From positions 18,297,501 through 18,361,500 of the forward strand of contig NC_135245.1 of the NCBI RefSeq assembly GCF_947623445.1: a stretch of 64,000 nucleotides of DNA, given 5' to 3'. How positions within the stretch are numbered: position 1 is the stretch's first letter; the number at the start of each line of letters is the position of its first letter. The notes beneath the pieces were generated by a model. It was not told where the DNA came from. It was given only the letters and a program-made list of their open reading frames with translations, and searched no databases. Both the position numbers and the translations under genes were made by a program. The stretch comes from Clavelina lepadiformis. Its lineage: Eukaryota > Chordata > Ascidiacea > Aplousobranchia > Clavelinidae. Of this stretch, positions 1 through 64,000 are shown one piece after another.

Positions 1-1641
1 CAATATGGGTGAGTTATATTTTTTAATTAATTTCTAAAGAATTCTCTTTTGACAGTAGCTTATGGAATTTAACAGCAGAAAGAATTTCATTGTTTTTGCT
101 TTATCAAAACAAAATTATTATAATTAATATAATTATAATGCTTTGTTTTCTAGGACCGTGTGCAAAGCAGTTTGATGCCATCAAAAGATTACAAAGAGAT
201 TTTCCCAACGAAGTGTTTGAATATCCGGATTGCAACTCAGATGGAACCTATGCGTACTTGCAGTGTAGTCCACAATTGAGAGTTTGTCGATGTTACAAGA
301 AAGATGGAACAATATTCTATTCACTCAATGTGCCGATTACACAGAAGGACCAACTGGCCCCAAAATGCCATGAACGTATGTCGTTATAGCTTGATATTAA
401 GTGAAATACAGAAAATGTAGTTGGTCGTTAAATGAATTCGCAATTACTTCATCCAACATTAGCTTGTTATAACCAGAGCAAACTTCACTCGCATATGATC
501 TTGGTATCGACCAATCATTAAGAACCAGTTTGATGTTATGGTTACCGGTTCCATTATTAGTAATTTGCGGTAGTTCCTCATTCGTGAATTTGGCTCTCAC
601 TTTGTGTTTTAGCAGATATTTACTGATTTATAAATGAAGTTTATTCAAACTGATAAGTAAGTGAATAAGTAACTGTAGAAAATCGGTTCAAATTTGAACA
701 TATAAAATAAAATAAAAAATATATTTGGTGTTGTACAAAAGTATACGGTATGAATTTCGAAAATACAAACAAATTCTTTTCTTTGCAGACACCGGATCTT
801 GTTGGGAAGCCAGACAGAAGGCAGCTAGTGACCAACGAGAAATCTTTGGCTTTGACTGCGACGAAACAGACGGAACTTATAAACCACGCCAATGTGATCA
901 TCGTCATCAAGATATGTCTTGCTATTGCGTCACCAAAGACGGGAAAGAAATCGCTGAAACTCGACGAACTGGATTTGGAGTGAAGCCGCCTGTTTGCCCA
1001 CGTAAGTGCACGTTTCGGTTGCTAATTGGCAGCTTTTTCTTGCTGGATTGGGTGTAAGGAGCAACAGATGAAATAAAAAATTAATTCTTCTGTGTAACTC
1101 ATCATAACGTCACGGCGCAACGCAAAGTCATATCGTCAGCACGCAACGCAACGTCATATCGTCAGCACGCAACGCAACGTCATATCGTCAGCACGCAACA
1201 TTTACTTCCATATTAAGCACTCTTAGTTAACAGTCACAGTCACCAATCACTATCAGTTAAGCAACGTTTAAAGATGAAATGCAAAAAGTATTTCTGAATA
1301 ACTATTCTAATTTATATTGAAATCATAACGTATTAAAAATCACTGCTAGTGTTCAGTGGCGAATAAAACAACAATATAATTTCATAATCATTTTATATTA
1401 GTTCTTTCCTATAGCAAAGATGAATACCGGCCAAGAATTCCCGGGACATCCAGAATTCCCAAGATTTCCTGAATTCCCAGGATTTCCTGAATTCCCAGAA
1501 TTTCCAGGAAATCCGGAATTTCCAGGATTTCCTGAATTTCCAGTACCTCCGGATGTTCCACGTTTTCCGGATTTGCCAGAATTTCCGGATTTGCCAAGAT
1601 TTCCTAGGGGTCCGGAAGAACTTCCAGGCAGGTTTCCCTGA
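1..1641 (+). CDS. Thyroglobulin type-1 repeat protein with Pro-Glu-Phe tail, 3' part of gene
   Basis: The exons read are 1-8 (tail of an upstream exon, donor gtgagt), 154-375, 789-1001 and 1415-1641 (stop TGA). The two complete internal exons are phase 1-1. Each encodes one Tg1 domain with the family's cysteine order. The first has QC then CRC in place of the usual CWC; the second has QC then CYCVTKDG. Tg1 domains often bind or inhibit cysteine proteases and occur in secreted matrix proteins; which applies here is unknown. The last exon opens at a clear acceptor (cctatag), and joining it to c1001 keeps the frame. It encodes about 70 residues of repeating P-E-F-P-G/R-F units, a low-complexity tail I do not recognise from any Tg1 family. 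The start lies left of the window. The splice joins are read by eye, but phases agree throughout. Confidence 0.8.
1115..1192. repeat. 26-bp tandem repeat, three units
   Basis: Three head-to-tail 26-bp units (acgcaacgcaacgtcatatc followed by gtcagc) lie in the last intron of the Tg1 gene. Units two and three are identical; the first differs at two bases. A partial fourth unit follows to about 1199. No function is evident. Confidence 0.9.
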
Positions 1642-1977
1642 GATGACAATGATAAAGACGATTGGCCATAATGATGTTGCTATAGCAACATTACTCTTCA
1701 CAATCTGCATTACGTTGTTGAATTACTATTATCTGGAATGTGTTTCATTTTTTGTTACATCTGTATAAGTAGAAGTGTATGAAAACTTATCAGCTAACCT
1801 GTAGATGTATTCACTATACAAAGCGATAGGTATTCGTAATATTCTTGAGTTTGGTATTGTTGGGCATACAAGAAATACGAATATGAAGCATGCTCATGAT
1901 GTTTAGTTAATTTATTTCCTTTGTGGACAATCATCTATATCTGCAAACCAATCAAAAGAATTTACCAGTGGTAGATC

Positions 1978-2611
1978 TGCAGAGGTTGCTGCACTGCTTA
2001 TCAGTCTTAACTTATGATATTCGGACTTAATTTACCTGCCGAATTAATGATCTGACTCCGTGGTTGCGTGCGGTTAGAATTCTCTAACCTAACCTTTTAC
2101 TAGCCGAAAGCTCTTACGATTACAGATACAGTTTATCAGAAACGATCCTTTGTTGTAGGAACTGTACAGGTTCCGAATATTACACACAATCACAAACTTA
2201 GTATTCACCATTTAAAACCAGTCTAACGAATTACAATTAACACGACTAACGTAATACGTTCGTACGATTCTGTATCTCTGTCTGCGCGGTTACTCGCGTA
2301 TCAGTTCGAGTTTATAAAGCGGAGCGATGTGAGCGGAAATATTCAACACAATATACACGAACATTTCAGAATGCACGAACGATAAAATAAAGCGTTGGGC
2401 AATGGGGATTATTTTCAGTTAAAACTCGGATGTTATGAAATCACCTGGTAACGTACTAAACGGCGCTTTCACATGAAGTTATTTAGAGAAAGTTTCCAAA
2501 TATTAAGCGACAATTGCAGTTTCATCAATAAACAATATTTCAATAAATAGCTGGCAAATACTTTCCCACGAATGATATAAAGGTATTAAAAATGCCACCC
2601 AGGCCACTACA
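1978..2611 (+). mobile_element. Solo LTR, unclassified LTR element
   Basis: This 634-bp unit begins TGCAGAGG and ends CTACA. It is flanked by the direct repeat gatc (1974-1977 and 2612-2615). A second copy lies inverted at 36640-37406 with its own 4-bp duplication, so the borders are confirmed twice. A TATA-like box (tttataaag) lies inside, near 2311. No internal coding region or second LTR is adjacent, so it is a solo LTR fossil. The two copies have clearly diverged from each other, so it is not recent. The family is not identified; a 4-bp duplication fits several LTR groups. Confidence 0.75.
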
Positions 2612-3539
2612 GATCTGCAGTCAATTCTATCTGATCACGATGTCTATAAAACTCTTTCTAGGTCTAGATCACGTGATTATATAATGCCCGTTTTGTGGAC
2701 TTGCCGAAATTGTCTATGGTAACAGATTTATAAAAAGCCTTCTGAGTCATAAATATGAGTTTAGGTTTTTTTTTTATTCAAAACATAAACATATTTTTAA
2801 TAGTTTTAATATTAATGATTGATAAATGATTGACTGATTTGAACCATCAATGTTTCAAATTTACTGTAACAGTTACTGCGTTATATGCTTTGTTAGCAAA
2901 ATGTGCTTGCACCGTAAATGATTACGAAAGTTTTGGTATCAATACAAAACAAACATTTTGAGGGTCACCAAAAACACTTCATCACAATGCTTGTGAAAGT
3001 TTATGACTTGTTTGTATAACGGAAATGGTTCTCAATTTGGAAAAAATAATAAAAAAAATCGGTGCGTGAAATAAAAGCAATAATAATAATGTTAATAGAT
3101 CTGGTTCATGGAAGAAAACTTATTGTTGGTAGTTACAGTTTCGTGTAAAATTGTGTCATAGGCTGAACTTTTTCAAGTTTCCAAGTTCAACAACTATCGA
3201 GTAGAATTAAGTAAATTTTGTTTATACTTAAAATCATGTGAAATATAGAAATACTCAGCAGTGACGTCACGTTAAACATTATCGAGAAGGTCAATTGACG
3301 TTCTAGTAACTATTATAGAGGCTTAGCGAGAAAAATTCTATTCAGATAAAATATGCCAATTTCATGGCATTAAAACTCTTTCCATGTTACAGAAGATTCA
3401 TGGCTTCCAGATATTCTAATCCAGTGTATGACATTGATATGTCTTCTCAGCCAACGTTATTAAAGCCATGGCCAGTGACGTAGAATTTTAGAAAAACCAT
3501 TTTTAAATCTACATTTCCTTGTCTTTAAAGGGCCCTATA
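2612..3539. other. Intergenic, no gene seen
   Basis: AT-rich sequence with stop codons in all frames. I see no domain, RNA gene or repeat with readable ends. Confidence 0.6.
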
Positions 3540-3675
3540 AGGTGCAAAGATAGAACACCTCTAAAAGATTGCAGAAAGATTTTACAGACGAAATGTTTGA
3601 TTATAAGGGATTATATGTTTGATTATATGAGACCGCAACCCATACGGAACCTATGCTTACTTGCAGCACAAGAAA
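3540..3675 (+). pseudogene. Decayed copy of the first Tg1 exon
   Basis: The stretch matches the Tg1 exon at 154-375 over two blocks. One covers the region of aaagattgcagaaagatttt and gaaatgtttga; the other is cggaacctatgcttacttgcag, equivalent to ggaacctatgcgtacttgcag at about 242-262. Between them is a short duplicated segment, and the frame is lost. It is a broken exon fragment, probably left by a partial tandem duplication of the Tg1 gene. No matching donor or second domain follows. Confidence 0.7.
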
Positions 3676-4324
3676 GGGATAGTTGTCTCTAGTAGCAGCA
3701 TAACGGTTGGTCTAGCTGCATAAAAATACAAACAGTAAAGACATAATGCCGGATTTTTCAACAAAGCTTTTGTTTAAGATATATAATTAGGCTATGTATA
3801 TTATACAGCAAAATATTAATATCACGATTTTGAGAAACGAGTTATAGCCTATAATCACGAGTTAGTTTTGAGCTATTGCCACCATGCTGATGGTAAGTGC
3901 AAAAAAAGGGGCGGATTTCCTGCTGCTACTGCTACCTGTGCTGATACCTGTTGCGGCATGCGTTAGAAATAGACGGTTGAGGTAAAAGAGCGCAAAAATG
4001 AAAAAACGCAATATAGCAGCATTGTGTTCGACATACTGTCAGCTGATGGTTAAACAATTGTTTTTATCATGTTTGTTTTCACATTTCGATAATATCATTT
4101 TACTTAGTTTTAACAAGATTTAAATGCTTGAAAGCAGAGCAGTTGTTTAAGATATGTTTGTCGCGAACTGAGAACGACAATCAGCAACATTATAAAAAAG
4201 TACAGATAGTGTAAGCTCGCATACATTTTAAATGGCATAAAGAGACATTTGAAAGAAGATTGAAGTTAACCGATATTAATGAGTGATCCTCTTCTCATGA
4301 TTCAACTTGAAGCGAAGTATAATT

Positions 4325-4373
4325 CAAATCAGCCAAATAAAAACTTTGAAGATAACACCGAAAAAAATTGCCT
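4325..4373 (+). repeat. Copy of a collagen-discoidin gene 3' end
   Basis: About 49 bp here match 5919-5967, the 3' end region of the next gene, at nearly every base, including an AATAAA. It sits only about 80 bp upstream of the first collagen-discoidin start codon. It most likely marks the end of a lost upstream member of the array. Confidence 0.6.
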
Positions 4374-4441
4374 ACAAAGATTCCAAAGATAAACTAAACC
4401 AAAAATATTTCTTTTACTGGGTAGAAAAACAACATAAGGAC

Positions 4442-4451
4442 TGTATTTCAG
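4442..4451 (+). promoter_or_regulatory. 3' splice acceptor one base before a start codon
   Basis: The sequence tgtatttcag ends at 4451 and the ATG begins at 4453. It may be a spliced-leader trans-splice site or the end of a 5' UTR intron. No donor is evident upstream. Confidence 0.6.
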
Positions 4452-4452
4452 G

Positions 4453-5740
4453 ATGAATTTCCTTACTATTTTTTCTCTGCTTTTTCTGGTTACTACAGTA
4501 AAAAGCCAACAAAATCAAGTTTGTCTGACAATGTCCATGCAAGTGGAGGGTCAATCACATGCATTGGGTCAAGGCCCGCCTGGACGTCGGGGCCCACTCG
4601 GGCCTCCTGGACCGAAGGGTGACTCCGGATTTCCTGGACAATGTGTTTGTGATCCGAGTGAGATTAATAAACTCCAAGAAGAGATGCGAAACATCCGGGG
4701 TAAGATTTTGCATCTTCTAGAATATTTTTACTTTTGTTCAATAACATTTAAAGTTTTTCTTGGTTTGTTTACGTCTATTTCTGCTGCATTTTAATATGTT
4801 GTACAACTTATAGTAACTTGAGCATTTGTTTGGTATAGATTCTATAAATGTGTTGATGTCCCGCTCACACACCCATACCGATAAAGGTAAGTCTGATAAA
4901 GCAGCTCCCTTCTGTTATTATGACAGAACCGACTTTCACTTTCAAGACACAAATAACGTTTCTTGGGCAGTTGCATACTGTTTGGCTGGTCTGAAAAGTG
5001 GAAGAGTTCCTAATGGTGCAATAACATCTGAAGGATTTGCTCACGGTGGAATGGAACCATATCGTGGGAGACTGGATAATACACAAAGAAGCGATCAGCA
5101 TGGAGCTTGGGCTGCAGCACATCGTAAGTGCAGAAAATCAGTTTGGATATAAAAGGTTTTACGTTCATGAAAGCGTATATTGTGATATCCCTGACATGTT
5201 GCCCTGATATCTTGAAATGTTGCAGCCCATAAGAGAAGTTATGCAGTGCGAGTGCTTTTAAAATTTGTTTTTGTTTGTTATTTTTCAGCTTTGAAAGTTG
5301 GTGATTGGACTCAAGTCGATTTTAAAACTCCAACTTTCATCACTGGAATAGTGACACAAGGAAGACCCCAAGCGGGCCCCCAGTGGGTAACAAGTTACAA
5401 GATCTCGTACGGCAATTCCACGAAACAAATGCGAGTAATACAAGAAAACGGAAGCGACCTGGTAAGTTGCCATAACAAAAAAATAATTTCGTGGATATGG
5501 CAAAGAGTAAACTTGCTTTTATGCTACTGTTGAAGCACGAAAACTGTTTATCACAAAAATAAACTATCTTCTGGGTTTATTGCCGTATATATGTTTTTTC
5601 AGATATTTCAAGGCAATCGAGACAGGGATACAAAAGTTGTCAACATGTTTCCTCATCCATTAAGTGCAAGGTACTTCAGACTTCTTGCACAAACTTGGAA
5701 CACACATATAACCATCCGTTTGGATTATCTCACATGCTGA
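4453..5740 (+). CDS. Secreted collagen-discoidin lectin-like protein 1
   Basis: The exons are 4453-4699, 4839-4886, 4971-5123, 5289-5461 and 5603-5740, with phases 1,1,1,0, giving 252 residues. Residues 1-18 form a signal peptide. A short Gly-X-Y stalk (GPPGRRGPLGPPGPKGD) follows at about 41-60, then CxC and a charged helical stretch (SEINKLQEEMRNIR) that could trimerise the chain. The head, from CLAGLKSG to the terminal LDYLTC, matches the F5/8C (discoidin) fold, with WTQVDF, TGIVTQGR, WVTSYKISY, FQGN and ARYFRL in order. Family knowledge predicts extracellular binding to sugars or phospholipids. Intron 2 (4887-4970) is 84 bp with no stop in frame, so a form with 28 extra residues is possible. 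An AATAAA lies at 5930-5935. The ligand is unknown; an immune lectin role is inference from its collectin-like plan. Confidence 0.85.
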
Positions 5741-5969
5741 ATCGTTTAATATCCATGAAATCGATAGCAATTGATAAAATCCATATCAATTGAGTTTTGT
5801 ATTTTAAAATAGCTTGAACTCATTTTCACGTATCTCTATTGTACAGTTTAAAATTCTGGTTTTAGCTGCATTGCAAATGCAAAACATCTGCCATTTTGTT
5901 TGTGATAAACAGTAAGATCAAATCAGTCAAATAAAAACTTTGAAAATAACACCGAAAAAAATTGCCTAT

Positions 5970-7142
5970 GACTATGCGTTAGCTTATTCATAACAACTCA
6001 AATACGTCATTGCTCTATTTAATTCTCTTTGATTCTTATTTTGGTGTAACGGACATTCGCTCCTGGGTTTATTTTAACGACAGGATAAACAATTTGAGAC
6101 AGTAACGCTCAGTCTCAACTTTTTGTGATCCTAAGGTTAAGTAATTTTGCTTGATGTCTATGAATATACTCAGAAATAATTTTTTCTTCGGTTGAAAAGA
6201 AACTTTGAAAAACGACTTTAAAATAACTGTAAACAGCGTTGAAAAGTGATGGTAATATTATTCGAGCCTTCAGCATCACCAGACATGCTTTACTTATTAT
6301 TAAGAAATAAACCCAAGTAATGAAGGTTCACGCACACAAAGAAGTCCGGTAAAGTCTACTAAACTAAAGAGAATAAGCATGCGTCAAGTGTTTGCCTTGT
6401 TCTTACTTTTTAGCGTAGAGGTTTTCGTGGGCTCTATGCATGTGTTGGAATTTTTTAGATGACTGAAGTTCGTCGAAGCTTTTTTTATTTTTTACCAATT
6501 TACTTGCAAAAGTTTGTCTTACGAATACATCCAATTGCGGCTTCATCAAAGTAATTTGAAACGTGCAGAGTCGTCATCAGCGTATTGAAACTTTTTACTG
6601 AGGGTAAAATGTATTGCTTTTGTCAAAGTGCTTTTAGCTTACACCTCACCCACAATCGCTAGGTACCTTCCAGAACTTTTCACAAGATTTAGAACAAAAA
6701 GGAGATTTGAGACTTATCGTCGATGCGGATGCGGTTAAAAGTCGTATTTTAATGTTTTACGCAAAACTTTTATCGGTTGCATTTTCGCTTTAGAAGGATC
6801 AAGAAGGCATAAAAATGACAAGGCAATTCAAGTCAGCTAAAAATAATAACAAACGTTTCTCAAACAAATAATTTTGTTTTTTTTTGCTGCCTCCTGACAA
6901 GTAGAAATGAAAAATGGTAAAGTGCTCAATTACGATATTTCGGCATCTTCGACATGGGATGAACAACATGCCACTTGCTAAAACTTTATATTACATGTAG
7001 GGCTCGGATGCCTGAAAAGAAAAAAGAACCACAAACTAAATTGAATTGAAATTGTTTGTCTGGATTAATTATAATTAATAATTAATTTATCGATATGGAT
7101 AAAAAGATTTCTATGGATTAGTAATTAAGTTATGAATTATTT
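5970..7142. other. Intergenic, no gene seen
   Basis: AT-rich sequence between the first and second collagen-discoidin genes. No coding region, RNA gene or element border could be supported. Confidence 0.6.
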
Positions 7143-7686
7143 AAATGTATCTTGTTAACGTGATACAAATAATAACCCATTGTTGATTCAAATTGTAAGC
7201 ATTCGTTTAACTTGCAATACAAAAACTATTTAAGTTGCTTGAAGCTCTGTTTATTTTTCATTTTCTTTTGGTGGGTTGGACGGAAAGCGTTGTGTGACAA
7301 AAGTTTCCTATCTCTGTCGTAAGAGATCTCTAGAAAACCTTCGATCATTTACGGTGTTTGAATATTAAGTTGTATGATTTCTGTGAATGTTTCTGCTCGA
7401 AATACTTTCTCTTGCCCCAAGGCATCATGTGCATTTGCCACGTTGTTAAAACTTTGGAAAACCGGTTTCGCAAGCCTTAGCCAACTATGATGGTTAGTCT
7501 ACATTACCAAAGCATTATTACTTCTTTGCTGAGTTGGTGAAAAGGAGTTATTTTCCAATTCCAAATCCAATATATAAAAAAAGTTAACGTAAGCAGGACG
7601 TTTATCAAGAGGTTGCTGATGTTCCACTTAAGTTCAAGAGATGATAGTGTGTCAGTATCGTAAGTATACAGTGGTACAGTCTAAGC

Positions 7687-8006
7687 CAGTGATTCCCAAA
7701 CTGTGTGCCGCGGCACACTAATGTGCCGCCACAGATTCGCAGGTGTGCCGCGAATCTTTATGGGATTTTGGAAAAGAGTTGTATAAATATTTAAATTAAA
7801 GCATGCAGACAAGCATAAGCGACTCAAAAGCTTTCTAACTGCTTCAATAGCTGATAAATAAGCACATGTGACGACGACATCAATTATGGCATTGCCAATA
7901 GAGTAGGGTAATTTTTTAAAGCAACTTTTCTTGTCTTGTAAGTGTGCCGCGAGGGTTTTATAATTTTTCTAGTGTGCCACAAGCTGAAAAAGTTTGGGAA
8001 TCACTG
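7687..8006. mobile_element. Non-autonomous hAT transposon (MITE-like)
   Basis: The 320-bp element has perfect 16-bp inverted ends, CAGTGATTCCCAAACT, and is flanked by an 8-bp target duplication, gtctaagc (7679-7686 and 8007-8014). The homologous flank near 10426-10433 carries a single gtctaagc and no element, which is an empty site. Self-complementary gtgtgccgcggcacac lies near the left end. It has no coding capacity. The 8-bp duplication and CAGTG ends fit the hAT superfamily. Insertion came after the flank was duplicated. Confidence 0.93.
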
Positions 8007-8018
8007 GTCTAAGCACTT

Positions 8019-8033
8019 TCATGTTTATTTCAG
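8019..8033 (+). promoter_or_regulatory. 3' splice acceptor 37 bp before a start codon
   Basis: The sequence catgtttatttcag ends at 8033; the ATG begins at 8071. The same site is kept upstream of gene 3 (ends 10451). It is a candidate trans-splice acceptor or 5' UTR intron end. Confidence 0.55.
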
Positions 8034-8070
8034 CAATAATAGTAGTTATTGTTTACCAAAAAGCACCAAA

Positions 8071-9344
8071 ATGATATATTTGACAACAAGGCTTTGCCTG
8101 ATTTTTTCATATTTTGGATTTTGTTTATCCAATGAAGTTTGTCTCACATTGCCTGATGCCCAGCAAGGACAAAATCCGACCTCACTGAAACAAGGACCCC
8201 CTGGGCGTCGTGGCCCACTCGGGCCTCCTGGACCCAAGGGTGAATTTGGACCTCCTGGGCAATGTGCTTGTGATCCGAGTGAGATTGATCAACTCCGAGA
8301 AGAGATGCGAAGAATCCGGGGTAAGATTCCTTTACAGTGCATGGCAGGACACACAAACAAGAACGCATGGTGCTTATATACACTACTTCTGTATTCATGT
8401 TTATTAATCAAAAAGTTTTGTCAACAGGATCAGTAAATATGTTGATGTCTAGATCTCACACTCATGCGGATAAAGGTATTGTTTGCAACATATTTTTTTT
8501 TACCAAAACAGAGAATGTTCTTCACCTACAATTACTTCCACTAACAGCAGACTGCAAATTTTTAACGCAGTTTCTCACTGTTTGGCTGGAATGAAAAGTA
8601 GAAGAATAAATGATGCAGATATAACTGCGGAAGGATTTGCTCACGGTGGACTGGAACCGCACCGCGGAAGATTGGATAATACAATCGGCGATGGCCAGTA
8701 CGGAGCTTGGGCGGCAGCAGGCCCTCGTAAGAATACGTAGCCTAAATAAAACATAAAATCAATGTGTAAATATATTTGTCACAATGTTAACATTTTATAC
8801 GTCGATTTGTGACATTGAGTTCAGTTATATTTCCAAAAGAACAATTAGTTCCAATTCCAAGACATTGCAATATAAATTTAAACTATCAACATACTTTCCA
8901 TTTCAGTAACAGTTGGTGATTGGATTCAAGTAGATTTTAAAAAACCCACTTTCGTTACCGGAATTGTAACACAAGGAAGGCCACAAAACAGTAATCAATG
9001 GGTGACAAGCTACAAGATCTCATACGGCAATTCTACAAACCAAATGCAAGTGATACGGGAACGTGGAAGCGACTTGGTAAAATTGGTCAACTAGTTCATC
9101 CAGGATTGTTTTCTTTTTTTATTTCTATAAAACGTAACTGATATAGACTACAGCACGTTAAGTGCGTAAACAAGGTTACATGTCTACGTTGTTTTATTCG
9201 CTGCAGATATTTCAAGGCAATCGTGACATGGATACAAAAGTCATCAATATATTTCCTCGCGCTGTGGTTGCAAGATACTTCAGGCTTCTTGCACAAACCT
9301 GGCATAGTTACATTTCAATCCGCCTGGATTACGTGACCTGCTAA
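8071..9344 (+). CDS. Secreted collagen-discoidin lectin-like protein 2
   Basis: The exons are 8071-8320, 8428-8475, 8571-8726, 8907-9076 and 9207-9344, with the same phases as gene 1, giving 253 residues. The order is signal peptide (about residues 1-21), Gly-X-Y stalk (about 41-62), CAC, helical SEIDQLREEMRRIR, a SRSHTHAD linker, then an F5/8C head from CLAGMKSR to LDYVTC with WIQVDF, TGIVTQGR, FQGN and ARYFRL. The ATG at 8071 is chosen because the signal peptide and upstream sequence match gene 3. Exon 1 and the promoter are very close to gene 3 (10489), whereas the head is much closer to gene 1 (4453), so the gene is a mosaic. A hAT element sits in its 5' flank. The role is probably an extracellular lectin-like binder; the ligand is unknown. 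Confidence 0.85.
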
Positions 9345-9904
9345 ATAAATATGAAAGTTGAATGATTAATGTAAATAGCTTTGCACCTGAATGAGTTTGA
9401 ATAAGAATGACTTTCTCTGCAAACATCTCATTTTAAGCATGATCAAAGATAAATGTCTTCATTTTATCATCATGTATATATGTAACAGCCCACTGAATTA
9501 AAAACAAGCTTGCTTACTTTTCTGCGCCATTATTTTATACTTTATATTAAGTAACTGCTACAGATTACTCTAAGTTGCTTTGTGGAAAATCCTCGAAAAA
9601 CCATTGCATAAAATGAAACAGTGCATTCATTTAGAGTTTAGACCATGAATGTTATCTTTGATCGTAATAAGACATTTATGTTATTTCGTTGATCGGTGAC
9701 CTAAATGAAACTATCACAATTTCTCGTCCGTTGCCTTATGTTAACATGAGTTTTAATTCCTGGTCTTTTCCATGGAGAATATCACTTTATAAAATATGCG
9801 TAATGTAATATAATATAAAAGTTTAATAAACAAATGTACTTGTAACATCTTCGTTATTGCCCAATCTATCCTGTCGATATAGTAGCAAAAATGTTCTCTA
9901 CTTT

Positions 9905-10488
9905 AAATGTATTTTGGTACCGTGATACAAATAATAACCCATTGTTAATTCAAATTGTAAGCATTCGTTTAACTCGCTATACAAAAACTGTATAAGTTGC
10001 TTGAAGCTCTGTTCATTTTTTCATTTTGTTTTCGTGGGTTGTGGACGGAAAGCGTTGTGTGACAAAAGTTTCCTATCTCTGTCAAAAAAGAACCCTAGAA
10101 AACCTTCGATCATTTACGTTGTTTGAATATTAAGTTGTATGATTTCAGTGAATGTTTCTGCTCGAAATACTTTCTTTTTCCCCAAGGCATCATGTGCATT
10201 TGCCACGTTGTTAAAACTTTGGAAAACCGGTTTCGCAAGCCTTAGCTAATTATGATGGTTAGCCTACATTACCAAAGCATTATTACGTCTTTGCTGAGTT
10301 TGTGAAAAGGAGCTAGAAAAGGAGAATTGTAAAAGTAAGCAGGACGTTTACCAAGAGGTTGCAGATGTTCCACTTAAGTTCAAGAGATGATAGTGTGTCA
10401 GTATCGTAAGTATACAGTAGTACAGTCTAAGCATTTTCATGTTTGTTTCAGCATTTATAGTAGTTATTGTTGACCAAAAAGTACCAAA
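9905..10488 (+). repeat. Duplicated 5' flank, copy upstream of collagen-discoidin gene 3
   Basis: Partner of 7143-8070. It lacks the hAT insertion and so preserves the empty target site near 10426-10433. It ends at the start codon of gene 3 and includes the acceptor gtttgtttcag (ends 10451). Confidence 0.85.
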
Positions 10489-11802
10489 ATGATATATTTG
10501 ACAACAAGACTTTGTCTAATATTTTCATATTTTGGATTTTGTTTATCCAATGAAATTTGTTTCTCATTGCCTGATGCCCATCAAGGACAAAATCCGACTT
10601 CACTGAACCAGGGACCCCCTGGACGTCGTGGCCCACTCGGGCCTCCTGGACCGAAGGGTGATTTTGGACCTCCTGGACGATGTGCTTGTGATCCGAGTGA
10701 GATTGATCAACTCCGAGAAGAGATGCGTTCCATCACAGGTATTGCTAAACCTGTTTTGTTGTTTTGTCTTCGTAAGTAAGTTGTTTTGTTTTTGTCTATT
10801 CATACAGTATATGGAGAAGGTGTGAATTTGATCGTGTAAGTGAAATTTTTATAGTTATGATGTTCTTAATGTTCGATTTCAATAACATGCTTTATTTTAC
10901 AGAAGCATTAAATTTGGTGAAATCCATCGACAGAGGTATTTGTGAATTTAACTATATTTTAGTCAATTATCAGTTTATGAATACCTGGAAATAATTTGTT
11001 TTAAACGAGGAGATACTGAATAACGGTTTAAGGTTAATAAGGTTAATAAGGTTTTGATGGTTTACTTGTTACTATAGAAAAACTATGTTCGGTTGGGGTT
11101 AAAGATGGGAGAGTGGCGGATGAAGACATAACAGCATCTGATTTTGCTCATACTGGAACGGAGTCCTACAGAGGAAGGCTGGATAACAAACTTGGTTCTG
11201 GCACAGGGGCTTGGTCATCAGGTTATGACCGTAAGTAAAGTGAAAAAAGTCATAAAGTGAAATTGATAGTTTGCTGTTAATAAATCATTAAAACCTGAAG
11301 TCAGGATTTTTTCTGTTTGTTTTAAAAAAGAACAAAACCAGAACTTATGAAACAAAAAACAAAACCAGAAAAATTTTTAAAATTAATGACTTTCGTGTGT
11401 GACTATATTTTTTACAAGGGAGACCTGGTGTTCAGTGGATTCAAGTTGATTTGAAACATATTACTTTCGTTACCGGAATTATTACACAAGGAAGGCCAAG
11501 CAACGCACAATGGATCACCGGTTTCAAGATAGCTTATGGGAACGACACGAGTCATATGCAAGTTATTCAAAGAGACGACCAAGATATTGTGAGTGAAATT
11601 GTTTAAGGTTCTTTCACTGTTTCAACTGTTTTGACGGCACATGTAATGTTGTCATCTTTTACAGACCTTTCAAGGTAACAGCGACTCTGACACGAAGGTT
11701 ACAACCATGTTTCCAGCACCAATCGTTGCGAGATACGTCAGACTAATCTCGGAAAGTTATTATTCACATCCTTCAGTTCGATTGGAGTACATAACATGTT
11801 AA
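10489..11802 (+). CDS. Secreted collagen-discoidin lectin-like protein 3
   Basis: The exons are 10489-10738, 10903-10935, 11078-11230, 11419-11588 and 11665-11802, giving 247 residues. The signal peptide and stalk are nearly those of gene 2, with CAC and SEIDQLREEMRSI following. The linker exon is shorter (33 against 48 bp) and lacks the SRSHTH motif. The F5/8C head runs from CSVGVKDGR to LEYITC with WIQVDL, TGIITQGR, FQGN and ARYVRL, but it is much more diverged from the other two heads than its exon 1 is. Its exon phases match those of genes 1 and 2. It is probably secreted and oligomeric through the collagen stalk; the ligand is unknown. Confidence 0.85.
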
Positions 11803-13887
11803 AACTAATAATAGCCCGGTGGACTAAGTCAAGGTTTATTCAATCAACCGAATTAAAGCTAACCCTCACTGCATTCAGATATTTGCAATTTTTATCGTAA
11901 AATGTTTCTTGATCGCATTTATGTATTTCACGAACACGTTTCCTTTCACGTTCATTTTATTTTATTTCATTTCACGTAGAACATCTATCACGACCTCCGT
12001 AGAAACATGACCAAACTTTTAAAAACACAAACTCTTGCATTGATGAAATGCTTGGCAGGGTGATTACCTAGAGCAGCAACTTGTTCAATTGAATCAGTTG
12101 GACCATATTATGAAATCTCATTAAACCTTTTGCGGTTTTTACGGAAAATTTGTAATTGTTAGTTTACATTATTGGCTAAATTCTTTGCGAAATAGCAGAA
12201 CTTTCAATTTTTTGAGGAGTACTATGAATGAAGGTATGGCGACTGTATGGTGAACGTGAAATAATTTAGATTATTGGCATTGATGCAAAATGTTTGTGTA
12301 TTCGCTAGCCAGATAAAATGGCATATTAGTAACAAAAGTATATTGTTTTGGGGTTGGTCATATCATTTAAACATTCAATTCCTAAACTGACAAACTTGAC
12401 TCAGTATTCTAGTGTTTTTAAGTGGCGTCATATATGTAGAGTGTTGCTAAGTTAGGCGGCACTTGCGATAAAGAATATAGGTGACGTAGGATATGTTAGT
12501 TTTTTATAGTCGTTAAAAGGAAATAACTTTGTACACGTATAATGTGATAATAATTGTGGCCTTTTTTGATTGGCTTGAACATAAGGATATAAAAACTGAG
12601 TGTTGATTCAAATCGCTTTCTGTCTATCTCTCTACGTTTTGATTTGTTATGGAATTCTATCATTTTCTATTTGAAGAAGTGGTAATCTGAAAGGTTTCTG
12701 GTGTAATTACGACAACTTTTGGAAAATAAGAATTTGGACTTTATGAACATTGTGCTTAAAGATGATGACTTAACTTAAAGAAATGATCATTGATAGCATA
12801 AACAACGGAGTCAAAAGTAAAACAGACGAGGAGTTCTAAACGAACGACTAAAGCCATGAGCTTTAGGCCAACCTAAAACAATTAACCCCGCTATGCCTAT
12901 AAAGGTATATCATTATTGCCACTCACAAACCGATATAACTAGCAAGAAACCCAAATTATTGTTAAACTGTAAATGAGGTTATCGTAGTAAACACAAAGCA
13001 TTTACAGCAAACATAACTTGTATAAAGTGCATTTGTACAGTGTGTATGTGAAGGCTTGCATGTATAATAATTAATCAGGGCCTGAAATGCAATGCACATC
13101 TATGTTCGCATTTGTGTTACCGGACTGATGGCGAAATATAGCGGATATTTAAAAAAACATACAAAATCCACTAAGTGTACACGTATTGCGTAATCAGTAA
13201 AACCTTGAAACAAGTGAAATTCACATTGAGTCTCTCAAATAAATACGACTACATCGCCTTTTGCAAGAATATAGTGGAAATTCCCAACCTAAAAATTTAT
13301 AGATTTCTGGTAACATTTAGGTCTAACTTATTCGGATTAAACTAATCGGTAAAAAAGTACGTTAAATAACTCGAGACAAAAATAACCTAAAAGATTAATT
13401 CCGAAGTAAACTTCTGATATTAATCCACCTATACACCTACATTGGTCATCAGAATGTAGCATCATAAAACGAATATCAAACAAATTTGCCTCAGGAAAGC
13501 ACGCGCTAGGGTCTAAGACAAGTCACTTTAAACCCATCCATTAATATATAATACGTCCGGCACAGTTTAAAATTACTGTAACAGATTTGTGGTTGATGCT
13601 AGTTGGCGCTTTGCAAACTAATCTTTACTTGCTTTGGTGCCATAGTTGAGTAACTGGCCTCTGTCTGTTTACTTGAATTGCAAAACCAAGTAAACAGCAA
13701 ACGCAGCGTCGACAACGTTGAGAATGCGTTCGTGTTCAAACGGCCAACAGTGTAGTGTAGTGTAGAAAAATAAACTAAGGGTTCCGCGACTTGTATCAGG
13801 TTTTAATGGGTTGGAAGACGACTGTTTGCTCTATTAATTGTTAATATTTAACAAACATTTGCTATGTTATAATGTTACTGCAGTTAT
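11803..13887. other. Intergenic, no gene seen
   Basis: AT-rich sequence between the discoidin array and the decarboxylase gene. I found no coding exon with flanking splice signals and no element ends. Confidence 0.55.
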
Positions 13888-13901
13888 TGTAGTTTTTGCA
13901 G
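13888..13901 (+). promoter_or_regulatory. 3' splice acceptor upstream of the ODC-like start
   Basis: The sequence ttgtagtttttgcag ends at 13901, 20 bp before the first ATG (13922) and 44 bp before the better-placed ATG (13946). It may be a trans-splice acceptor or the end of a 5' UTR intron. Confidence 0.5.
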
Positions 13902-13945
13902 CCCAGTAGAAGTAAACTTTTATGAAAAGAATTCTATATTTCAAA

Positions 13946-16900
13946 ATGAGTTCCGAAAAAACAGATAGTTTTAAAATTATTAATGCACCCATTTTCATAC
14001 CGAACAATCAAGACATAAGTTTAGTTGAAAATTCAACAACGGAAAAAGAGGTGGTTCGTGATTTTTTGCAAAATCAGTCGAATGTGAGTAGAAAACAGCA
14101 AGTCAATACGTATTTTAATTGTTTTATTGACATGCTGGTATCCTACTTTTTAATCTAATTCTAGATTAAGAATTAGGAATTCAAACAGAATTAAACACTT
14201 AACAGTTTTTCCAGGTAAATTTACCAAAAATGCATCTGTTACGTTATAGCTATGCATATTTTTTTACAAAAGAGCTACATAATTCAGAACAACTATATGA
14301 AGTAGTTAAATAAGCTATCATTTTGACGCCATTTTTACGTTAAAACAGCCTGTTGTTAAACCTGCATAACTTACACGGAAACAAGTCGATAAAATTTCCA
14401 CCGAACTTTAACAAGAAGATGATTTTGGAATTTAAGATTAGGACGTACACATACGTTTTGCAAGTTTTTATGCGTTCACAAGTACTAGGCCTATGCCAGC
14501 TGTTTTCTTTAGTGGTTATAGTATTTAGAAAACAAACTATTTGTTAGGATTGGGACGACTCTTTTTTCCTCGGAGATTTGGGTGACGTGCTTAAAAAGTG
14601 GAAGAAATGGAAAGAACATTTACCACGAGTCGAACCATTTTACGCGATAAAGTGCAACTACGCACAACCTGTCGTCCGGTTTTTAGCCGCTCTTGGTGCT
14701 GGATTTGACTGTGCAAGTCGGGTATAAGAACTATAACTTGTGTCTTGTGTCATAATCTTGTGTCGTTTAATCCATTGTTTAGGCCTATTACACATTTAAT
14801 GCTTTTCTTGAAATTAACCTTTAATTTCAAAAACTAAAACCTTTGTTCACAGTGAAATATAAAATATAATAAGCGGCGCTGAGAAGTTTTCTAGATCCAA
14901 GTTTTAAACAAACTTTTATTCTTTTTCAGAACGAAATTGCATTAGCTTTAGAATGTGGGGTTGACCCTAGGAAGATAGTCTATGCTCATACTCAAAAGTT
15001 TCTCACACATCTTGAATATGCCAAGGAGAATCAAGTATCTTTAATGACGTTGGATAGCGTTTACGAACTTGAAAAGATCAAAGGAATTTATCCAGATGCT
15101 AAGTGCGGAAATTGTTTTTGAAACATTTTTTTTGCAGATCAACTTAAATACAAAAGTTGTACGACATATCTGGTGACGTAGTGCTGCAAGTGTTTTGTCA
15201 TTAAGTATCATTCTTTACGCGTGTTTAGAAATCTTGCTTCTTTGCTTGTGCGCATATGGGATTAAGCCATAAAAATAATTTCAGACTTCTCCTGAGGACT
15301 AAATGTGACGACGAAACTTCTGATTATCCGTTTGGAGATAAATTTGGAGTTGACGTAAAGCAAGCAAAGAAGTTGATTGCACAAGCAAAGCAAATGGAAC
15401 TAAACATGGTTGGAATATGGTACGTATAGAAATATCAGCTGCAAAAAATGGAACATACAAGATCGGTATTTTTGCGCTTGTTTCTAAACTTATCGCTCGC
15501 TTTATTTGATTATTGCAATGTTTGTAAATCACTATCTATTAAAATTTAATTTAGTTTCCATGTTGGCTCCGGATGTAAAAACGCTAAGACTTACCAGAAA
15601 GCAATTGATGACGCCAAAATATTGTTTAACTTTGCAAAAACCGTTGGATTTAAGTTTAATGTGTTGGATATTGGCGGCGGTTTTCCAGGTTCTGAAGATG
15701 TACCAGTCGCATTTTCCGAGGTTAGACAAAGTAATACTTTTTAGAAAACTTGAAATTTTCTGATATTTTGAATTACAAAATCAAGATTGGAGTTTAAGCC
15801 AAATTACAATGTTTATATTCTTTGGATGCAGCAACGTTGTTTGCTGTATTTGACAGGTTTACGAAGTTAAAATTTTAAAGGTCTACTGTACAGTACCAGT
15901 TACTGTAGAACGCATTTCAATATATTTCAATCCCTTATACGGTTTTACAAAAAATGTTTATATTGTATGTTACCTATACTGTAAGTCGTCAAAAGTCATC
16001 CACCATGCTTTGAATGAACATTTTCCTGACGATAATGAAGTGAGAATTATTGCTGAACCTGGAAGATATTTTGTTGATTCTGCTTTTAGCCTCGTGACCA
16101 ATGTTGTCGGAAAAAAGAAACTGGAAGGTATTATAAAATTTAAACGCTAGATGATCGAAGTATCTTATACTGCATGGCACAAAGATGAAATTTCAACCTG
16201 AAAAATATATTCATGAAACACGATAATATTGTGCGCCATGAGGTTGTTTGCTATGTTTTTTTATTTAAGTCAGCTTTAAGAACTTATTTTACTTTAATTT
16301 TTTTGTTTTCATGCATACACCACTGAAAGAGAATGCATTGTGAATGTGCGAAACCTGTCAGTTTTATGAATATAGCATTGGCAGGTTATGTTTGCACTTG
16401 TTGTGATAATTGCAATACTTTGGTACAGTAAATGTATTTATAACTCCTCTAAATTTATCAATGTTTCATTTTTGAAGATAAATTTGCTTATTTTATTGGC
16501 GATGGAGTGTATAGTGCTTTTAACTCGCTTTTATGGGAGCAAAAATCATGTTGTCCGAAACCTCTTGAGGTAAAAGATTTTATAGTTCATAGAAAATTTT
16601 ATAAAGTATTTTTTAAGTAAAATAATATACAAAGATATAAACAAATGCAAAATTTACTTCTATTAAATTTGTGATACATGTTTTCCTTTTCGAGGATGTT
16701 GTTGACGACGAAAATAAACCACTATCAAGCACAGTTTACGGAATAAGTTGCGATGGAGCAGACATTATCAACGAAAGCGTCATGATCAGAGAACTTAAAG
16801 TTGGGGAATGGTTAATATGGGAAAGTAGGCTTTGTTTTATGCTGTTTATAATTAAATAACACACATCACTTAAAATGTTACACACAAGAAATATTGTGTC

Positions 16901-17499
16901 AATATATACTGGTCATACGTTGCCCAACAAACATTTGGTCCCGAATATATGGGATTTGTGTTTGAAACATGGCAAAGTTCTGGAGTAAGATAAACGATGC
17001 CTAATTCAGTTTGTTTTTCTCTTGATCAAGTTGGCAACACCATCATAAAATTATCAAATAAAATAAAGAATCTTCCATTAAAACACGTGTGAACTAAACA
17101 GAAATTTGTCCCATATTAAAATTTTAACCGTGAGAAATCATGGCCTTGTTCTAATTGTTTAATGATTTACTCAATCCAAGAATAAAAACTGTACCATGAC
17201 ACTTTGTCAAGTAACATGTTTTCCAGATATGGGCGCTTACACTGTTCTCGTCTCTTATGGGTTCAATGGATTTGTAACTTACAAAGCAAAATACTTCATT
17301 CGGATTTCTGACTGGTAAGCTAAGTTTTGAAATGTCACAAACTTGCCCTCAGGTAAAGGCAAGTCGTGTTTGTTTCACAATATTTGATATTGTTTGTTTA
17401 CGTCTGCTTTGTATATTTTTATTCAGGGAAAAGTTCTGCAATCTTTCGAAAATCAAACAAGATATTACAAAGAATGTTTATGAGACAATTTGTTTATGA
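13946..17499 (+). CDS. Ornithine decarboxylase-like enzyme, diverged
   Basis: The ten exons are 13946-14083, 14548-14721, 14930-15102, 15285-15419, 15555-15720, 15986-16127, 16478-16569, 16695-16824, 17227-17314 and 17427-17499, giving 436 residues, close to normal ODC length. ODC makes putrescine from ornithine with PLP, as a cytosolic dimer. Visible sites are the PLP lysine in PFYAIKCN (about Lys81), [36 protein letters not shown], the catalytic Cys in SCDG (about 359) and NMGAYT. Two conserved sites differ. The YANPCKQ motif reads YAHTQKF, and the substrate-side Tyr-Asp-His of mouse ODC reads Trp-Glu-Gln. Donors gtgcgg (15103) and gttaga (15721) are weak but keep phase. ATG 13946 has the better context; 13922 would add eight residues. 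It could be an ODC with shifted specificity or an antizyme-inhibitor-like paralog, although it keeps the catalytic Lys and Cys. Confidence 0.82.
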
Positions 17500-18151
17500 A
17501 TTGTTTCATAACACCACGGTACTGACTGCAACTCGGAAAGAACACTGATTACTTTTCCTTAGGTTGTAATAATTTCCTTCTGTTGTAATTAAAAAATTTA
17601 AATAGAACTACAAAATTATATAGTTAATGGAATTTTGTCGTCGTGTTTCAATAAAATACAATGCTTTAAGTTTTATTCTGTTAATGCAATGCTCTGTATT
17701 TATGACTTGATAATGTGAAATACGTTTGTGTTTAAAGTTTTTGCTGTTTTTAAATTTAAGCAGAGAAAGCTTCTTGAAAGCGGACGTTTGTACAAATTTA
17801 TGATTTTATTTGAAAAAGCTTCTAAATAGTTCGATTTCGACTTTGCGATATTTTGGAATGGTCAATAAAACAAAAAAAGAAAATAAACCAATTTTGAACT
17901 AAAATTAAATTTAAAATTGAAAAACTAAAATTGTTATCCGGAACATTCCATTAGTTTTATTTCGCTTGCTTCTACAGTATGTAAACACCGCCATTGGGGT
18001 TGTGAATAGACTAGGTTTGTTTAATAAAACACTACTGTACTTATAGCATTGTTACACCACAGCGCAAAGCTATATCAGGTGGAGACCCTTCTCTTGCATA
18101 TAACTGTAATCAAAGACTTTTGATATACAGCGCACAGTAAGTTTCATTTAC

Positions 18152-19246
18152 CTTTAACTGGTCTTCTTTAAAGAGCAGGAAAGGTTGACTCCACACACTG
18201 ATTCCTTTTATTTGTCCTTCATAATCTTCTGTCGATTTGAAATATTGTAGAACTTTCTCTTCAGAAGGAAACTTGCCTTTAACCTGAAACAAAATAATCT
18301 TAAAATTTATTTATATACCAATATTATGATATCAATGTTTCATTAACTAAGATCATTAAATTAGTATTATTATTATTAATTTATATTAATGTTTAACATA
18401 ATTTAATTAATATATACTAATAATATAACGTTAATAACACTTTATTTAAGATAAACGATCAGTGAAAACTACATCTGTTGCAAAGATGAAGTCAAAGCAA
18501 AATGACAGGTTACACATTCATAAGCACCTCCTGTGCAAAAAATCAGAATCTATATCTACGTGTAGCCTGAAGTTTTAAACTGTGGCTACATCTGCATATA
18601 GATCTAAACCTTCATCCCGTATTGTAGTTTGTTTAACACAGTGTGGAACATTTAGCGGCTAAACATGACTTGAATAATAAATTAATTATAAGTCAATTAA
18701 AAATTAATTAATTAATTAATAAAAAATAATAATTTAATTAATAAAAAAACCTCTGAGTTTAAATAATGAATCAGAAGATTGAGAAGAAAAGATTTTCCAC
18801 TTCTCATGGGTCCAATTACGGAAACAACTATCACAGGATTTTCTTTGACATCCAGATGATGAAATATTTTATCCAACGCTTCTTTGTTTAAATCGTATCC
18901 TCCTTTCTCCTTGGGTAGTAATATTTAAAGAGCTACCTCATCATCAAAGAATCCTTTTCAAGAAATTCTTAGAACAATTTAATGAAGAGTACAATGTAAA
19001 ACATAAATCATTTTATGTATTTATTATGTAATCATTGAAGAAATTATTCATTTTTCAATAACAATAACATTATTACAACAATATTGCATTTACAGTACCG
19101 GGTTGCCATTCCGGTACTTGTTGAGGGGAACACCCGGCTGCCTTTTCTTCAATTCCCTTCTTTTGTTCAGATTCATCAGCTGCTACTTTCTTTTTCACTG
19201 TTCTCTCTATTTCAAGTATTGCTTCTGTCATATCACTGTCAGCCAT
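18152..19246 (-). pseudogene. Atlastin-like GTPase, N-terminal fragment
   Basis: The exons in transcript order are 19246-19094, 18909-18751 and 18283-18152, all phase 0. Exon 1 (51 residues) is charged and not recognised. Exon 2 has a dynamin-family P-loop, GPMRSGKSFLLN, preceded by KENPVIVVSV as in atlastins. Exon 3 has GQIKGISVWSQPFLL, which matches the atlastin stretch that reads TTGIQIWSEIF. Atlastins fuse endoplasmic reticulum membranes. After exon 3 the next part should carry the DTQG motif, the helical bundle and two membrane segments. None is seen before the ODC-like gene ends at 17499; reading on gives a stop by about 18110. It is therefore a truncated gene or pseudogene, though the three exons show no stop. 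A short functional product cannot be excluded. Confidence 0.6.
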
Positions 19247-19264
19247 TGTTGCAGGGAACCACAA

Positions 19265-20059
19265 TACTCAAAACGAAACTGGAAATACACAACATTTGTT
19301 ACAAATTTCAGTTCTGGAATATTTCATACAGCTCAATACATTTTTATCCTTATTTTTAACGATGCACTATATTTTGACTGTTTGGTTGATTTATTAACGC
19401 ATTTATTTTACTCACACACGCATTAAATCAAATGTATGTTAAAAGAATGGTTTCTAAGAAAACAGGAAAAAATGAACGTTTTTAGGAAACGTTTTATAAA
19501 GTCCTATATCCTTCAAACAAATCCATTCATCTTTTTTCAGTAAAACACCAAGCAATTCCTAAACTATACGATATCACAAGTTAAGTTAAACACATTCTGA
19601 CTAAAATGACTTGTAATTGTTGAGCGATGGTTAACTTCTTTTCCACGTAGAACACGCGCTTCATGTCCTAATCATTATTTCGCATTTTCTTTAATTGCTC
19701 ATTGCCTGAAAAGCACAAGCGAAATTACGTGGAAGTACAAAAGATGTTTCCGCTTTTTAGAATAAGTAAAAAACCTACCAACATGCAGCAATTCTTTTCA
19801 ACACGTCGCCATGATTCGTTTGTCTTTGTGGCGAATTTTATCTTTATCGTAGGTGATTTTAAAATATTATATAATGCTAAGGAAAACATTCCTCAAAACT
19901 ATACTGTTTCGTTTTTGTCATCGCGAAAGCAGCGTTACGTCATCGCGATTGTATCTATTCCGTTCAGCATTTTCTCCACACAGGTTTCATTGCGTAGATA
20001 GCACATTATTCTAAATCTGCTTCGATTTACAGTCATGATATCATCCTATCTTAGCCTGT
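19265..20059. other. Intergenic, no gene seen
   Basis: Open stretches of up to about 100 codons occur here, but none shows a domain, signal peptide or splice context that I can support. Confidence 0.5.
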
Positions 20060-21449
20060 GCAGTTTTCAGATCGAAGCTTATTTGTAGCTGCATCGATGC
20101 AATTGTTCTTCAAACTTTATCGGCTTCGCGTCTTATCTATTTCTTATCTGCTGTTAAACGAAGGCGGGTGATCACGTTTTTGATTTCTTTGCAGCCTTAA
20201 ACGTTTGAAATGTCTGCGCTTCACAATCATTTGCAACTTAGCAACTTACAAGACAAAAATAGTGATTTTAGGTGAGCATAATAATGAGGTCAGACAAAGG
20301 AAGCAAAAGTTGGTGCTGCGTTTCAAGTGATAAGTTTTATTTCATTCAGTCATTTTATTTCACGTCAGCATTTAGTAGCGTTTCATTGGCGCATTGGTAT
20401 TATTGATAAATTTAAAGCATTCTTTCACGAAAAGTTTCAGTTTATTTCATCTCGGTCAGTAGAGGCTTCAAGGTGAATTGAGCGAGGAAGGGACTCCCTG
20501 TTTGTATGCGCGATGTTAACAATATTAGATATGAGTATTCTTCTTATTATCGTTAACTTATAGTTGCAGTTATTCAGAACAGGAGTCATTCACTGATTCA
20601 TGCTTATTAACTGTATAGGCTGCTACTGCTAATTTAAGATTGCTTTCCTAACATCATTTCAAAACTAAGAAAAGATTGTGTTGTTTGCTGGTGAACCTCT
20701 AAATCTGTATTGCTCTATAGCAACAAACATATGAAGGGTATATGAGATTCTGGGACATGGAGTAAAACTTAGGTGGCTATAGACTGATAATAAATTCACC
20801 TAAAAGTCTCAAACAGTAACTTTGTGAAGGAAAATTTTTTTTACAAATTTTAATCCGTTTTAAACCAAGTAAAATCAAACTTTTCCGGTGGTGTCCCCGG
20901 ACTAGGAGTAGGACACGGTCTGCGTGTAGGAATCGTAGATTGCATTTACGCTGAATTGTTGCTTAAACTTACTCGGCTCACTGTAAACGATTTTATCCTT
21001 TTATTGCCAGCTTGTACATGAAATGCATCTACTGTATAAAAGCAAGACCAATCTTAACATAGAAAACAGCTTAAAGAAAGTGTGTGATAAATATTAAGAT
21101 TCTGCAAAATGTCACATTATTTCTGTAAATTCGGTCAGAATTGAACATTTTATAGCCTATGTTTGGCAAGGCTTGATCGGTCGTATTATTTCGTAATATT
21201 GGAACCACGAATTAATGCAGCTTTTGCGAGAAATAAAGCTTGTCAACTTGCCCAATCTGTCTGTCTGTAAACTTAGTTTTCAGGCAGAAAATATTCTTTT
21301 AATTCAACAAGATAATTAAAACTGTTAGTCTAAAATATATTTTATGTAATATATGCAATAAATTGTCGTCTGATATATCATTTCATTTTTATAAAATGTA
21401 TTAAAACTAAAAACAAACCGATTCAAAAGTCTTGTTCAACGACCAACAT

Positions 21450-21467
21450 TTTCTTTTTCTTTTACAG
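21450..21467 (+). promoter_or_regulatory. Acceptor upstream of the left RTF1 copy, conserved in the right copy
   Basis: A pyrimidine-rich tract ending ttttcttttacag (AG at 21466-21467) is followed by cgagta. The right copy has cttcatttacag followed by cgaata (AG complement at 27012-27013). It lies about 85 bp before the ATG in both copies, which suggests a conserved trans-splice or 5' UTR splice site. Confidence 0.55.
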
Positions 21468-21551
21468 CGAGTAGTAAGTTTTTATTACAAAACTGTTTTA
21501 GCGTTGAAACTGTTTTAACTGTTCAAAGCATTGAATTTATCGGTCGACGAA

Positions 21552-23309
21552 ATGAACAGAAAACCGAAGAAACATGACTTTTCTGAGTCAGATGAAACTG
21601 GAAGCGACAGGTTAGCTCAAGTACGTCACTGTCCTGCAGCAAAGCATCCACAGAGCGGCATCGCTTCATCGAAAACCAAAACACAGACATCGACAACAAA
21701 GTCTCTCGACGAAGAAGCACTCATAAAAGAATTTGATGACGGTTACGATTCGGATCTGATCGGAGATGCGATGAATCGTCGCCGATTGCAGAACATGACG
21801 GAAAAAGAACGCGAGCAGGAATTTTACAACAGATTAGAACGACGAGAAACTTTGCAAAAACGAATCGAAATCGAGAAGAAGCTTCGACTCGCAAAGCAAC
21901 AAAGGAAAGAAGAAAAACATCATCATCAGAAGAAGCCAAATACATCCATCGCTAGTTTTTCATACATCTTGCCAGATCCTTCTAATAGGAAAGGAGTCAC
22001 TAGAAAGAAACAAAGAAACAGAAACCTAGACAATCTGAAAGCGGAAAGACAAAGAAAGAAGAACAAAGCGGCAAAGCAGAAATTGCAAGTCAGCGATGTC
22101 TACTCTCATAATGATGATGATGAAATGTCGATGTCCAGGAGCCGATCTGCCGTCACCGTGTCCTGTTGTTCCGATACTGGTTTTGATGAAGAAGTTGCTC
22201 AACCATCAGACAAAGATGGTCGAGCAAACAATGTCAAAAGACAACCTTTGCTTAGCAAGGACAAGCTATCAACTATTCGATTGTCAAGATTCAATTTGGA
22301 AAAATGGACCCATCTTCCTTTTTTCAATGAAACCGTTTTGGGATGCTACGTCCGCGTTGCGATCAGCGAAGAAGAAGGCAGGCCACTTTATCTAATGGCC
22401 GAAATAATCGATGTTGTTGAAACTGCCCCAACGTACCAGCTTGGTAAGAATGGAACAAATCTGAGTTTTGGTCTGAAACACGGTCAGCACACGCGCTTCA
22501 TCAATCTCAAATTCATGTCCAATTCCGATTTTACGGATTCCGAGTTCTTGAAGTGGAAGCAAGCGATGGAAGAAGCGGGCGAGCCTCTTCCGAACTTCGA
22601 TGACATCACAAAGAAGCAAGCGGCGATCAACAAAGCTCAATCATACAAAATCACCGACACAGATATTGATCGCAACGTAAAAGAAAAGAGTCGATCCCGA
22701 AAGCCTAAGTTTGACTTTCAAATGAAGAAGATCGAACTCCTGATGCAGCAAAAAATGGCTCGGTCTAGAGGTGATACTGATGAGGTGATTCGTCTGACTA
22801 AACTCTTAGATGAACTGATAGGACGCCCGACTTACCTGCATACTAAGAAACAGAAACATATACTCGCGGTCAGTTACAAGCACAAAGGCATTAAAACGGA
22901 CAACTTGCGGAAGGTGAAAGCTTGCAAGGAAGAGTGGAAAACTCTGCAAAACATTGAGGCCGACCCGTGTACAAGGAAAAGATGCAAACCATTTGTCGTT
23001 TGCAACACAGAAGATGGGAAGCCGATGCAAAACCTCCTCCGGAAAATAGATAAACGTTACAGCATCAGCTCGACAGAAAGTAATTTTGAACCTGAAATAA
23101 GCAAGACGCCCATTGCAACCATTCAAGCAAAGAACGTGTTGGAATTCTTTTACTATGTGCACGATTTTGAATTAAACATTGACCTGAAGATGCTTTCAGC
23201 TGACGTAAAAATTGAGGCACTCAAAGTTAATCCAACGAGTATTGTTTCGAACACTCCCCGTCGTTCGTTTAACATGGCTGAATATAAAAAGCGCTGGAAT
23301 TTGATATAA
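21552..23309 (+). CDS. RTF1: RTF1, Paf1/RNA polymerase II complex subunit, intronless copy A
   Basis: The 585 residues are encoded without an intron. RTF1 joins the Paf1 complex on elongating RNA polymerase II and promotes histone H2B ubiquitination in the nucleus. The histone-modification domain begins at about residue 62 (DGYDSDLIGD, then MTEKEREQEFYNRLERRE), followed by a basic coiled stretch. The Plus3 domain spans about residues 238-416 (TIRLSRFNLEKW, LGCYVRV, FTDSEFLKWKQAM). The tail keeps DPCTRKRCKPFVV and VHDFELNIDL, both known from animal RTF1, and ends PRRSFNMAEYKKRW. ATG 21552 is chosen because it aligns with the start of copy B. Animal RTF1 normally has many introns, so this looks retrotransposed, or possibly stripped of introns. 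It is the more complete of the two copies here and has no disabling change. Confidence 0.92.
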   Translation: MNRKPKKHDFSESDETGSDRLAQVRHCPAAKHPQSGIASSKTKTQTSTTKSLDEEALIKEFDDGYDSDLIGDAMNRRRLQNMTEKEREQEFYNRLERRETLQKRIEIEKKLRLAKQQRKEEKHHHQKKPNTSIASFSYILPDPSNRKGVTRKKQRNRNLDNLKAERQRKKNKAAKQKLQVSDVYSHNDDDEMSMSRSRSAVTVSCCSDTGFDEEVAQPSDKDGRANNVKRQPLLSKDKLSTIRLSRFNLEKWTHLPFFNETVLGCYVRVAISEEEGRPLYLMAEIIDVVETAPTYQLGKNGTNLSFGLKHGQHTRFINLKFMSNSDFTDSEFLKWKQAMEEAGEPLPNFDDITKKQAAINKAQSYKITDTDIDRNVKEKSRSRKPKFDFQMKKIELLMQQKMARSRGDTDEVIRLTKLLDELIGRPTYLHTKKQKHILAVSYKHKGIKTDNLRKVKACKEEWKTLQNIEADPCTRKRCKPFVVCNTEDGKPMQNLLRKIDKRYSISSTESNFEPEISKTPIATIQAKNVLEFFYYVHDFELNIDLKMLSADVKIEALKVNPTSIVSNTPRRSFNMAEYKKRWNLI

Positions 23310-23450
23310 ACATTCAAGTTTTCGGTTGCATCGCTGTCTATTTGTAAGATAAATTGACCGGTTTTACAAGAACGATTTTACAATTTTACAAAAATTTATT
23401 TTACAAGAATCGTTGATTGAAATAAAAGTTTTATCAAACAAAATAAGAAA

Positions 23451-25219
23451 AAATTGAGATGCTATTGTTAGTTAACATTTTAGACTGTAATAGCGCAGTT
23501 TATAAGTTAGTTGTGATATGAGTTGATAGCACGGATTCTCAACTGCAGTGTTGTTGGATTCGCAACTTTAAGGCTGACTCACATACAAAACTAAAAGTAA
23601 CTTGGTCGTCACTGTGAAGTTTTCTACAATAAATAGAGTAGAGAAAGTCACACCCTGAAAACGATATAGAATAGTTGACAGCTCCTTTAAAGCAAATTAA
23701 TCACTCTTTTAAACTTATAAGCTTTTGTAACTTTGTTCTTGGTGTTTACGTGTTATCGACGTTGAGTTCTGCAACATTTTCAGATTCAGCATTCGCTGTT
23801 CAACGAGCAGTTTTGCTACAACAGGAATTGTAGAGAAAGCTTTGACTTCCTTTCAAGAGGATAAATCAAGAGTGAAAAAGTGAAATTTAGATACTATATA
23901 AAGTAGGCCTGCTACCAATTAAAACTTGCCAATTTAGATTATTTTGATAAATAAATTTATTTCAATAAAGTTTACGTTGTAGGTTCCGTTATACCAAGAT
24001 ATAATTTCATACACACACGAAGCGCAAATTCGAAGTAAGCAGACAAAAACGCAGCAGAGAAAACGGATCTCACATGAAAGGGTTTACAAATTAAGACAAC
24101 CAGCATAATGTAACTTGATATATGGATAATAAGATGTCGCGTATTTTCGGGTCTACCGGTATACAAGTGCACAACCACATAAGTAAACATTTCGTTACAA
24201 ATACAATCTATGCCTATTTGCAATCTTTCCTAAGCAGCATTCAAAGTCATGTTCTCGATCCTGTCACCACTAAAGGTGACCTGTATTAAGCGCCGCCAAT
24301 CCAGGCTAGGCCTAGCCTGGAACATCCATTATCAATTTTTTTTTTGGCGGAACGAATGAATAAAAAACGGAAAATAATGAACAGAAAATCTCTTCCTTAG
24401 GCTTGGACGAAGCTAAACAGTGGAGTTGGTAAATTTTTTGTTATAAAGACATGCAACGTGTATTGTGATCGATGTTTGTCATTGTTTAGATTACAGACAG
24501 TTACTTTCATATAAATTGAATTTCAATATTTTAAATTCAAAATTAAATGAATAAAAATATTACAGTACAAAGTATTGAAGCGTCTTTTATTGTTTTAAAT
24601 TTTAATTCATCTTTCAAATGTAACAATGAGTCAGTTTAGATTCGAAACGTTCACAATTAGAATGTTTGCACCTAAGTACTCTGTCTCAGGTATTTTTTGA
24701 AGTGGCGGAAATGACAACAAGAGAAAATTGCAGCGCTTAAAAATAACGTTGTAAAAGATAATGTGGCAAAAATATTAGTGTTTCTTTTCAAATATTTACA
24801 ACATATTATTGTGGGTTTAATCATTTTGCAAAGAAAATGTCGCAAAGCAATCAAACTGAATTTTCCAAATCAATTTTTAAATTTTTGAACCCATACAGAG
24901 GGTTAAAGCTCTATAAAACATCGAGCCCGTCTGAAAGTAAACAATGTTCCTCGTGGACTTAGTGCAGTATGATTTCAAAATAGCGCTGTCACACCAAGAC
25001 TTTCCGTTTTAGATTTATTGTAAAAAATCCACCATGACAACCAAGTTACAACTAAATTAGTTTGTGAATGTGACTGAGATGTAACAATTACATTTATGAA
25101 ATTACCGAATTTACCAGAACCGCAGTTGAAAATTCATCTACATAACCTACATCACATAACCTGAGCCATGATAGCGCTGTTAAATACTAAAAAAATAATA
25201 ACTACTCATTTTAATATCC
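23451..25219. other. Spacer between RTF1 inverted arms
   Basis: This is single-copy sequence at the centre of the inverted duplication. It holds a perfect short palindrome, ccaggctaggcctagcctgg, at about 24301-24320. No gene is supported. Confidence 0.6.
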
Positions 25220-28110
25220 TTTTGTTTGACAAAACTTGCATACACTGTAGCAAAGAAATTTTGTACTCATTTTTTTATTTCAATCAACGATTCTTGTAAA
25301 AACAACGCAGACAAATATCAGCTCATTAAACACAGCAATAAATCTTATATGAAAAACAATGGCTGACAGATTGACAATACACAACGACTTGAGCGACAAG
25401 TTAGTGTTTATATCAAACCCCTGCGCTTTTTATATTCAGCCAGAGTAAGAGAACGACGGGGTGTGACCGATTTAATACTCAGCGGATTTACTTTAGGTGC
25501 TTTGGGTTTTGCAGCGGAGTTTGGCATCTTGTCTCGGTCGGTCTCGGTGTTTCGCAGAGTTCTCCATTCTTCCTTGCCAGCTTCCATCTTCTGTAAGTTG
25601 TCCGATTTAATGCATTCATTTAAGTAAGCGACCCCGAGTAAATGTCCTTGTCTCTTATTATACAGGTAAGTCGCGCGCTCTTCCAAATTATCTAAGAGTT
25701 TAGACAGACGACTGACTCCATTAGTATCACCCCTAGACCGAGCTATTTCCTTCTGTCTCAGGAGGTCGATCTTCCTCTTTGCATAATTAATCGGAGTCTT
25801 TCGGGATCGACCGTTTTCTTTTACGATGCGATCAATATCTGTGTCTGTGATTTTGTATGATTGTGCTTTGTTGATCGCCGCTTGCTTCTTTGCGATGTCA
25901 TCCAAGCTCGGAAGAGGCTCGCCCGCTTCTTCCATCGCTTTCTTCCACTTCAAGAACTCGGAATCCGTAAAATCGGAGTTGGATATGAATTTAAGATTGA
26001 TGACGTGCGTGTGTTGTCCGTGCTTCAGTTGGAAACCCAGTTTTGGATCAACGTTTCCAAACTGGAAAGTTGTGGTATTTTCAACAACATCGACTATTTC
26101 GGCCAATCCATAAACCGGTCTGCCTTCTTCTTCGCCTGTCGAAACGCGGACGTAGCATCCCAAAACGGTTTGTTTGAAAAAAGGAAGATGGATCCAGTTT
26201 TCCAAATTGAATCTTGACAATCGAATAGTTGATAGCTTGTCCTTGATAAGTAAAGGTTGTCTTTTGACATTGTTTGCTCGACCATCTTTGTCTGATGTGT
26301 GATGCTGGTGTCTGATGCTTGTCTTTGTCTGTTTCATGACAAATCGACTCCTCCACAATGAAGCTTCATCATCATCCGAGGAGACATCACTGACTTGCAA
26401 TTTCCTCTTTGCCACTTTGTTCTTCTTTCGTTGTCTTTCAACTTTTAGATTGTCCAGGTTTCTGTTTCTTTCCTTCTTTTCAATGATTCTTCGTTTATTA
26501 GAAGGGTCTGTCTGGGAGGATGAAGATGAAAAACTAGCGATGGATGTTTTTGGTTTCTTCTTCTGTTGGTGTTTTTCTTCTTTCCTTTGTTGCTTTGCGA
26601 GTCGAAGCTTCTTCTCGATTTCGATTCGTTTTTGCAAAGTTTCTCGTCGTTCTAATCTTTTGTAAAATTCCTGCTCGCGTTCTTTTTCCGTCATGTTCTG
26701 CAATCGGCGACGATCCATCGCATGTCCGATCAGATCCGTCAGATCGGTATCGTAACCGTCATAAAATTCTTTTCCGAGTGCTCCTTCATCGAAGGAGTTA
26801 ATTGTCGATGTCTGCATTTCGGGTTTCGATGAAGTGATGCCACTTCTTGGACGCTTTGCTGCAAGACATTGACGTTCTTGAGTAAAATTGCCCACATCAG
26901 TTTTATTCGACTCACAAAAGTCGCGATTCTTTCGTTTGTTGTTCATCTTGTCGACAATAAATTCAATGCTATGAAGCAGGATATCTATTTGTAACAAACA
27001 CTTTGTATTCGCTGTAAATGAAGAAGCAAATGTTTTCAAACACAAACCTCATAAACGAATTTGCTTCCCTTTTTAAGATATTTTTAGAAATTAAATGATA
27101 AATAAGCAACAGACATCAATTTATTGGACAATTCATGCAAAATATTTTTCAGTATTGCAGTATTAATTACTGTAATAAATTTGAAGAATCTTTGCTGCGT
27201 GAAAACTCCGCGAATTTAACCTTACAGACAGACAGAAAGAGTTTTGACAAGTTAGCAGATTTTAACTCTCGAAAGCTCTATTGATTTGTTCATTTACAGA
27301 CTTGAATTGATTTATTCCTGCTAATTATAGCATAGCGCCGGTTATTATTAGCAAATCTTTTATCTTGCAGTCACTCGTCCAATAAAAAAGAATAAAAAAC
27401 TGACAAAGTAATGTAAAGTTTACAATTTAAAAGCTGAGTAATGTCAGTCAAATATTTTGCCACAAGCGCAAACTAATCTTGCTGCCTACACTAATCGGGT
27501 TCCTGATTTACATGGAAGCTGCTGTCCTGGCTTCAAATATCAATCGCTTAGTTTTGGGCGAGACAAATGGGCTACAACCAGCAAATGACAGACGAAAAGT
27601 TGTTTGCTTGCGGGTTTGAAACTTAAACTTCAACAACAATTTGAAACCATGAAATGAGAAAAATGAAACTAAATGAGAAGTTTAAGAAGAGATTAAGAAC
27701 AAATTAATAAAGAACGCCAATGGGTAAAAATCTACTTTATGCGTGAAACGAGAGTCATTACTTCAAACACAACACCAACTTTCAACTCAACATCGTTTCC
27801 TTTAGCAAATCTATTACAATTGCATTATTATGCTCACCTAGAGTAACTTTCCTTGTCTGGTAAGTTGCTAAGCTGCCTTGTAAAAATGTGTGAAGCACTC
27901 TGTGTGTGCAGCAGAATAATTTATATTGTGAGACGTTTACTGTTGTAACATGAATAAATGTTATCCACCTGCGTTTAAAAGAAGATAAGACGACGTTGTC
28001 CGCAAGGTTTTACCAACAAGTACGGCGATAACGGATAATTACGGCGCAGTCAGGAAGGGGTGAAGAACGATTACATCGGCGCAAGTACAAATAAACTTCG
28101 ATCTGAAAAC
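25220..28110 (-). repeat. Right arm of the inverted duplication carrying RTF1
   Basis: Reverse complement of the left arm (20060-23450). It is about 500 bp shorter, from indels in the flanks and a deletion in the RTF1 tail. The outer end lies near 28110, where gatctgaaaactactc mirrors the left anchor. Confidence 0.85.
25408..26946 (-). CDS. RTF1: RTF1, intronless copy B
   Basis: The 512 residues are encoded without an intron on the minus strand, tail to tail with copy A. It has the same order of parts: the histone-modification domain (with an extra TDL unit in DGYDTDLTDLIGH), a basic coiled stretch, and the Plus3 domain (TIRLSRFNLENW, LGCYVRV, FTDSEFLKWKKAM), ending PRRSLTLAEYKKRRGLI. That ending is nearer the usual animal RTF1 C-terminus than copy A's. 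About 60-70 residues between the Plus3 region and the tail are missing relative to copy A, including the RKRCKP and VHDF motifs. The frame stays open despite many substitutions and indels of whole codons, which suggests selection on both copies. Confidence 0.9.
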   Translation of the reverse strand: MNNKRKNRDFCESNKTDVGNFTQERQCLAAKRPRSGITSSKPEMQTSTINSFDEGALGKEFYDGYDTDLTDLIGHAMDRRRLQNMTEKEREQEFYKRLERRETLQKRIEIEKKLRLAKQQRKEEKHQQKKKPKTSIASFSSSSSQTDPSNKRRIIEKKERNRNLDNLKVERQRKKNKVAKRKLQVSDVSSDDDEASLWRSRFVMKQTKTSIRHQHHTSDKDGRANNVKRQPLLIKDKLSTIRLSRFNLENWIHLPFFKQTVLGCYVRVSTGEEEGRPVYGLAEIVDVVENTTTFQFGNVDPKLGFQLKHGQHTHVINLKFISNSDFTDSEFLKWKKAMEEAGEPLPSLDDIAKKQAAINKAQSYKITDTDIDRIVKENGRSRKTPINYAKRKIDLLRQKEIARSRGDTNGVSRLSKLLDNLEERATYLYNKRQGHLLGVAYLNECIKSDNLQKMEAGKEEWRTLRNTETDRDKMPNSAAKPKAPKVNPLSIKSVTPRRSLTLAEYKKRRGLI

Positions 28111-30389
28111 TACTCAGGTCAGATAAGATGATATTATTAGCGTAGGTCTTATCAAATTTAGAACGGTATTCCAACCACGCAAGGAAATTTTTGTCAACAA
28201 AATTCTTAAAACAACCAGATTAAGCCTTTGGAAGATATGACGCTGCTTCAGCGACGATAAAGACGAATTACTATTAATCGTTACGAAAGATAGACCGATG
28301 GTAGAAAAAGTGACAACGAGCATCAAGTGAAAATGCCCATAATTGGATAATTAACCAAAAATAATTTTATTCCTCAATTCGAATATCAGCTGTTTTATTA
28401 CAATTGAATTGAATTTTGGTTGCATTTCTACAGTTTTGCTTTTGCAATGCATCGGGTTTGATTTCAATATTTTACAATTTTTCTGTTAAATTGTTGTTGT
28501 TGTTTCACTGTATTCTAAACTATGGCACCCAAAAAGTGTGGCACCTCTTCATCAAACCGAAGTAATACCTAAAGTTAAAACGTACAGGACAAGATATCTT
28601 ACTCTAATTTCTAGTAAAGGAATTTAGAAGAGCTGTTATAAGTATGAAATCACAAAGCACTTAGGCCTACTTTGTGTCACATTTATAACTTGCCTTTTGT
28701 TGGTATGCATGAGTTCCAAGCTTTACGACAATAGCTTTTCTTTCTAAACCATGCATCGCCCCCGTAATAAGTTCGTTTGTTTGTACAAGAACTTGGTTAT
28801 CTGCTCTCATACATCGCCGCTATTTTCTTTCCTTCTGTCTTTGCGACTGGACAAAACAAAAGCTTGACATAAAACGGAAAAGGGCTGAAAAAGAATTATA
28901 CAAGATCGATGAGCCTTGAACATCTTTTAGAATAGTGTAATTGAAAAAAAAGCTTGACAAAAGACGGCAAAATTTCCGATACTTTTCAAACGAAACCAAT
29001 GAAGTAGCCGAAAACCAATTTTAACAAGATCAAACCATAATCAGCCTTGAACGTAATAGTCTTACAGTTAGTTGTCAAATTGTACCCAAATTGAAATCAA
29101 TTTTTCCAAATGCCATATTTCGAATGAGGTTTTTAGCGTGATTAGTGTGTCAAACGCATTCTTTGAAAACTATACAACAAATATGCAGTGATCGTCACCT
29201 TAGTTCAACGTGGAATGCTATTTGCGTGTGGTTCGTGATTAGTTCCCTTGGCTCACGACGCATGTGTAAGTCTATTAGTTACTCAATAATTTACCTTTTA
29301 AGTGAGGTAAATTTATTTTCGAGGTGCTTGCAAATATGTAATTTAAACAAATCGGTTTGACAAAATTTCTGCTAATTCCCTTTTAATCTCACTTAATTGT
29401 TGAACTTTTCGAATACAAGTTATAAGCAAAAAAAATACGTTTGAGATACTTTGCACGTCCTTTATGTAATAAGTTACAATAAATAGGTTAATCAAAGTAA
29501 CTTATACATGTGACTCTGCTCTCTCAAACTAAGTTATTCCAATCAATTTTTTTCTACACGCTAATTCCTCCCACTTCATTGCAGGCAGTAATACTTCGGC
29601 AAAATGAACTCTGTTTGTGTTATATTCGACTTGGAACGGTCATTTTGCGGTTGTGTAATATTTTTCCTCGAGGACAAAATAAATTAATGGGTAATATGCC
29701 AAAAACTAGAGCTCTCGCGTAAGTAAGCCGTCGATCATAACTCAAATTCGCTAACTTTAAACAAAACACAACGTTTAACATTTACTGCTAAGTCAATTAT
29801 AAATTAATTGGAATAAATCGCAGATAGTGTTGGTTAAAGAGTAAACCTCAGGTGAACTCATGTCAACTTGGTGCATTACCTACTTAGCTATAGTTTTTAC
29901 TTTTAAAATTTTGTACGATTTTCAACAAGCTGATTCCAATATGACTGATTACCAAAAGTTACAGTTTTAAGTAAATTCATACGCAAATTGTTATGACAGA
30001 TCGCTTTGAGCAATTTAAACGTGTGTATATGAAAAACCCAATGGATCATCCTAATGCATCTTCATTATATTATTTTACTTATCTCAAAGCAAATTGTATC
30101 CAACGTTGGTGAAAGGTCTTATGCAAGTCAAGAGAAATAAAGATTTTTGTGACTTACTTTAATGCCAAAGCCAATTTACAAAACACCAGCATTGTATAAG
30201 CGAAGACGTATTTTCAATATCCTGTAAATTCGAAAACATTTGCAGAAAACAAAACAGACATCTCTCTACAACACGGGATTCCCCTGCAGTAAGACTTCGC
30301 CACAGTAAAAAAATCTAAATATTAACAATGTCTTTACCACCATTAAAAGGAAACGAAGTATGGAAAACATATACACCGGATCTGCTAAT
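28111..30389. other. Intergenic, no gene seen
   Basis: AT-rich sequence with short open stretches only. I see no domain, splice-bounded exon or element border. Confidence 0.55.
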
Positions 30390-33300
30390 ACACAATTTTA
30401 TCAGTATATCAGTTATTACGCACCAACCAATGTGCAAAAAAATGGACAATCTCACAGTTCACTTGACGAGAAGTATCTTGGAACTACGAGCATAAACGTT
30501 TCAGCGCTGAAATGGTGCATATTGGCTGATAAAACAACCTTTAACACTTTCGCTGATTAACATTTTGGATAACTTTGCAAAACGTACTACACAGTTGTAA
30601 ACATTTGAATATCACTTTTAAAGAATTTTAAACCAAGCTAGAGGAAGCAGATGCAAGACGGACCAATTTCTCCTTATCTTCAAAATCCTCACCTTCATTT
30701 TCACTGTTGTTGTTGTTGTGATTGTGGTTATGGTTGGAAGGTATTAACTTCACGTCGGCGAGCGCCATCTTTTCCTCGCCCAACACCTAATATATATTCA
30801 AACGACCGCTAGACAATGATATGTAACACATATTTGAAATGTCAGGCCAATATTGTCGTCAGTCGTATTTGAAACTTATTTGATAAACATCCACGTCATG
30901 TAGTAGTAAAACAACCAAAACATAGCGAATTTATGTGAAGGAAACGAGGACAGTGTGCATTAGAAACTAAACTTCATATTACTTACTCTTCTGTTGGTTT
31001 CGTTGGCCGCCTTTCGTTTCAAATCGGCTCTTATCAACGCTGAGAAGAGAAAATCAAGTAATAAATGTTACGAGTCGCAAAAGAAAACAAAACCTTTTAC
31101 TGTTTACCTGTTAAAACTGCTCCCATCAATAGAGCGATGGCCATGAATAAATTAGCAGCAAGACTGCCAAGCTTTAAAAGTTCTTGGGCAATGATTGTGA
31201 ATAAAATGCCGAAGAACTAAAATTTAAAAAACACTGTTTAAAACATCAAACAAACAAACAAACAAACGAACGCCGACATTATGCGCTTGAGCAAGCTATA
31301 CCGTAATCAATACAATACTATGGTCAATACGTCTTCAGTCTTAAGGTAACCCTACTCGTAGAACCACGAGTAATGGTGCATACACGCTACTGTAAAACTA
31401 ATGGTGTGTCTATTGTTAATTAGACAGGATGTAGCCTACCTGTGCCGATACGTTCAGTAAACCGGATGAGGTTGCTTCCGATACAGGATACGTAATTTCC
31501 GCTGCAAATTCGAAGCCGATCGGAAGGTAGCCAGTCATGAAAAAGCTAAACATAAAGAAGTTGAGATTCTGCGAACTTATGCAAATTCTATCATAACCGT
31601 TGACGTTTATCAAATAGTTTACATAAACTCAAAGCAAGAATGCCATAGTGTGTCTACCGGACACTCAAAATCATTAGTTTTCGTGCTACTCTTATACGCA
31701 GTGTTCTTCAAAATGAATTTCTCACCCGAGTAAACCAATGGAAAGATAATCAAGCCAAAGAATCTTAAGCTGAAGTGTGAAAGTGAATACGAACATGAAC
31801 GCCATCGAAAGAACATAGGTGACTACCGTCGTTGGTCTTAAAATATAATGAAATATGCGTTAGACTTAATTGCCACGTGGGTTAATTTTGCACGGGCTTA
31901 AACCGTGTGCCACATGAGCAACACTTGTCTTTTTTGGAAAAGTTTTGTTAAAAACTATTTCATTGGGAATTACATTACTTATTTTAAGCACGTTCTTTGG
32001 GGTGAAATGGTCCAAAACAACACCATAGCAAATTGAAGGAGTCTTTACCAAACTGAAAAACCAACGCAAGAAACGACAAATTAAATGCAAATATACAGCA
32101 AGCCTAACGACTGCTTGATAAGATGATGTTCATCTTAGGGTTAAATTACTTACTGTCAAGGTCGGCTTAGGCCAATGCGAGCGATGTGATTACCTTTTGC
32201 TCCGTGCTGCTTGGCACCAAAACAAAAATTAAAATTTAGCTTTCATTTTCGGAAAGTCAGTGTTATTTTTCAATTTATATTCTAAACGGAAGGTTTTGGT
32301 AAAAATATATCACGAAGCAAAGTTTTGAAGGGAGCTGATTTGCAAAGAATTAATATTTGGTTTACGTTATTAATATCAGTTTTAAATTTGTAGGAATACC
32401 ATTTTTTTGTTGTCTTTTCGATTTTTAATGATATGATACGACGTAAGTTAATTGATTTAAACGATTTTAATGACAACAACATGATTAGCTGCCCCGTAGA
32501 TGATGCTTGTTTAAGTTTCTAAAACTTATGCGTCTAATCAGTTAATTATTGGGGGAATTATCTTAACATGGGACCAGATAACATTTGACGCAGATAAATT
32601 ATTACAGCACAATTTTGCTTTGTGCAATTATTATAATGTTATACCAATTCTAGACTTAATATTTAAAACTATTGGGTTTCCATTAGGGCTTAGGCGTATA
32701 CCAAGAGCAGCCAATATAATACTCACTTGTATAATTTGGTTTTATCAAGAAAATATCCGCATAGAACTGACCCAACAAGTCCCGCCACAACCATTGTGAG
32801 TCCTATCTCTCCTATTTGTTGCTCGGCGTCCTAAAATAACACGAAAACTTAACATATATTTAATGCCGTTGTCGAGAACTGGTTTTGAATGAAAAGCAGA
32901 TCTTAGACTGGTTCCAGGTGAATTCAATTCACGAACGATTCAACCCGAGTCAATTAAACGTAGAACGACTAAACCCAGGACGACCTAGCCTAGCCAAAGT
33001 CTGTAGATTGAATAGTTCTTGGGTTGAAACGTTTTGGTTCTCCACAACGTCATTAACGGTGCGGAGAAATTCTTCAGATTAAAAGCCAAAGATTAGGCTA
33101 CCTCGTGGTAGTTGAGCATGATAGGGTTAAGAAGCGTTCCAATCGCATAGTAAGTTCCAGTGTTGATACCTTTAAGAAAAAAAGAAAACAATTAAAGACA
33201 AAATGTTGGTTGCAACGCAATGAAACTGACATCAATTACCATAAGTTAAGAATAGAAGAAGATACGGAACATTTTTCATCAAAACTCCAATTGATCTCAA

Positions 33301-34975
33301 GTAACTTTTCATCGGTGAGTTCTCAGCTTTCTCTTTGTTTTCTGCCACAACTGAAAGAGCTCTTGCGATGCTTGGTGGGGTTTTGGGCTCATCTCTAATC
33401 ACTGAAAAAGCGCAAGTATTACAGCATTTGCTGTCGTAGTACTTAGGAAAAAAATTTTAGTCCAAGAATTAAATAGATTTTTATTATTCAGCACAAAAAT
33501 GTCACATCAATAGGTATTGAATTTTACTAATTGATAATTGATAATACTAATTCATAACACATTGTTAACATAAGCAATTACTCAACCACCAATCAATTTC
33601 ATATGGAAGCAAATCAACATATTACACTTTACCAATGAACATCAAAAGGAGAGCTCCGGTGCAAACAACTGCAGAGGAAATGAACAAAACACGAAACCCT
33701 GCTCCAATTTCATCGAGGTTGTCTGAGTTGGGTACAAGTTTGGGAGGTATTAAGAACCCAAGAGCACAACCAAGCTACGCGAAATAAGTTTTTTACAAAT
33801 TCAAAATCACTAAGTGCTTTAGAGATTAAGCAATGTCAGTGAAATGAAGAGAAATTTGAAAAAAGTTTTACTCAATGTACTAACTTAAAGTGAACCATCT
33901 GACATACAATATACCCTTCAAATATTACACTTTGTTGATCCCAGAAAGCGAAGATAAACCAAATTAAAAAAATAAAGCAAAAATGAACAACGTGGCACAT
34001 AATTCATCAACATTAATTAAAACACAGCTGATTGTGTTAATCTCAAACAACCTGTCAGGATATACAATGAATCGATTTATATGACATTTTGCTGATATTT
34101 AAAAGTAGGCTTATATATACTGTAGGTCAGGTATTTAATAGCAAAGAAAAACTTGAAAGCGGATTTAGACAAACTTGATTTCCAAAAACACCAATTGCTG
34201 TTGCCGTGGAAACCTCAGATGGCCCAAACCAGAGGGAAGCAATTTTGGGAGGAATCTCCAATACAAAGGCTTCTGCACACGCTGAAATAGTCTGCCCTGA
34301 AATATATTTGTGAACAATGAAATGTTGACAATTAAAATCCAGATAAGTTAAAATAATAATCTGTTATACATGATGTCATCAAATACATAAATCTGATAAT
34401 TAGACTACATGATTACCTAGAAATGAAACAACAAAAAGGTTAGGAGAAACACTTCCAATTTTGATGAGCGATCCAACAGCATTTAATGTCGCTCCAAAGA
34501 GAAGAACTTTGCGCAAACCCCAATTATCCAACATCCAAGTTGCAACAAACATGAGCGGAATTGAAGACAACAGATAACTCATTGAGGTCCATGCAATAGC
34601 TAATTCTGTTGCACCCTCATAATACTTCAATACAATGTTGGTGATTATGGCATATTCAATCCATTGGAAAGCAACGGACATGGAATACAAACAAAAACTT
34701 CCAAGAATCAGAAAACGACGTTTGGAAAGACGAGTGGTTGGTGGAACATTTCCATAATCGTTGCTTTTGTCTAAAATAACAACTTCACTGTGACCATTTT
34801 CTTTTAACTTTGAACCAGACTTTTCGCATTTTGTGAAAACGCAGCCATCATTTAATGCATCCATATTAATGTTATCGCCTACAATAGCTTTACACCAGTC
34901 CACTACAAACAGCAACAAGTCAAAACACAGTTGCTTTGGTCAGCTTATGAAGATATTTAACAGACTTAAGATGGC
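30390..34975 (-). repeat. FLVCR duplication block, copy A
   Basis: The block extends past the gene on both sides. The 3' flank (30390-30640) matches 38070-38310, and the 5' flank up to about 34975 matches up to about 45805. Introns are partly alignable, and coding exons are nearly identical to copy B. Confidence 0.8.
30628..34864 (-). CDS. FLVCR: FLVCR-type MFS transporter, copy A
   Basis: The exons in transcript order are 34864-34417, 34296-34175, 33774-33633, 33401-33240, 33169-33102, 32830-32727, 31836-31726, 31545-31440, 31216-31108, 31039-30987 and 30786-30628, giving 527 residues with phases consistent throughout. FLVCR proteins (SLC49) are plasma-membrane 12-helix carriers for choline and ethanolamine, long described as heme exporters. 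Matching stretches are [84 protein letters not shown] and [20 protein letters not shown]. The cytosolic C-terminus is rich in His and Asn (HNHNHNNNN). The start is the MDALND methionine shared with copy B. The donor at the end of exon 7 is gtgaga; only that choice keeps the GFFMTGYLP motif in frame. It looks intact. Confidence 0.92.
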
Positions 34976-36230
34976 CAGTTCAAAATGATTTCACAAAAAG
35001 AAGTTCTTATACCAACAGCGATTTTTTGTAATTTTTCAAATGTTTTATTTTTATTTAGCCTAAGCATTTTACTAATAAAATATTCAATAGTTTTGGTCTG
35101 TAAAATAGTGGTCGAATTTCGGACTCATCTTCAAAACAAACGTCAAACCATAACCAACCGATTTTCTAGTCATTTCGAAAGCTAATTACACAGCTAGAAG
35201 CTGAATACACTCTTTCGATTTACTACATAATACAGGTAACTGACTTGATCTAGATCCAAACGACTCGATTTGACTTGTGTTTTAAAGTGTTAATAACTTG
35301 ACGTGCGGCTCGAGTTGAATAACTTTTTTGCGAGTGTGACTCTAAGTCTACCTCATACTCTTTGTTAGTCAGTCAGAAGACTGAGTCATGGCTATATCTA
35401 TGATGCTATACATAATTTTAGATTATGCCTAACCGTCGCAAGTGGCTTGCTACAATTTTTGATCTATACCCACAGTTCATTTACTGGTGCAATAAAGGAA
35501 ACAACGGATAGCAATTATGGTATTACGTAAGTTCCGTGGGTTAAAGGAAAATTGCGCTAATTAGAGAGAATAAACAACCCGCTTTTGGCCGTGTTGTATA
35601 AACGCGAGTCTCATATTTTGGTGACGTGACTTAACTCGAGTAAATGTGACAGTTATTTGCTTTTTTAATTTCTTCAACCACTCTGCCCAAGTAGAGCACT
35701 TGGTTAGCTCAAGGAATTATAAAGTATTTTTCGATTTAAGATTTCTAAATTTAAAAATAATAAGCACTTTTTCAATAGCTCTTTGACAAAGTTAACGCTT
35801 TGAAAATTGGTTGTGGCCCAAAAAGGTTCGACGCCTGTTCGGGTTTTTGCCCCTCCTCTTAAAGGGTTCATATCCAGTTTCGGTTTGAGTACGGATTAAT
35901 TTACTATATTGAAGTCCCGTTCCGGTTCGGTTTTTCAAAAACATCTGACAGCAGTGCTGCGTTTAAACAGGCGAGCACAAACAACTGAATAGCGTCAAAC
36001 CAATTGTTATTAATGTAGATTGCAGTCTAGCCTATATAGGCTACATGTGATAGTGTACTATCACATCTATACTTTACTTAACTACAAGTGTATGGCTGTA
36101 TGGCGGACAATTTCTGCACTTAGGTTATTTCATTGATATGGGTACCAGCCAAATGACGACAGATTTGTAGAAGTATAATTTAACGTGACCCTTAGTTTCT
36201 TGTGCTATAAAACCTTAGTTGTCACCTATT
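34976..36230. other. Spacer between FLVCR copies, no gene seen
   Basis: No coding exon is supported. The stretch near 35816-35945 (repeated ttcggg and ccggttcgg) looks like worn transposon sequence, but its ends cannot be read. Confidence 0.5.
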
Positions 36231-36235
36231 TGGCG

Positions 36236-36420
36236 GCTGGGTACCCGAGTGCTCAGAGCACTGAACTTGCAATAACGCAACCCAAGTTTTGTGTTCGACA
36301 CCTAGTGGCGTTACCGTTGTAATGCCCTGGGGCAAGATATTAACGACGCTTGCTACTGTTCAGTGGACCAGGAGGACAGTCCTAAATTCGAGCAATACGA
36401 CAAAATAAACAAATAAAAAT
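36236..36420 (+). mobile_element. tRNA-derived SINE, probable
   Basis: The head looks tRNA-like. It has gagtgctcagagcactgaac, then a B-box-like tgttcgacacc at 36293-36303, where the pol III consensus is GGTTCGANTCC. A body follows, and an A-rich tail with repeated aaataaa units ends the unit near 36420. No target duplication was found and no second copy lies in this window, so the family is not confirmed. Confidence 0.5.
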
Positions 36421-36639
36421 TTGTGACAATCGGAACTTGCTCAAAGGCTAGCTCAGTAACCGGGGCTCGAGCAATGTGCTTAATTATTGCACAGACCTTT
36501 TGACTGTCACTCCGTTAAGTGAAAATCACGCATTTCATTGATGAAGCGGAAAAGACCTCGTTCATTCGTGTACGAGATAGCTAGAAAACCAGATACACGG
36601 ATACATTTTCAACCGGCTCGCGCGCAACTCGGATCCATT

Positions 36640-37406
36640 TGTAGCGCCTGGGTGGCATATTTAATACCATTACGTCATTCTTGGAAAAGAGCTTTCCAGT
36701 CAATTTAATACCATTACGTCATTCTTGGAAATGAGTTTTCCAGTTAGTGATTGGAGTTTTAAACTTTTAATACCACCACATCATTCTTGGGAAAGAGTTT
36801 TCCAGTTATTGATTGGAGTTTATGAACTTGCTTTTTCAGAACACTGCAATTATCGTTGGTATATTTGAAAACTTGCTCTGAATAACTTCGTGTGAAAACT
36901 CCTTTTAGTACGTTACCAGGTCGTTTCCAAGAAACTCCAAGAAACTGTTTCCAGCTTTAACTGAATGTAATCTGCATTGCAAACACACTGTTTTTCTCGT
37001 TCACACGCTTTGAAATGTTCATGCTTTTTTTTGTCGTATATTTCCGCCACATCGCACCACGTTTTATAAGCTCGAACTTCTGCGCGAGAAGTGCGCAGAC
37101 GGAAAGTTATAGAGTATAGACAGTGGCACGACCGTACTACGGTAGTCATGGTGATTGCAATTCAATAGACATCTTATTAGCAGTGATTATGCGTAATATT
37201 GAGAAAGTGTACAGCACCTACAATAAAAGCCTTTTCTGGTAAACTGTATCTGTATAATATAATAAGAACTTTCGGCTGACAAGAGGTTAGAGAATTCTAA
37301 CCGCACGCAACAATAGAGTCAGATAATAATTAATGCAGTAGGTTAATTAAGTCAATAACATAAGTTAAGACCGATAAACTCTGCATCTGCCGCATCAACC
37401 TCTGCA
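36640..37406 (-). mobile_element. Solo LTR, same family as 1978-2611
   Basis: This is the inverted second copy of the LTR at 1978-2611. On the plus strand it runs from tgtagcgcc to cctctgca, flanked by catt at 36636-36639 and 37407-37410. It is about 767 bp, longer than the first copy because a short internal unit is repeated near its 3' end (36661-36823). No internal region or partner LTR is adjacent. It is an old fossil. Confidence 0.75.
36661..36823. repeat. Tandem repeat inside the solo LTR, about three units
   Basis: Units start with taataccattacgtcattc and run into a ttccag segment, at about 36661, 36704 and 36765. The first is about 43 bp and the others about 60 bp. The related LTR at 1978-2611 has a single unit, so the expansion is specific to this copy. 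Confidence 0.8.
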
Positions 37407-38310
37407 CATTTATAACACACCCTTTTTAGTTGCAATGGCAGTCACAGATAAGATCTCTTATTCTCACGCTTTGCTGGAAGAAAAGCTCATCAGCCGCCCG
37501 CTATGAAAACTTTTTAAAATAACACAAACGCTTGTCTTATATTTCTGTACAGGCAACGCATCTGGCTTACCCGATGAAATATCTATTCACCTGACGTAGC
37601 AATGTCTAAGTTACTCATAATCATAATAGAATAGGCCAACCGCTTGCCAGACCTGTAACTATATATGGTACGACTTTGGTTGAATAAACCACAGTCCATA
37701 ATCAACTTTTACGAAAGTTTACTTGCAATTTTTATAATTTTCCACAAAGTTGATCTCAAGACAAAAGAAATTGAAGCCCATGGAATTATCTTTACTGGCA
37801 AGCTCAATTTATTAAATTACTGCAAGTACGCTATTGCAGTATTTTCTAGTTACTGAACTGCAATAAATCCCTATATAAAGCACAAACGTTGATTGGGTTA
37901 TTTGTAATAATCCGGTAGATTCGACATCGATTGACGAAAAATGAAAGATTTCGCTTGACAACAGTGATTCCCCTAAAGCAAAACCAACGCTTTTCAGTTG
38001 CATCACAGTGAAAAAGCAAAATAATTGCGATGCCTTAACGACAATTTGAAATGGAACGAAATACAAGAAAACCATTTTATCAGTACGTCAGTTATTACGC
38101 ACTAACCAATGTGCGAGAAATGGACAATCTCACAGTTCACTTGGTGAGAGGTATCGTGGAACTATGGCGGTCAAAGGGAGCATAAACGTTTTAATACAGA
38201 AATGGTGCATATTGGCATAACACTGCCACTGATTAACATTTTCGATAACTTCGCAAACGTATTATATAGTTAAGCATTTGGAGATCATTTTTACAGAATT
38301 TAAACCAAAT

Positions 38311-39320
38311 CGACTGTAAAACTGAAATGCAAAAGATTCGGTAAAAATGGAAATACTGTAATGAAATTGGTAAAACAATAAGCAGTTATTTAGTGTAAGA
38401 TCTAAAGCTACTTACAACTAACAATTTGTATAGTTATATGGCGCTATAGATCCATCAAGTACTTAATAGCATTTAGCTGCTTTTTAATAGTACAAACAAT
38501 CTTAAATGACATGAAATAAAAACATGACATGCCCCACATAACACCGGGCTTTATGTTTTCTCCGGTTATTTTTACGTGGAAATATACTTAAGCGATGACG
38601 ATAAATAGTACGACACGCCAGATTTACAGATAGACACCAAAGCATATGTAAAAACAACTTTTTGTGGAAGTGAATGTCGTCAAGTCAAAAGGATTCATTA
38701 CAATGCTTCGAGTTATCCGAATTTGATAAAAAGCAGCAAAAACTCCGTGGAAGTGATTTAGGCATCGAGCAGACACACCATGGCACCAATTACATTTCAA
38801 TTAAGTCATTTACATGCGGTAAAGTACGTGTAGTACGGTAAGTAGTCTAGTCTAGTACGGTTAGTACGTGTAGTAGGCTGCGGACACTTCGGGATGACAC
38901 CATGAGTGCTTTGACCTGACCTGGTAATAGCGGGAGCTGTTTATTTTCAGGGCCAACAAAAACTCGAGATTGGCCAAAATATCGACTAAATGAAATATTC
39001 AGCGTCGAGTTAAAACAATTTTGCCGGTACCAGTTAACTGAGTTATCCCAGGTCTCCACTGCTTTCCAAATCATAAAAAAATGCTTGAACCTTATAGCAT
39101 GTGCGCGATTCTCGAGGAAATCACGCTACCACGGTGTTGCTATTAACTCGGAAAGTATAAAAATGAATAAAATAAATCTTGAAAAGTAATTTTACAAAGA
39201 ATAAAATGTTCAACACAATGTGACGATAAGAACCGAATGATTGCATCGAGCAAAGCGACGTGTTTTGCAGAAAATAAAACGCAAAATCTAACCAATCACC
39301 AATCCGGCCCTGCGCTGTAG
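38311..39320. other. Insertion of about 1 kb in the last exon of FLVCR copy B
   Basis: In copy A, taaaccaagctagaggaagc is continuous across the stop codon. In copy B the left part (taaaccaaa, ends about 38310) and the right part (caagaggaagc, from about 39321) are split by about 1 kb of unrelated sequence. A small repeat of tagtac units lies at about 38830-38870. No clear inverted ends or target duplication are visible, so the nature of the insert is unknown. Confidence 0.7.
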
Positions 39321-42300
39321 CAAGAGGAAGCAGATGCAAGACGGACCAACTTTTCCTCATCTCCGAATCCGCCGCCTTCTAATTCCTCACCCTCAACTCT
39401 ATTTACGCTGTTGTTGTTGTTCTGATTGTGGTTATGGTTGGCCGGCATAAACTTCACGTCAGCGAGCGCCATCTTTTCCTCGCCGGTCACCTAATGTGAA
39501 ATAAAACGGCCTCTAGATGGTGATGTGGAACACATATTTGCGACGTTGATCCAAATGCAGTCAAACGTATATGAAACTTATTTTATAAACACCACGTCAT
39601 GCAGTGGTAAAACAACCAAAACATAACAAATTTATACGAAAGAAAAGTCGATATACAAGTTAGAAAGGAAACTCCATAATACTTACTCTTCTATTGGTTT
39701 CATTGGCTGCTTTTCGTTTCAAATCAGCTCTTATCAATGCTGAAAAGAGTAAATGAAGCAATAATTGTTACAAGTCAACAACGATGAATCATCCAACCCT
39801 GTTTGTGGCGTTCTAAGCAGAAAAACATATTCGGCTTGCCGTAAAGTAGACAGCAGACACGTATTCTTGTACCGTGGTACTTTACGATTAAATGTTTACT
39901 CTCAGTATTAGAGGTTGGTAAAAAATGATTAAAACTGGGCGCAAGAAACGAGGCACCACGAACAGCGATAAGAATATTTGTTGAACGGTCTTCGTAGAAA
40001 CAACAATAGAAGCTAAAACGAATCACCAGGCGCAAATTGTAAAGGACGAAAATGTTTCGCAAGTGTGTTAAATCACATGCTTTTAAGTCAAATCTTTGAA
40101 AAAAATGTATCAAATTTCAGTGATCAACGGAATTTTAGAATAGAATCGATTGGCATCAATAAATAAACTCTTCCCGCGATGAATTTCAAGAAATCGATCT
40201 CTGAGCAAACTAACTTCGATTAGGGCAATTTATGTGAACAATCCTTTAGCTGAATGTTTCAAATAGATTTTGGTTTGAGTGGCACACCCCCTACGTCATC
40301 ACTACGTCACAACACCTCCCATGTGTAACCCAATTTGGAGACGATCAATGTTGGAAAAATGGAACTACGAAATGAGATTAAGGAAAAAAAACCGAAACAG
40401 AAAATCAATTAAAGGATGACAGACCGACTAGATGGCTTAATTCTAGTAGGCAAGCACAGTTGGGCGATTGCAAGTCGTTTTTCTAAATCAAAAAAAGTTT
40501 GATCGACTGAGTAAATTTGATATAAAGTTTCAGAGCGGTTTTAAGTAGGCAACACAAATTACTTTAGTTAATGCACCGAACCACCGTCTCAATCGCAAAT
40601 ATATTTTAATTAAGGTGAAACAAAACTTTTTGCTGTTTACCTGTTAAAACTGTTCCCACCAACAGGGCGATAGCCATGAATAAATTAGCAGCAAGACTGC
40701 CAAGCTTTAGAAGTTCTTGGGCAGAAATTGTGAATAAAATTCCAAAGAACTGAAATCAAATAAGCACGGTTCATTGAGAATGCGCTTACAACAAACTCAC
40801 ATCACAACGATTCAACTCTTCGGCATTGTTTACATGAATCCCGGAAATACGTATTCTTTAACGTGCCAGCATTAAGCGCTCGAGCAAGCGGTACTGCAGT
40901 CCATACCGTTTGCAAAAACAATCGCGCATACATGTTACTATAAAAAAGTTGTGGTTTTTTCATTATCGGTTAGACCGGATGTACCTGTGCCGATACGTTC
41001 AGTAAACCGGATGAGGTTGCTTCCGATACGGGATACGTAATTTCCGCCGCAAATTCGAAGCCGATCGGGAGGTAGCCAGTCATGAAAAAGCTAAAGACAA
41101 AGAAATTCAGATTCTACGTACACTTGTGCAAATTCTATCATAACCGCTGGCCTTTACCAAGTAGTTGTATGGTATGGTTGTATGATGTATGGTAAGTACA
41201 TCAGTACACGGTAGTTGATTATGTGTTGCATTTACGATATTTCCTACGCTGCAAAAATAAAGGTGATGCCAACGTGTTTTGAACCATAGTTTCGCAAATA
41301 GTAGGTCTCGAAACCTTCTAATTTGAGAAGCGAGATACGTTTTAAACTTTAACAGTTCTATAACTATGTACCAAACTTTGTAATCAGCTGTAAATACACC
41401 GCAATTGTTTCGCCTTTTTGGTCTACGATCCTGACTGATGCAACATAACCCCCGTGTGTGTCACAAAACCATCATTCGTCACTTTAAACAGCTTTCAATC
41501 TATAAGCAGTCTTATTGCCAGGTGAAGCAGCTTAAGCATGGCAGCACGACAGCAGTGGGCGATCCTGTACGGCGCATCAGCCATAAATCGTTTGTAATGA
41601 ATAGCGGACAAATTCTTGTCTAAGATAAGCCAGCCGAAATCCACATATTTCTTTTACAAATGGATAATTGTAAATTTCTTTTAGCTGGAATGACAGCAAT
41701 AAATTTGGGCCGCTGAACTTTAAGATAACTGTTTTGTGGTTCGCACCAAACAGTAATTGTGGACCTTGGTCTAATCCACTGCAAGTTAAATGGCAAAATG
41801 TGTTTATGCAGCTGACAAGGTGACTTAGATTCAACGCTAGAACGGAAGACACGAGGACACACACGACAGAATAATTAGTTTTCATGCTGCTATGTCACAC
41901 AATGTAGTTTAAGATGAATTTCTCACCCGAGTAAACCAATGGAAAGATAATCAAGCCAAAGAATCTTAAGCTGAAGTGTGAAAGTGAATACGAACATGAA
42001 CGCCATCGAAAGAACGTAGATCCCCACCGTCGTTGTTCTGAAAATAAAATAAAACACGCTTGGTAATTCTATTACACTGGGAATGGTATTACCGGTATTT
42101 ATTTTACGTGTGTGCTTTGCTACAAAGTGATTTGAACACCACAATAGCATTTAAAGGAGTTTTTATAGAACTGTAACAGCCAAAACTAGACACAGATATC
42201 AATTTTCACACGGGCACATTTGTACGAACGCCAACCACAAACGTACAATCAGAACAACAAAATTACAATGATAAAATAAACGCAAACATTCACAGCAAGT

Positions 42301-45300
42301 GCAACCGATTCGTGATTAAACGGTGGTCACATTTGCAATATTAGAAAGCTAACTGTTTATTAGACAATGATGTACAACGTATCATATGAGTTTTCAGCAA
42401 TGCGCCATTACAGCTTAATGAAGCTCTTTTTTAAGTTGATGCACAAAATTGCGACGATGGCCTCACAAGCGTGTTGAGTGGTGACCGCGTAGAAGTCAAT
42501 GTGAGAGCGAAACGTGAATTCGTATGAATTAATTAATTTGAAAGATTTTAATGGCAGCGACATATGATTTCCTGGACCTCAGGGGAAATAATTTTAAGCG
42601 ATGACAAAATCACGTCCTGAAAATTTCGCACCCACTCACTCAGTTACTGAGGGATTTACCCTAACATGGGACAAAAAGACACAAAAAGATAACTTGTAGA
42701 TAACGATAAAGATAACTCACTTGTACAATTTGGTTTTATCAAGAAAATATCCGCATAGAACTGACCCTACAAGCCCAGCCACAACCATTGTGAGGCCTAT
42801 CTCTCCTATTTGTTGCTCGGCGTCCTAAAATAACAATGGGATTTAATACATAATTAATAACGTTGTGGAGAAATTCTTCAGATTAAAAACCAAATATTAG
42901 ACTACCTCGTGGTAGTTGAGCATGATAGGGTTAAGAAGCGTTCCAATCGCATAATAAGTTCCAGTGTTGATACCTTTAAAAAAAGAAAAAAAACATATGA
43001 TCTGATTCCATTAAAGACAAAATGTTATAAGCTACAACCATTTTCACAATAATGAAACTGACATCAATTACCATAAGTTAAGAATAGAAGAAGATACGGA
43101 ACATTTTTCATCAAAACTCCAATTGATCTCAAGTAACTTTTCATCGGTGAGTTCTCAGCTTTCTCTTTGTTTTCTGCCACAACTGAAAGAGCTCTTGCGA
43201 TGCTTGGTGGGGTTTTGGGCTCATCTCGTATCACTGGATAAACGCAAGTATTACAGCATTTGCTATCGTAGTACTTAGGAAAATATTTGATCCAAAAGAA
43301 GGGAGGACCACTGTCTTCACTGAAATTTATGAAATTTTCACTAAATCAATAGGAAAAGTAGCACATCAATAGGAACTTAGTTTTGATAGTATTAATTCAT
43401 AACGCAGTGTTAGCAAAGGCAATTATTAAAACATCATTGTCATAAATCAGTTTAACACGTATGTATATATATTTAATACATACACATCATATACAAATAT
43501 AAACACAAAGATTTTACCAATGAACATCAAAAGGAGAGCTCCGGTGCAAACAACTGCAGAGGAAATGAACAAAACACGAAATCCTGCTCCAATTTCATCA
43601 AGGTTGTCTGAGTTGGGTACAAGTTTGGGAGGTATCAAGAACCCAAGAGCACAACCAAGCTGCACAACATACAAGTTTTTTTGCTAATTCACACTCACTA
43701 TGTGCTTCAAAGATTAAGCAATGTCAGTGAAATGAAGAGAAATTTAAAAAAGCTTAAGTTACATTAAAAAGATAATGTTAGTATTTAATTATGTACATGC
43801 ATCAACTTTTTGATTAGGACATTATACCCAAATAGGTTTAACTTAAATCTGCCAATCAGTGTTAACATGTTAAAATTTCAAAATATTAGAAAACGGTTGG
43901 CAGTTATAATAAAGCAAACAGTATTAAACTTTTCACTATTTGCTGCAAAATGAACCATCTCTGCAATCAGCTCTTTCAATATTTTAAAATGTCAAATTTT
44001 CCTGTGATATATGATACAGCATTAATTTGCTTCCAAACGCTATGAATTGATAATCATTTCCAGTACTATTAAAATCAATAAGCCAAAAAATCTTACTGCA
44101 ACATAAAAATTAAATGAAAATAGAAAGAGAGGAGTATAATAATGGTCAGAAGAACTATTTGTCTTTTGAAAATTTCACAAGAAAAAGTGACACATTGACT
44201 GCAAACAGCTACTCAGTTAGACGACAATACCAATATTCAACAGGTTGTTTTCAGCACCGTTAGTTTTAACAGAAGTTTAAGTGTGTTTGTGCTTAGCAAA
44301 CAGTAACATGAGAATATGCTGAACACACAAGGAGCATGTCAGCAATGGGGTTATAGTTGCTGTGTAACAATATACAGGTGTACACAACCAGCACATAATA
44401 AAGAACTATAAAGAAATCCTGGACTTTGACCTGTTGTTATCATCATACAACTGAACAAAGTACAATCAGAAAAAGGCCAAGAACTTCCACGTGCACAAAA
44501 ATTACAACAAGCAAAATGCAAAGTCCAAAAAATACTATCACTTCTTTCAACTGATTTTGACAGGCTATATCATTCAGTTTACCAAAATTGCCTAAATAAG
44601 CACAAAGCTCATAATTATGGACTTTATGCAGAATTACTCAACCTTGTCAATAGAGTAACTTAATTCATATTCTTTTAGAACAGACTTCTTGTATTATGAT
44701 ATAAACTGAGTACCACAGCCTATAGAAAGAAATTTTACTCAGTGAATACAATATCCCTCAAACAATATACTTCATTGATCTCAAAAATCAAAGCTAGATC
44801 AAATCATGAAAAGCCAGGCAATAATGGACAACATGACACTCAATCAATCGGTATTAATTAAATCATAAGTGGTTCAGCACATCAGCACATCTCACACAAA
44901 GATGCGTACATAAATAACCAAACAAACCGACTGATCATATGACGGATTAATCTATCAATATAGCCTTATTGTTCCAATATTTAACGGAACAATAAGGTTT
45001 TTGCGAACAAAAACCTGGAAGTGGTTTAGGACAAACCTGATTTCCAAAAACACCAATTGCTGTTGCCGTGGAAACCTCAGATGGCCCAAACCAGAGGGAA
45101 GCAATTTTGGGGGGAATCTCCAATATGAAGGATTGTGCACACGCTGAAATAGTCTGCCCTGAAATATATTTGTAACCAATTATCGCCCAAGCTAAGCAAA
45201 ATAATTGTCAATCAAATACATCATAAATACATGTGATAATTAGACTACATAATTACCTAGAAATGAAACAAAAAAAAGGTTAGGAGAAACACTTCCAATC

Positions 45301-45704
45301 TTGATGAGCGATCCAACAGCATTTAATGTCGCTCCAAAGAGAAGAATTCTGCGCAAACCCCAATTATCCAACATCCAAGTTGCAACAAACATGAGCGGAA
45401 TGTAAGACAACATATAAATCATTGAGGTCCATGCAATAGCTAACTCTGTTGCACCCTCATAATACTTCAATACAATGTTGGTGATTATGGCATATTCAAT
45501 CCATTGGAAAGCACTGGACATGGAATACAAACAAAAAATTCCAAGAATCAGAAAACGACGTTTAAAAAGACGGGTGGTTGGTGGAACATTTCCATAATCG
45601 TTGTTTTTGTTTAAAATGACAACTTCACTGTGACCATTTTCTTTTAACTTTACACTAGACTCCTCATATTTTGTGAGAACACAACCATCATTTAATGCAT
45701 CCAT
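39296..45704 (-). CDS. FLVCR: FLVCR-type MFS transporter, copy B
   Basis: The exons in transcript order are 45704-45257, 45158-45037, 43659-43518, 43233-43072, 42973-42906, 42824-42721, 42037-41927, 41090-40985, 40749-40641, 39739-39687 and 39490-39296, giving 539 residues. The first ten exons have exactly the lengths and phases of copy A, and the protein differs at few positions. It is a 12-helix SLC49 carrier with the same FLVCR motifs. The last exon keeps the His/Asn-rich region (HNHNQNNNN) and [10 protein letters not shown]. It then runs into inserted sequence, so the final residues are CYSAGPDW where copy A has SLV. All exons are open, and the change only replaces the extreme cytosolic tail. 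It is most likely functional. Confidence 0.92.
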
Positions 45705-45805
45705 GTTAACGTTATGCCTTGACACCAGTCTAATGGAAACAGCAAAAAGTCAAAATACAGTTGCGTTGGCTAGCTTACGAAGATACCTACATAGAATTAA
45801 AAGGT

Positions 45806-46781
45806 TTTTCAATGCTCTTTTGTAAGCCTATACTGTATAGGCCTACAACTGACAGATTGTATTAGATTCAATCTGTAATTCTGCATGAAATCTGTGTAAA
45901 AGTTTGACTGGTACTTTATATAGCCTTCAGCTCAAGATACTGTACAGAAGTTAACATTAAACAAAAACATCCACGACAGACGGAATGCAAGTCTCTGCAT
46001 AACAACATACTGCGCGTTCAACGGATGATTTATTTCGTTTAATTGTTTCCGAAATAGTCTATAACTGTTCCGTAAACGTTCCTATTCAATCTTAAATTTA
46101 CCGCCAAAGAAGCGTGCCCTATGGCAACCCTTGCGTCTATTTCTGTTGTAGTCTCAACAGTACGTTAATCCTAAGCGGTTTCTCGCAGCGAGTGATCGAG
46201 ACACCAGTACTTCGCTTGTTAATAAACAGGGTGCTGTGTAACCTCCAACAGCCTGTACGCCATCGCCTCTCTCTCTCTTTATTTCCTCTGCCAGACACGC
46301 GCTCGTCAACCTCTGCCGACGTTGCACGAAAAAAAGTTGATGTGTAAGGGTGATTGTTTTTGGCTTTTTCAGTTCTGAAGCGCCATCTCCCGTAAGCAAT
46401 TGGTGTGTGTTGTGTCAAAAGGTTAACATACTCACTCGTCGACCTGATTTTGAATATATGTGAAGCTGGACATTTTTATACTTCATCACTTCTATCATAC
46501 CGTGTAAATTATCTACAAAGGTTTGCATTACGGTATTTTTATAAAAAATGATCTTCATTTATTGAGTTTCATTTATTTCGGTTGTTGAATAGTTATCCTG
46601 ACGTGTAACTTCATTTATTTATTACAGTTGATTGCCATTTCATGACTGGTTGCATATAGTAGACTAGGTCTCGCATGGTAAATTTTTCAAATGTGTCTTA
46701 CGTTTGATTTTAAATTAAAGAGCTCGTCGTTCGGCAATTTAAACAGTACAACCTTTTGGCGAAATTCTCGTTTTGAACTCA
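45806..46781. other. Intergenic, no gene seen
   Basis: A pyrimidine-rich run (ctctctctctc, about 46267-46277) is the only feature of note. Open stretches near 46114-46418 overlap on both strands and show no domain. Confidence 0.5.
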
Positions 46782-46789
46782 CTAAACAG

Positions 46790-47158
46790 TAGGGATGTGC
46801 CGCGAGGACGATTATTCGGGTTCGTGCGAATCCGAATATCTTAAAGGTCAACTCGAACGAATCCCGAATCTATTCATGTCACCGTCAAATGATAAAATTC
46901 TATCAAAAAGTTGCCAAATCTTGTCTGTATCGTGACATAATTACTAAAAATTAATGATTAAATGGCGATTTGAAAAGCAAAATCCTTATGTAAATGATTT
47001 CTGGTGAGAAATGTTTACTCTAGTTTAACTAAACCAGAAAAATTGATCATTATTTCATGGATAAGTCGATAAATCTGTAACTAGTATAGTATTCGTCCGA
47101 ACCTTCCACAGAGCCAATATTCGGCGAATCTATTCGCGTTTGCATTGGCCTAACCCTA
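46790..47158. mobile_element. Non-autonomous hAT transposon, 369 bp
   Basis: The left end is tagggatgtgcc and the right end, reversed, is tagggttaggcc. An 8-bp target duplication, ctaaacag, lies at 46782-46789 and 47159-47166. The terminal inverted repeats are imperfect, and inside are several tattcg and gaatatt motifs in both orientations. There is no coding capacity. The duplication length and TAGGG ends fit hAT. Confidence 0.85.
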
Positions 47159-47166
47159 CTAAACAG

Positions 47167-48270
47167 TGCTTATAAACGTACCTACGACTTTCCGTTTTCA
47201 ACTGAAGAAATTTGCAAACTATTCAAACTTTTCCCTGTTGTGATAACAACAAGAGCGTCTCTGATTGGTCAATAAGTTCGTTGAATCAGTCGAGCTATGT
47301 CCAATCAAAATATCTTATTCACTTACGTCACTATTTTAAGGAAGACGAACGTTAAGTAATTTCTCAAACAAGATCAAGTTTATCACAATTTTCCTGGAAA
47401 AATATCAAGAAATCAAAAGCACGTTATAGAGTGCAAAAAATATTAACCAATATAGCACACCGTGGTTGCCAGTAAAATGATTTAAACTTAGCATCAGGCC
47501 AACACATGGTTATATAGTTGCGTAGCCTTAGCATAGTCTTTATATTTGAAGAACACAAATGGAAAACTGTAAGAATACAGAAATAATGTATTTCTGGAAT
47601 AAAATTGATCGGTTTTATTTAGCCGAAGTTTCCTCGGCAACTGTTTGTCATTATGGTGCTTTAGACTGTTAGTTAGTGACTATTTCATGAGAAAAACCAG
47701 TACATCCAAAGCTACAGTGGCCTACTTCACTTCTTTCAATCCATTTTCTTTTTAACCTATGTTACACCATATCATACCGTACCTCTACTCAAAATCTAAC
47801 TTCAATTCAATCCAAATTAACTAAACTCAACTTATTTCATAACCCCGTTATCGAAATCGCAATTTTCGAATGATTTTATTGAAAAGAACACTGAAAACCC
47901 CAGAAAAGACAAAAGGGTGAAGAACATACTTGGTGAATATGAAGCACACAAACAGTGAAGGTGGCAGTGAAGAAATGAAAGTACTTAGGACAAAGAAATA
48001 CCGGGTGTTACGAAGGCATTTTGCCTGTAAGACATCAACAGACGAAAATAATACTCGTGGCATGAGCTTTGGCAGTTAATTGGCAAGAGCTTGGCAAGTT
48101 AGGGCAGTTTTGGACATGTTTTACACAAGAACATAAAAGAACGAAACATGGCACATAATTTTATACTAATGCTGGTTTTCACAGAACTGGCCGTAAAAAT
48201 CATGTACAGAAAGTTTGAGAAAAATTATGGATATTAGGGTGATAAGCTTTCTGCAGATTGGAAGTCAACG
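47167..48270. other. Intergenic, no gene seen
   Basis: AT-rich sequence. A minus-strand open stretch of about 70 codons near 47848-48063 has no supporting context. Confidence 0.5.
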
Positions 48271-48530
48271 GTACTCAAAGATTCGTTACATTCACTTGAA
48301 GTGTCTCGTACCTCGGAAGATTCGCCAGCACGGCATTCGGGTAAACCAGCTTGTTCTGCGTCAGAAACAAGAGAAGTTTTAAGTGCGATGCCAAGTTCAC
48401 TTCAAGCTTGAAATAGCCTTGCACTATCTTTGTGCTTGTCTTGAAATATAACCAATACGTTACAGCCAAAAACAAAACGTTCGAGCTAGCTAATCCCAAG
48501 TAACTACTAGTACAATGAAAAGTTAGCATG

Positions 48531-51500
48531 TCACAAAGTACCGCTTGATTTAACATCTCTGACTGGTGTACTGTATACCGATGAATCGTTATGGTTGGAA
48601 TCTTCCACTGGTAAGTCTGGTGTTGTGACCCCTTCACACAAAATTTATAACATAAATTGACCCATCAAAGGGATACACCATAGGTACTATGGTGTACAGT
48701 GTGTAGATATGGTAACAGTGATGACTATAACTTAAACATGATGAATCGTGTAAGTGATCGTGATATTAAACCTTGGATGCTGGACTGCTCACTGTGAGAA
48801 GTGACATTTTGTTTTGGGTCAATTCCATCATCTAAATCTTCCGGGGTCGAGATGTCAGTGGTTTCAACTTGCACTGTGTAAGAGTACAGAGAGTAAAAAT
48901 TGAATACGTGACACAGAACAACATACACTTTACATTTACCTTCCATTTTATCTTTAGTTGGTGTTGAGAAAACTGGTCCGAACTGGGCAGCATCCAAACA
49001 TGATTGATTAGGTGTTGAGGAAATTTCTTTGGCGCTTCCATCCATGAATACGTCTCCTCCCATTTCAACTATTTCACTGACATTATCTACATCCTTCTTC
49101 CCATCGTCACTGCCTGCCACTTCCTCTGGATCGGAAGAGTTATCACCACAAATCTTGCCCAGGATCTCATTTGGTAACAACTCAGCTTCTGGACTGGAGG
49201 AGCAAACTGTAACTTTACCATCATCTTGTTCAAAGATGTCATCACAAGAGCAGATCAGATGAGAAAGATGTTGCAATGCATCGTCATCATCATTTTTCCC
49301 TTGCTGTGTTACAGTGCACGCATCATAGAAAATACCAGTATCACCATCATGCGAAATGTCACGAACTTCACATAAAACTTTCTCAGAGTGGTCCAATAAT
49401 TTTACTCCAACATCCACAGAGGCGGCCGCTGAAGAAAGCAAATGGTCATGATCATTACTGTCTCCGTTTTCCTGAGACACATGAGCAGTTTCTTCCTCAT
49501 GGTGTTCATCATCATCTTCCACCATAGCTAACTCTTCCACGTTTCTGCACTCATTTTTTTTCTCCTTTGCAAAAAGAATCACAACATCTTCAAGGCATTC
49601 ATTCACTGCATCTTGGCACACGGCGTCCACAAGTTGTCGAGCAATCTCGTTCATGGATGAACTGGAGGTCGTCTTTCCACAGCTTACTTCAGTGAAATAC
49701 TCTCCGAGGAGGCCCTTTGCAGCTTGTGCCATCTGACTGTCCGTACTGAAGCAAAAACAAACAACAAGTTTTAATTTGGTAAAACACGTTGACTACAACC
49801 AATGTAAAACGAAAACATAAACACAAAACCTTTATTACAACCGTGCTTGCGTTAGAAAAGTTGTTGGAAAGCAACTTATGCAGACCCATAAACCACAGTA
49901 TTAATATAATTATGAATATTAGCATAACAACCAGGGCTGGGGAGCCGGAGCCTGGAGCCAAGCATTTTCTCCGGAGCCGGAGCCTTTTTAAACATTTCTT
50001 GTGGAGCCGGAGCTGGAGCTGGAGCTACAAAATATTTATCAGCTCCAGCTCCAGTATTGAATATAACAAGCTTTAATCACTACGCAACAAAATTTAAAAA
50101 AATTTTTGTTTGGCTACATTTATTAAGTGTATCTGTATGATTTTCAAGCGCTGATTTCAAAAATGCTATTCAAATGCTATTCAAATGCTTTATTCAAAAA
50201 TGCTTGGAGTTTTCTGTCTACTTTGAAGTTTTTGAAGACCTTTGCTTTTGCAAAGATGTAGAAGGCCTGTTTGGTGCTGTTGGAATAGATCATGATCCTA
50301 CTCAGTGGTGGCGTTTCATTGACAGTTCTACCAAAAGTCTTAAAGCAGTGTTACTTCACAATGGCAACATATATCCATCAATTCCACTTGCTTATTCCTT
50401 ACAGATGAAAGAAGATTATGAAAACGTCAAGCAACTGCTCATTAAAATCAATTACACTCAGTTTAAGTGGTATGTTTGTGGTGACTTTAAAATGTTGGGA
50501 ATTTTGCTTGGTCTGCAGGGTGGTTACTCAAAATACTCTTGCTTTCTGTGCTTGTGGAATAGTAGAGCTGACGGTGAGCACTATGAGAAAATGAATGGCC
50601 GACATGGGAAAAACTAAACCCAGGAATGTACAACGTTATTAGGGAACCTCTTGTAAGCCGGGAAATAGTTTTACTGCTTCCACTTCATATCAAATTAGGT
50701 CTGGTAAAACAGTTTGCCAAAGCTTTAGATTTTCAAGGACAAGTTTTTCAAGAAATCCGTTCAATGTTTCCCCGACTATCACTTGCCAAAATAAAAGCAG
50801 GAATATTTGTTGGTCCCCAGATAAACACATTGTTAAAGTGTAAAAGCTTGGAAGAAAAAATGAATGAAACAGAAAAAGAAGCTTGGCAAGCATTTCGAGG
50901 TGTGGTTGTTGGATTTTTGGGAAATAAAAGGGACCGAAAGTACAAAGAGTTGGTGGAGAAACTGATCAAAAGTTACCAAAACATGGGTTGTCGCATGTCT
51001 GTCAAACTTCATTTTTTATGTTCGCATCTGGATTTTTTTCAAGAAAATCTAGGTGACTTCAGTGAGGAGCACGGTGAGAGACTTCATCAGGATATTGAGC
51101 CAATGGAAAAATGATATAAAGGCCGCTGGTATAGTGTAATGATGGGAAACCACATTTGGTTTTTAGTAAGGCAAGACAGGAGTAGTCATAAAAGAAAAAC
51201 TCGCTCAAAAGTACATTTTTGAACGACTCTTACTGTTTGACAAAACTATGTTACAATTATCTTCAAGCCTTCCTTACTAACGTTTTTAAACTGGTTTTTG
51301 CGTTTAATAAACCAAACAGAACCTTGATGTGGAAATAAAATCTACTGCAAGAGTAGAACACGATTTGAATTTTTGAAATATCAAAATTTGAATACAGTAT
51401 TTCAAAAAGTAACGATGGTACGAAAAAACTAACTGGATTTTTGAACTCAGCACCCAAAAATACATAAAGGGGCATTAAAAAAAGTAGCCAAACAAAAATT

Positions 51501-53371
51501 GTGTTACGTAGTGATAATTTGTCTTAGCTGCTATTTTTAAAACCTATACCGGAGCCGGAGCTGGAGCCGGAGCCGCTGTTTAAAAGTTTATAGCTCCGGA
51601 GCTGGAGCTGGAGCTAGTGGATGAATGCTTGATAGCTCCGGAGCTGGAGCCGGAGCCTATGCTTTTTTGCAGTGGCTCCCCAGCCCTGATAACAACTACA
51701 ACATACTATTTGTCAGTAAATGGTTGAAGATTTCTTAATTCTGCTGCAACTAAGTTCTTTTCAGTGTCGCAAACCTGTAAAATTTAACAACTGCAAACGA
51801 CTTGAAGGCTGCAATTAAATCATATTAAAATGCCCTACACAAGACCATGCACGACTAACGTAAAATAATATTAGGCCTTCCATGTTTGAAACACCATTCA
51901 TCTCAACATAGCACACTACAGAAAATGAACAATTAACTCAGAACCTGGAGCGACCAAATAAATTATTGAGTAATAAAATGTTAGCATAATTGATATTTCT
52001 AAGGTAAGTATTTTGTCCTAACCATTAAAAGTTACTGGTTTGGTTAAAACATTTTGAGTTAAATGATGTAAAGTAGAAATACTGAGCTTCCAAAGTACTA
52101 ACAACCATAAAATACTCACTTGGCTTGTTTCTGTGGTTTTGGCAAGTTCCTGAACATCAGCGACTACTTCTGTGTTTACTTTGTGATCTAGAACATCGTC
52201 ACATACAATTTTACTGGAACTGTTATCAGTGTTGTGCGCAATGACATCATGAGTGATGATGTCACAACTAACATGTTCTTGTGTGACATCATCATTTACA
52301 CTGTGAGTGGCTGCATCAGCATCATCGTTACAAACATCCAGAGAGACATGAGTTGCATCATCATTTACATTATCGCAGGTGACATCATTGGTACTCATTA
52401 TGACATCACTGTTAAGTGCATCATCATACACAGGTCCAACAGCAACATAATGACCTCTATTTACAGTATCTTGAGTTTTTTCTAATTCTTCACAGACATC
52501 GTCATCCTTAACAGATTTTTCAACTTCTCTTTCCTCGCTATCTTCAACGTTATCGTGCTTCTTTGCAACTGCAACGCTTTCACTCTGATACAAAACATTG
52601 TCGTCATCCAATGGATCGGAGAGACCTCCAGAATCTTTCTCTTCCTGCGCTTTGTTATCGTCATCAAATATATTGTTGGGACTCTCCTCGGGAGGTATTT
52701 TGTGATTCTCTGGTCGAAACATGGAAATGCTTTCTGTAGTCTCATTAACGGTGACTGCGTCTTCTACTGGCATTTCTGTTGACATCATGACATGTTGTCA
52801 AAAACGGGACAAATACAATGTCACATTGAAGCTATGTTCATATGTCTGATATATGCAAAAATACACACTTCTGCTAATATGATATTTCAAAATAATGGCC
52901 CAAAAATGAATTTAAGTTAATATTATTTTCAATAACAACTAAACAAGTTTGAACATTATACCTGTGCAAGTTAGAGATGATCTCCTTTCTTCATTGCAAG
53001 CAGTACTGGCGGTTTGTTTAACGGTTTTGTAGCTGAAAGGAAAAATTTGGTTGAATGGTTTTGATTTAATTTAATGAAAATCAGCAAACATGCATAAGGG
53101 AAGTACGTCATGAAAATGGATATGTGTTGTCACCTGATTGCTGTAGTAACATCTTCTAATTTTTCTGCTGGGTTGTCACTTGTACTGCAATAAATTGTCC
53201 AGGTCTTCTGTCCAAGACTTGAGCCTTGACAAATACAAGTGATACAACACTGCAGGTGAAATGTGCAACGAATAATGAAATAACATCAAGTTTAATTAAT
53301 TTTAAACCTGTTGGTGGTTCCTGGATAAACTGGGGACACTCTTCATCTTTCAGCAGAAGAAAATCTGTCAT
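48531..53371 (-). CDS. Acidic protein of unknown function, next to the Tudor gene
   Basis: The exons that chain in phase are 53032-52962, 52775-52120, 51774-51707, 49745-48940, 48867-48772 and 48631-48531 (stop TGA). The 5' end is unsettled. One model starts at ATG 53371 with exons 53371-53308 and 53249-53180; another starts at an ATG right after an acceptor (gctgaaag) near 53350, with 53249-53134 as its second exon. The product is about 600 residues, rich in Asp, Glu, Ser and His, with runs such as EDDDEHHEEE. I recognise no domain. One part, GLLGEYFTEV to VILFAKEKK, could be a short helical region. It starts about 165 bp behind the Tudor gene on the same strand, so the two could share one transcript. 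A DNA transposon sits in its intron between 51706 and 49746. It is probably expressed, given the consistent phases, but its role is unknown. Confidence 0.6.
49932..51688 (+). mobile_element. DNA transposon of hAT-like structure with decayed transposase
   Basis: The 1757-bp element has perfect 15-bp inverted ends, CAGGGCTGGGGAGCC. The 8-bp target duplication ataacaac lies at 49924-49931 and 51689-51696. Both subterminal regions (49940-50060 and 51548-51660) are packed with inverted copies of the hexamer ggagcc/ggagct, likely binding sites for its own transposase. It carries a broken transposase gene on the plus strand, opposite to the host gene whose intron it occupies. The ends and duplication length fit hAT. 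Confidence 0.92.
50174..51222 (+). pseudogene. Transposase remnant of the DNA transposon
   Basis: Two frames cover one protein. Its marks are FIDSSTKSLKAVLLHNGN, CGDFKMLGILLG, CFLCLWNSRA, LPLHIKLGLVKQF, VGPQINTLL and HLDFFQENLGDFSEEHGER. From memory these belong to a family of uncharacterised proteins scattered through insect, cnidarian and fish genomes; I cannot name it with certainty. One missing base near 50590 shifts the frame (HYEK to EWPTWEKLNPG). A TGA at 51112-51114 stands where the family has arginine in MEKRY-type sequence, after which reading continues to 51222. The N-terminal part of the family is absent. It is a dead copy. Confidence 0.75.
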
Positions 53372-53534
53372 ACCAACCAATTACTCCGAGCCACAAAATA
53401 CAAAGCACTTGTGTACGAAATATAGCACTTGTTTTGACCAATATTAAACGCAAAACTTGTTTCTAACAATGGTAACATCAGATACAACAACAACCATTGA
53501 ATAATCACTTAAGCATCTAACAGGATTAATGACA

Positions 53535-53540
53535 TTTATT
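53535..53540 (-). terminator. Polyadenylation signal overlapping the Tudor stop codon
   Basis: On the minus strand the coding end reads caATAAAtg. The TAA stop (53538-53536) lies inside AATAAA, so the 3' UTR would be only about 15-30 bases if this signal is used. No other AATAAA lies just downstream. Confidence 0.55.
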
Positions 53541-56500
53541 GAGAGAACGAACCTGGAGTCGGAACAAGGGCATTTCTTTCATCATCACTCGCAAATACAC
53601 TATCTGACATCAGTGATCCAACTGACGAAATGGAGTCTGGCAGCTTCTTTGGATGCAAACTAAGCGAGTCTTGAAAAGGATTTTCTGACTTTACGTGAGG
53701 GAACGGATCCAAGAAGGACACTAGCGGTTGAGATGAAGCCAATTTTTCAATGTCAATCAGTGGAATACGATTTACAGTTTGAGAATTTTCGTTGCTGTTC
53801 ACCCCATATATGGCTTCATTCTGGGATTGTGGTTTCAAATGTGATGATTCAATGTTTCCAGAAGCAAACTTTCTCTTCATCAAAAGTCTCGACAGAGAAC
53901 CGGACTTGGTGGTAACAGCAGCAGACCACTTGCAGAGAAGATGCTCAGGTGATAAAGGTCGCTTAAATTCCACTCTGATGCTACCTTCCGCATCCCTAGC
54001 CTTGAGCTCTTCCATGAAAAAAGCACAAGCTTTCACTGACCATTCCCCATCAAACGGAGAGGCCCCGTGAAGGGAGCACTGAATAGCACGAGGGGGACAT
54101 GACTTCATCTCCTCTGGGAGTTGGAAAATCTTCTCGAGAGGAAGCGAATACTCCAGGCCTGAATCTATATCCATGACTTTGAAAACGTCAGCATTGTGAC
54201 TCAGCACAATGCCACGAGTGATCTCCCCATTAGGCTGCTCCGGTTTGCTATAGAAAGCGCATAAGGTTAAATTGTCTGTCGAGTCTAGTGGCTCCATAAT
54301 GGAAGTTTCTGCCAGGCTAGGTACCATGTCTGTAATAAAGCAAGGCCTTATAAAAAATAAGCTGGGGCTAATGCAACAAGTGACTTGCACCTCGTGGACA
54401 CAAATAGGGCTGATGAAGTGCCTTGGTAAATCAATTAAGCAGCCGCAGGTAATTTCCAACTTAATATTGGGCTTGTTCTCTGGGAGACTGTGACTGGGTA
54501 GGATGACTGGAATGTGAGGCATTGGGAGGGGTTTATCAAGACGTGGTTTCTTACATGGGCTTACCGGGACGTTTGTTGTTATACCTGGGCGTTTCTGATC
54601 GAAGGAGAATGATGAGGTGGCCTGGCCGTCACCAGCTCCACCGACAAACTGATAAACATTGTGATGACCTTGGTAGTTTGTCAGGAAGAGCATCATTGCA
54701 TCAACCTTTTCCATGACTGCTTCCGTAGAAACGCCCTGAACTAAAGAAGACTTGATCTCTGAACAAAATTCCTTCATCTCATCAATAAAACTTGATGGAA
54801 CGGAAATTTTCACAGGGTCGGGGGCGGTAACATTTTTCATACAACATGATTTGTCATCTAGTACTTTAAGGTCAGCGCTTGTCACAATTATGTGTGGCAG
54901 AGAAGGAGTAGTCAGAACATTTGTAATAGAGTGCGGGGTTTTTATCTCAGTGAAATTGTTTGTATCACATGATTTTTCTGTATCTGCAGTTGGCAGTTTT
55001 TTTGTAGCCAATGACACTGACTCATCTTCCACATTTACAGCAGGTTTGTCAACTTCAGGTAAAGACACATCCGTATCATCAGGTGGCAGATTCGTGTCTT
55101 GTATCTCATTTTTCTGGCAAACTTGCTGCTCTACACCTTGCAGGGTTGTGGTTGGATTTTCGTTATTTTTATCTTCACCGCACTTTGAGAGTTTTTCCGA
55201 AATGTCCACACCACCAGCTTTGAGTAATACCTTCCATTTTCCTATTTCATCTGCTTTAAGAAATTCGACTTGCAGTGGCACATCTATTGCAAGTGTCATG
55301 TATAAGTCGATCGCTTTCTCAATTGAATCCTCTGGCAAACGAGCAACATTGCTCAAAGAGCACAGAACAGCTTGCATTGGAATTTGAGCAGTCTGAGGAC
55401 TGATTTTCCTGATGTCTTTCCATTCAACGTCGCAAGCATTGCCATAATCAACGAAGAATATTTTGGCATTTGTGCTGCTCTCAACTATCTGACCCCGATA
55501 CCATTCACCGTCATCTGGACTTTTGGCAACACAAAAATTGTCTTTGTTTCGAAGCTCCTCCTCAAATTGAGAACAGCTTGCATCCGCCTCTAGGTCGTTT
55601 TGAATAAGATCAAACAAGGAATCGAGTTTCTCTTGGGCTTCCGATAACTGCAAGAAGAACTGGTTGGGATTTTCAGCAAAGCTAACATAAGCTTCTGTAG
55701 TCAGACCTTCCTCAATAGAAATACCTTGAATCTGTGAAGTAATTTCCGTGCATGGAATATCAGTGTCATCTTCCTGAGTATCACTCGATTTATCGTCTTC
55801 CGGCTCATTGTCTTTGCTAGAATGGGTTTTTCCAGCGTCATCCTGTGCATCAAGCGTCTTCATGTATTCTTTATTGAGCAGAGTGCCATCTGGAAGACGA
55901 AGCTTCACTTCATATGTGTCATCATCTTCGACATAATTTGAAAATGATGCTGAAAGCTCCAAATTTGCAACACGGGAATCAAAATCCTCAATTTCTTTTG
56001 ATGTCCAGGTTGATGGGTTGAAATCCACATGTGCCAAATGACAATGAATAGCTTGAAGTGGCAAAACACAAAATCCAATCTCAGAGTTACGTATTCTATC
56101 CACCGAGAGAATCTCAATTGTTCCATAATCTACAAACTGAACTTTGACCTTTTTGTCATCAATGATGTCGAGAACTGAAGCTCGATGCCACGCATCATCA
56201 CAATATTGTGCAACACAAACAGATCCAACAGACAGGGATAATGTAGAGGCGATATCAACATCTTTGTGATCCTCCTTGTAATAAGATTCCAAACTGAGCA
56301 TCATCGTATCAAGATCATTTGAAAGTTCTGCTAATTGACAATAAACATCTCCAGGGTTTTCAACATGACTGATGTATACCTTGCAGCTTCCTTTATGTAA
56401 CATGTCGGTGAGGCGCTTGTATTTTGGCAACGCTTCATAGTCTGTCTGGGTTGAAATTCCTTCGTTGCTTGGCACGTGGTCAGTGGTCAATGAGGTGTTG

Positions 56501-59500
56501 GTAGATGAGAAAAAATCTAGCAGTCGAACCGTCTCACCATTGCTTCTTTTAATTTTAAGGTCTGCAATATTCTCACTTTGGTGATGGTCGGGAAATCTCA
56601 AGGATGCAAGAACAACAACTACTTCTAAGATTGAGAGGTTTTCCAAATTCTGAACTGTGTTTTCTGCACCGGATTCAGGTATATTCGGCAGTTTGCAGCA
56701 AACAGACATCGCTGGAAGTTGTGCAAATCTGTTATCTAGTTTTCGAACATCACCCATGCTTATGCTAGCCATGTTTCCGTAGTCTACGAAATGAACATTT
56801 AATAGAGCATGTCCTTCACTATCAGAAGTGATTTTGTCAGCAATCTGAGCTCGATAGAACTGGCCATCTTCGCTGTAGCGAGCAAGACAGAAGCTGCCTA
56901 CATCTGGAACATCAGTGATTATATCTAAGTTGGTGGTTTTATTAATTTCATCCATCATAGCATGCAGTTTTGCCAAGGACTTAAACTTTTGGAGGTAAAC
57001 CTTGTCATGAGATTCAACATGGCTGATGATCACCTCTTTTTCACCTTTCCATAGCTTTGGTTTATTAATGACAGCGACATCACACGAGTGAAAATTGATA
57101 TTGAAGATTTTGCATTCCGCTTTGTCAAAGGAGGCTAAGTTTTCTTTTACCAGCTTCGTTGCCAAGTCCATTTTTCCAACCTCCAGGCTAATCCACCATG
57201 ACACGGTATCTTTATCTTTGTGATAAAACCTTGCTTTTAAATCGCTGCTACTACCAATAACCATTGATTGAATGAGTGCCTTTGATTCGTCTGACCAGTA
57301 GGGACCTGTCTTGGGTTTTATGCCAGCAAGGCAACATGGTACAGCCATTTTAGGCCATCTGTCCATGTCAGCCACCAGTTGTTTCACATAATAAGTCTTC
57401 TTTACCTTTTCCACATGTCCGCTGTCAATGTATTGCACTTCAACATATTCGTTTTCACTCTCGGAGACACTTAGCACCATTGCACGGCCCCACTCTTCAT
57501 TGCTGGTTTGTCTACTGCACACAGTATCGCCAGAGTAGAGATCTTGGACCGCGTAATCAGCGTTTCTCACCGCAGTGTAGAAGCCATTAATGGTGTTGTT
57601 GCAGTGTTCTCGCTGTTCCTTCAATCTATCAAACTGGACAAAGAAGTGTCTTGGATCAAGAAATTTTGAGATTGTTACAATCTCACATGCACCAGCTTGT
57701 AAGAAAAATGGGTCAGTTAGATTTAATTTCTGCGGACTCGTTTCATCTGAATCAGATAGACTGAATGATGTTGGGCTCTTGAGACCTAGTTTCTCAATGA
57801 TGATGTCATTTATCCTTTTTTCTTCACTAAACAGATCAAGGTGAATTTTTCCATTTTGTGAAGAAGTGACAACTCCGTTAAACTGCTTGTCCAGCAAAAG
57901 GTCTTTCATTATATCTAGTATTTTGGCTTGACCGTCATCGGACACAAACTTGTGCACATCTGTTAGACTGCATGGAAGAGCTTGTATCGGTAACTCAAAA
58001 AATTCATCATCTTTGAACCTCTGCACTTCTGCTAAGCCAACCTCGGCTGTATTCCCATAATCAACAAAAAGAACATGTGCGTGATCGTTTGGCATTGATG
58101 ATATAAAATGAGCACGGTACCATTTATCTCCGTCGTACTTAGCAAAACAAATACATTCCCTGGCTAGATCTTTCAACGTCGGAGGACTGTTCTGATTCTC
58201 AGAGCAATGACATTGTAACCTTTCCATCATCTCGTCCATAATCTTAAATTTTCTTTTTAGCTGGCAGTAGAAAAGATTAGGGCTCTCAATGTGTGTAATG
58301 TAGAATTCATCTTCCTTCCCCTTGGCAACATCCAAATTAGTGTAGAGGAAAGATTTGAGCTTGAATGGAGGCAAGAGCTGCCCCATGATTTGCGGTTTCC
58401 GTCCAAATCCTGCCTCGATTGCCAAGTCCGCAAAATCGACAAGTGGAGTACGGAGACTGCATATAAAGAAGGTGCCCAAATCATCACCTGCACAGCCGTG
58501 AACCGTGCATGACAAGTTACAGTGATTTGCATCCAAGAATCCCTTGAACATGTTAATGGCTTGTTCGGACCACGAGTCTTCAATTGGCTGGACTATGCCA
58601 CGTAAGGAACACCTCATTGCCGCAGGTGAACACTGCAAGACAAATTTTGGTGAAATAGACCTCAGGTTTTGGAGCTTTGCCTTTACAACTCGGCCATAAT
58701 CAACCAGGCAAACGTCCAAGTTGCCTAAATCTTTAAAATTCAACACAGCCCCTCTACACCAATGGCCAGACCTCTCATAGAACACGACGCATGGCAAGCC
58801 GACACAAAGGTCGCCTTCAGAGACCTCTAATTTGTCAGCATTATTGTTCTGATTATATTCTTCATCGATCCGTTTAAACAAGCTTAAATACTTCTGTTTG
58901 TGCACACTGTTGTTAATTGTCAGAAAAAAGTCGTCTGGTGATGACCCTTCGCACACTGACACCTCAATCTCTGCTCCCACCATCGCCATGCCAGCACTTT
59001 GGTAAAACAGCTCCGGTCTTGGTTTCGGCAGCGCCACTGGCTTCTCAGTAGAGGTAGGGGCACATTTCTCATGAACATCGCTTACAAGCACTGGAGTGTG
59101 TTGTTCATCACTGGTCGTTTTGCTCTGAGGTGTTTCGATCCAAGATGCATGATTTCTCTCAACCAAGACCTCACAAATATTAACTTTATTGCCACTGGGT
59201 TCTTCTATGATCAAATCGACAATGTAGGAAAGACCTTGTCTCTCGATGAATTTCCCACGAACATGAGCACTTTTTGTAAGAGATATAAGTTCTCTCACTG
59301 CCCCATTGGTCCAATGTTTGGACGCTGGCTTGATATTGCCAAGCTTACACTTTAATGCTTGCGCATCGGTTCGAAAGAACTGGGGGGCCAAGACACGTAT
59401 TTCGTCCAACTTAACTTTCATTTCGTTTCCGAAATCAATAGATTTCACCTCAACAGTGTCTGCATAGCAAAAGATCACCTGTGCTCGGAACCAGTTGTAA

Positions 59501-61293
59501 GAAGTTTGGGACGACTTGCAACAGCAAAAATCATTAAGGTTTAGTTTGTCAAATGTCATGACATTAGGTGGTAAGTTGTTGTAAAAAGACTGCATCTCTG
59601 TCAAAAGGTGATAAAGCTCCATTTCATTTGATGTTTGCTGAACCCACATACACTCTGGGTCTTGAATGAAGCAAATAGACACATCTATGTACGTGCCGAA
59701 CGTCGTACAAGATGAATGTATTGTTTCTAAGCTCATAGAACGCTTCATTGCATTCGTTTTAGCAGTTTGTGCTGCAGCATCATCAAAACTACTGGAGGGC
59801 ACAGCAGCAGTGGAAAGGGTTTTTGGATCAGAGGCCATATGTTCTTCACAATCAGACAAACTGTCGTTAGCAGAAAAAAATAAAGTTTCACCTTTGTGAG
59901 TTAACTTGGTTGCATAAGAACCCTTCTCTTCATCTTTGAAAAGGAATTTGACATCCACTTCTTCTTCCATCAGACCTTCAAGAAGCTTTCTTTCATCCTT
60001 GCTTAAATCTTTCAAGATGTGACAAGGTATCGCTTGACACGGCAACTCCACAAATTCCTCCTTAATCGCCTTCAATGAGCCCAGGGGACAATTTTCTGAG
60101 TTTCCATAATCAACATGATGGACTGTGGCCTTATCTCCATTTTTCCCTACGACTTTAGAACGGTACCACTGACCATCTTCGCTGTACAATGCACAGCACG
60201 CTTGTTCCAATACCACTTGGTTTAACGCTGCAATATTCGAGTCAGCGCAGTAAGTAGCAAGGTTGTTCATTAACTTCATCAGATTTACAAGCTCCTGGCA
60301 TGAGGTAACATAGAAAGAGGCGTCGGATTTAACGAAGCTAATTGTCATCTTATGCTCTGATCCAAGCTCAACTTCAGGATAAGAGAACCGAAGTTTCTCT
60401 TGGGAAAAAGACACTGATTTCGAACTCGAACAGCGCTGGAGTTCACCATATCCCTCCGCAATCAACATCAATGAAATATCCTCTTCCTCAATACAGCCTT
60501 TTATGAAAAGCTGAACAGACGAGCCAAAGCTATGCTGAACGATTTCTATGTCTATCAGCTGATCAATCAGGAGCTCACCGATTCTTTTGCTTAGCATTTT
60601 TGTGGCTTTTTTAGGGTTTATTTTCACATTATAAAGTTGACATTGCAAAGCCTGGAACTCCAACTGACAAAATTCTTTTGGAAGGAAGTAGAGTGATGTC
60701 ACTTCCTGTTGTTCTGTGTCGCCGTAATCGATGTAGTAGACGGTGCATGAATCTCCGTCGATGTTCTTTATCCGAGCACGATAGTAACCTTGGTCGGCGC
60801 TGTACACTGCTGCTACAAGTTGGCCAACTTCAAAATCTTTCTGTTGCAAGTTCCTTCTGTTTTCAGGAGTTGAGTAATACTGAGCCATGTCGTTCATTAA
60901 ATTAGTGAGGTCCTTTGCAGATTCGAACTCCTGGACAATTAAGTGAGCAAATTCGGTGACATGTGCAATGTAGGACTTGAATTTTTCATTGACTTTCAAT
61001 TTTGAATAAGGGTAACAACTGCCCTTTGTTTTTACTGCAAATCCATTGTCGAACAAAAGTTGGACTATAGCGGGACAATCAACAACATACAGGCCACTTG
61101 TGCAAGACTGAACCACTTTGACAGTGACTTCAGTGTAAAGAAGAGCATTCAGCAAAGTTCTGCGAACAGCAGGTGACCACAAACCAGCAAAATCCTTAGA
61201 CTGTATTGCTGAGCTTAAAACAAGACCAACAGCTTGGACTGGAAGTTCAGTGAGTCCAGCAGGCATTTGATGACATTCACTCTCATTCAACGC
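53536..61293 (-). CDS. Large multi-Tudor-domain protein, main exon, 5' end missing
   Basis: One exon of about 7.76 kb begins after the acceptor catactcgcag (61293) and encodes about 2585 residues. Ten complete Tudor cores are spaced about 215 residues apart, with motifs IDYGD (near 60735), VDYGN (60117), IDFGN (59444), VDYGR (58706), VDYGN (58068), IDSGH (57430), VDYGN (56788), VDYGT (56132), VDYGN (55455) and IDSGL (54171). The exon opens in the second half of an eleventh domain (LPVQAVGLVLSS), so at least one upstream exon is missing from view. Extended Tudor domains bind symmetric dimethylarginine on Piwi-type proteins in germ granules. The plan resembles Drosophila Tudor and vertebrate TDRD6/TDRD15. 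A germline piRNA or germ-plasm role is inferred from family. The cores IDSGH and IDSGL lack the aromatic of VDYGN and may not bind. The frame is open throughout. Confidence 0.93.
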   Translation of the reverse strand, partial: ALNESECHQMPAGLTELPVQAVGLVLSSAIQSKDFAGLWSPAVRRTLLNALLYTEVTVKVVQSCTSGLYVVDCPAIVQLLFDNGFAVKTKGSCYPYSKLKVNEKFKSYIAHVTEFAHLIVQEFESAKDLTNLMNDMAQYYSTPENRRNLQQKDFEVGQLVAAVYSADQGYYRARIKNIDGDSCTVYYIDYGDTEQQEVTSLYFLPKEFCQLEFQALQCQLYNVKINPKKATKMLSKRIGELLIDQLIDIEIVQHSFGSSVQLFIKGCIEEEDISLMLIAEGYGELQRCSSSKSVSFSQEKLRFSYPEVELGSEHKMTISFVKSDASFYVTSCQELVNLMKLMNNLATYCADSNIAALNQVVLEQACCALYSEDGQWYRSKVVGKNGDKATVHHVDYGNSENCPLGSLKAIKEEFVELPCQAIPCHILKDLSKDERKLLEGLMEEEVDVKFLFKDEEKGSYATKLTHKGETLFFSANDSLSDCEEHMASDPKTLSTAAVPSSSFDDAAAQTAKTNAMKRSMSLETIHSSCTTFGTYIDVSICFIQDPECMWVQQTSNEMELYHLLTEMQSFYNNLPPNVMTFDKLNLNDFCCCKSSQTSYNWFRAQVIFCYADTVEVKSIDFGNEMKVKLDEIRVLAPQFFRTDAQALKCKLGNIKPASKHWTNGAVRELISLTKSAHVRGKFIERQGLSYIVDLIIEEPSGNKVNICEVLVERNHASWIETPQSKTTSDEQHTPVLVSDVHEKCAPTSTEKPVALPKPRPELFYQSAGMAMVGAEIEVSVCEGSSPDDFFLTINNSVHKQKYLSLFKRIDEEYNQNNNADKLEVSEGDLCVGLPCVVFYERSGHWCRGAVLNFKDLGNLDVCLVDYGRVVKAKLQNLRSISPKFVLQCSPAAMRCSLRGIVQPIEDSWSEQAINMFKGFLDANHCNLSCTVHGCAGDDLGTFFICSLRTPLVDFADLAIEAGFGRKPQIMGQLLPPFKLKSFLYTNLDVAKGKEDEFYITHIESPNLFYCQLKRKFKIMDEMMERLQCHCSENQNSPPTLKDLARECICFAKYDGDKWYRAHFISSMPNDHAHVLFVDYGNTAEVGLAEVQRFKDDEFFELPIQALPCSLTDVHKFVSDDGQAKILDIMKDLLLDKQFNGVVTSSQNGKIHLDLFSEEKRINDIIIEKLGLKSPTSFSLSDSDETSPQKLNLTDPFFLQAGACEIVTISKFLDPRHFFVQFDRLKEQREHCNNTINGFYTAVRNADYAVQDLYSGDTVCSRQTSNEEWGRAMVLSVSESENEYVEVQYIDSGHVEKVKKTYYVKQLVADMDRWPKMAVPCCLAGIKPKTGPYWSDESKALIQSMVIGSSSDLKARFYHKDKDTVSWWISLEVGKMDLATKLVKENLASFDKAECKIFNINFHSCDVAVINKPKLWKGEKEVIISHVESHDKVYLQKFKSLAKLHAMMDEINKTTNLDIITDVPDVGSFCLARYSEDGQFYRAQIADKITSDSEGHALLNVHFVDYGNMASISMGDVRKLDNRFAQLPAMSVCCKLPNIPESGAENTVQNLENLSILEVVVVLASLRFPDHHQSENIADLKIKRSNGETVRLLDFFSSTNTSLTTDHVPSNEGISTQTDYEALPKYKRLTDMLHKGSCKVYISHVENPGDVYCQLAELSNDLDTMMLSLESYYKEDHKDVDIASTLSLSVGSVCVAQYCDDAWHRASVLDIIDDKKVKVQFVDYGTIEILSVDRIRNSEIGFCVLPLQAIHCHLAHVDFNPSTWTSKEIEDFDSRVANLELSASFSNYVEDDDTYEVKLRLPDGTLLNKEYMKTLDAQDDAGKTHSSKDNEPEDDKSSDTQEDDTDIPCTEITSQIQGISIEEGLTTEAYVSFAENPNQFFLQLSEAQEKLDSLFDLIQNDLEADASCSQFEEELRNKDNFCVAKSPDDGEWYRGQIVESSTNAKIFFVDYGNACDVEWKDIRKISPQTAQIPMQAVLCSLSNVARLPEDSIEKAIDLYMTLAIDVPLQVEFLKADEIGKWKVLLKAGGVDISEKLSKCGEDKNNENPTTTLQGVEQQVCQKNEIQDTNLPPDDTDVSLPEVDKPAVNVEDESVSLATKKLPTADTEKSCDTNNFTEIKTPHSITNVLTTPSLPHIIVTSADLKVLDDKSCCMKNVTAPDPVKISVPSSFIDEMKEFCSEIKSSLVQGVSTEAVMEKVDAMMLFLTNYQGHHNVYQFVGGAGDGQATSSFSFDQKRPGITTNVPVSPCKKPRLDKPLPMPHIPVILPSHSLPENKPNIKLEITCGCLIDLPRHFISPICVHEVQVTCCISPSLFFIRPCFITDMVPSLAETSIMEPLDSTDNLTLCAFYSKPEQPNGEITRGIVLSHNADVFKVMDIDSGLEYSLPLEKIFQLPEEMKSCPPRAIQCSLHGASPFDGEWSVKACAFFMEELKARDAEGSIRVEFKRPLSPEHLLCKWSAAVTTKSGSLSRLLMKRKFASGNIESSHLKPQSQNEAIYGVNSNENSQTVNRIPLIDIEKLASSQPLVSFLDPFPHVKSENPFQDSLSLHPKKLPDSISSVGSLMSDSVFASDDERNALVPTPGSFSQ

Positions 61294-61395
61294 CTGCGAG
61301 TATGAAAAGAAAATAGTTTGAAGAGATATGAAAATTAGAATGTTGTTTACTGTGCTATAACTATAACGGTTAGCATTGTAACTTTCGTTCTGCAC

Positions 61396-62580
61396 GGTTA
61401 ATGGTGAAAATAAAAGATATGATATGAAATGGTATTTAAATATGCATGCAGTATAGTAAAAGATAGCTTAAAAGTGAAAGAACCCATAAAATATTACTTA
61501 AACTTAACCAAATTAAAACTCCATCTTCTGTACAATTGGCAGAAAACATAGATGTAAAATTGACACTGGGAACCATGGTGACATTTTGTTAGTGTCATTG
61601 CACCAGTTAAACTGCAAAAATATTATGTACACAAACGAACAGCTTTGGACAACGTGTTATGGTAAACAACAATGACATCTTGGACTAATTCCGAGCTAGT
61701 GAGCACTGTAGATAAACCAGGGCCGACAAAAGCGTGAAATTCATGTCTCCAAACACTATTGTCAGTATAATGATTCAAATGAAAGAACCCTTACAAATAA
61801 AACAAATACATCTGAAATGTGTTGCTTACAATAACTACACGGGATGTCCTGCACATCTTGCCATGACTCTCGAATTCACGCGCTTACTACAACACAGAGG
61901 AATAACCATGCATTACCAAATGTAATCATCAATATCTACAACCTTCGAGTATTGTTTGTAAACTACTATTACTGTTACCAATCATAAAACAGAAGGATTT
62001 TTTCTACAACCTTTGCAAAGTCTTACAATACGCTTTTTGCAAAATTAGAAAATCTAGAGGGGATTATTGTATGCGAAGCATGCGTTAAAAATTTAGTTTC
62101 AAAACCTAAATTTAAAAGGAGTTTGTATGCCGGTAATTCCTGTCAAAACATCAAAACTATCAAAACACTATTACACAAATTTATCATGATCATGATCATC
62201 ATCTATTAAAAGCATGCAACAGCGTCACAGCTCACTTTTTGTCCTTGTCAACCACATATGATATAGTGTCAAAAATCACTGCTAGCTCACCCGTAGTTAT
62301 ATTGATAAATAATTAATCTTACAACTATTAGGCTTGAACAAAGTCTAACAGGAAAGAAATAGTAGCCCAGATTTTGAGTTTTACAAGCGAAGCTGGGATA
62401 ACGATCTTCCAGGACATACATATATATGACATACTTTTTGTTAAATTGCGTTATTGACTGTATTATTAAGTACTTTGCCAATAATGTGCAATCGTGCATC
62501 CATGGTTAAATGAGCTAACAGCTACATTCTTTAAGAATAAAAATACACTTACAAGCAAATAGACACTACAGGCATATGTT
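61396..62580. other. Upstream of the Tudor exon, no gene seen
   Basis: This should hold introns and perhaps small 5' exons of the Tudor gene, but I find no Tudor-like coding on the minus strand. A donor-like sequence on the minus strand at about 62550 (gcttgtaagtg) has no exon I can support before it. Confidence 0.45.
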
Positions 62581-62586
62581 AGGCCA

Positions 62587-62680
62587 GGGCTTTTCAAACT
62601 TTTTTGTTTTTCGAACTCATTTTAGAAAGAAATTTCTATGCCACCACTTGATGGGTAGTCTACATGTTAATGATATTAAA
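62587..62680 (+). mobile_element. Fragment of a hAT-like transposon end
   Basis: The sequence ccagggcttttcaaactttt resembles hAT ends of the CAGGGGTTCTCAAACTTT type. No matching right end or target duplication was found, so it is at most a truncated copy. Confidence 0.35.
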
Positions 62681-62831
62681 ACAATAAACATTCTTACACA
62701 AATCTCAAGTAATATTTTTGTTTATAGCGATATCATACACACACGGGCGCCGAACTTGGGCGGACAGGGCGGATTTTTCCGCCCTGGATTTTTCTAACAA
62801 ATAATAGCGATTTTACGTTCAAAAAGTTATG

Positions 62832-63614
62832 CAGTCAAATCCGGTTAATTGCATTTTGGATAATCGCATAAAGAGCACAAGTCCCAAACCATAGTCTATC
62901 ATTTGTAAAGATAATAATTCGGTTTATCGCATAACAGTTTATTGCATAATCCGCTTAATTGAATAAAACTGAAGGTGATTTATTCGATTATTCAAAAGTT
63001 TTTAAAAGATAAAATTAAAAACAACGCGCACTGGGAGCGCACACGCAATGCGTAAGCTTTGTGACTTGTAGTGCGCTTTGTTACGAAACAATCAAACCAA
63101 CAATGCTAAATTTAAGCATTAACACGTGGCTGTCAATACGCAGACATTAACATTCGCACTGTTTTAGTTTGATTTAAGCGTTGCGTTAAGATGATGCCGT
63201 AATATGAGAAGAAGAATTACAAAACAAATAAGTTAAAAAAGACGACAACAATAAAGAAAGCTCTGCTGACGCAATCGCTGTGACAACACCAAAAAATAAA
63301 GAACTTCTACATGTACTTCATACAATTCGCCAATGACTACAGTTTGAAGGGGCAGACATGGCCACATTTGTTCATTTAAAAACACAAATGCAAGAAAGCA
63401 TGTTTTCATCTTTTGCGTGCTTGAATGAATGGATGATGGCAATACACAATAAACGTTAGTGTTTTGCGTGTTGACGTCTTTACACGTGACCGACTTCGCC
63501 CGTCAAGTAAGAAAGTAAGTGGAATTTTCACTTTTGCATAAACGCATAATTCGTTTAATCGCATAAAAAGGCTTGGCAAATTGACTACGCAATTACAGTA
63601 ACCGAATTCCACTG
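62832..63614. mobile_element. Non-autonomous pogo/Tigger-like DNA transposon, probable
   Basis: The left end is cagtcaaatccggttaattg and the reversed right end is cagtggaattcggttactg; the two match at most positions. TA follows the right end, as expected for Tc1/mariner-type target sites; the left flank reads tg, possibly mutated. Several cgcataa/ttatgcg motifs occur just inside both ends. The interior (about 780 bp) has no transposase. The ends are only moderately similar, so this is an old copy. Confidence 0.5.
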
Positions 63615-64000
63615 TATATGCTTTTGTTGGAAGTGTTTTCCCATCTCTGGTGTTACGTCTGTACAGACAAACATAATGACCAAAAATAACGTTGGGACGA
63701 CGCATGCGAAGAGTTTAAAGAGAATAGTGAGTGCAAAACTAGAAGTGGGTGCGGAAAATCACAGACGAGATACTTTACTGCAGGGTTGAAAATTTAAACG
63801 TTCTTAATTATGTGTCAAATAGAAGTATTTCAGTAATCGTTGCTGCTAATTTTGTTAGATCTGTTTCGTTTTTTTGATGCGAATAAAATAAAAACGAACA
63901 ACAAATAAATAATAGATAATGATTGAATAATGCGTATAACAACTAAAAGTAGGACGTATGGTAGAACAAAGAACATGCTCCCAGCGGTCCGTAGATGTTT
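63615..64000. other. Right edge, no gene seen
   Basis: AT-rich sequence with no supported feature. Confidence 0.5.

What the first reader, a model, noticed from the sequence alone, without database searches (positions are those of the whole stretch)
4453..11802. Tandem collagen-discoidin genes: a ficolin-like plan with an F5/8C head
Each gene encodes a signal peptide, six to eight Gly-X-Y triplets beginning GPPGRRGPLGPPGPKG, a CxC, a short charged helix, a linker and a single F5/8C head. Collectins and ficolins use the same stalk logic with C-type lectin or fibrinogen heads. I know of no well-described family that pairs a minimal collagen stalk with one discoidin head. Three intact copies with identical exon phases suggest a diversifying recognition family. 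The immune role is inference.
Basis: partly seen in the sequence, partly recalled or inferred. Interest (0 to 1): 0.7.

Follow-up and report, generated by a model that had tools for sequence, protein, structure and literature searches.

The report
Sea-squirt collagen-stalk discoidin gene family
This stretch of a sea-squirt chromosome holds three genes from a much larger family of secreted proteins that join a very short collagen stalk to a variable sticky head, probably to recognise microbes or other surfaces; the same stalk is also attached to other heads elsewhere in the genome.

Summary
The window matches Clavelina lepadiformis chromosome 6. Five loci tested carry a homologous stalk before C-type-lectin-like exons, and one has EGF modules before F5/8C. 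Stalk and head exchange separately: genes 2 and 3 are 90-93% identical up to 12 nt before the end of exon 1, then at background in introns, and their stalk and head trees conflict. In eight stop-free close paralogues omega is 1.01 in predicted binding loops, 0.28 elsewhere in the head. Best explanation: a lineage-expanded family of soluble multivalent recognition proteins built like ficolins and collectins; trimer, ligand and immune role are inferred. Searches of open-access papers showed no described family of this plan; tunicate proteomes and RNA-seq were out of reach.

The parts
4453..5740 (+). gene g1: exons 4453-4699, 4839-4886, 4971-5123, 5289-5461, 5603-5740; 252 aa
   Evidence: splice borders, phases 1,1,1,0 and open frame; Pfam F5_F8_type_C 5.8e-23
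4573..4644 (+). g1 eight Gly-X-Y triplets; the last codon is the first Cys of the CxC
8071..9344 (+). gene g2: exons 8071-8320, 8428-8475, 8571-8726, 8907-9076, 9207-9344; 253 aa
   Evidence: Pfam 4.9e-23
8194..8265 (+). g2 eight Gly-X-Y triplets
10489..11802 (+). gene g3: exons 10489-10738, 10903-10935, 11078-11230, 11419-11588, 11665-11802; 247 aa
   Evidence: Pfam 3.4e-24
10612..10683 (+). g3 eight Gly-X-Y triplets
7140..8308 (+). 5' cassette of g2 (upstream DNA, leader and stalk exon up to 12 nt before its end), interrupted by a dispersed repeat at about 7677-8011; shared with g3
   Evidence: identity g2/g3 0.90-0.93 here, 0.41-0.65 from the last 12 nt of exon 1 onward; genome search with this stretch
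9902..10726 (+). 5' cassette of g3, the counterpart of 7140-8308
   Evidence: repeat families D2, D3, D8, D9

Best explanation
These are three members of a large, still duplicating family of secreted, multivalent recognition proteins in the sea squirt Clavelina lepadiformis. Shown: leader, Cys, eight Gly-X-Y triplets, CxC, a heptad-patterned helix that runs across intron 1, and one F5/8C head. Also shown: the stalk exon ends in a phase-1 intron and a homologous stalk exon precedes other heads elsewhere in the genome, and a 5' region (upstream DNA plus leader plus stalk) is recently shared between copies whose heads are old. Inferred: three chains zip through the helix and the short collagen rod and are locked by the N-terminal and CxC cysteines. 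Heads are thereby presented in threes (or multiples), so weak binding through the F5/8C loops becomes avid. The protein acts in body fluid or mucus as an agglutinin, opsonin or complement-type recogniser. New specificities arise by tandem duplication, loop divergence and re-pairing of stalk cassettes with heads.
For: Gene models and domains; head aligned, up to its last cysteine, to factor V/VIII C domains, lactadherin and neuropilin. Family size: 86 stalk-like places, 67 with an F5/8C exon within 9 kb and 52 within 2 kb; 22 of 30 loci modelled outside the window gave a stop-free model reaching the conserved last exon. Stalk homology outside the collagen: 0 of 2000 shuffles reach the score for 6 of 6 loci tried with other architectures, against 216, 909 and 568 of 2000 for three other collagen genes of the genome. 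Heptad pattern. 5' cassette sharing: g2/g3 and, on chromosome 2, L038/L052: upstream 0.95, exon 1 0.99, intron region 0.62, head exons 0.75-0.79. Head tree rejects g2+g3 (p-AU 0.00016); stalk tree joins them (96/95). Loop omega 1.01 against 0.28 for the rest of the head and 0.32 for the stalk in eight stop-free close paralogues, 27 of 28 pairs used; loop-focused variability reached by 1 of 145 circular shifts.
Against: No expression, protein, ligand or oligomer data were available. Eight triplets are few for a stable collagen helix on their own (recalled). Window heads show omega of 0.16 to 0.40, and no site model was run; loops vary in most F5/8C families anyway (recalled). Of six close pairs printed singly, loop dN was higher in two and lower in four, though over all pairs used it was higher in 35 of 39 and, stop-free, 25 of 27. 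Pairs are not independent. Pfam calls only one of the three fully searched C-type-lectin-like heads. The stalk tree cannot tell one from several origins of those genes (p-AU 0.139). The genome search for the g2/g3 cassette scored only 40 of 246 candidates, nearly all of them a dispersed repeat, so other copies are not excluded. Nothing here ties the genes to haemocytes, gut or infection.
Confidence: 0.55

Rival explanations
1. Matrix or tunic adhesion proteins: small matricellular proteins in the manner of CTHRC1, retinoschisin or EGF-discoidin proteins that glue cells or tunic, with many copies serving different tissues or dosage.
For: F5/8C domains are common in adhesion proteins (recalled); the one member read of the chromosome 6 4.0-4.3 Mb cluster carries EGF modules before F5/8C. 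CTHRC1 is a secreted trimer with a short (12-repeat) collagen stretch (PMC7058181, passages).
Against: Copy number in the dozens with loop-focused change, and stalk sharing with C-type-lectin-like exons, are more typical of recognition than of structural proteins (inference).
Confidence: 0.22
2. Self/non-self or gamete recognition proteins, for self-sterility or colony contact, whose polymorphism matters more than microbial binding.
For: Clavelina is a budding genus (PMC7344649, passages); clusters with sequence exchange suit polymorphism.
Against: The models end at the head with no membrane segment, no population data were at hand, and members lie on many chromosomes rather than at one locus; no link to known tunicate allorecognition genes was tested.
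Confidence: 0.13
3. A largely neutral or decaying expansion: tandem copies made by unequal crossing-over, many silent, with no shared function.
For: Four of 30 modelled loci hold an in-frame stop, another copy at chr6 18292419 has one in the stalk, the L042 stalk is broken, and chromosome 7 has four near-identical copies at about 10.5 kb spacing.
Against: 22 of 30 stop-free models, and omega of 0.16-0.40 in the window heads.
Confidence: 0.07

Closest known systems
Ficolins (short collagen stalk plus fibrinogen head)
   Same: Leader, N-terminal Cys, short collagen, Cys, coiled-coil-like helix, one C-terminal binding head. A gene of this plan is in the same genome (L065).
   Different: Head is F5/8C, not fibrinogen. 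Flanks of the L065 stalk are not recognisably homologous to this stalk (216 of 2000 shuffles).
Collectins / MBL (collagen plus C-type lectin head)
   Same: Same plan; six stalk exons in this genome are followed by C-type-lectin-like exons, five of them tested for stalk homology.
   Different: Window genes have F5/8C heads. Of three C-type-like heads searched in full, L039 passed Pfam's Lectin_C cut-off narrowly; L040 and L043 gave no Lectin_C match up to E 1 and are called C-type-like from their likeness to L039.
CTHRC1 family
   Same: Secreted, short collagen run and one globular head (PMC7058181, passages).
   Different: Head is C1q-like, not F5/8C.
Short-collagen C1q-like proteins (for example of rotifers)
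   Same: A collagen run of about 30 aa directly before one C-terminal head (PMC8878817, passages).
   Different: C1q head; two to six genes per rotifer species in that paper.
Discoidin / F5/8C proteins (lactadherin, factor V/VIII C domains, neuropilin, retinoschisin)
   Same: Head domain, with matches reaching its last cysteine.
   Different: No collagen stalk is known to me in these (recalled); the window genes have one head per chain.

Membership tests
F5/8 type C (discoidin) domain proteins | Pfam PF00754 match over most of the domain | tested here: met
   81.8, 82.1 and 85.8 bits against a cut-off of 28.2; profile positions 12-124, 3-124 and 2-118 of 127
Ficolin | C-terminal fibrinogen domain | tested here: not met
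   Pfam finds F5/8C and no fibrinogen domain up to E 1
Ficolin | N-terminal Cys plus short collagen stalk | tested here: met
   Cys 24, eight triplets, CxC
Collectin | C-type lectin domain after the collagen and neck | tested here: not met
   not met for g1-g3; C-type-lectin-like exons follow the same stalk at L029 and L039-L043, with one Pfam match over the cut-off (L039)
CTHRC1 | C1q-like C-terminal domain | tested here: not met
   F5/8C head instead
Collagen-stalk recognition proteins (defence collagens, as a way of working) | Trimer formed through the collagen/helix stalk | not testable with these tools
   heptad pattern and cysteines fit; the structure tool predicts single chains, and its rule on letter-for-letter translation made spliced proteins doubtful to hand in, so none was sent
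Collagen-stalk recognition proteins (defence collagens, as a way of working) | Binds microbial or damaged-self ligands | not testable with these tools
   no binding or expression data held
F-type lectins (fucose-binding) | fucose-binding sequence motif | not tested
   not run

The most novel reading that the evidence does not exclude
A modular recognition system in an invertebrate chordate: one 5' cassette type (upstream DNA, leader and collagen stalk exon ending in phase 1) is kept alike by conversion or unequal exchange and is re-paired with diversifying heads of at least two kinds (F5/8C and C-type-lectin-like), giving a large repertoire of trimeric lectins with shared assembly and possibly shared effector coupling. 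Because the stalks are alike, chains with different heads could mix in one trimer, multiplying specificities.
Probability: 0.3. Interest if true: 0.78.

Novelty: new variant of a known kind. Interest (0 to 1): 0.6.

Why it matters
Ficolins, collectins and C1q are the sensors at the start of vertebrate complement. Tunicates are the nearest living relatives of vertebrates. A genome in which one collagen stalk precedes both C-type-lectin-like and discoidin heads, with dozens of copies and visible stalk/head exchange, would show how such sensors are assembled and diversified, and would give a test bed for whether stalk sharing permits mixed trimers.

Tried and rejected
Considered and dropped. (a) A three-gene local oddity: rejected by the genome searches. 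(b) Simple tandem duplication of g2 into g3: rejected, as the head tree excludes g2+g3 while the upstream DNA and stalk unite them. (c) A generally slow stalk explaining low stalk divergence: not general, since in L028/L052 and L050/L052 exon 1 is about as alike as introns 1-2 with exon 2, and less alike than exons 3 and 4. Of 300 pairs, eight fall below 1.7e-4 (which printed the 14 lowest); seven have the stalk closer, of which g3/L010 follows from g3 being a mosaic, and L008/L057 goes the other way, L057's stalk being broken. (d) Fibrinogen-headed and TSP1-like collagen genes (L065, L044, L045) as sharers of this stalk: flanks not better than shuffles. The fibrinogen gene lying inside the chromosome 2 cluster (L064) showed no collagen stalk by eye among its plus-strand frames of 45 aa or more. 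(e) A sushi module seen by eye in L046 was not reported by Pfam and is not claimed.

Limits. Rows dropped before counts: six of 33 genes before the alignments (L019, L027, L036, L053, L056, L063), leaving 27 heads; two more had no usable stalk (L006, L062), leaving 25 stalks. The head tree used 21 of 27 heads (six near-copies left out); the stalk tree 19 of 25 F5/8C-headed stalks (five near-copies and the broken L057 left out) plus five C-type-like ones, without L042. The flank test compared with 13 of the 25 stalks, chosen by hand. Head places were taken by hand, not every listed row; the places of a separate multi-domain cluster on chromosome 2 at 20.6 Mb were left out. Some 5' ends are not verified, and the L036 and L049 models are irregular around exon 2. 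Genome searches score only the best candidates; the count of 86 mixes two queries and includes weak collagen-only hits. Spike borders were set by me from the alignment. Literature: of ten searches, sought the genome paper and one search returned nothing, probably because the slash in F5/8 cannot be typed; the other eight listed no paper that, from titles and abstract starts, describes this architecture, but searches listed 15 of 76 and 20 of 123 papers. I read passages only of PMC10884593, PMC12373286, PMC11312191, PMC5465252, PMC2394772, PMC6626399, PMC7058181, PMC8878817, PMC8260672 and PMC7344649; in PMC8704543 none of my terms occurred. No proteome, RNA-seq or other eukaryote genome was searched. 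Structure prediction was not run.
Full report
What is there. The window lies in a 209.06 Mb genome of 95 contigs, at G000:C6:18297501-18361500. Contig lengths returned by the tools (C4 25.07, C5 24.62, C6 20.77, C7 20.45, C8 19.51, C9 15.73 Mb) equal those in the chromosome table of Clavelina lepadiformis kaClaLepa1; C1-C3 differ by 0.01 Mb (28.78, 26.53, 25.73 against 28.79, 26.54, 25.74), and the paper gives 210.1 Mb in 102 scaffolds (PMC10884593, passages read). So the window is chromosome 6 of that sea squirt, perhaps in another release. At 4453-11802 there are three complete genes, each of five exons with GT-AG introns and phases 1,1,1,0: g1 252 aa, g2 253 aa, g3 247 aa. All three hold GPPGRRGPLGPPGPKG inside eight Gly-X-Y triplets. 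Pfam gives F5_F8_type_C at E 5.8e-23, 4.9e-23 and 3.4e-24, and Collagen only below its cut-off. The head aligns with factor V and VIII C domains, lactadherin and neuropilin up to its last cysteine. The cysteines are: one before the collagen (24), two in the CxC after it (64/66 in g1), and two at the ends of the head (102/252 in g1); g2 and g3 have two more near the N-terminus, in the leader by eye.

The helix after the collagen. In 30 of 36 models in which the register could be set, residues 0 and 3 of the heptad are hydrophobic in 0.88 and 0.86; outside the stretch used to set the register, 0.63 and 0.78 against 0.17-0.38 elsewhere. This fits a coiled coil that would hold three collagen chains together. 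That it does so is inferred.

A family, not a trio. A search with g1 found exon matches across the genome. Two searches with different stalk exons gave 86 distinct stalk-like places; 67 have an F5/8C exon within 9 kb downstream on the same strand, 52 within 2 kb, on chromosomes 1-7 and 9. The weakest of the 86 are collagen-only matches. Of 30 loci modelled outside the window with a spliced aligner written here, 22 gave a stop-free model reaching the conserved last exon, 4 hold an in-frame stop and 4 are incomplete. The second-last coding exon is 170 nt in 22 of 30 and the last 135 nt plus stop in 25 of 30. The chromosome 6 cluster continues upstream of the window with a close relative of g1 on the other strand (89% head identity), a copy with a stop in the stalk, and an orphan last exon that differs from that of g2 in 3 of 45 residues.

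Same stalk, other heads. At L029 and L039-L043 the stalk exon is followed by exons that look like a C-type lectin domain; the L042 stalk is broken. In the two clearest genes, L039 and L041, it ends in a phase-1 intron as in g1-g3. Of three such heads searched in full, L039 passes Pfam's Lectin_C cut-off (22.9 against 22.6 bits) and L040 and L043 give no Lectin_C match up to E 1; the first exon alone of L041 gave 16.1 bits; L029 was not searched. L040, L043 and L029 are called C-type-like from their alignment to L039. L046, the one member read of the chromosome 6 4.0-4.3 Mb cluster, has EGF modules between stalk and F5/8C head. Because collagen repeats look alike everywhere, I scored only the flanks of the stalk: 0 of 2000 shuffles reached the score for five of five C-type-like loci tried and for L046, whereas a ficolin-like gene (L065), a fibrinogen-headed gene (L044) and a TSP1-like collagen gene (L045) were reached by 216, 909 and 568. 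So the stalk is homologous across these architectures, but not recognisably with that ficolin-type gene. How often heads were swapped cannot be told from a 63-column tree (p-AU 0.139 for one origin).

Stalk and head travel separately. Between g2 and g3 the upstream DNA (0.92), 5' flank (0.90) and first 238 nt of exon 1 (0.93) are alike; from the last 12 nt of exon 1 onward identity is 0.41-0.65, introns 0.41-0.51, like the introns of g1/g2 (0.41-0.53). Synonymous distance is 0.15 in the stalk and 1.72 in the head. The head tree rejects g2+g3 as one clade (p-AU 0.00016) and places g2 with g1 and its upstream relative; the stalk tree joins g2+g3 with 96/95 support. A genome search with the 5' stretch of g2 scored 40 of 246 candidates and found it only at g2 and g3, besides 38 copies of a dispersed repeat that lies inside it, so other copies of the stretch are not excluded. 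So g3 is a mosaic. The pattern recurs on chromosome 2 (L038/L052: upstream 0.95, exon 1 0.99, intron region 0.62, head exons 0.75-0.79) and in part on chromosome 9 (L031/L060, high identity up to exon 3, upstream 0.56), while other pairs show no such contrast. Eight of 300 pairs pass a 1.7e-4 threshold and seven of them have the stalk closer; they are not independent.

Where heads vary. Spike loops were set by aligning g1 to factor V. Among ten close paralogues (39 of 45 pairs, dS up to 0.6) omega was 0.94 in the three spikes, 0.28 in the rest of the head and 0.27 in the stalk. Two of the ten hold an in-frame stop; with the eight others (27 of 28 pairs) the values are 1.01, 0.28 and 0.32, and spike dN is the higher in 25 of 27 pairs (35 of 39 with all ten). 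Column entropy in the eight is 0.75 against 0.37, reached by 1 of 145 circular shifts (the same count with nine genes). In a spread of 17 heads, 21 of 51 spike columns but 4 of 112 others hold gaps. Against this: window heads are constrained as wholes (0.16-0.40); pairs are not independent; and of six close pairs printed singly, spike dN was higher in g1/L010 and L048/L049 but lower in L051/L055, L006/L038, L050/L052 and L028/L052.

How it most likely works. Secreted chains trimerise through helix and collagen, lock by disulfides, and present three F5/8C heads. Loops read the target and avidity does the rest. This is ficolin logic with another head. Steps shown: architecture, family size, stalk sharing, mosaicism, loop-focused change. 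Steps inferred: trimer, ligand, immune use. Rivals are matrix adhesion, self/non-self recognition, and drift.

Known or new. Tunicates are recorded with MBLs and ficolins (PMC5465252, PMC11312191) and C1q-like transcripts (PMC5465252; passages); the term discoidin does not occur in the main text of either. Short collagen stalks with other heads exist (CTHRC1; rotifer C1q-like proteins). Eight on-topic literature searches listed no described family of collagen stalk plus one F5/8C head, but subscription journals, proteomes and other tunicate genomes were out of reach. Hence: a new variant of a known kind, with novelty to be checked in tunicate proteomes.

Noticed in passing
window 1-1020 and 1402-1641: Exons of a thyroglobulin type-1 repeat gene (Pfam 1.1e-16), followed by an ORF of Pro/Phe/Glu-rich short repeats.
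   Followed up: partly
window 3541-3680: Looks by eye like a decayed copy of a thyroglobulin exon from the gene upstream.
   Followed up: no
window 7677-8011: About 325-bp dispersed repeat, 38 other copies listed where 40 of 246 candidates were scored, at 87-94% identity, inserted in the 5' region of g2 but not g3; terminal inverted repeats by eye, MITE-like.
   Followed up: partly
G000 chromosome 7, 19.758-19.791 Mb: Four near-identical family copies at about 10.5 kb spacing, a recent tandem amplification or an assembly duplicate.
   Followed up: no
G000 chromosome 6, 18290779-18290913: Orphan last exon differing from that of g2 in 3 of 45 residues.
   Followed up: no
G000 chromosome 2, 24702713-24703390: A fibrinogen-domain exon lies inside the collagen-discoidin cluster; no collagen stalk seen by eye in the 2.75 kb read.
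   Followed up: partly
L065, chromosome 1 9851700-9853900: Ficolin-type gene (short collagen, helix, fibrinogen exons) in the same genome.
   Followed up: partly
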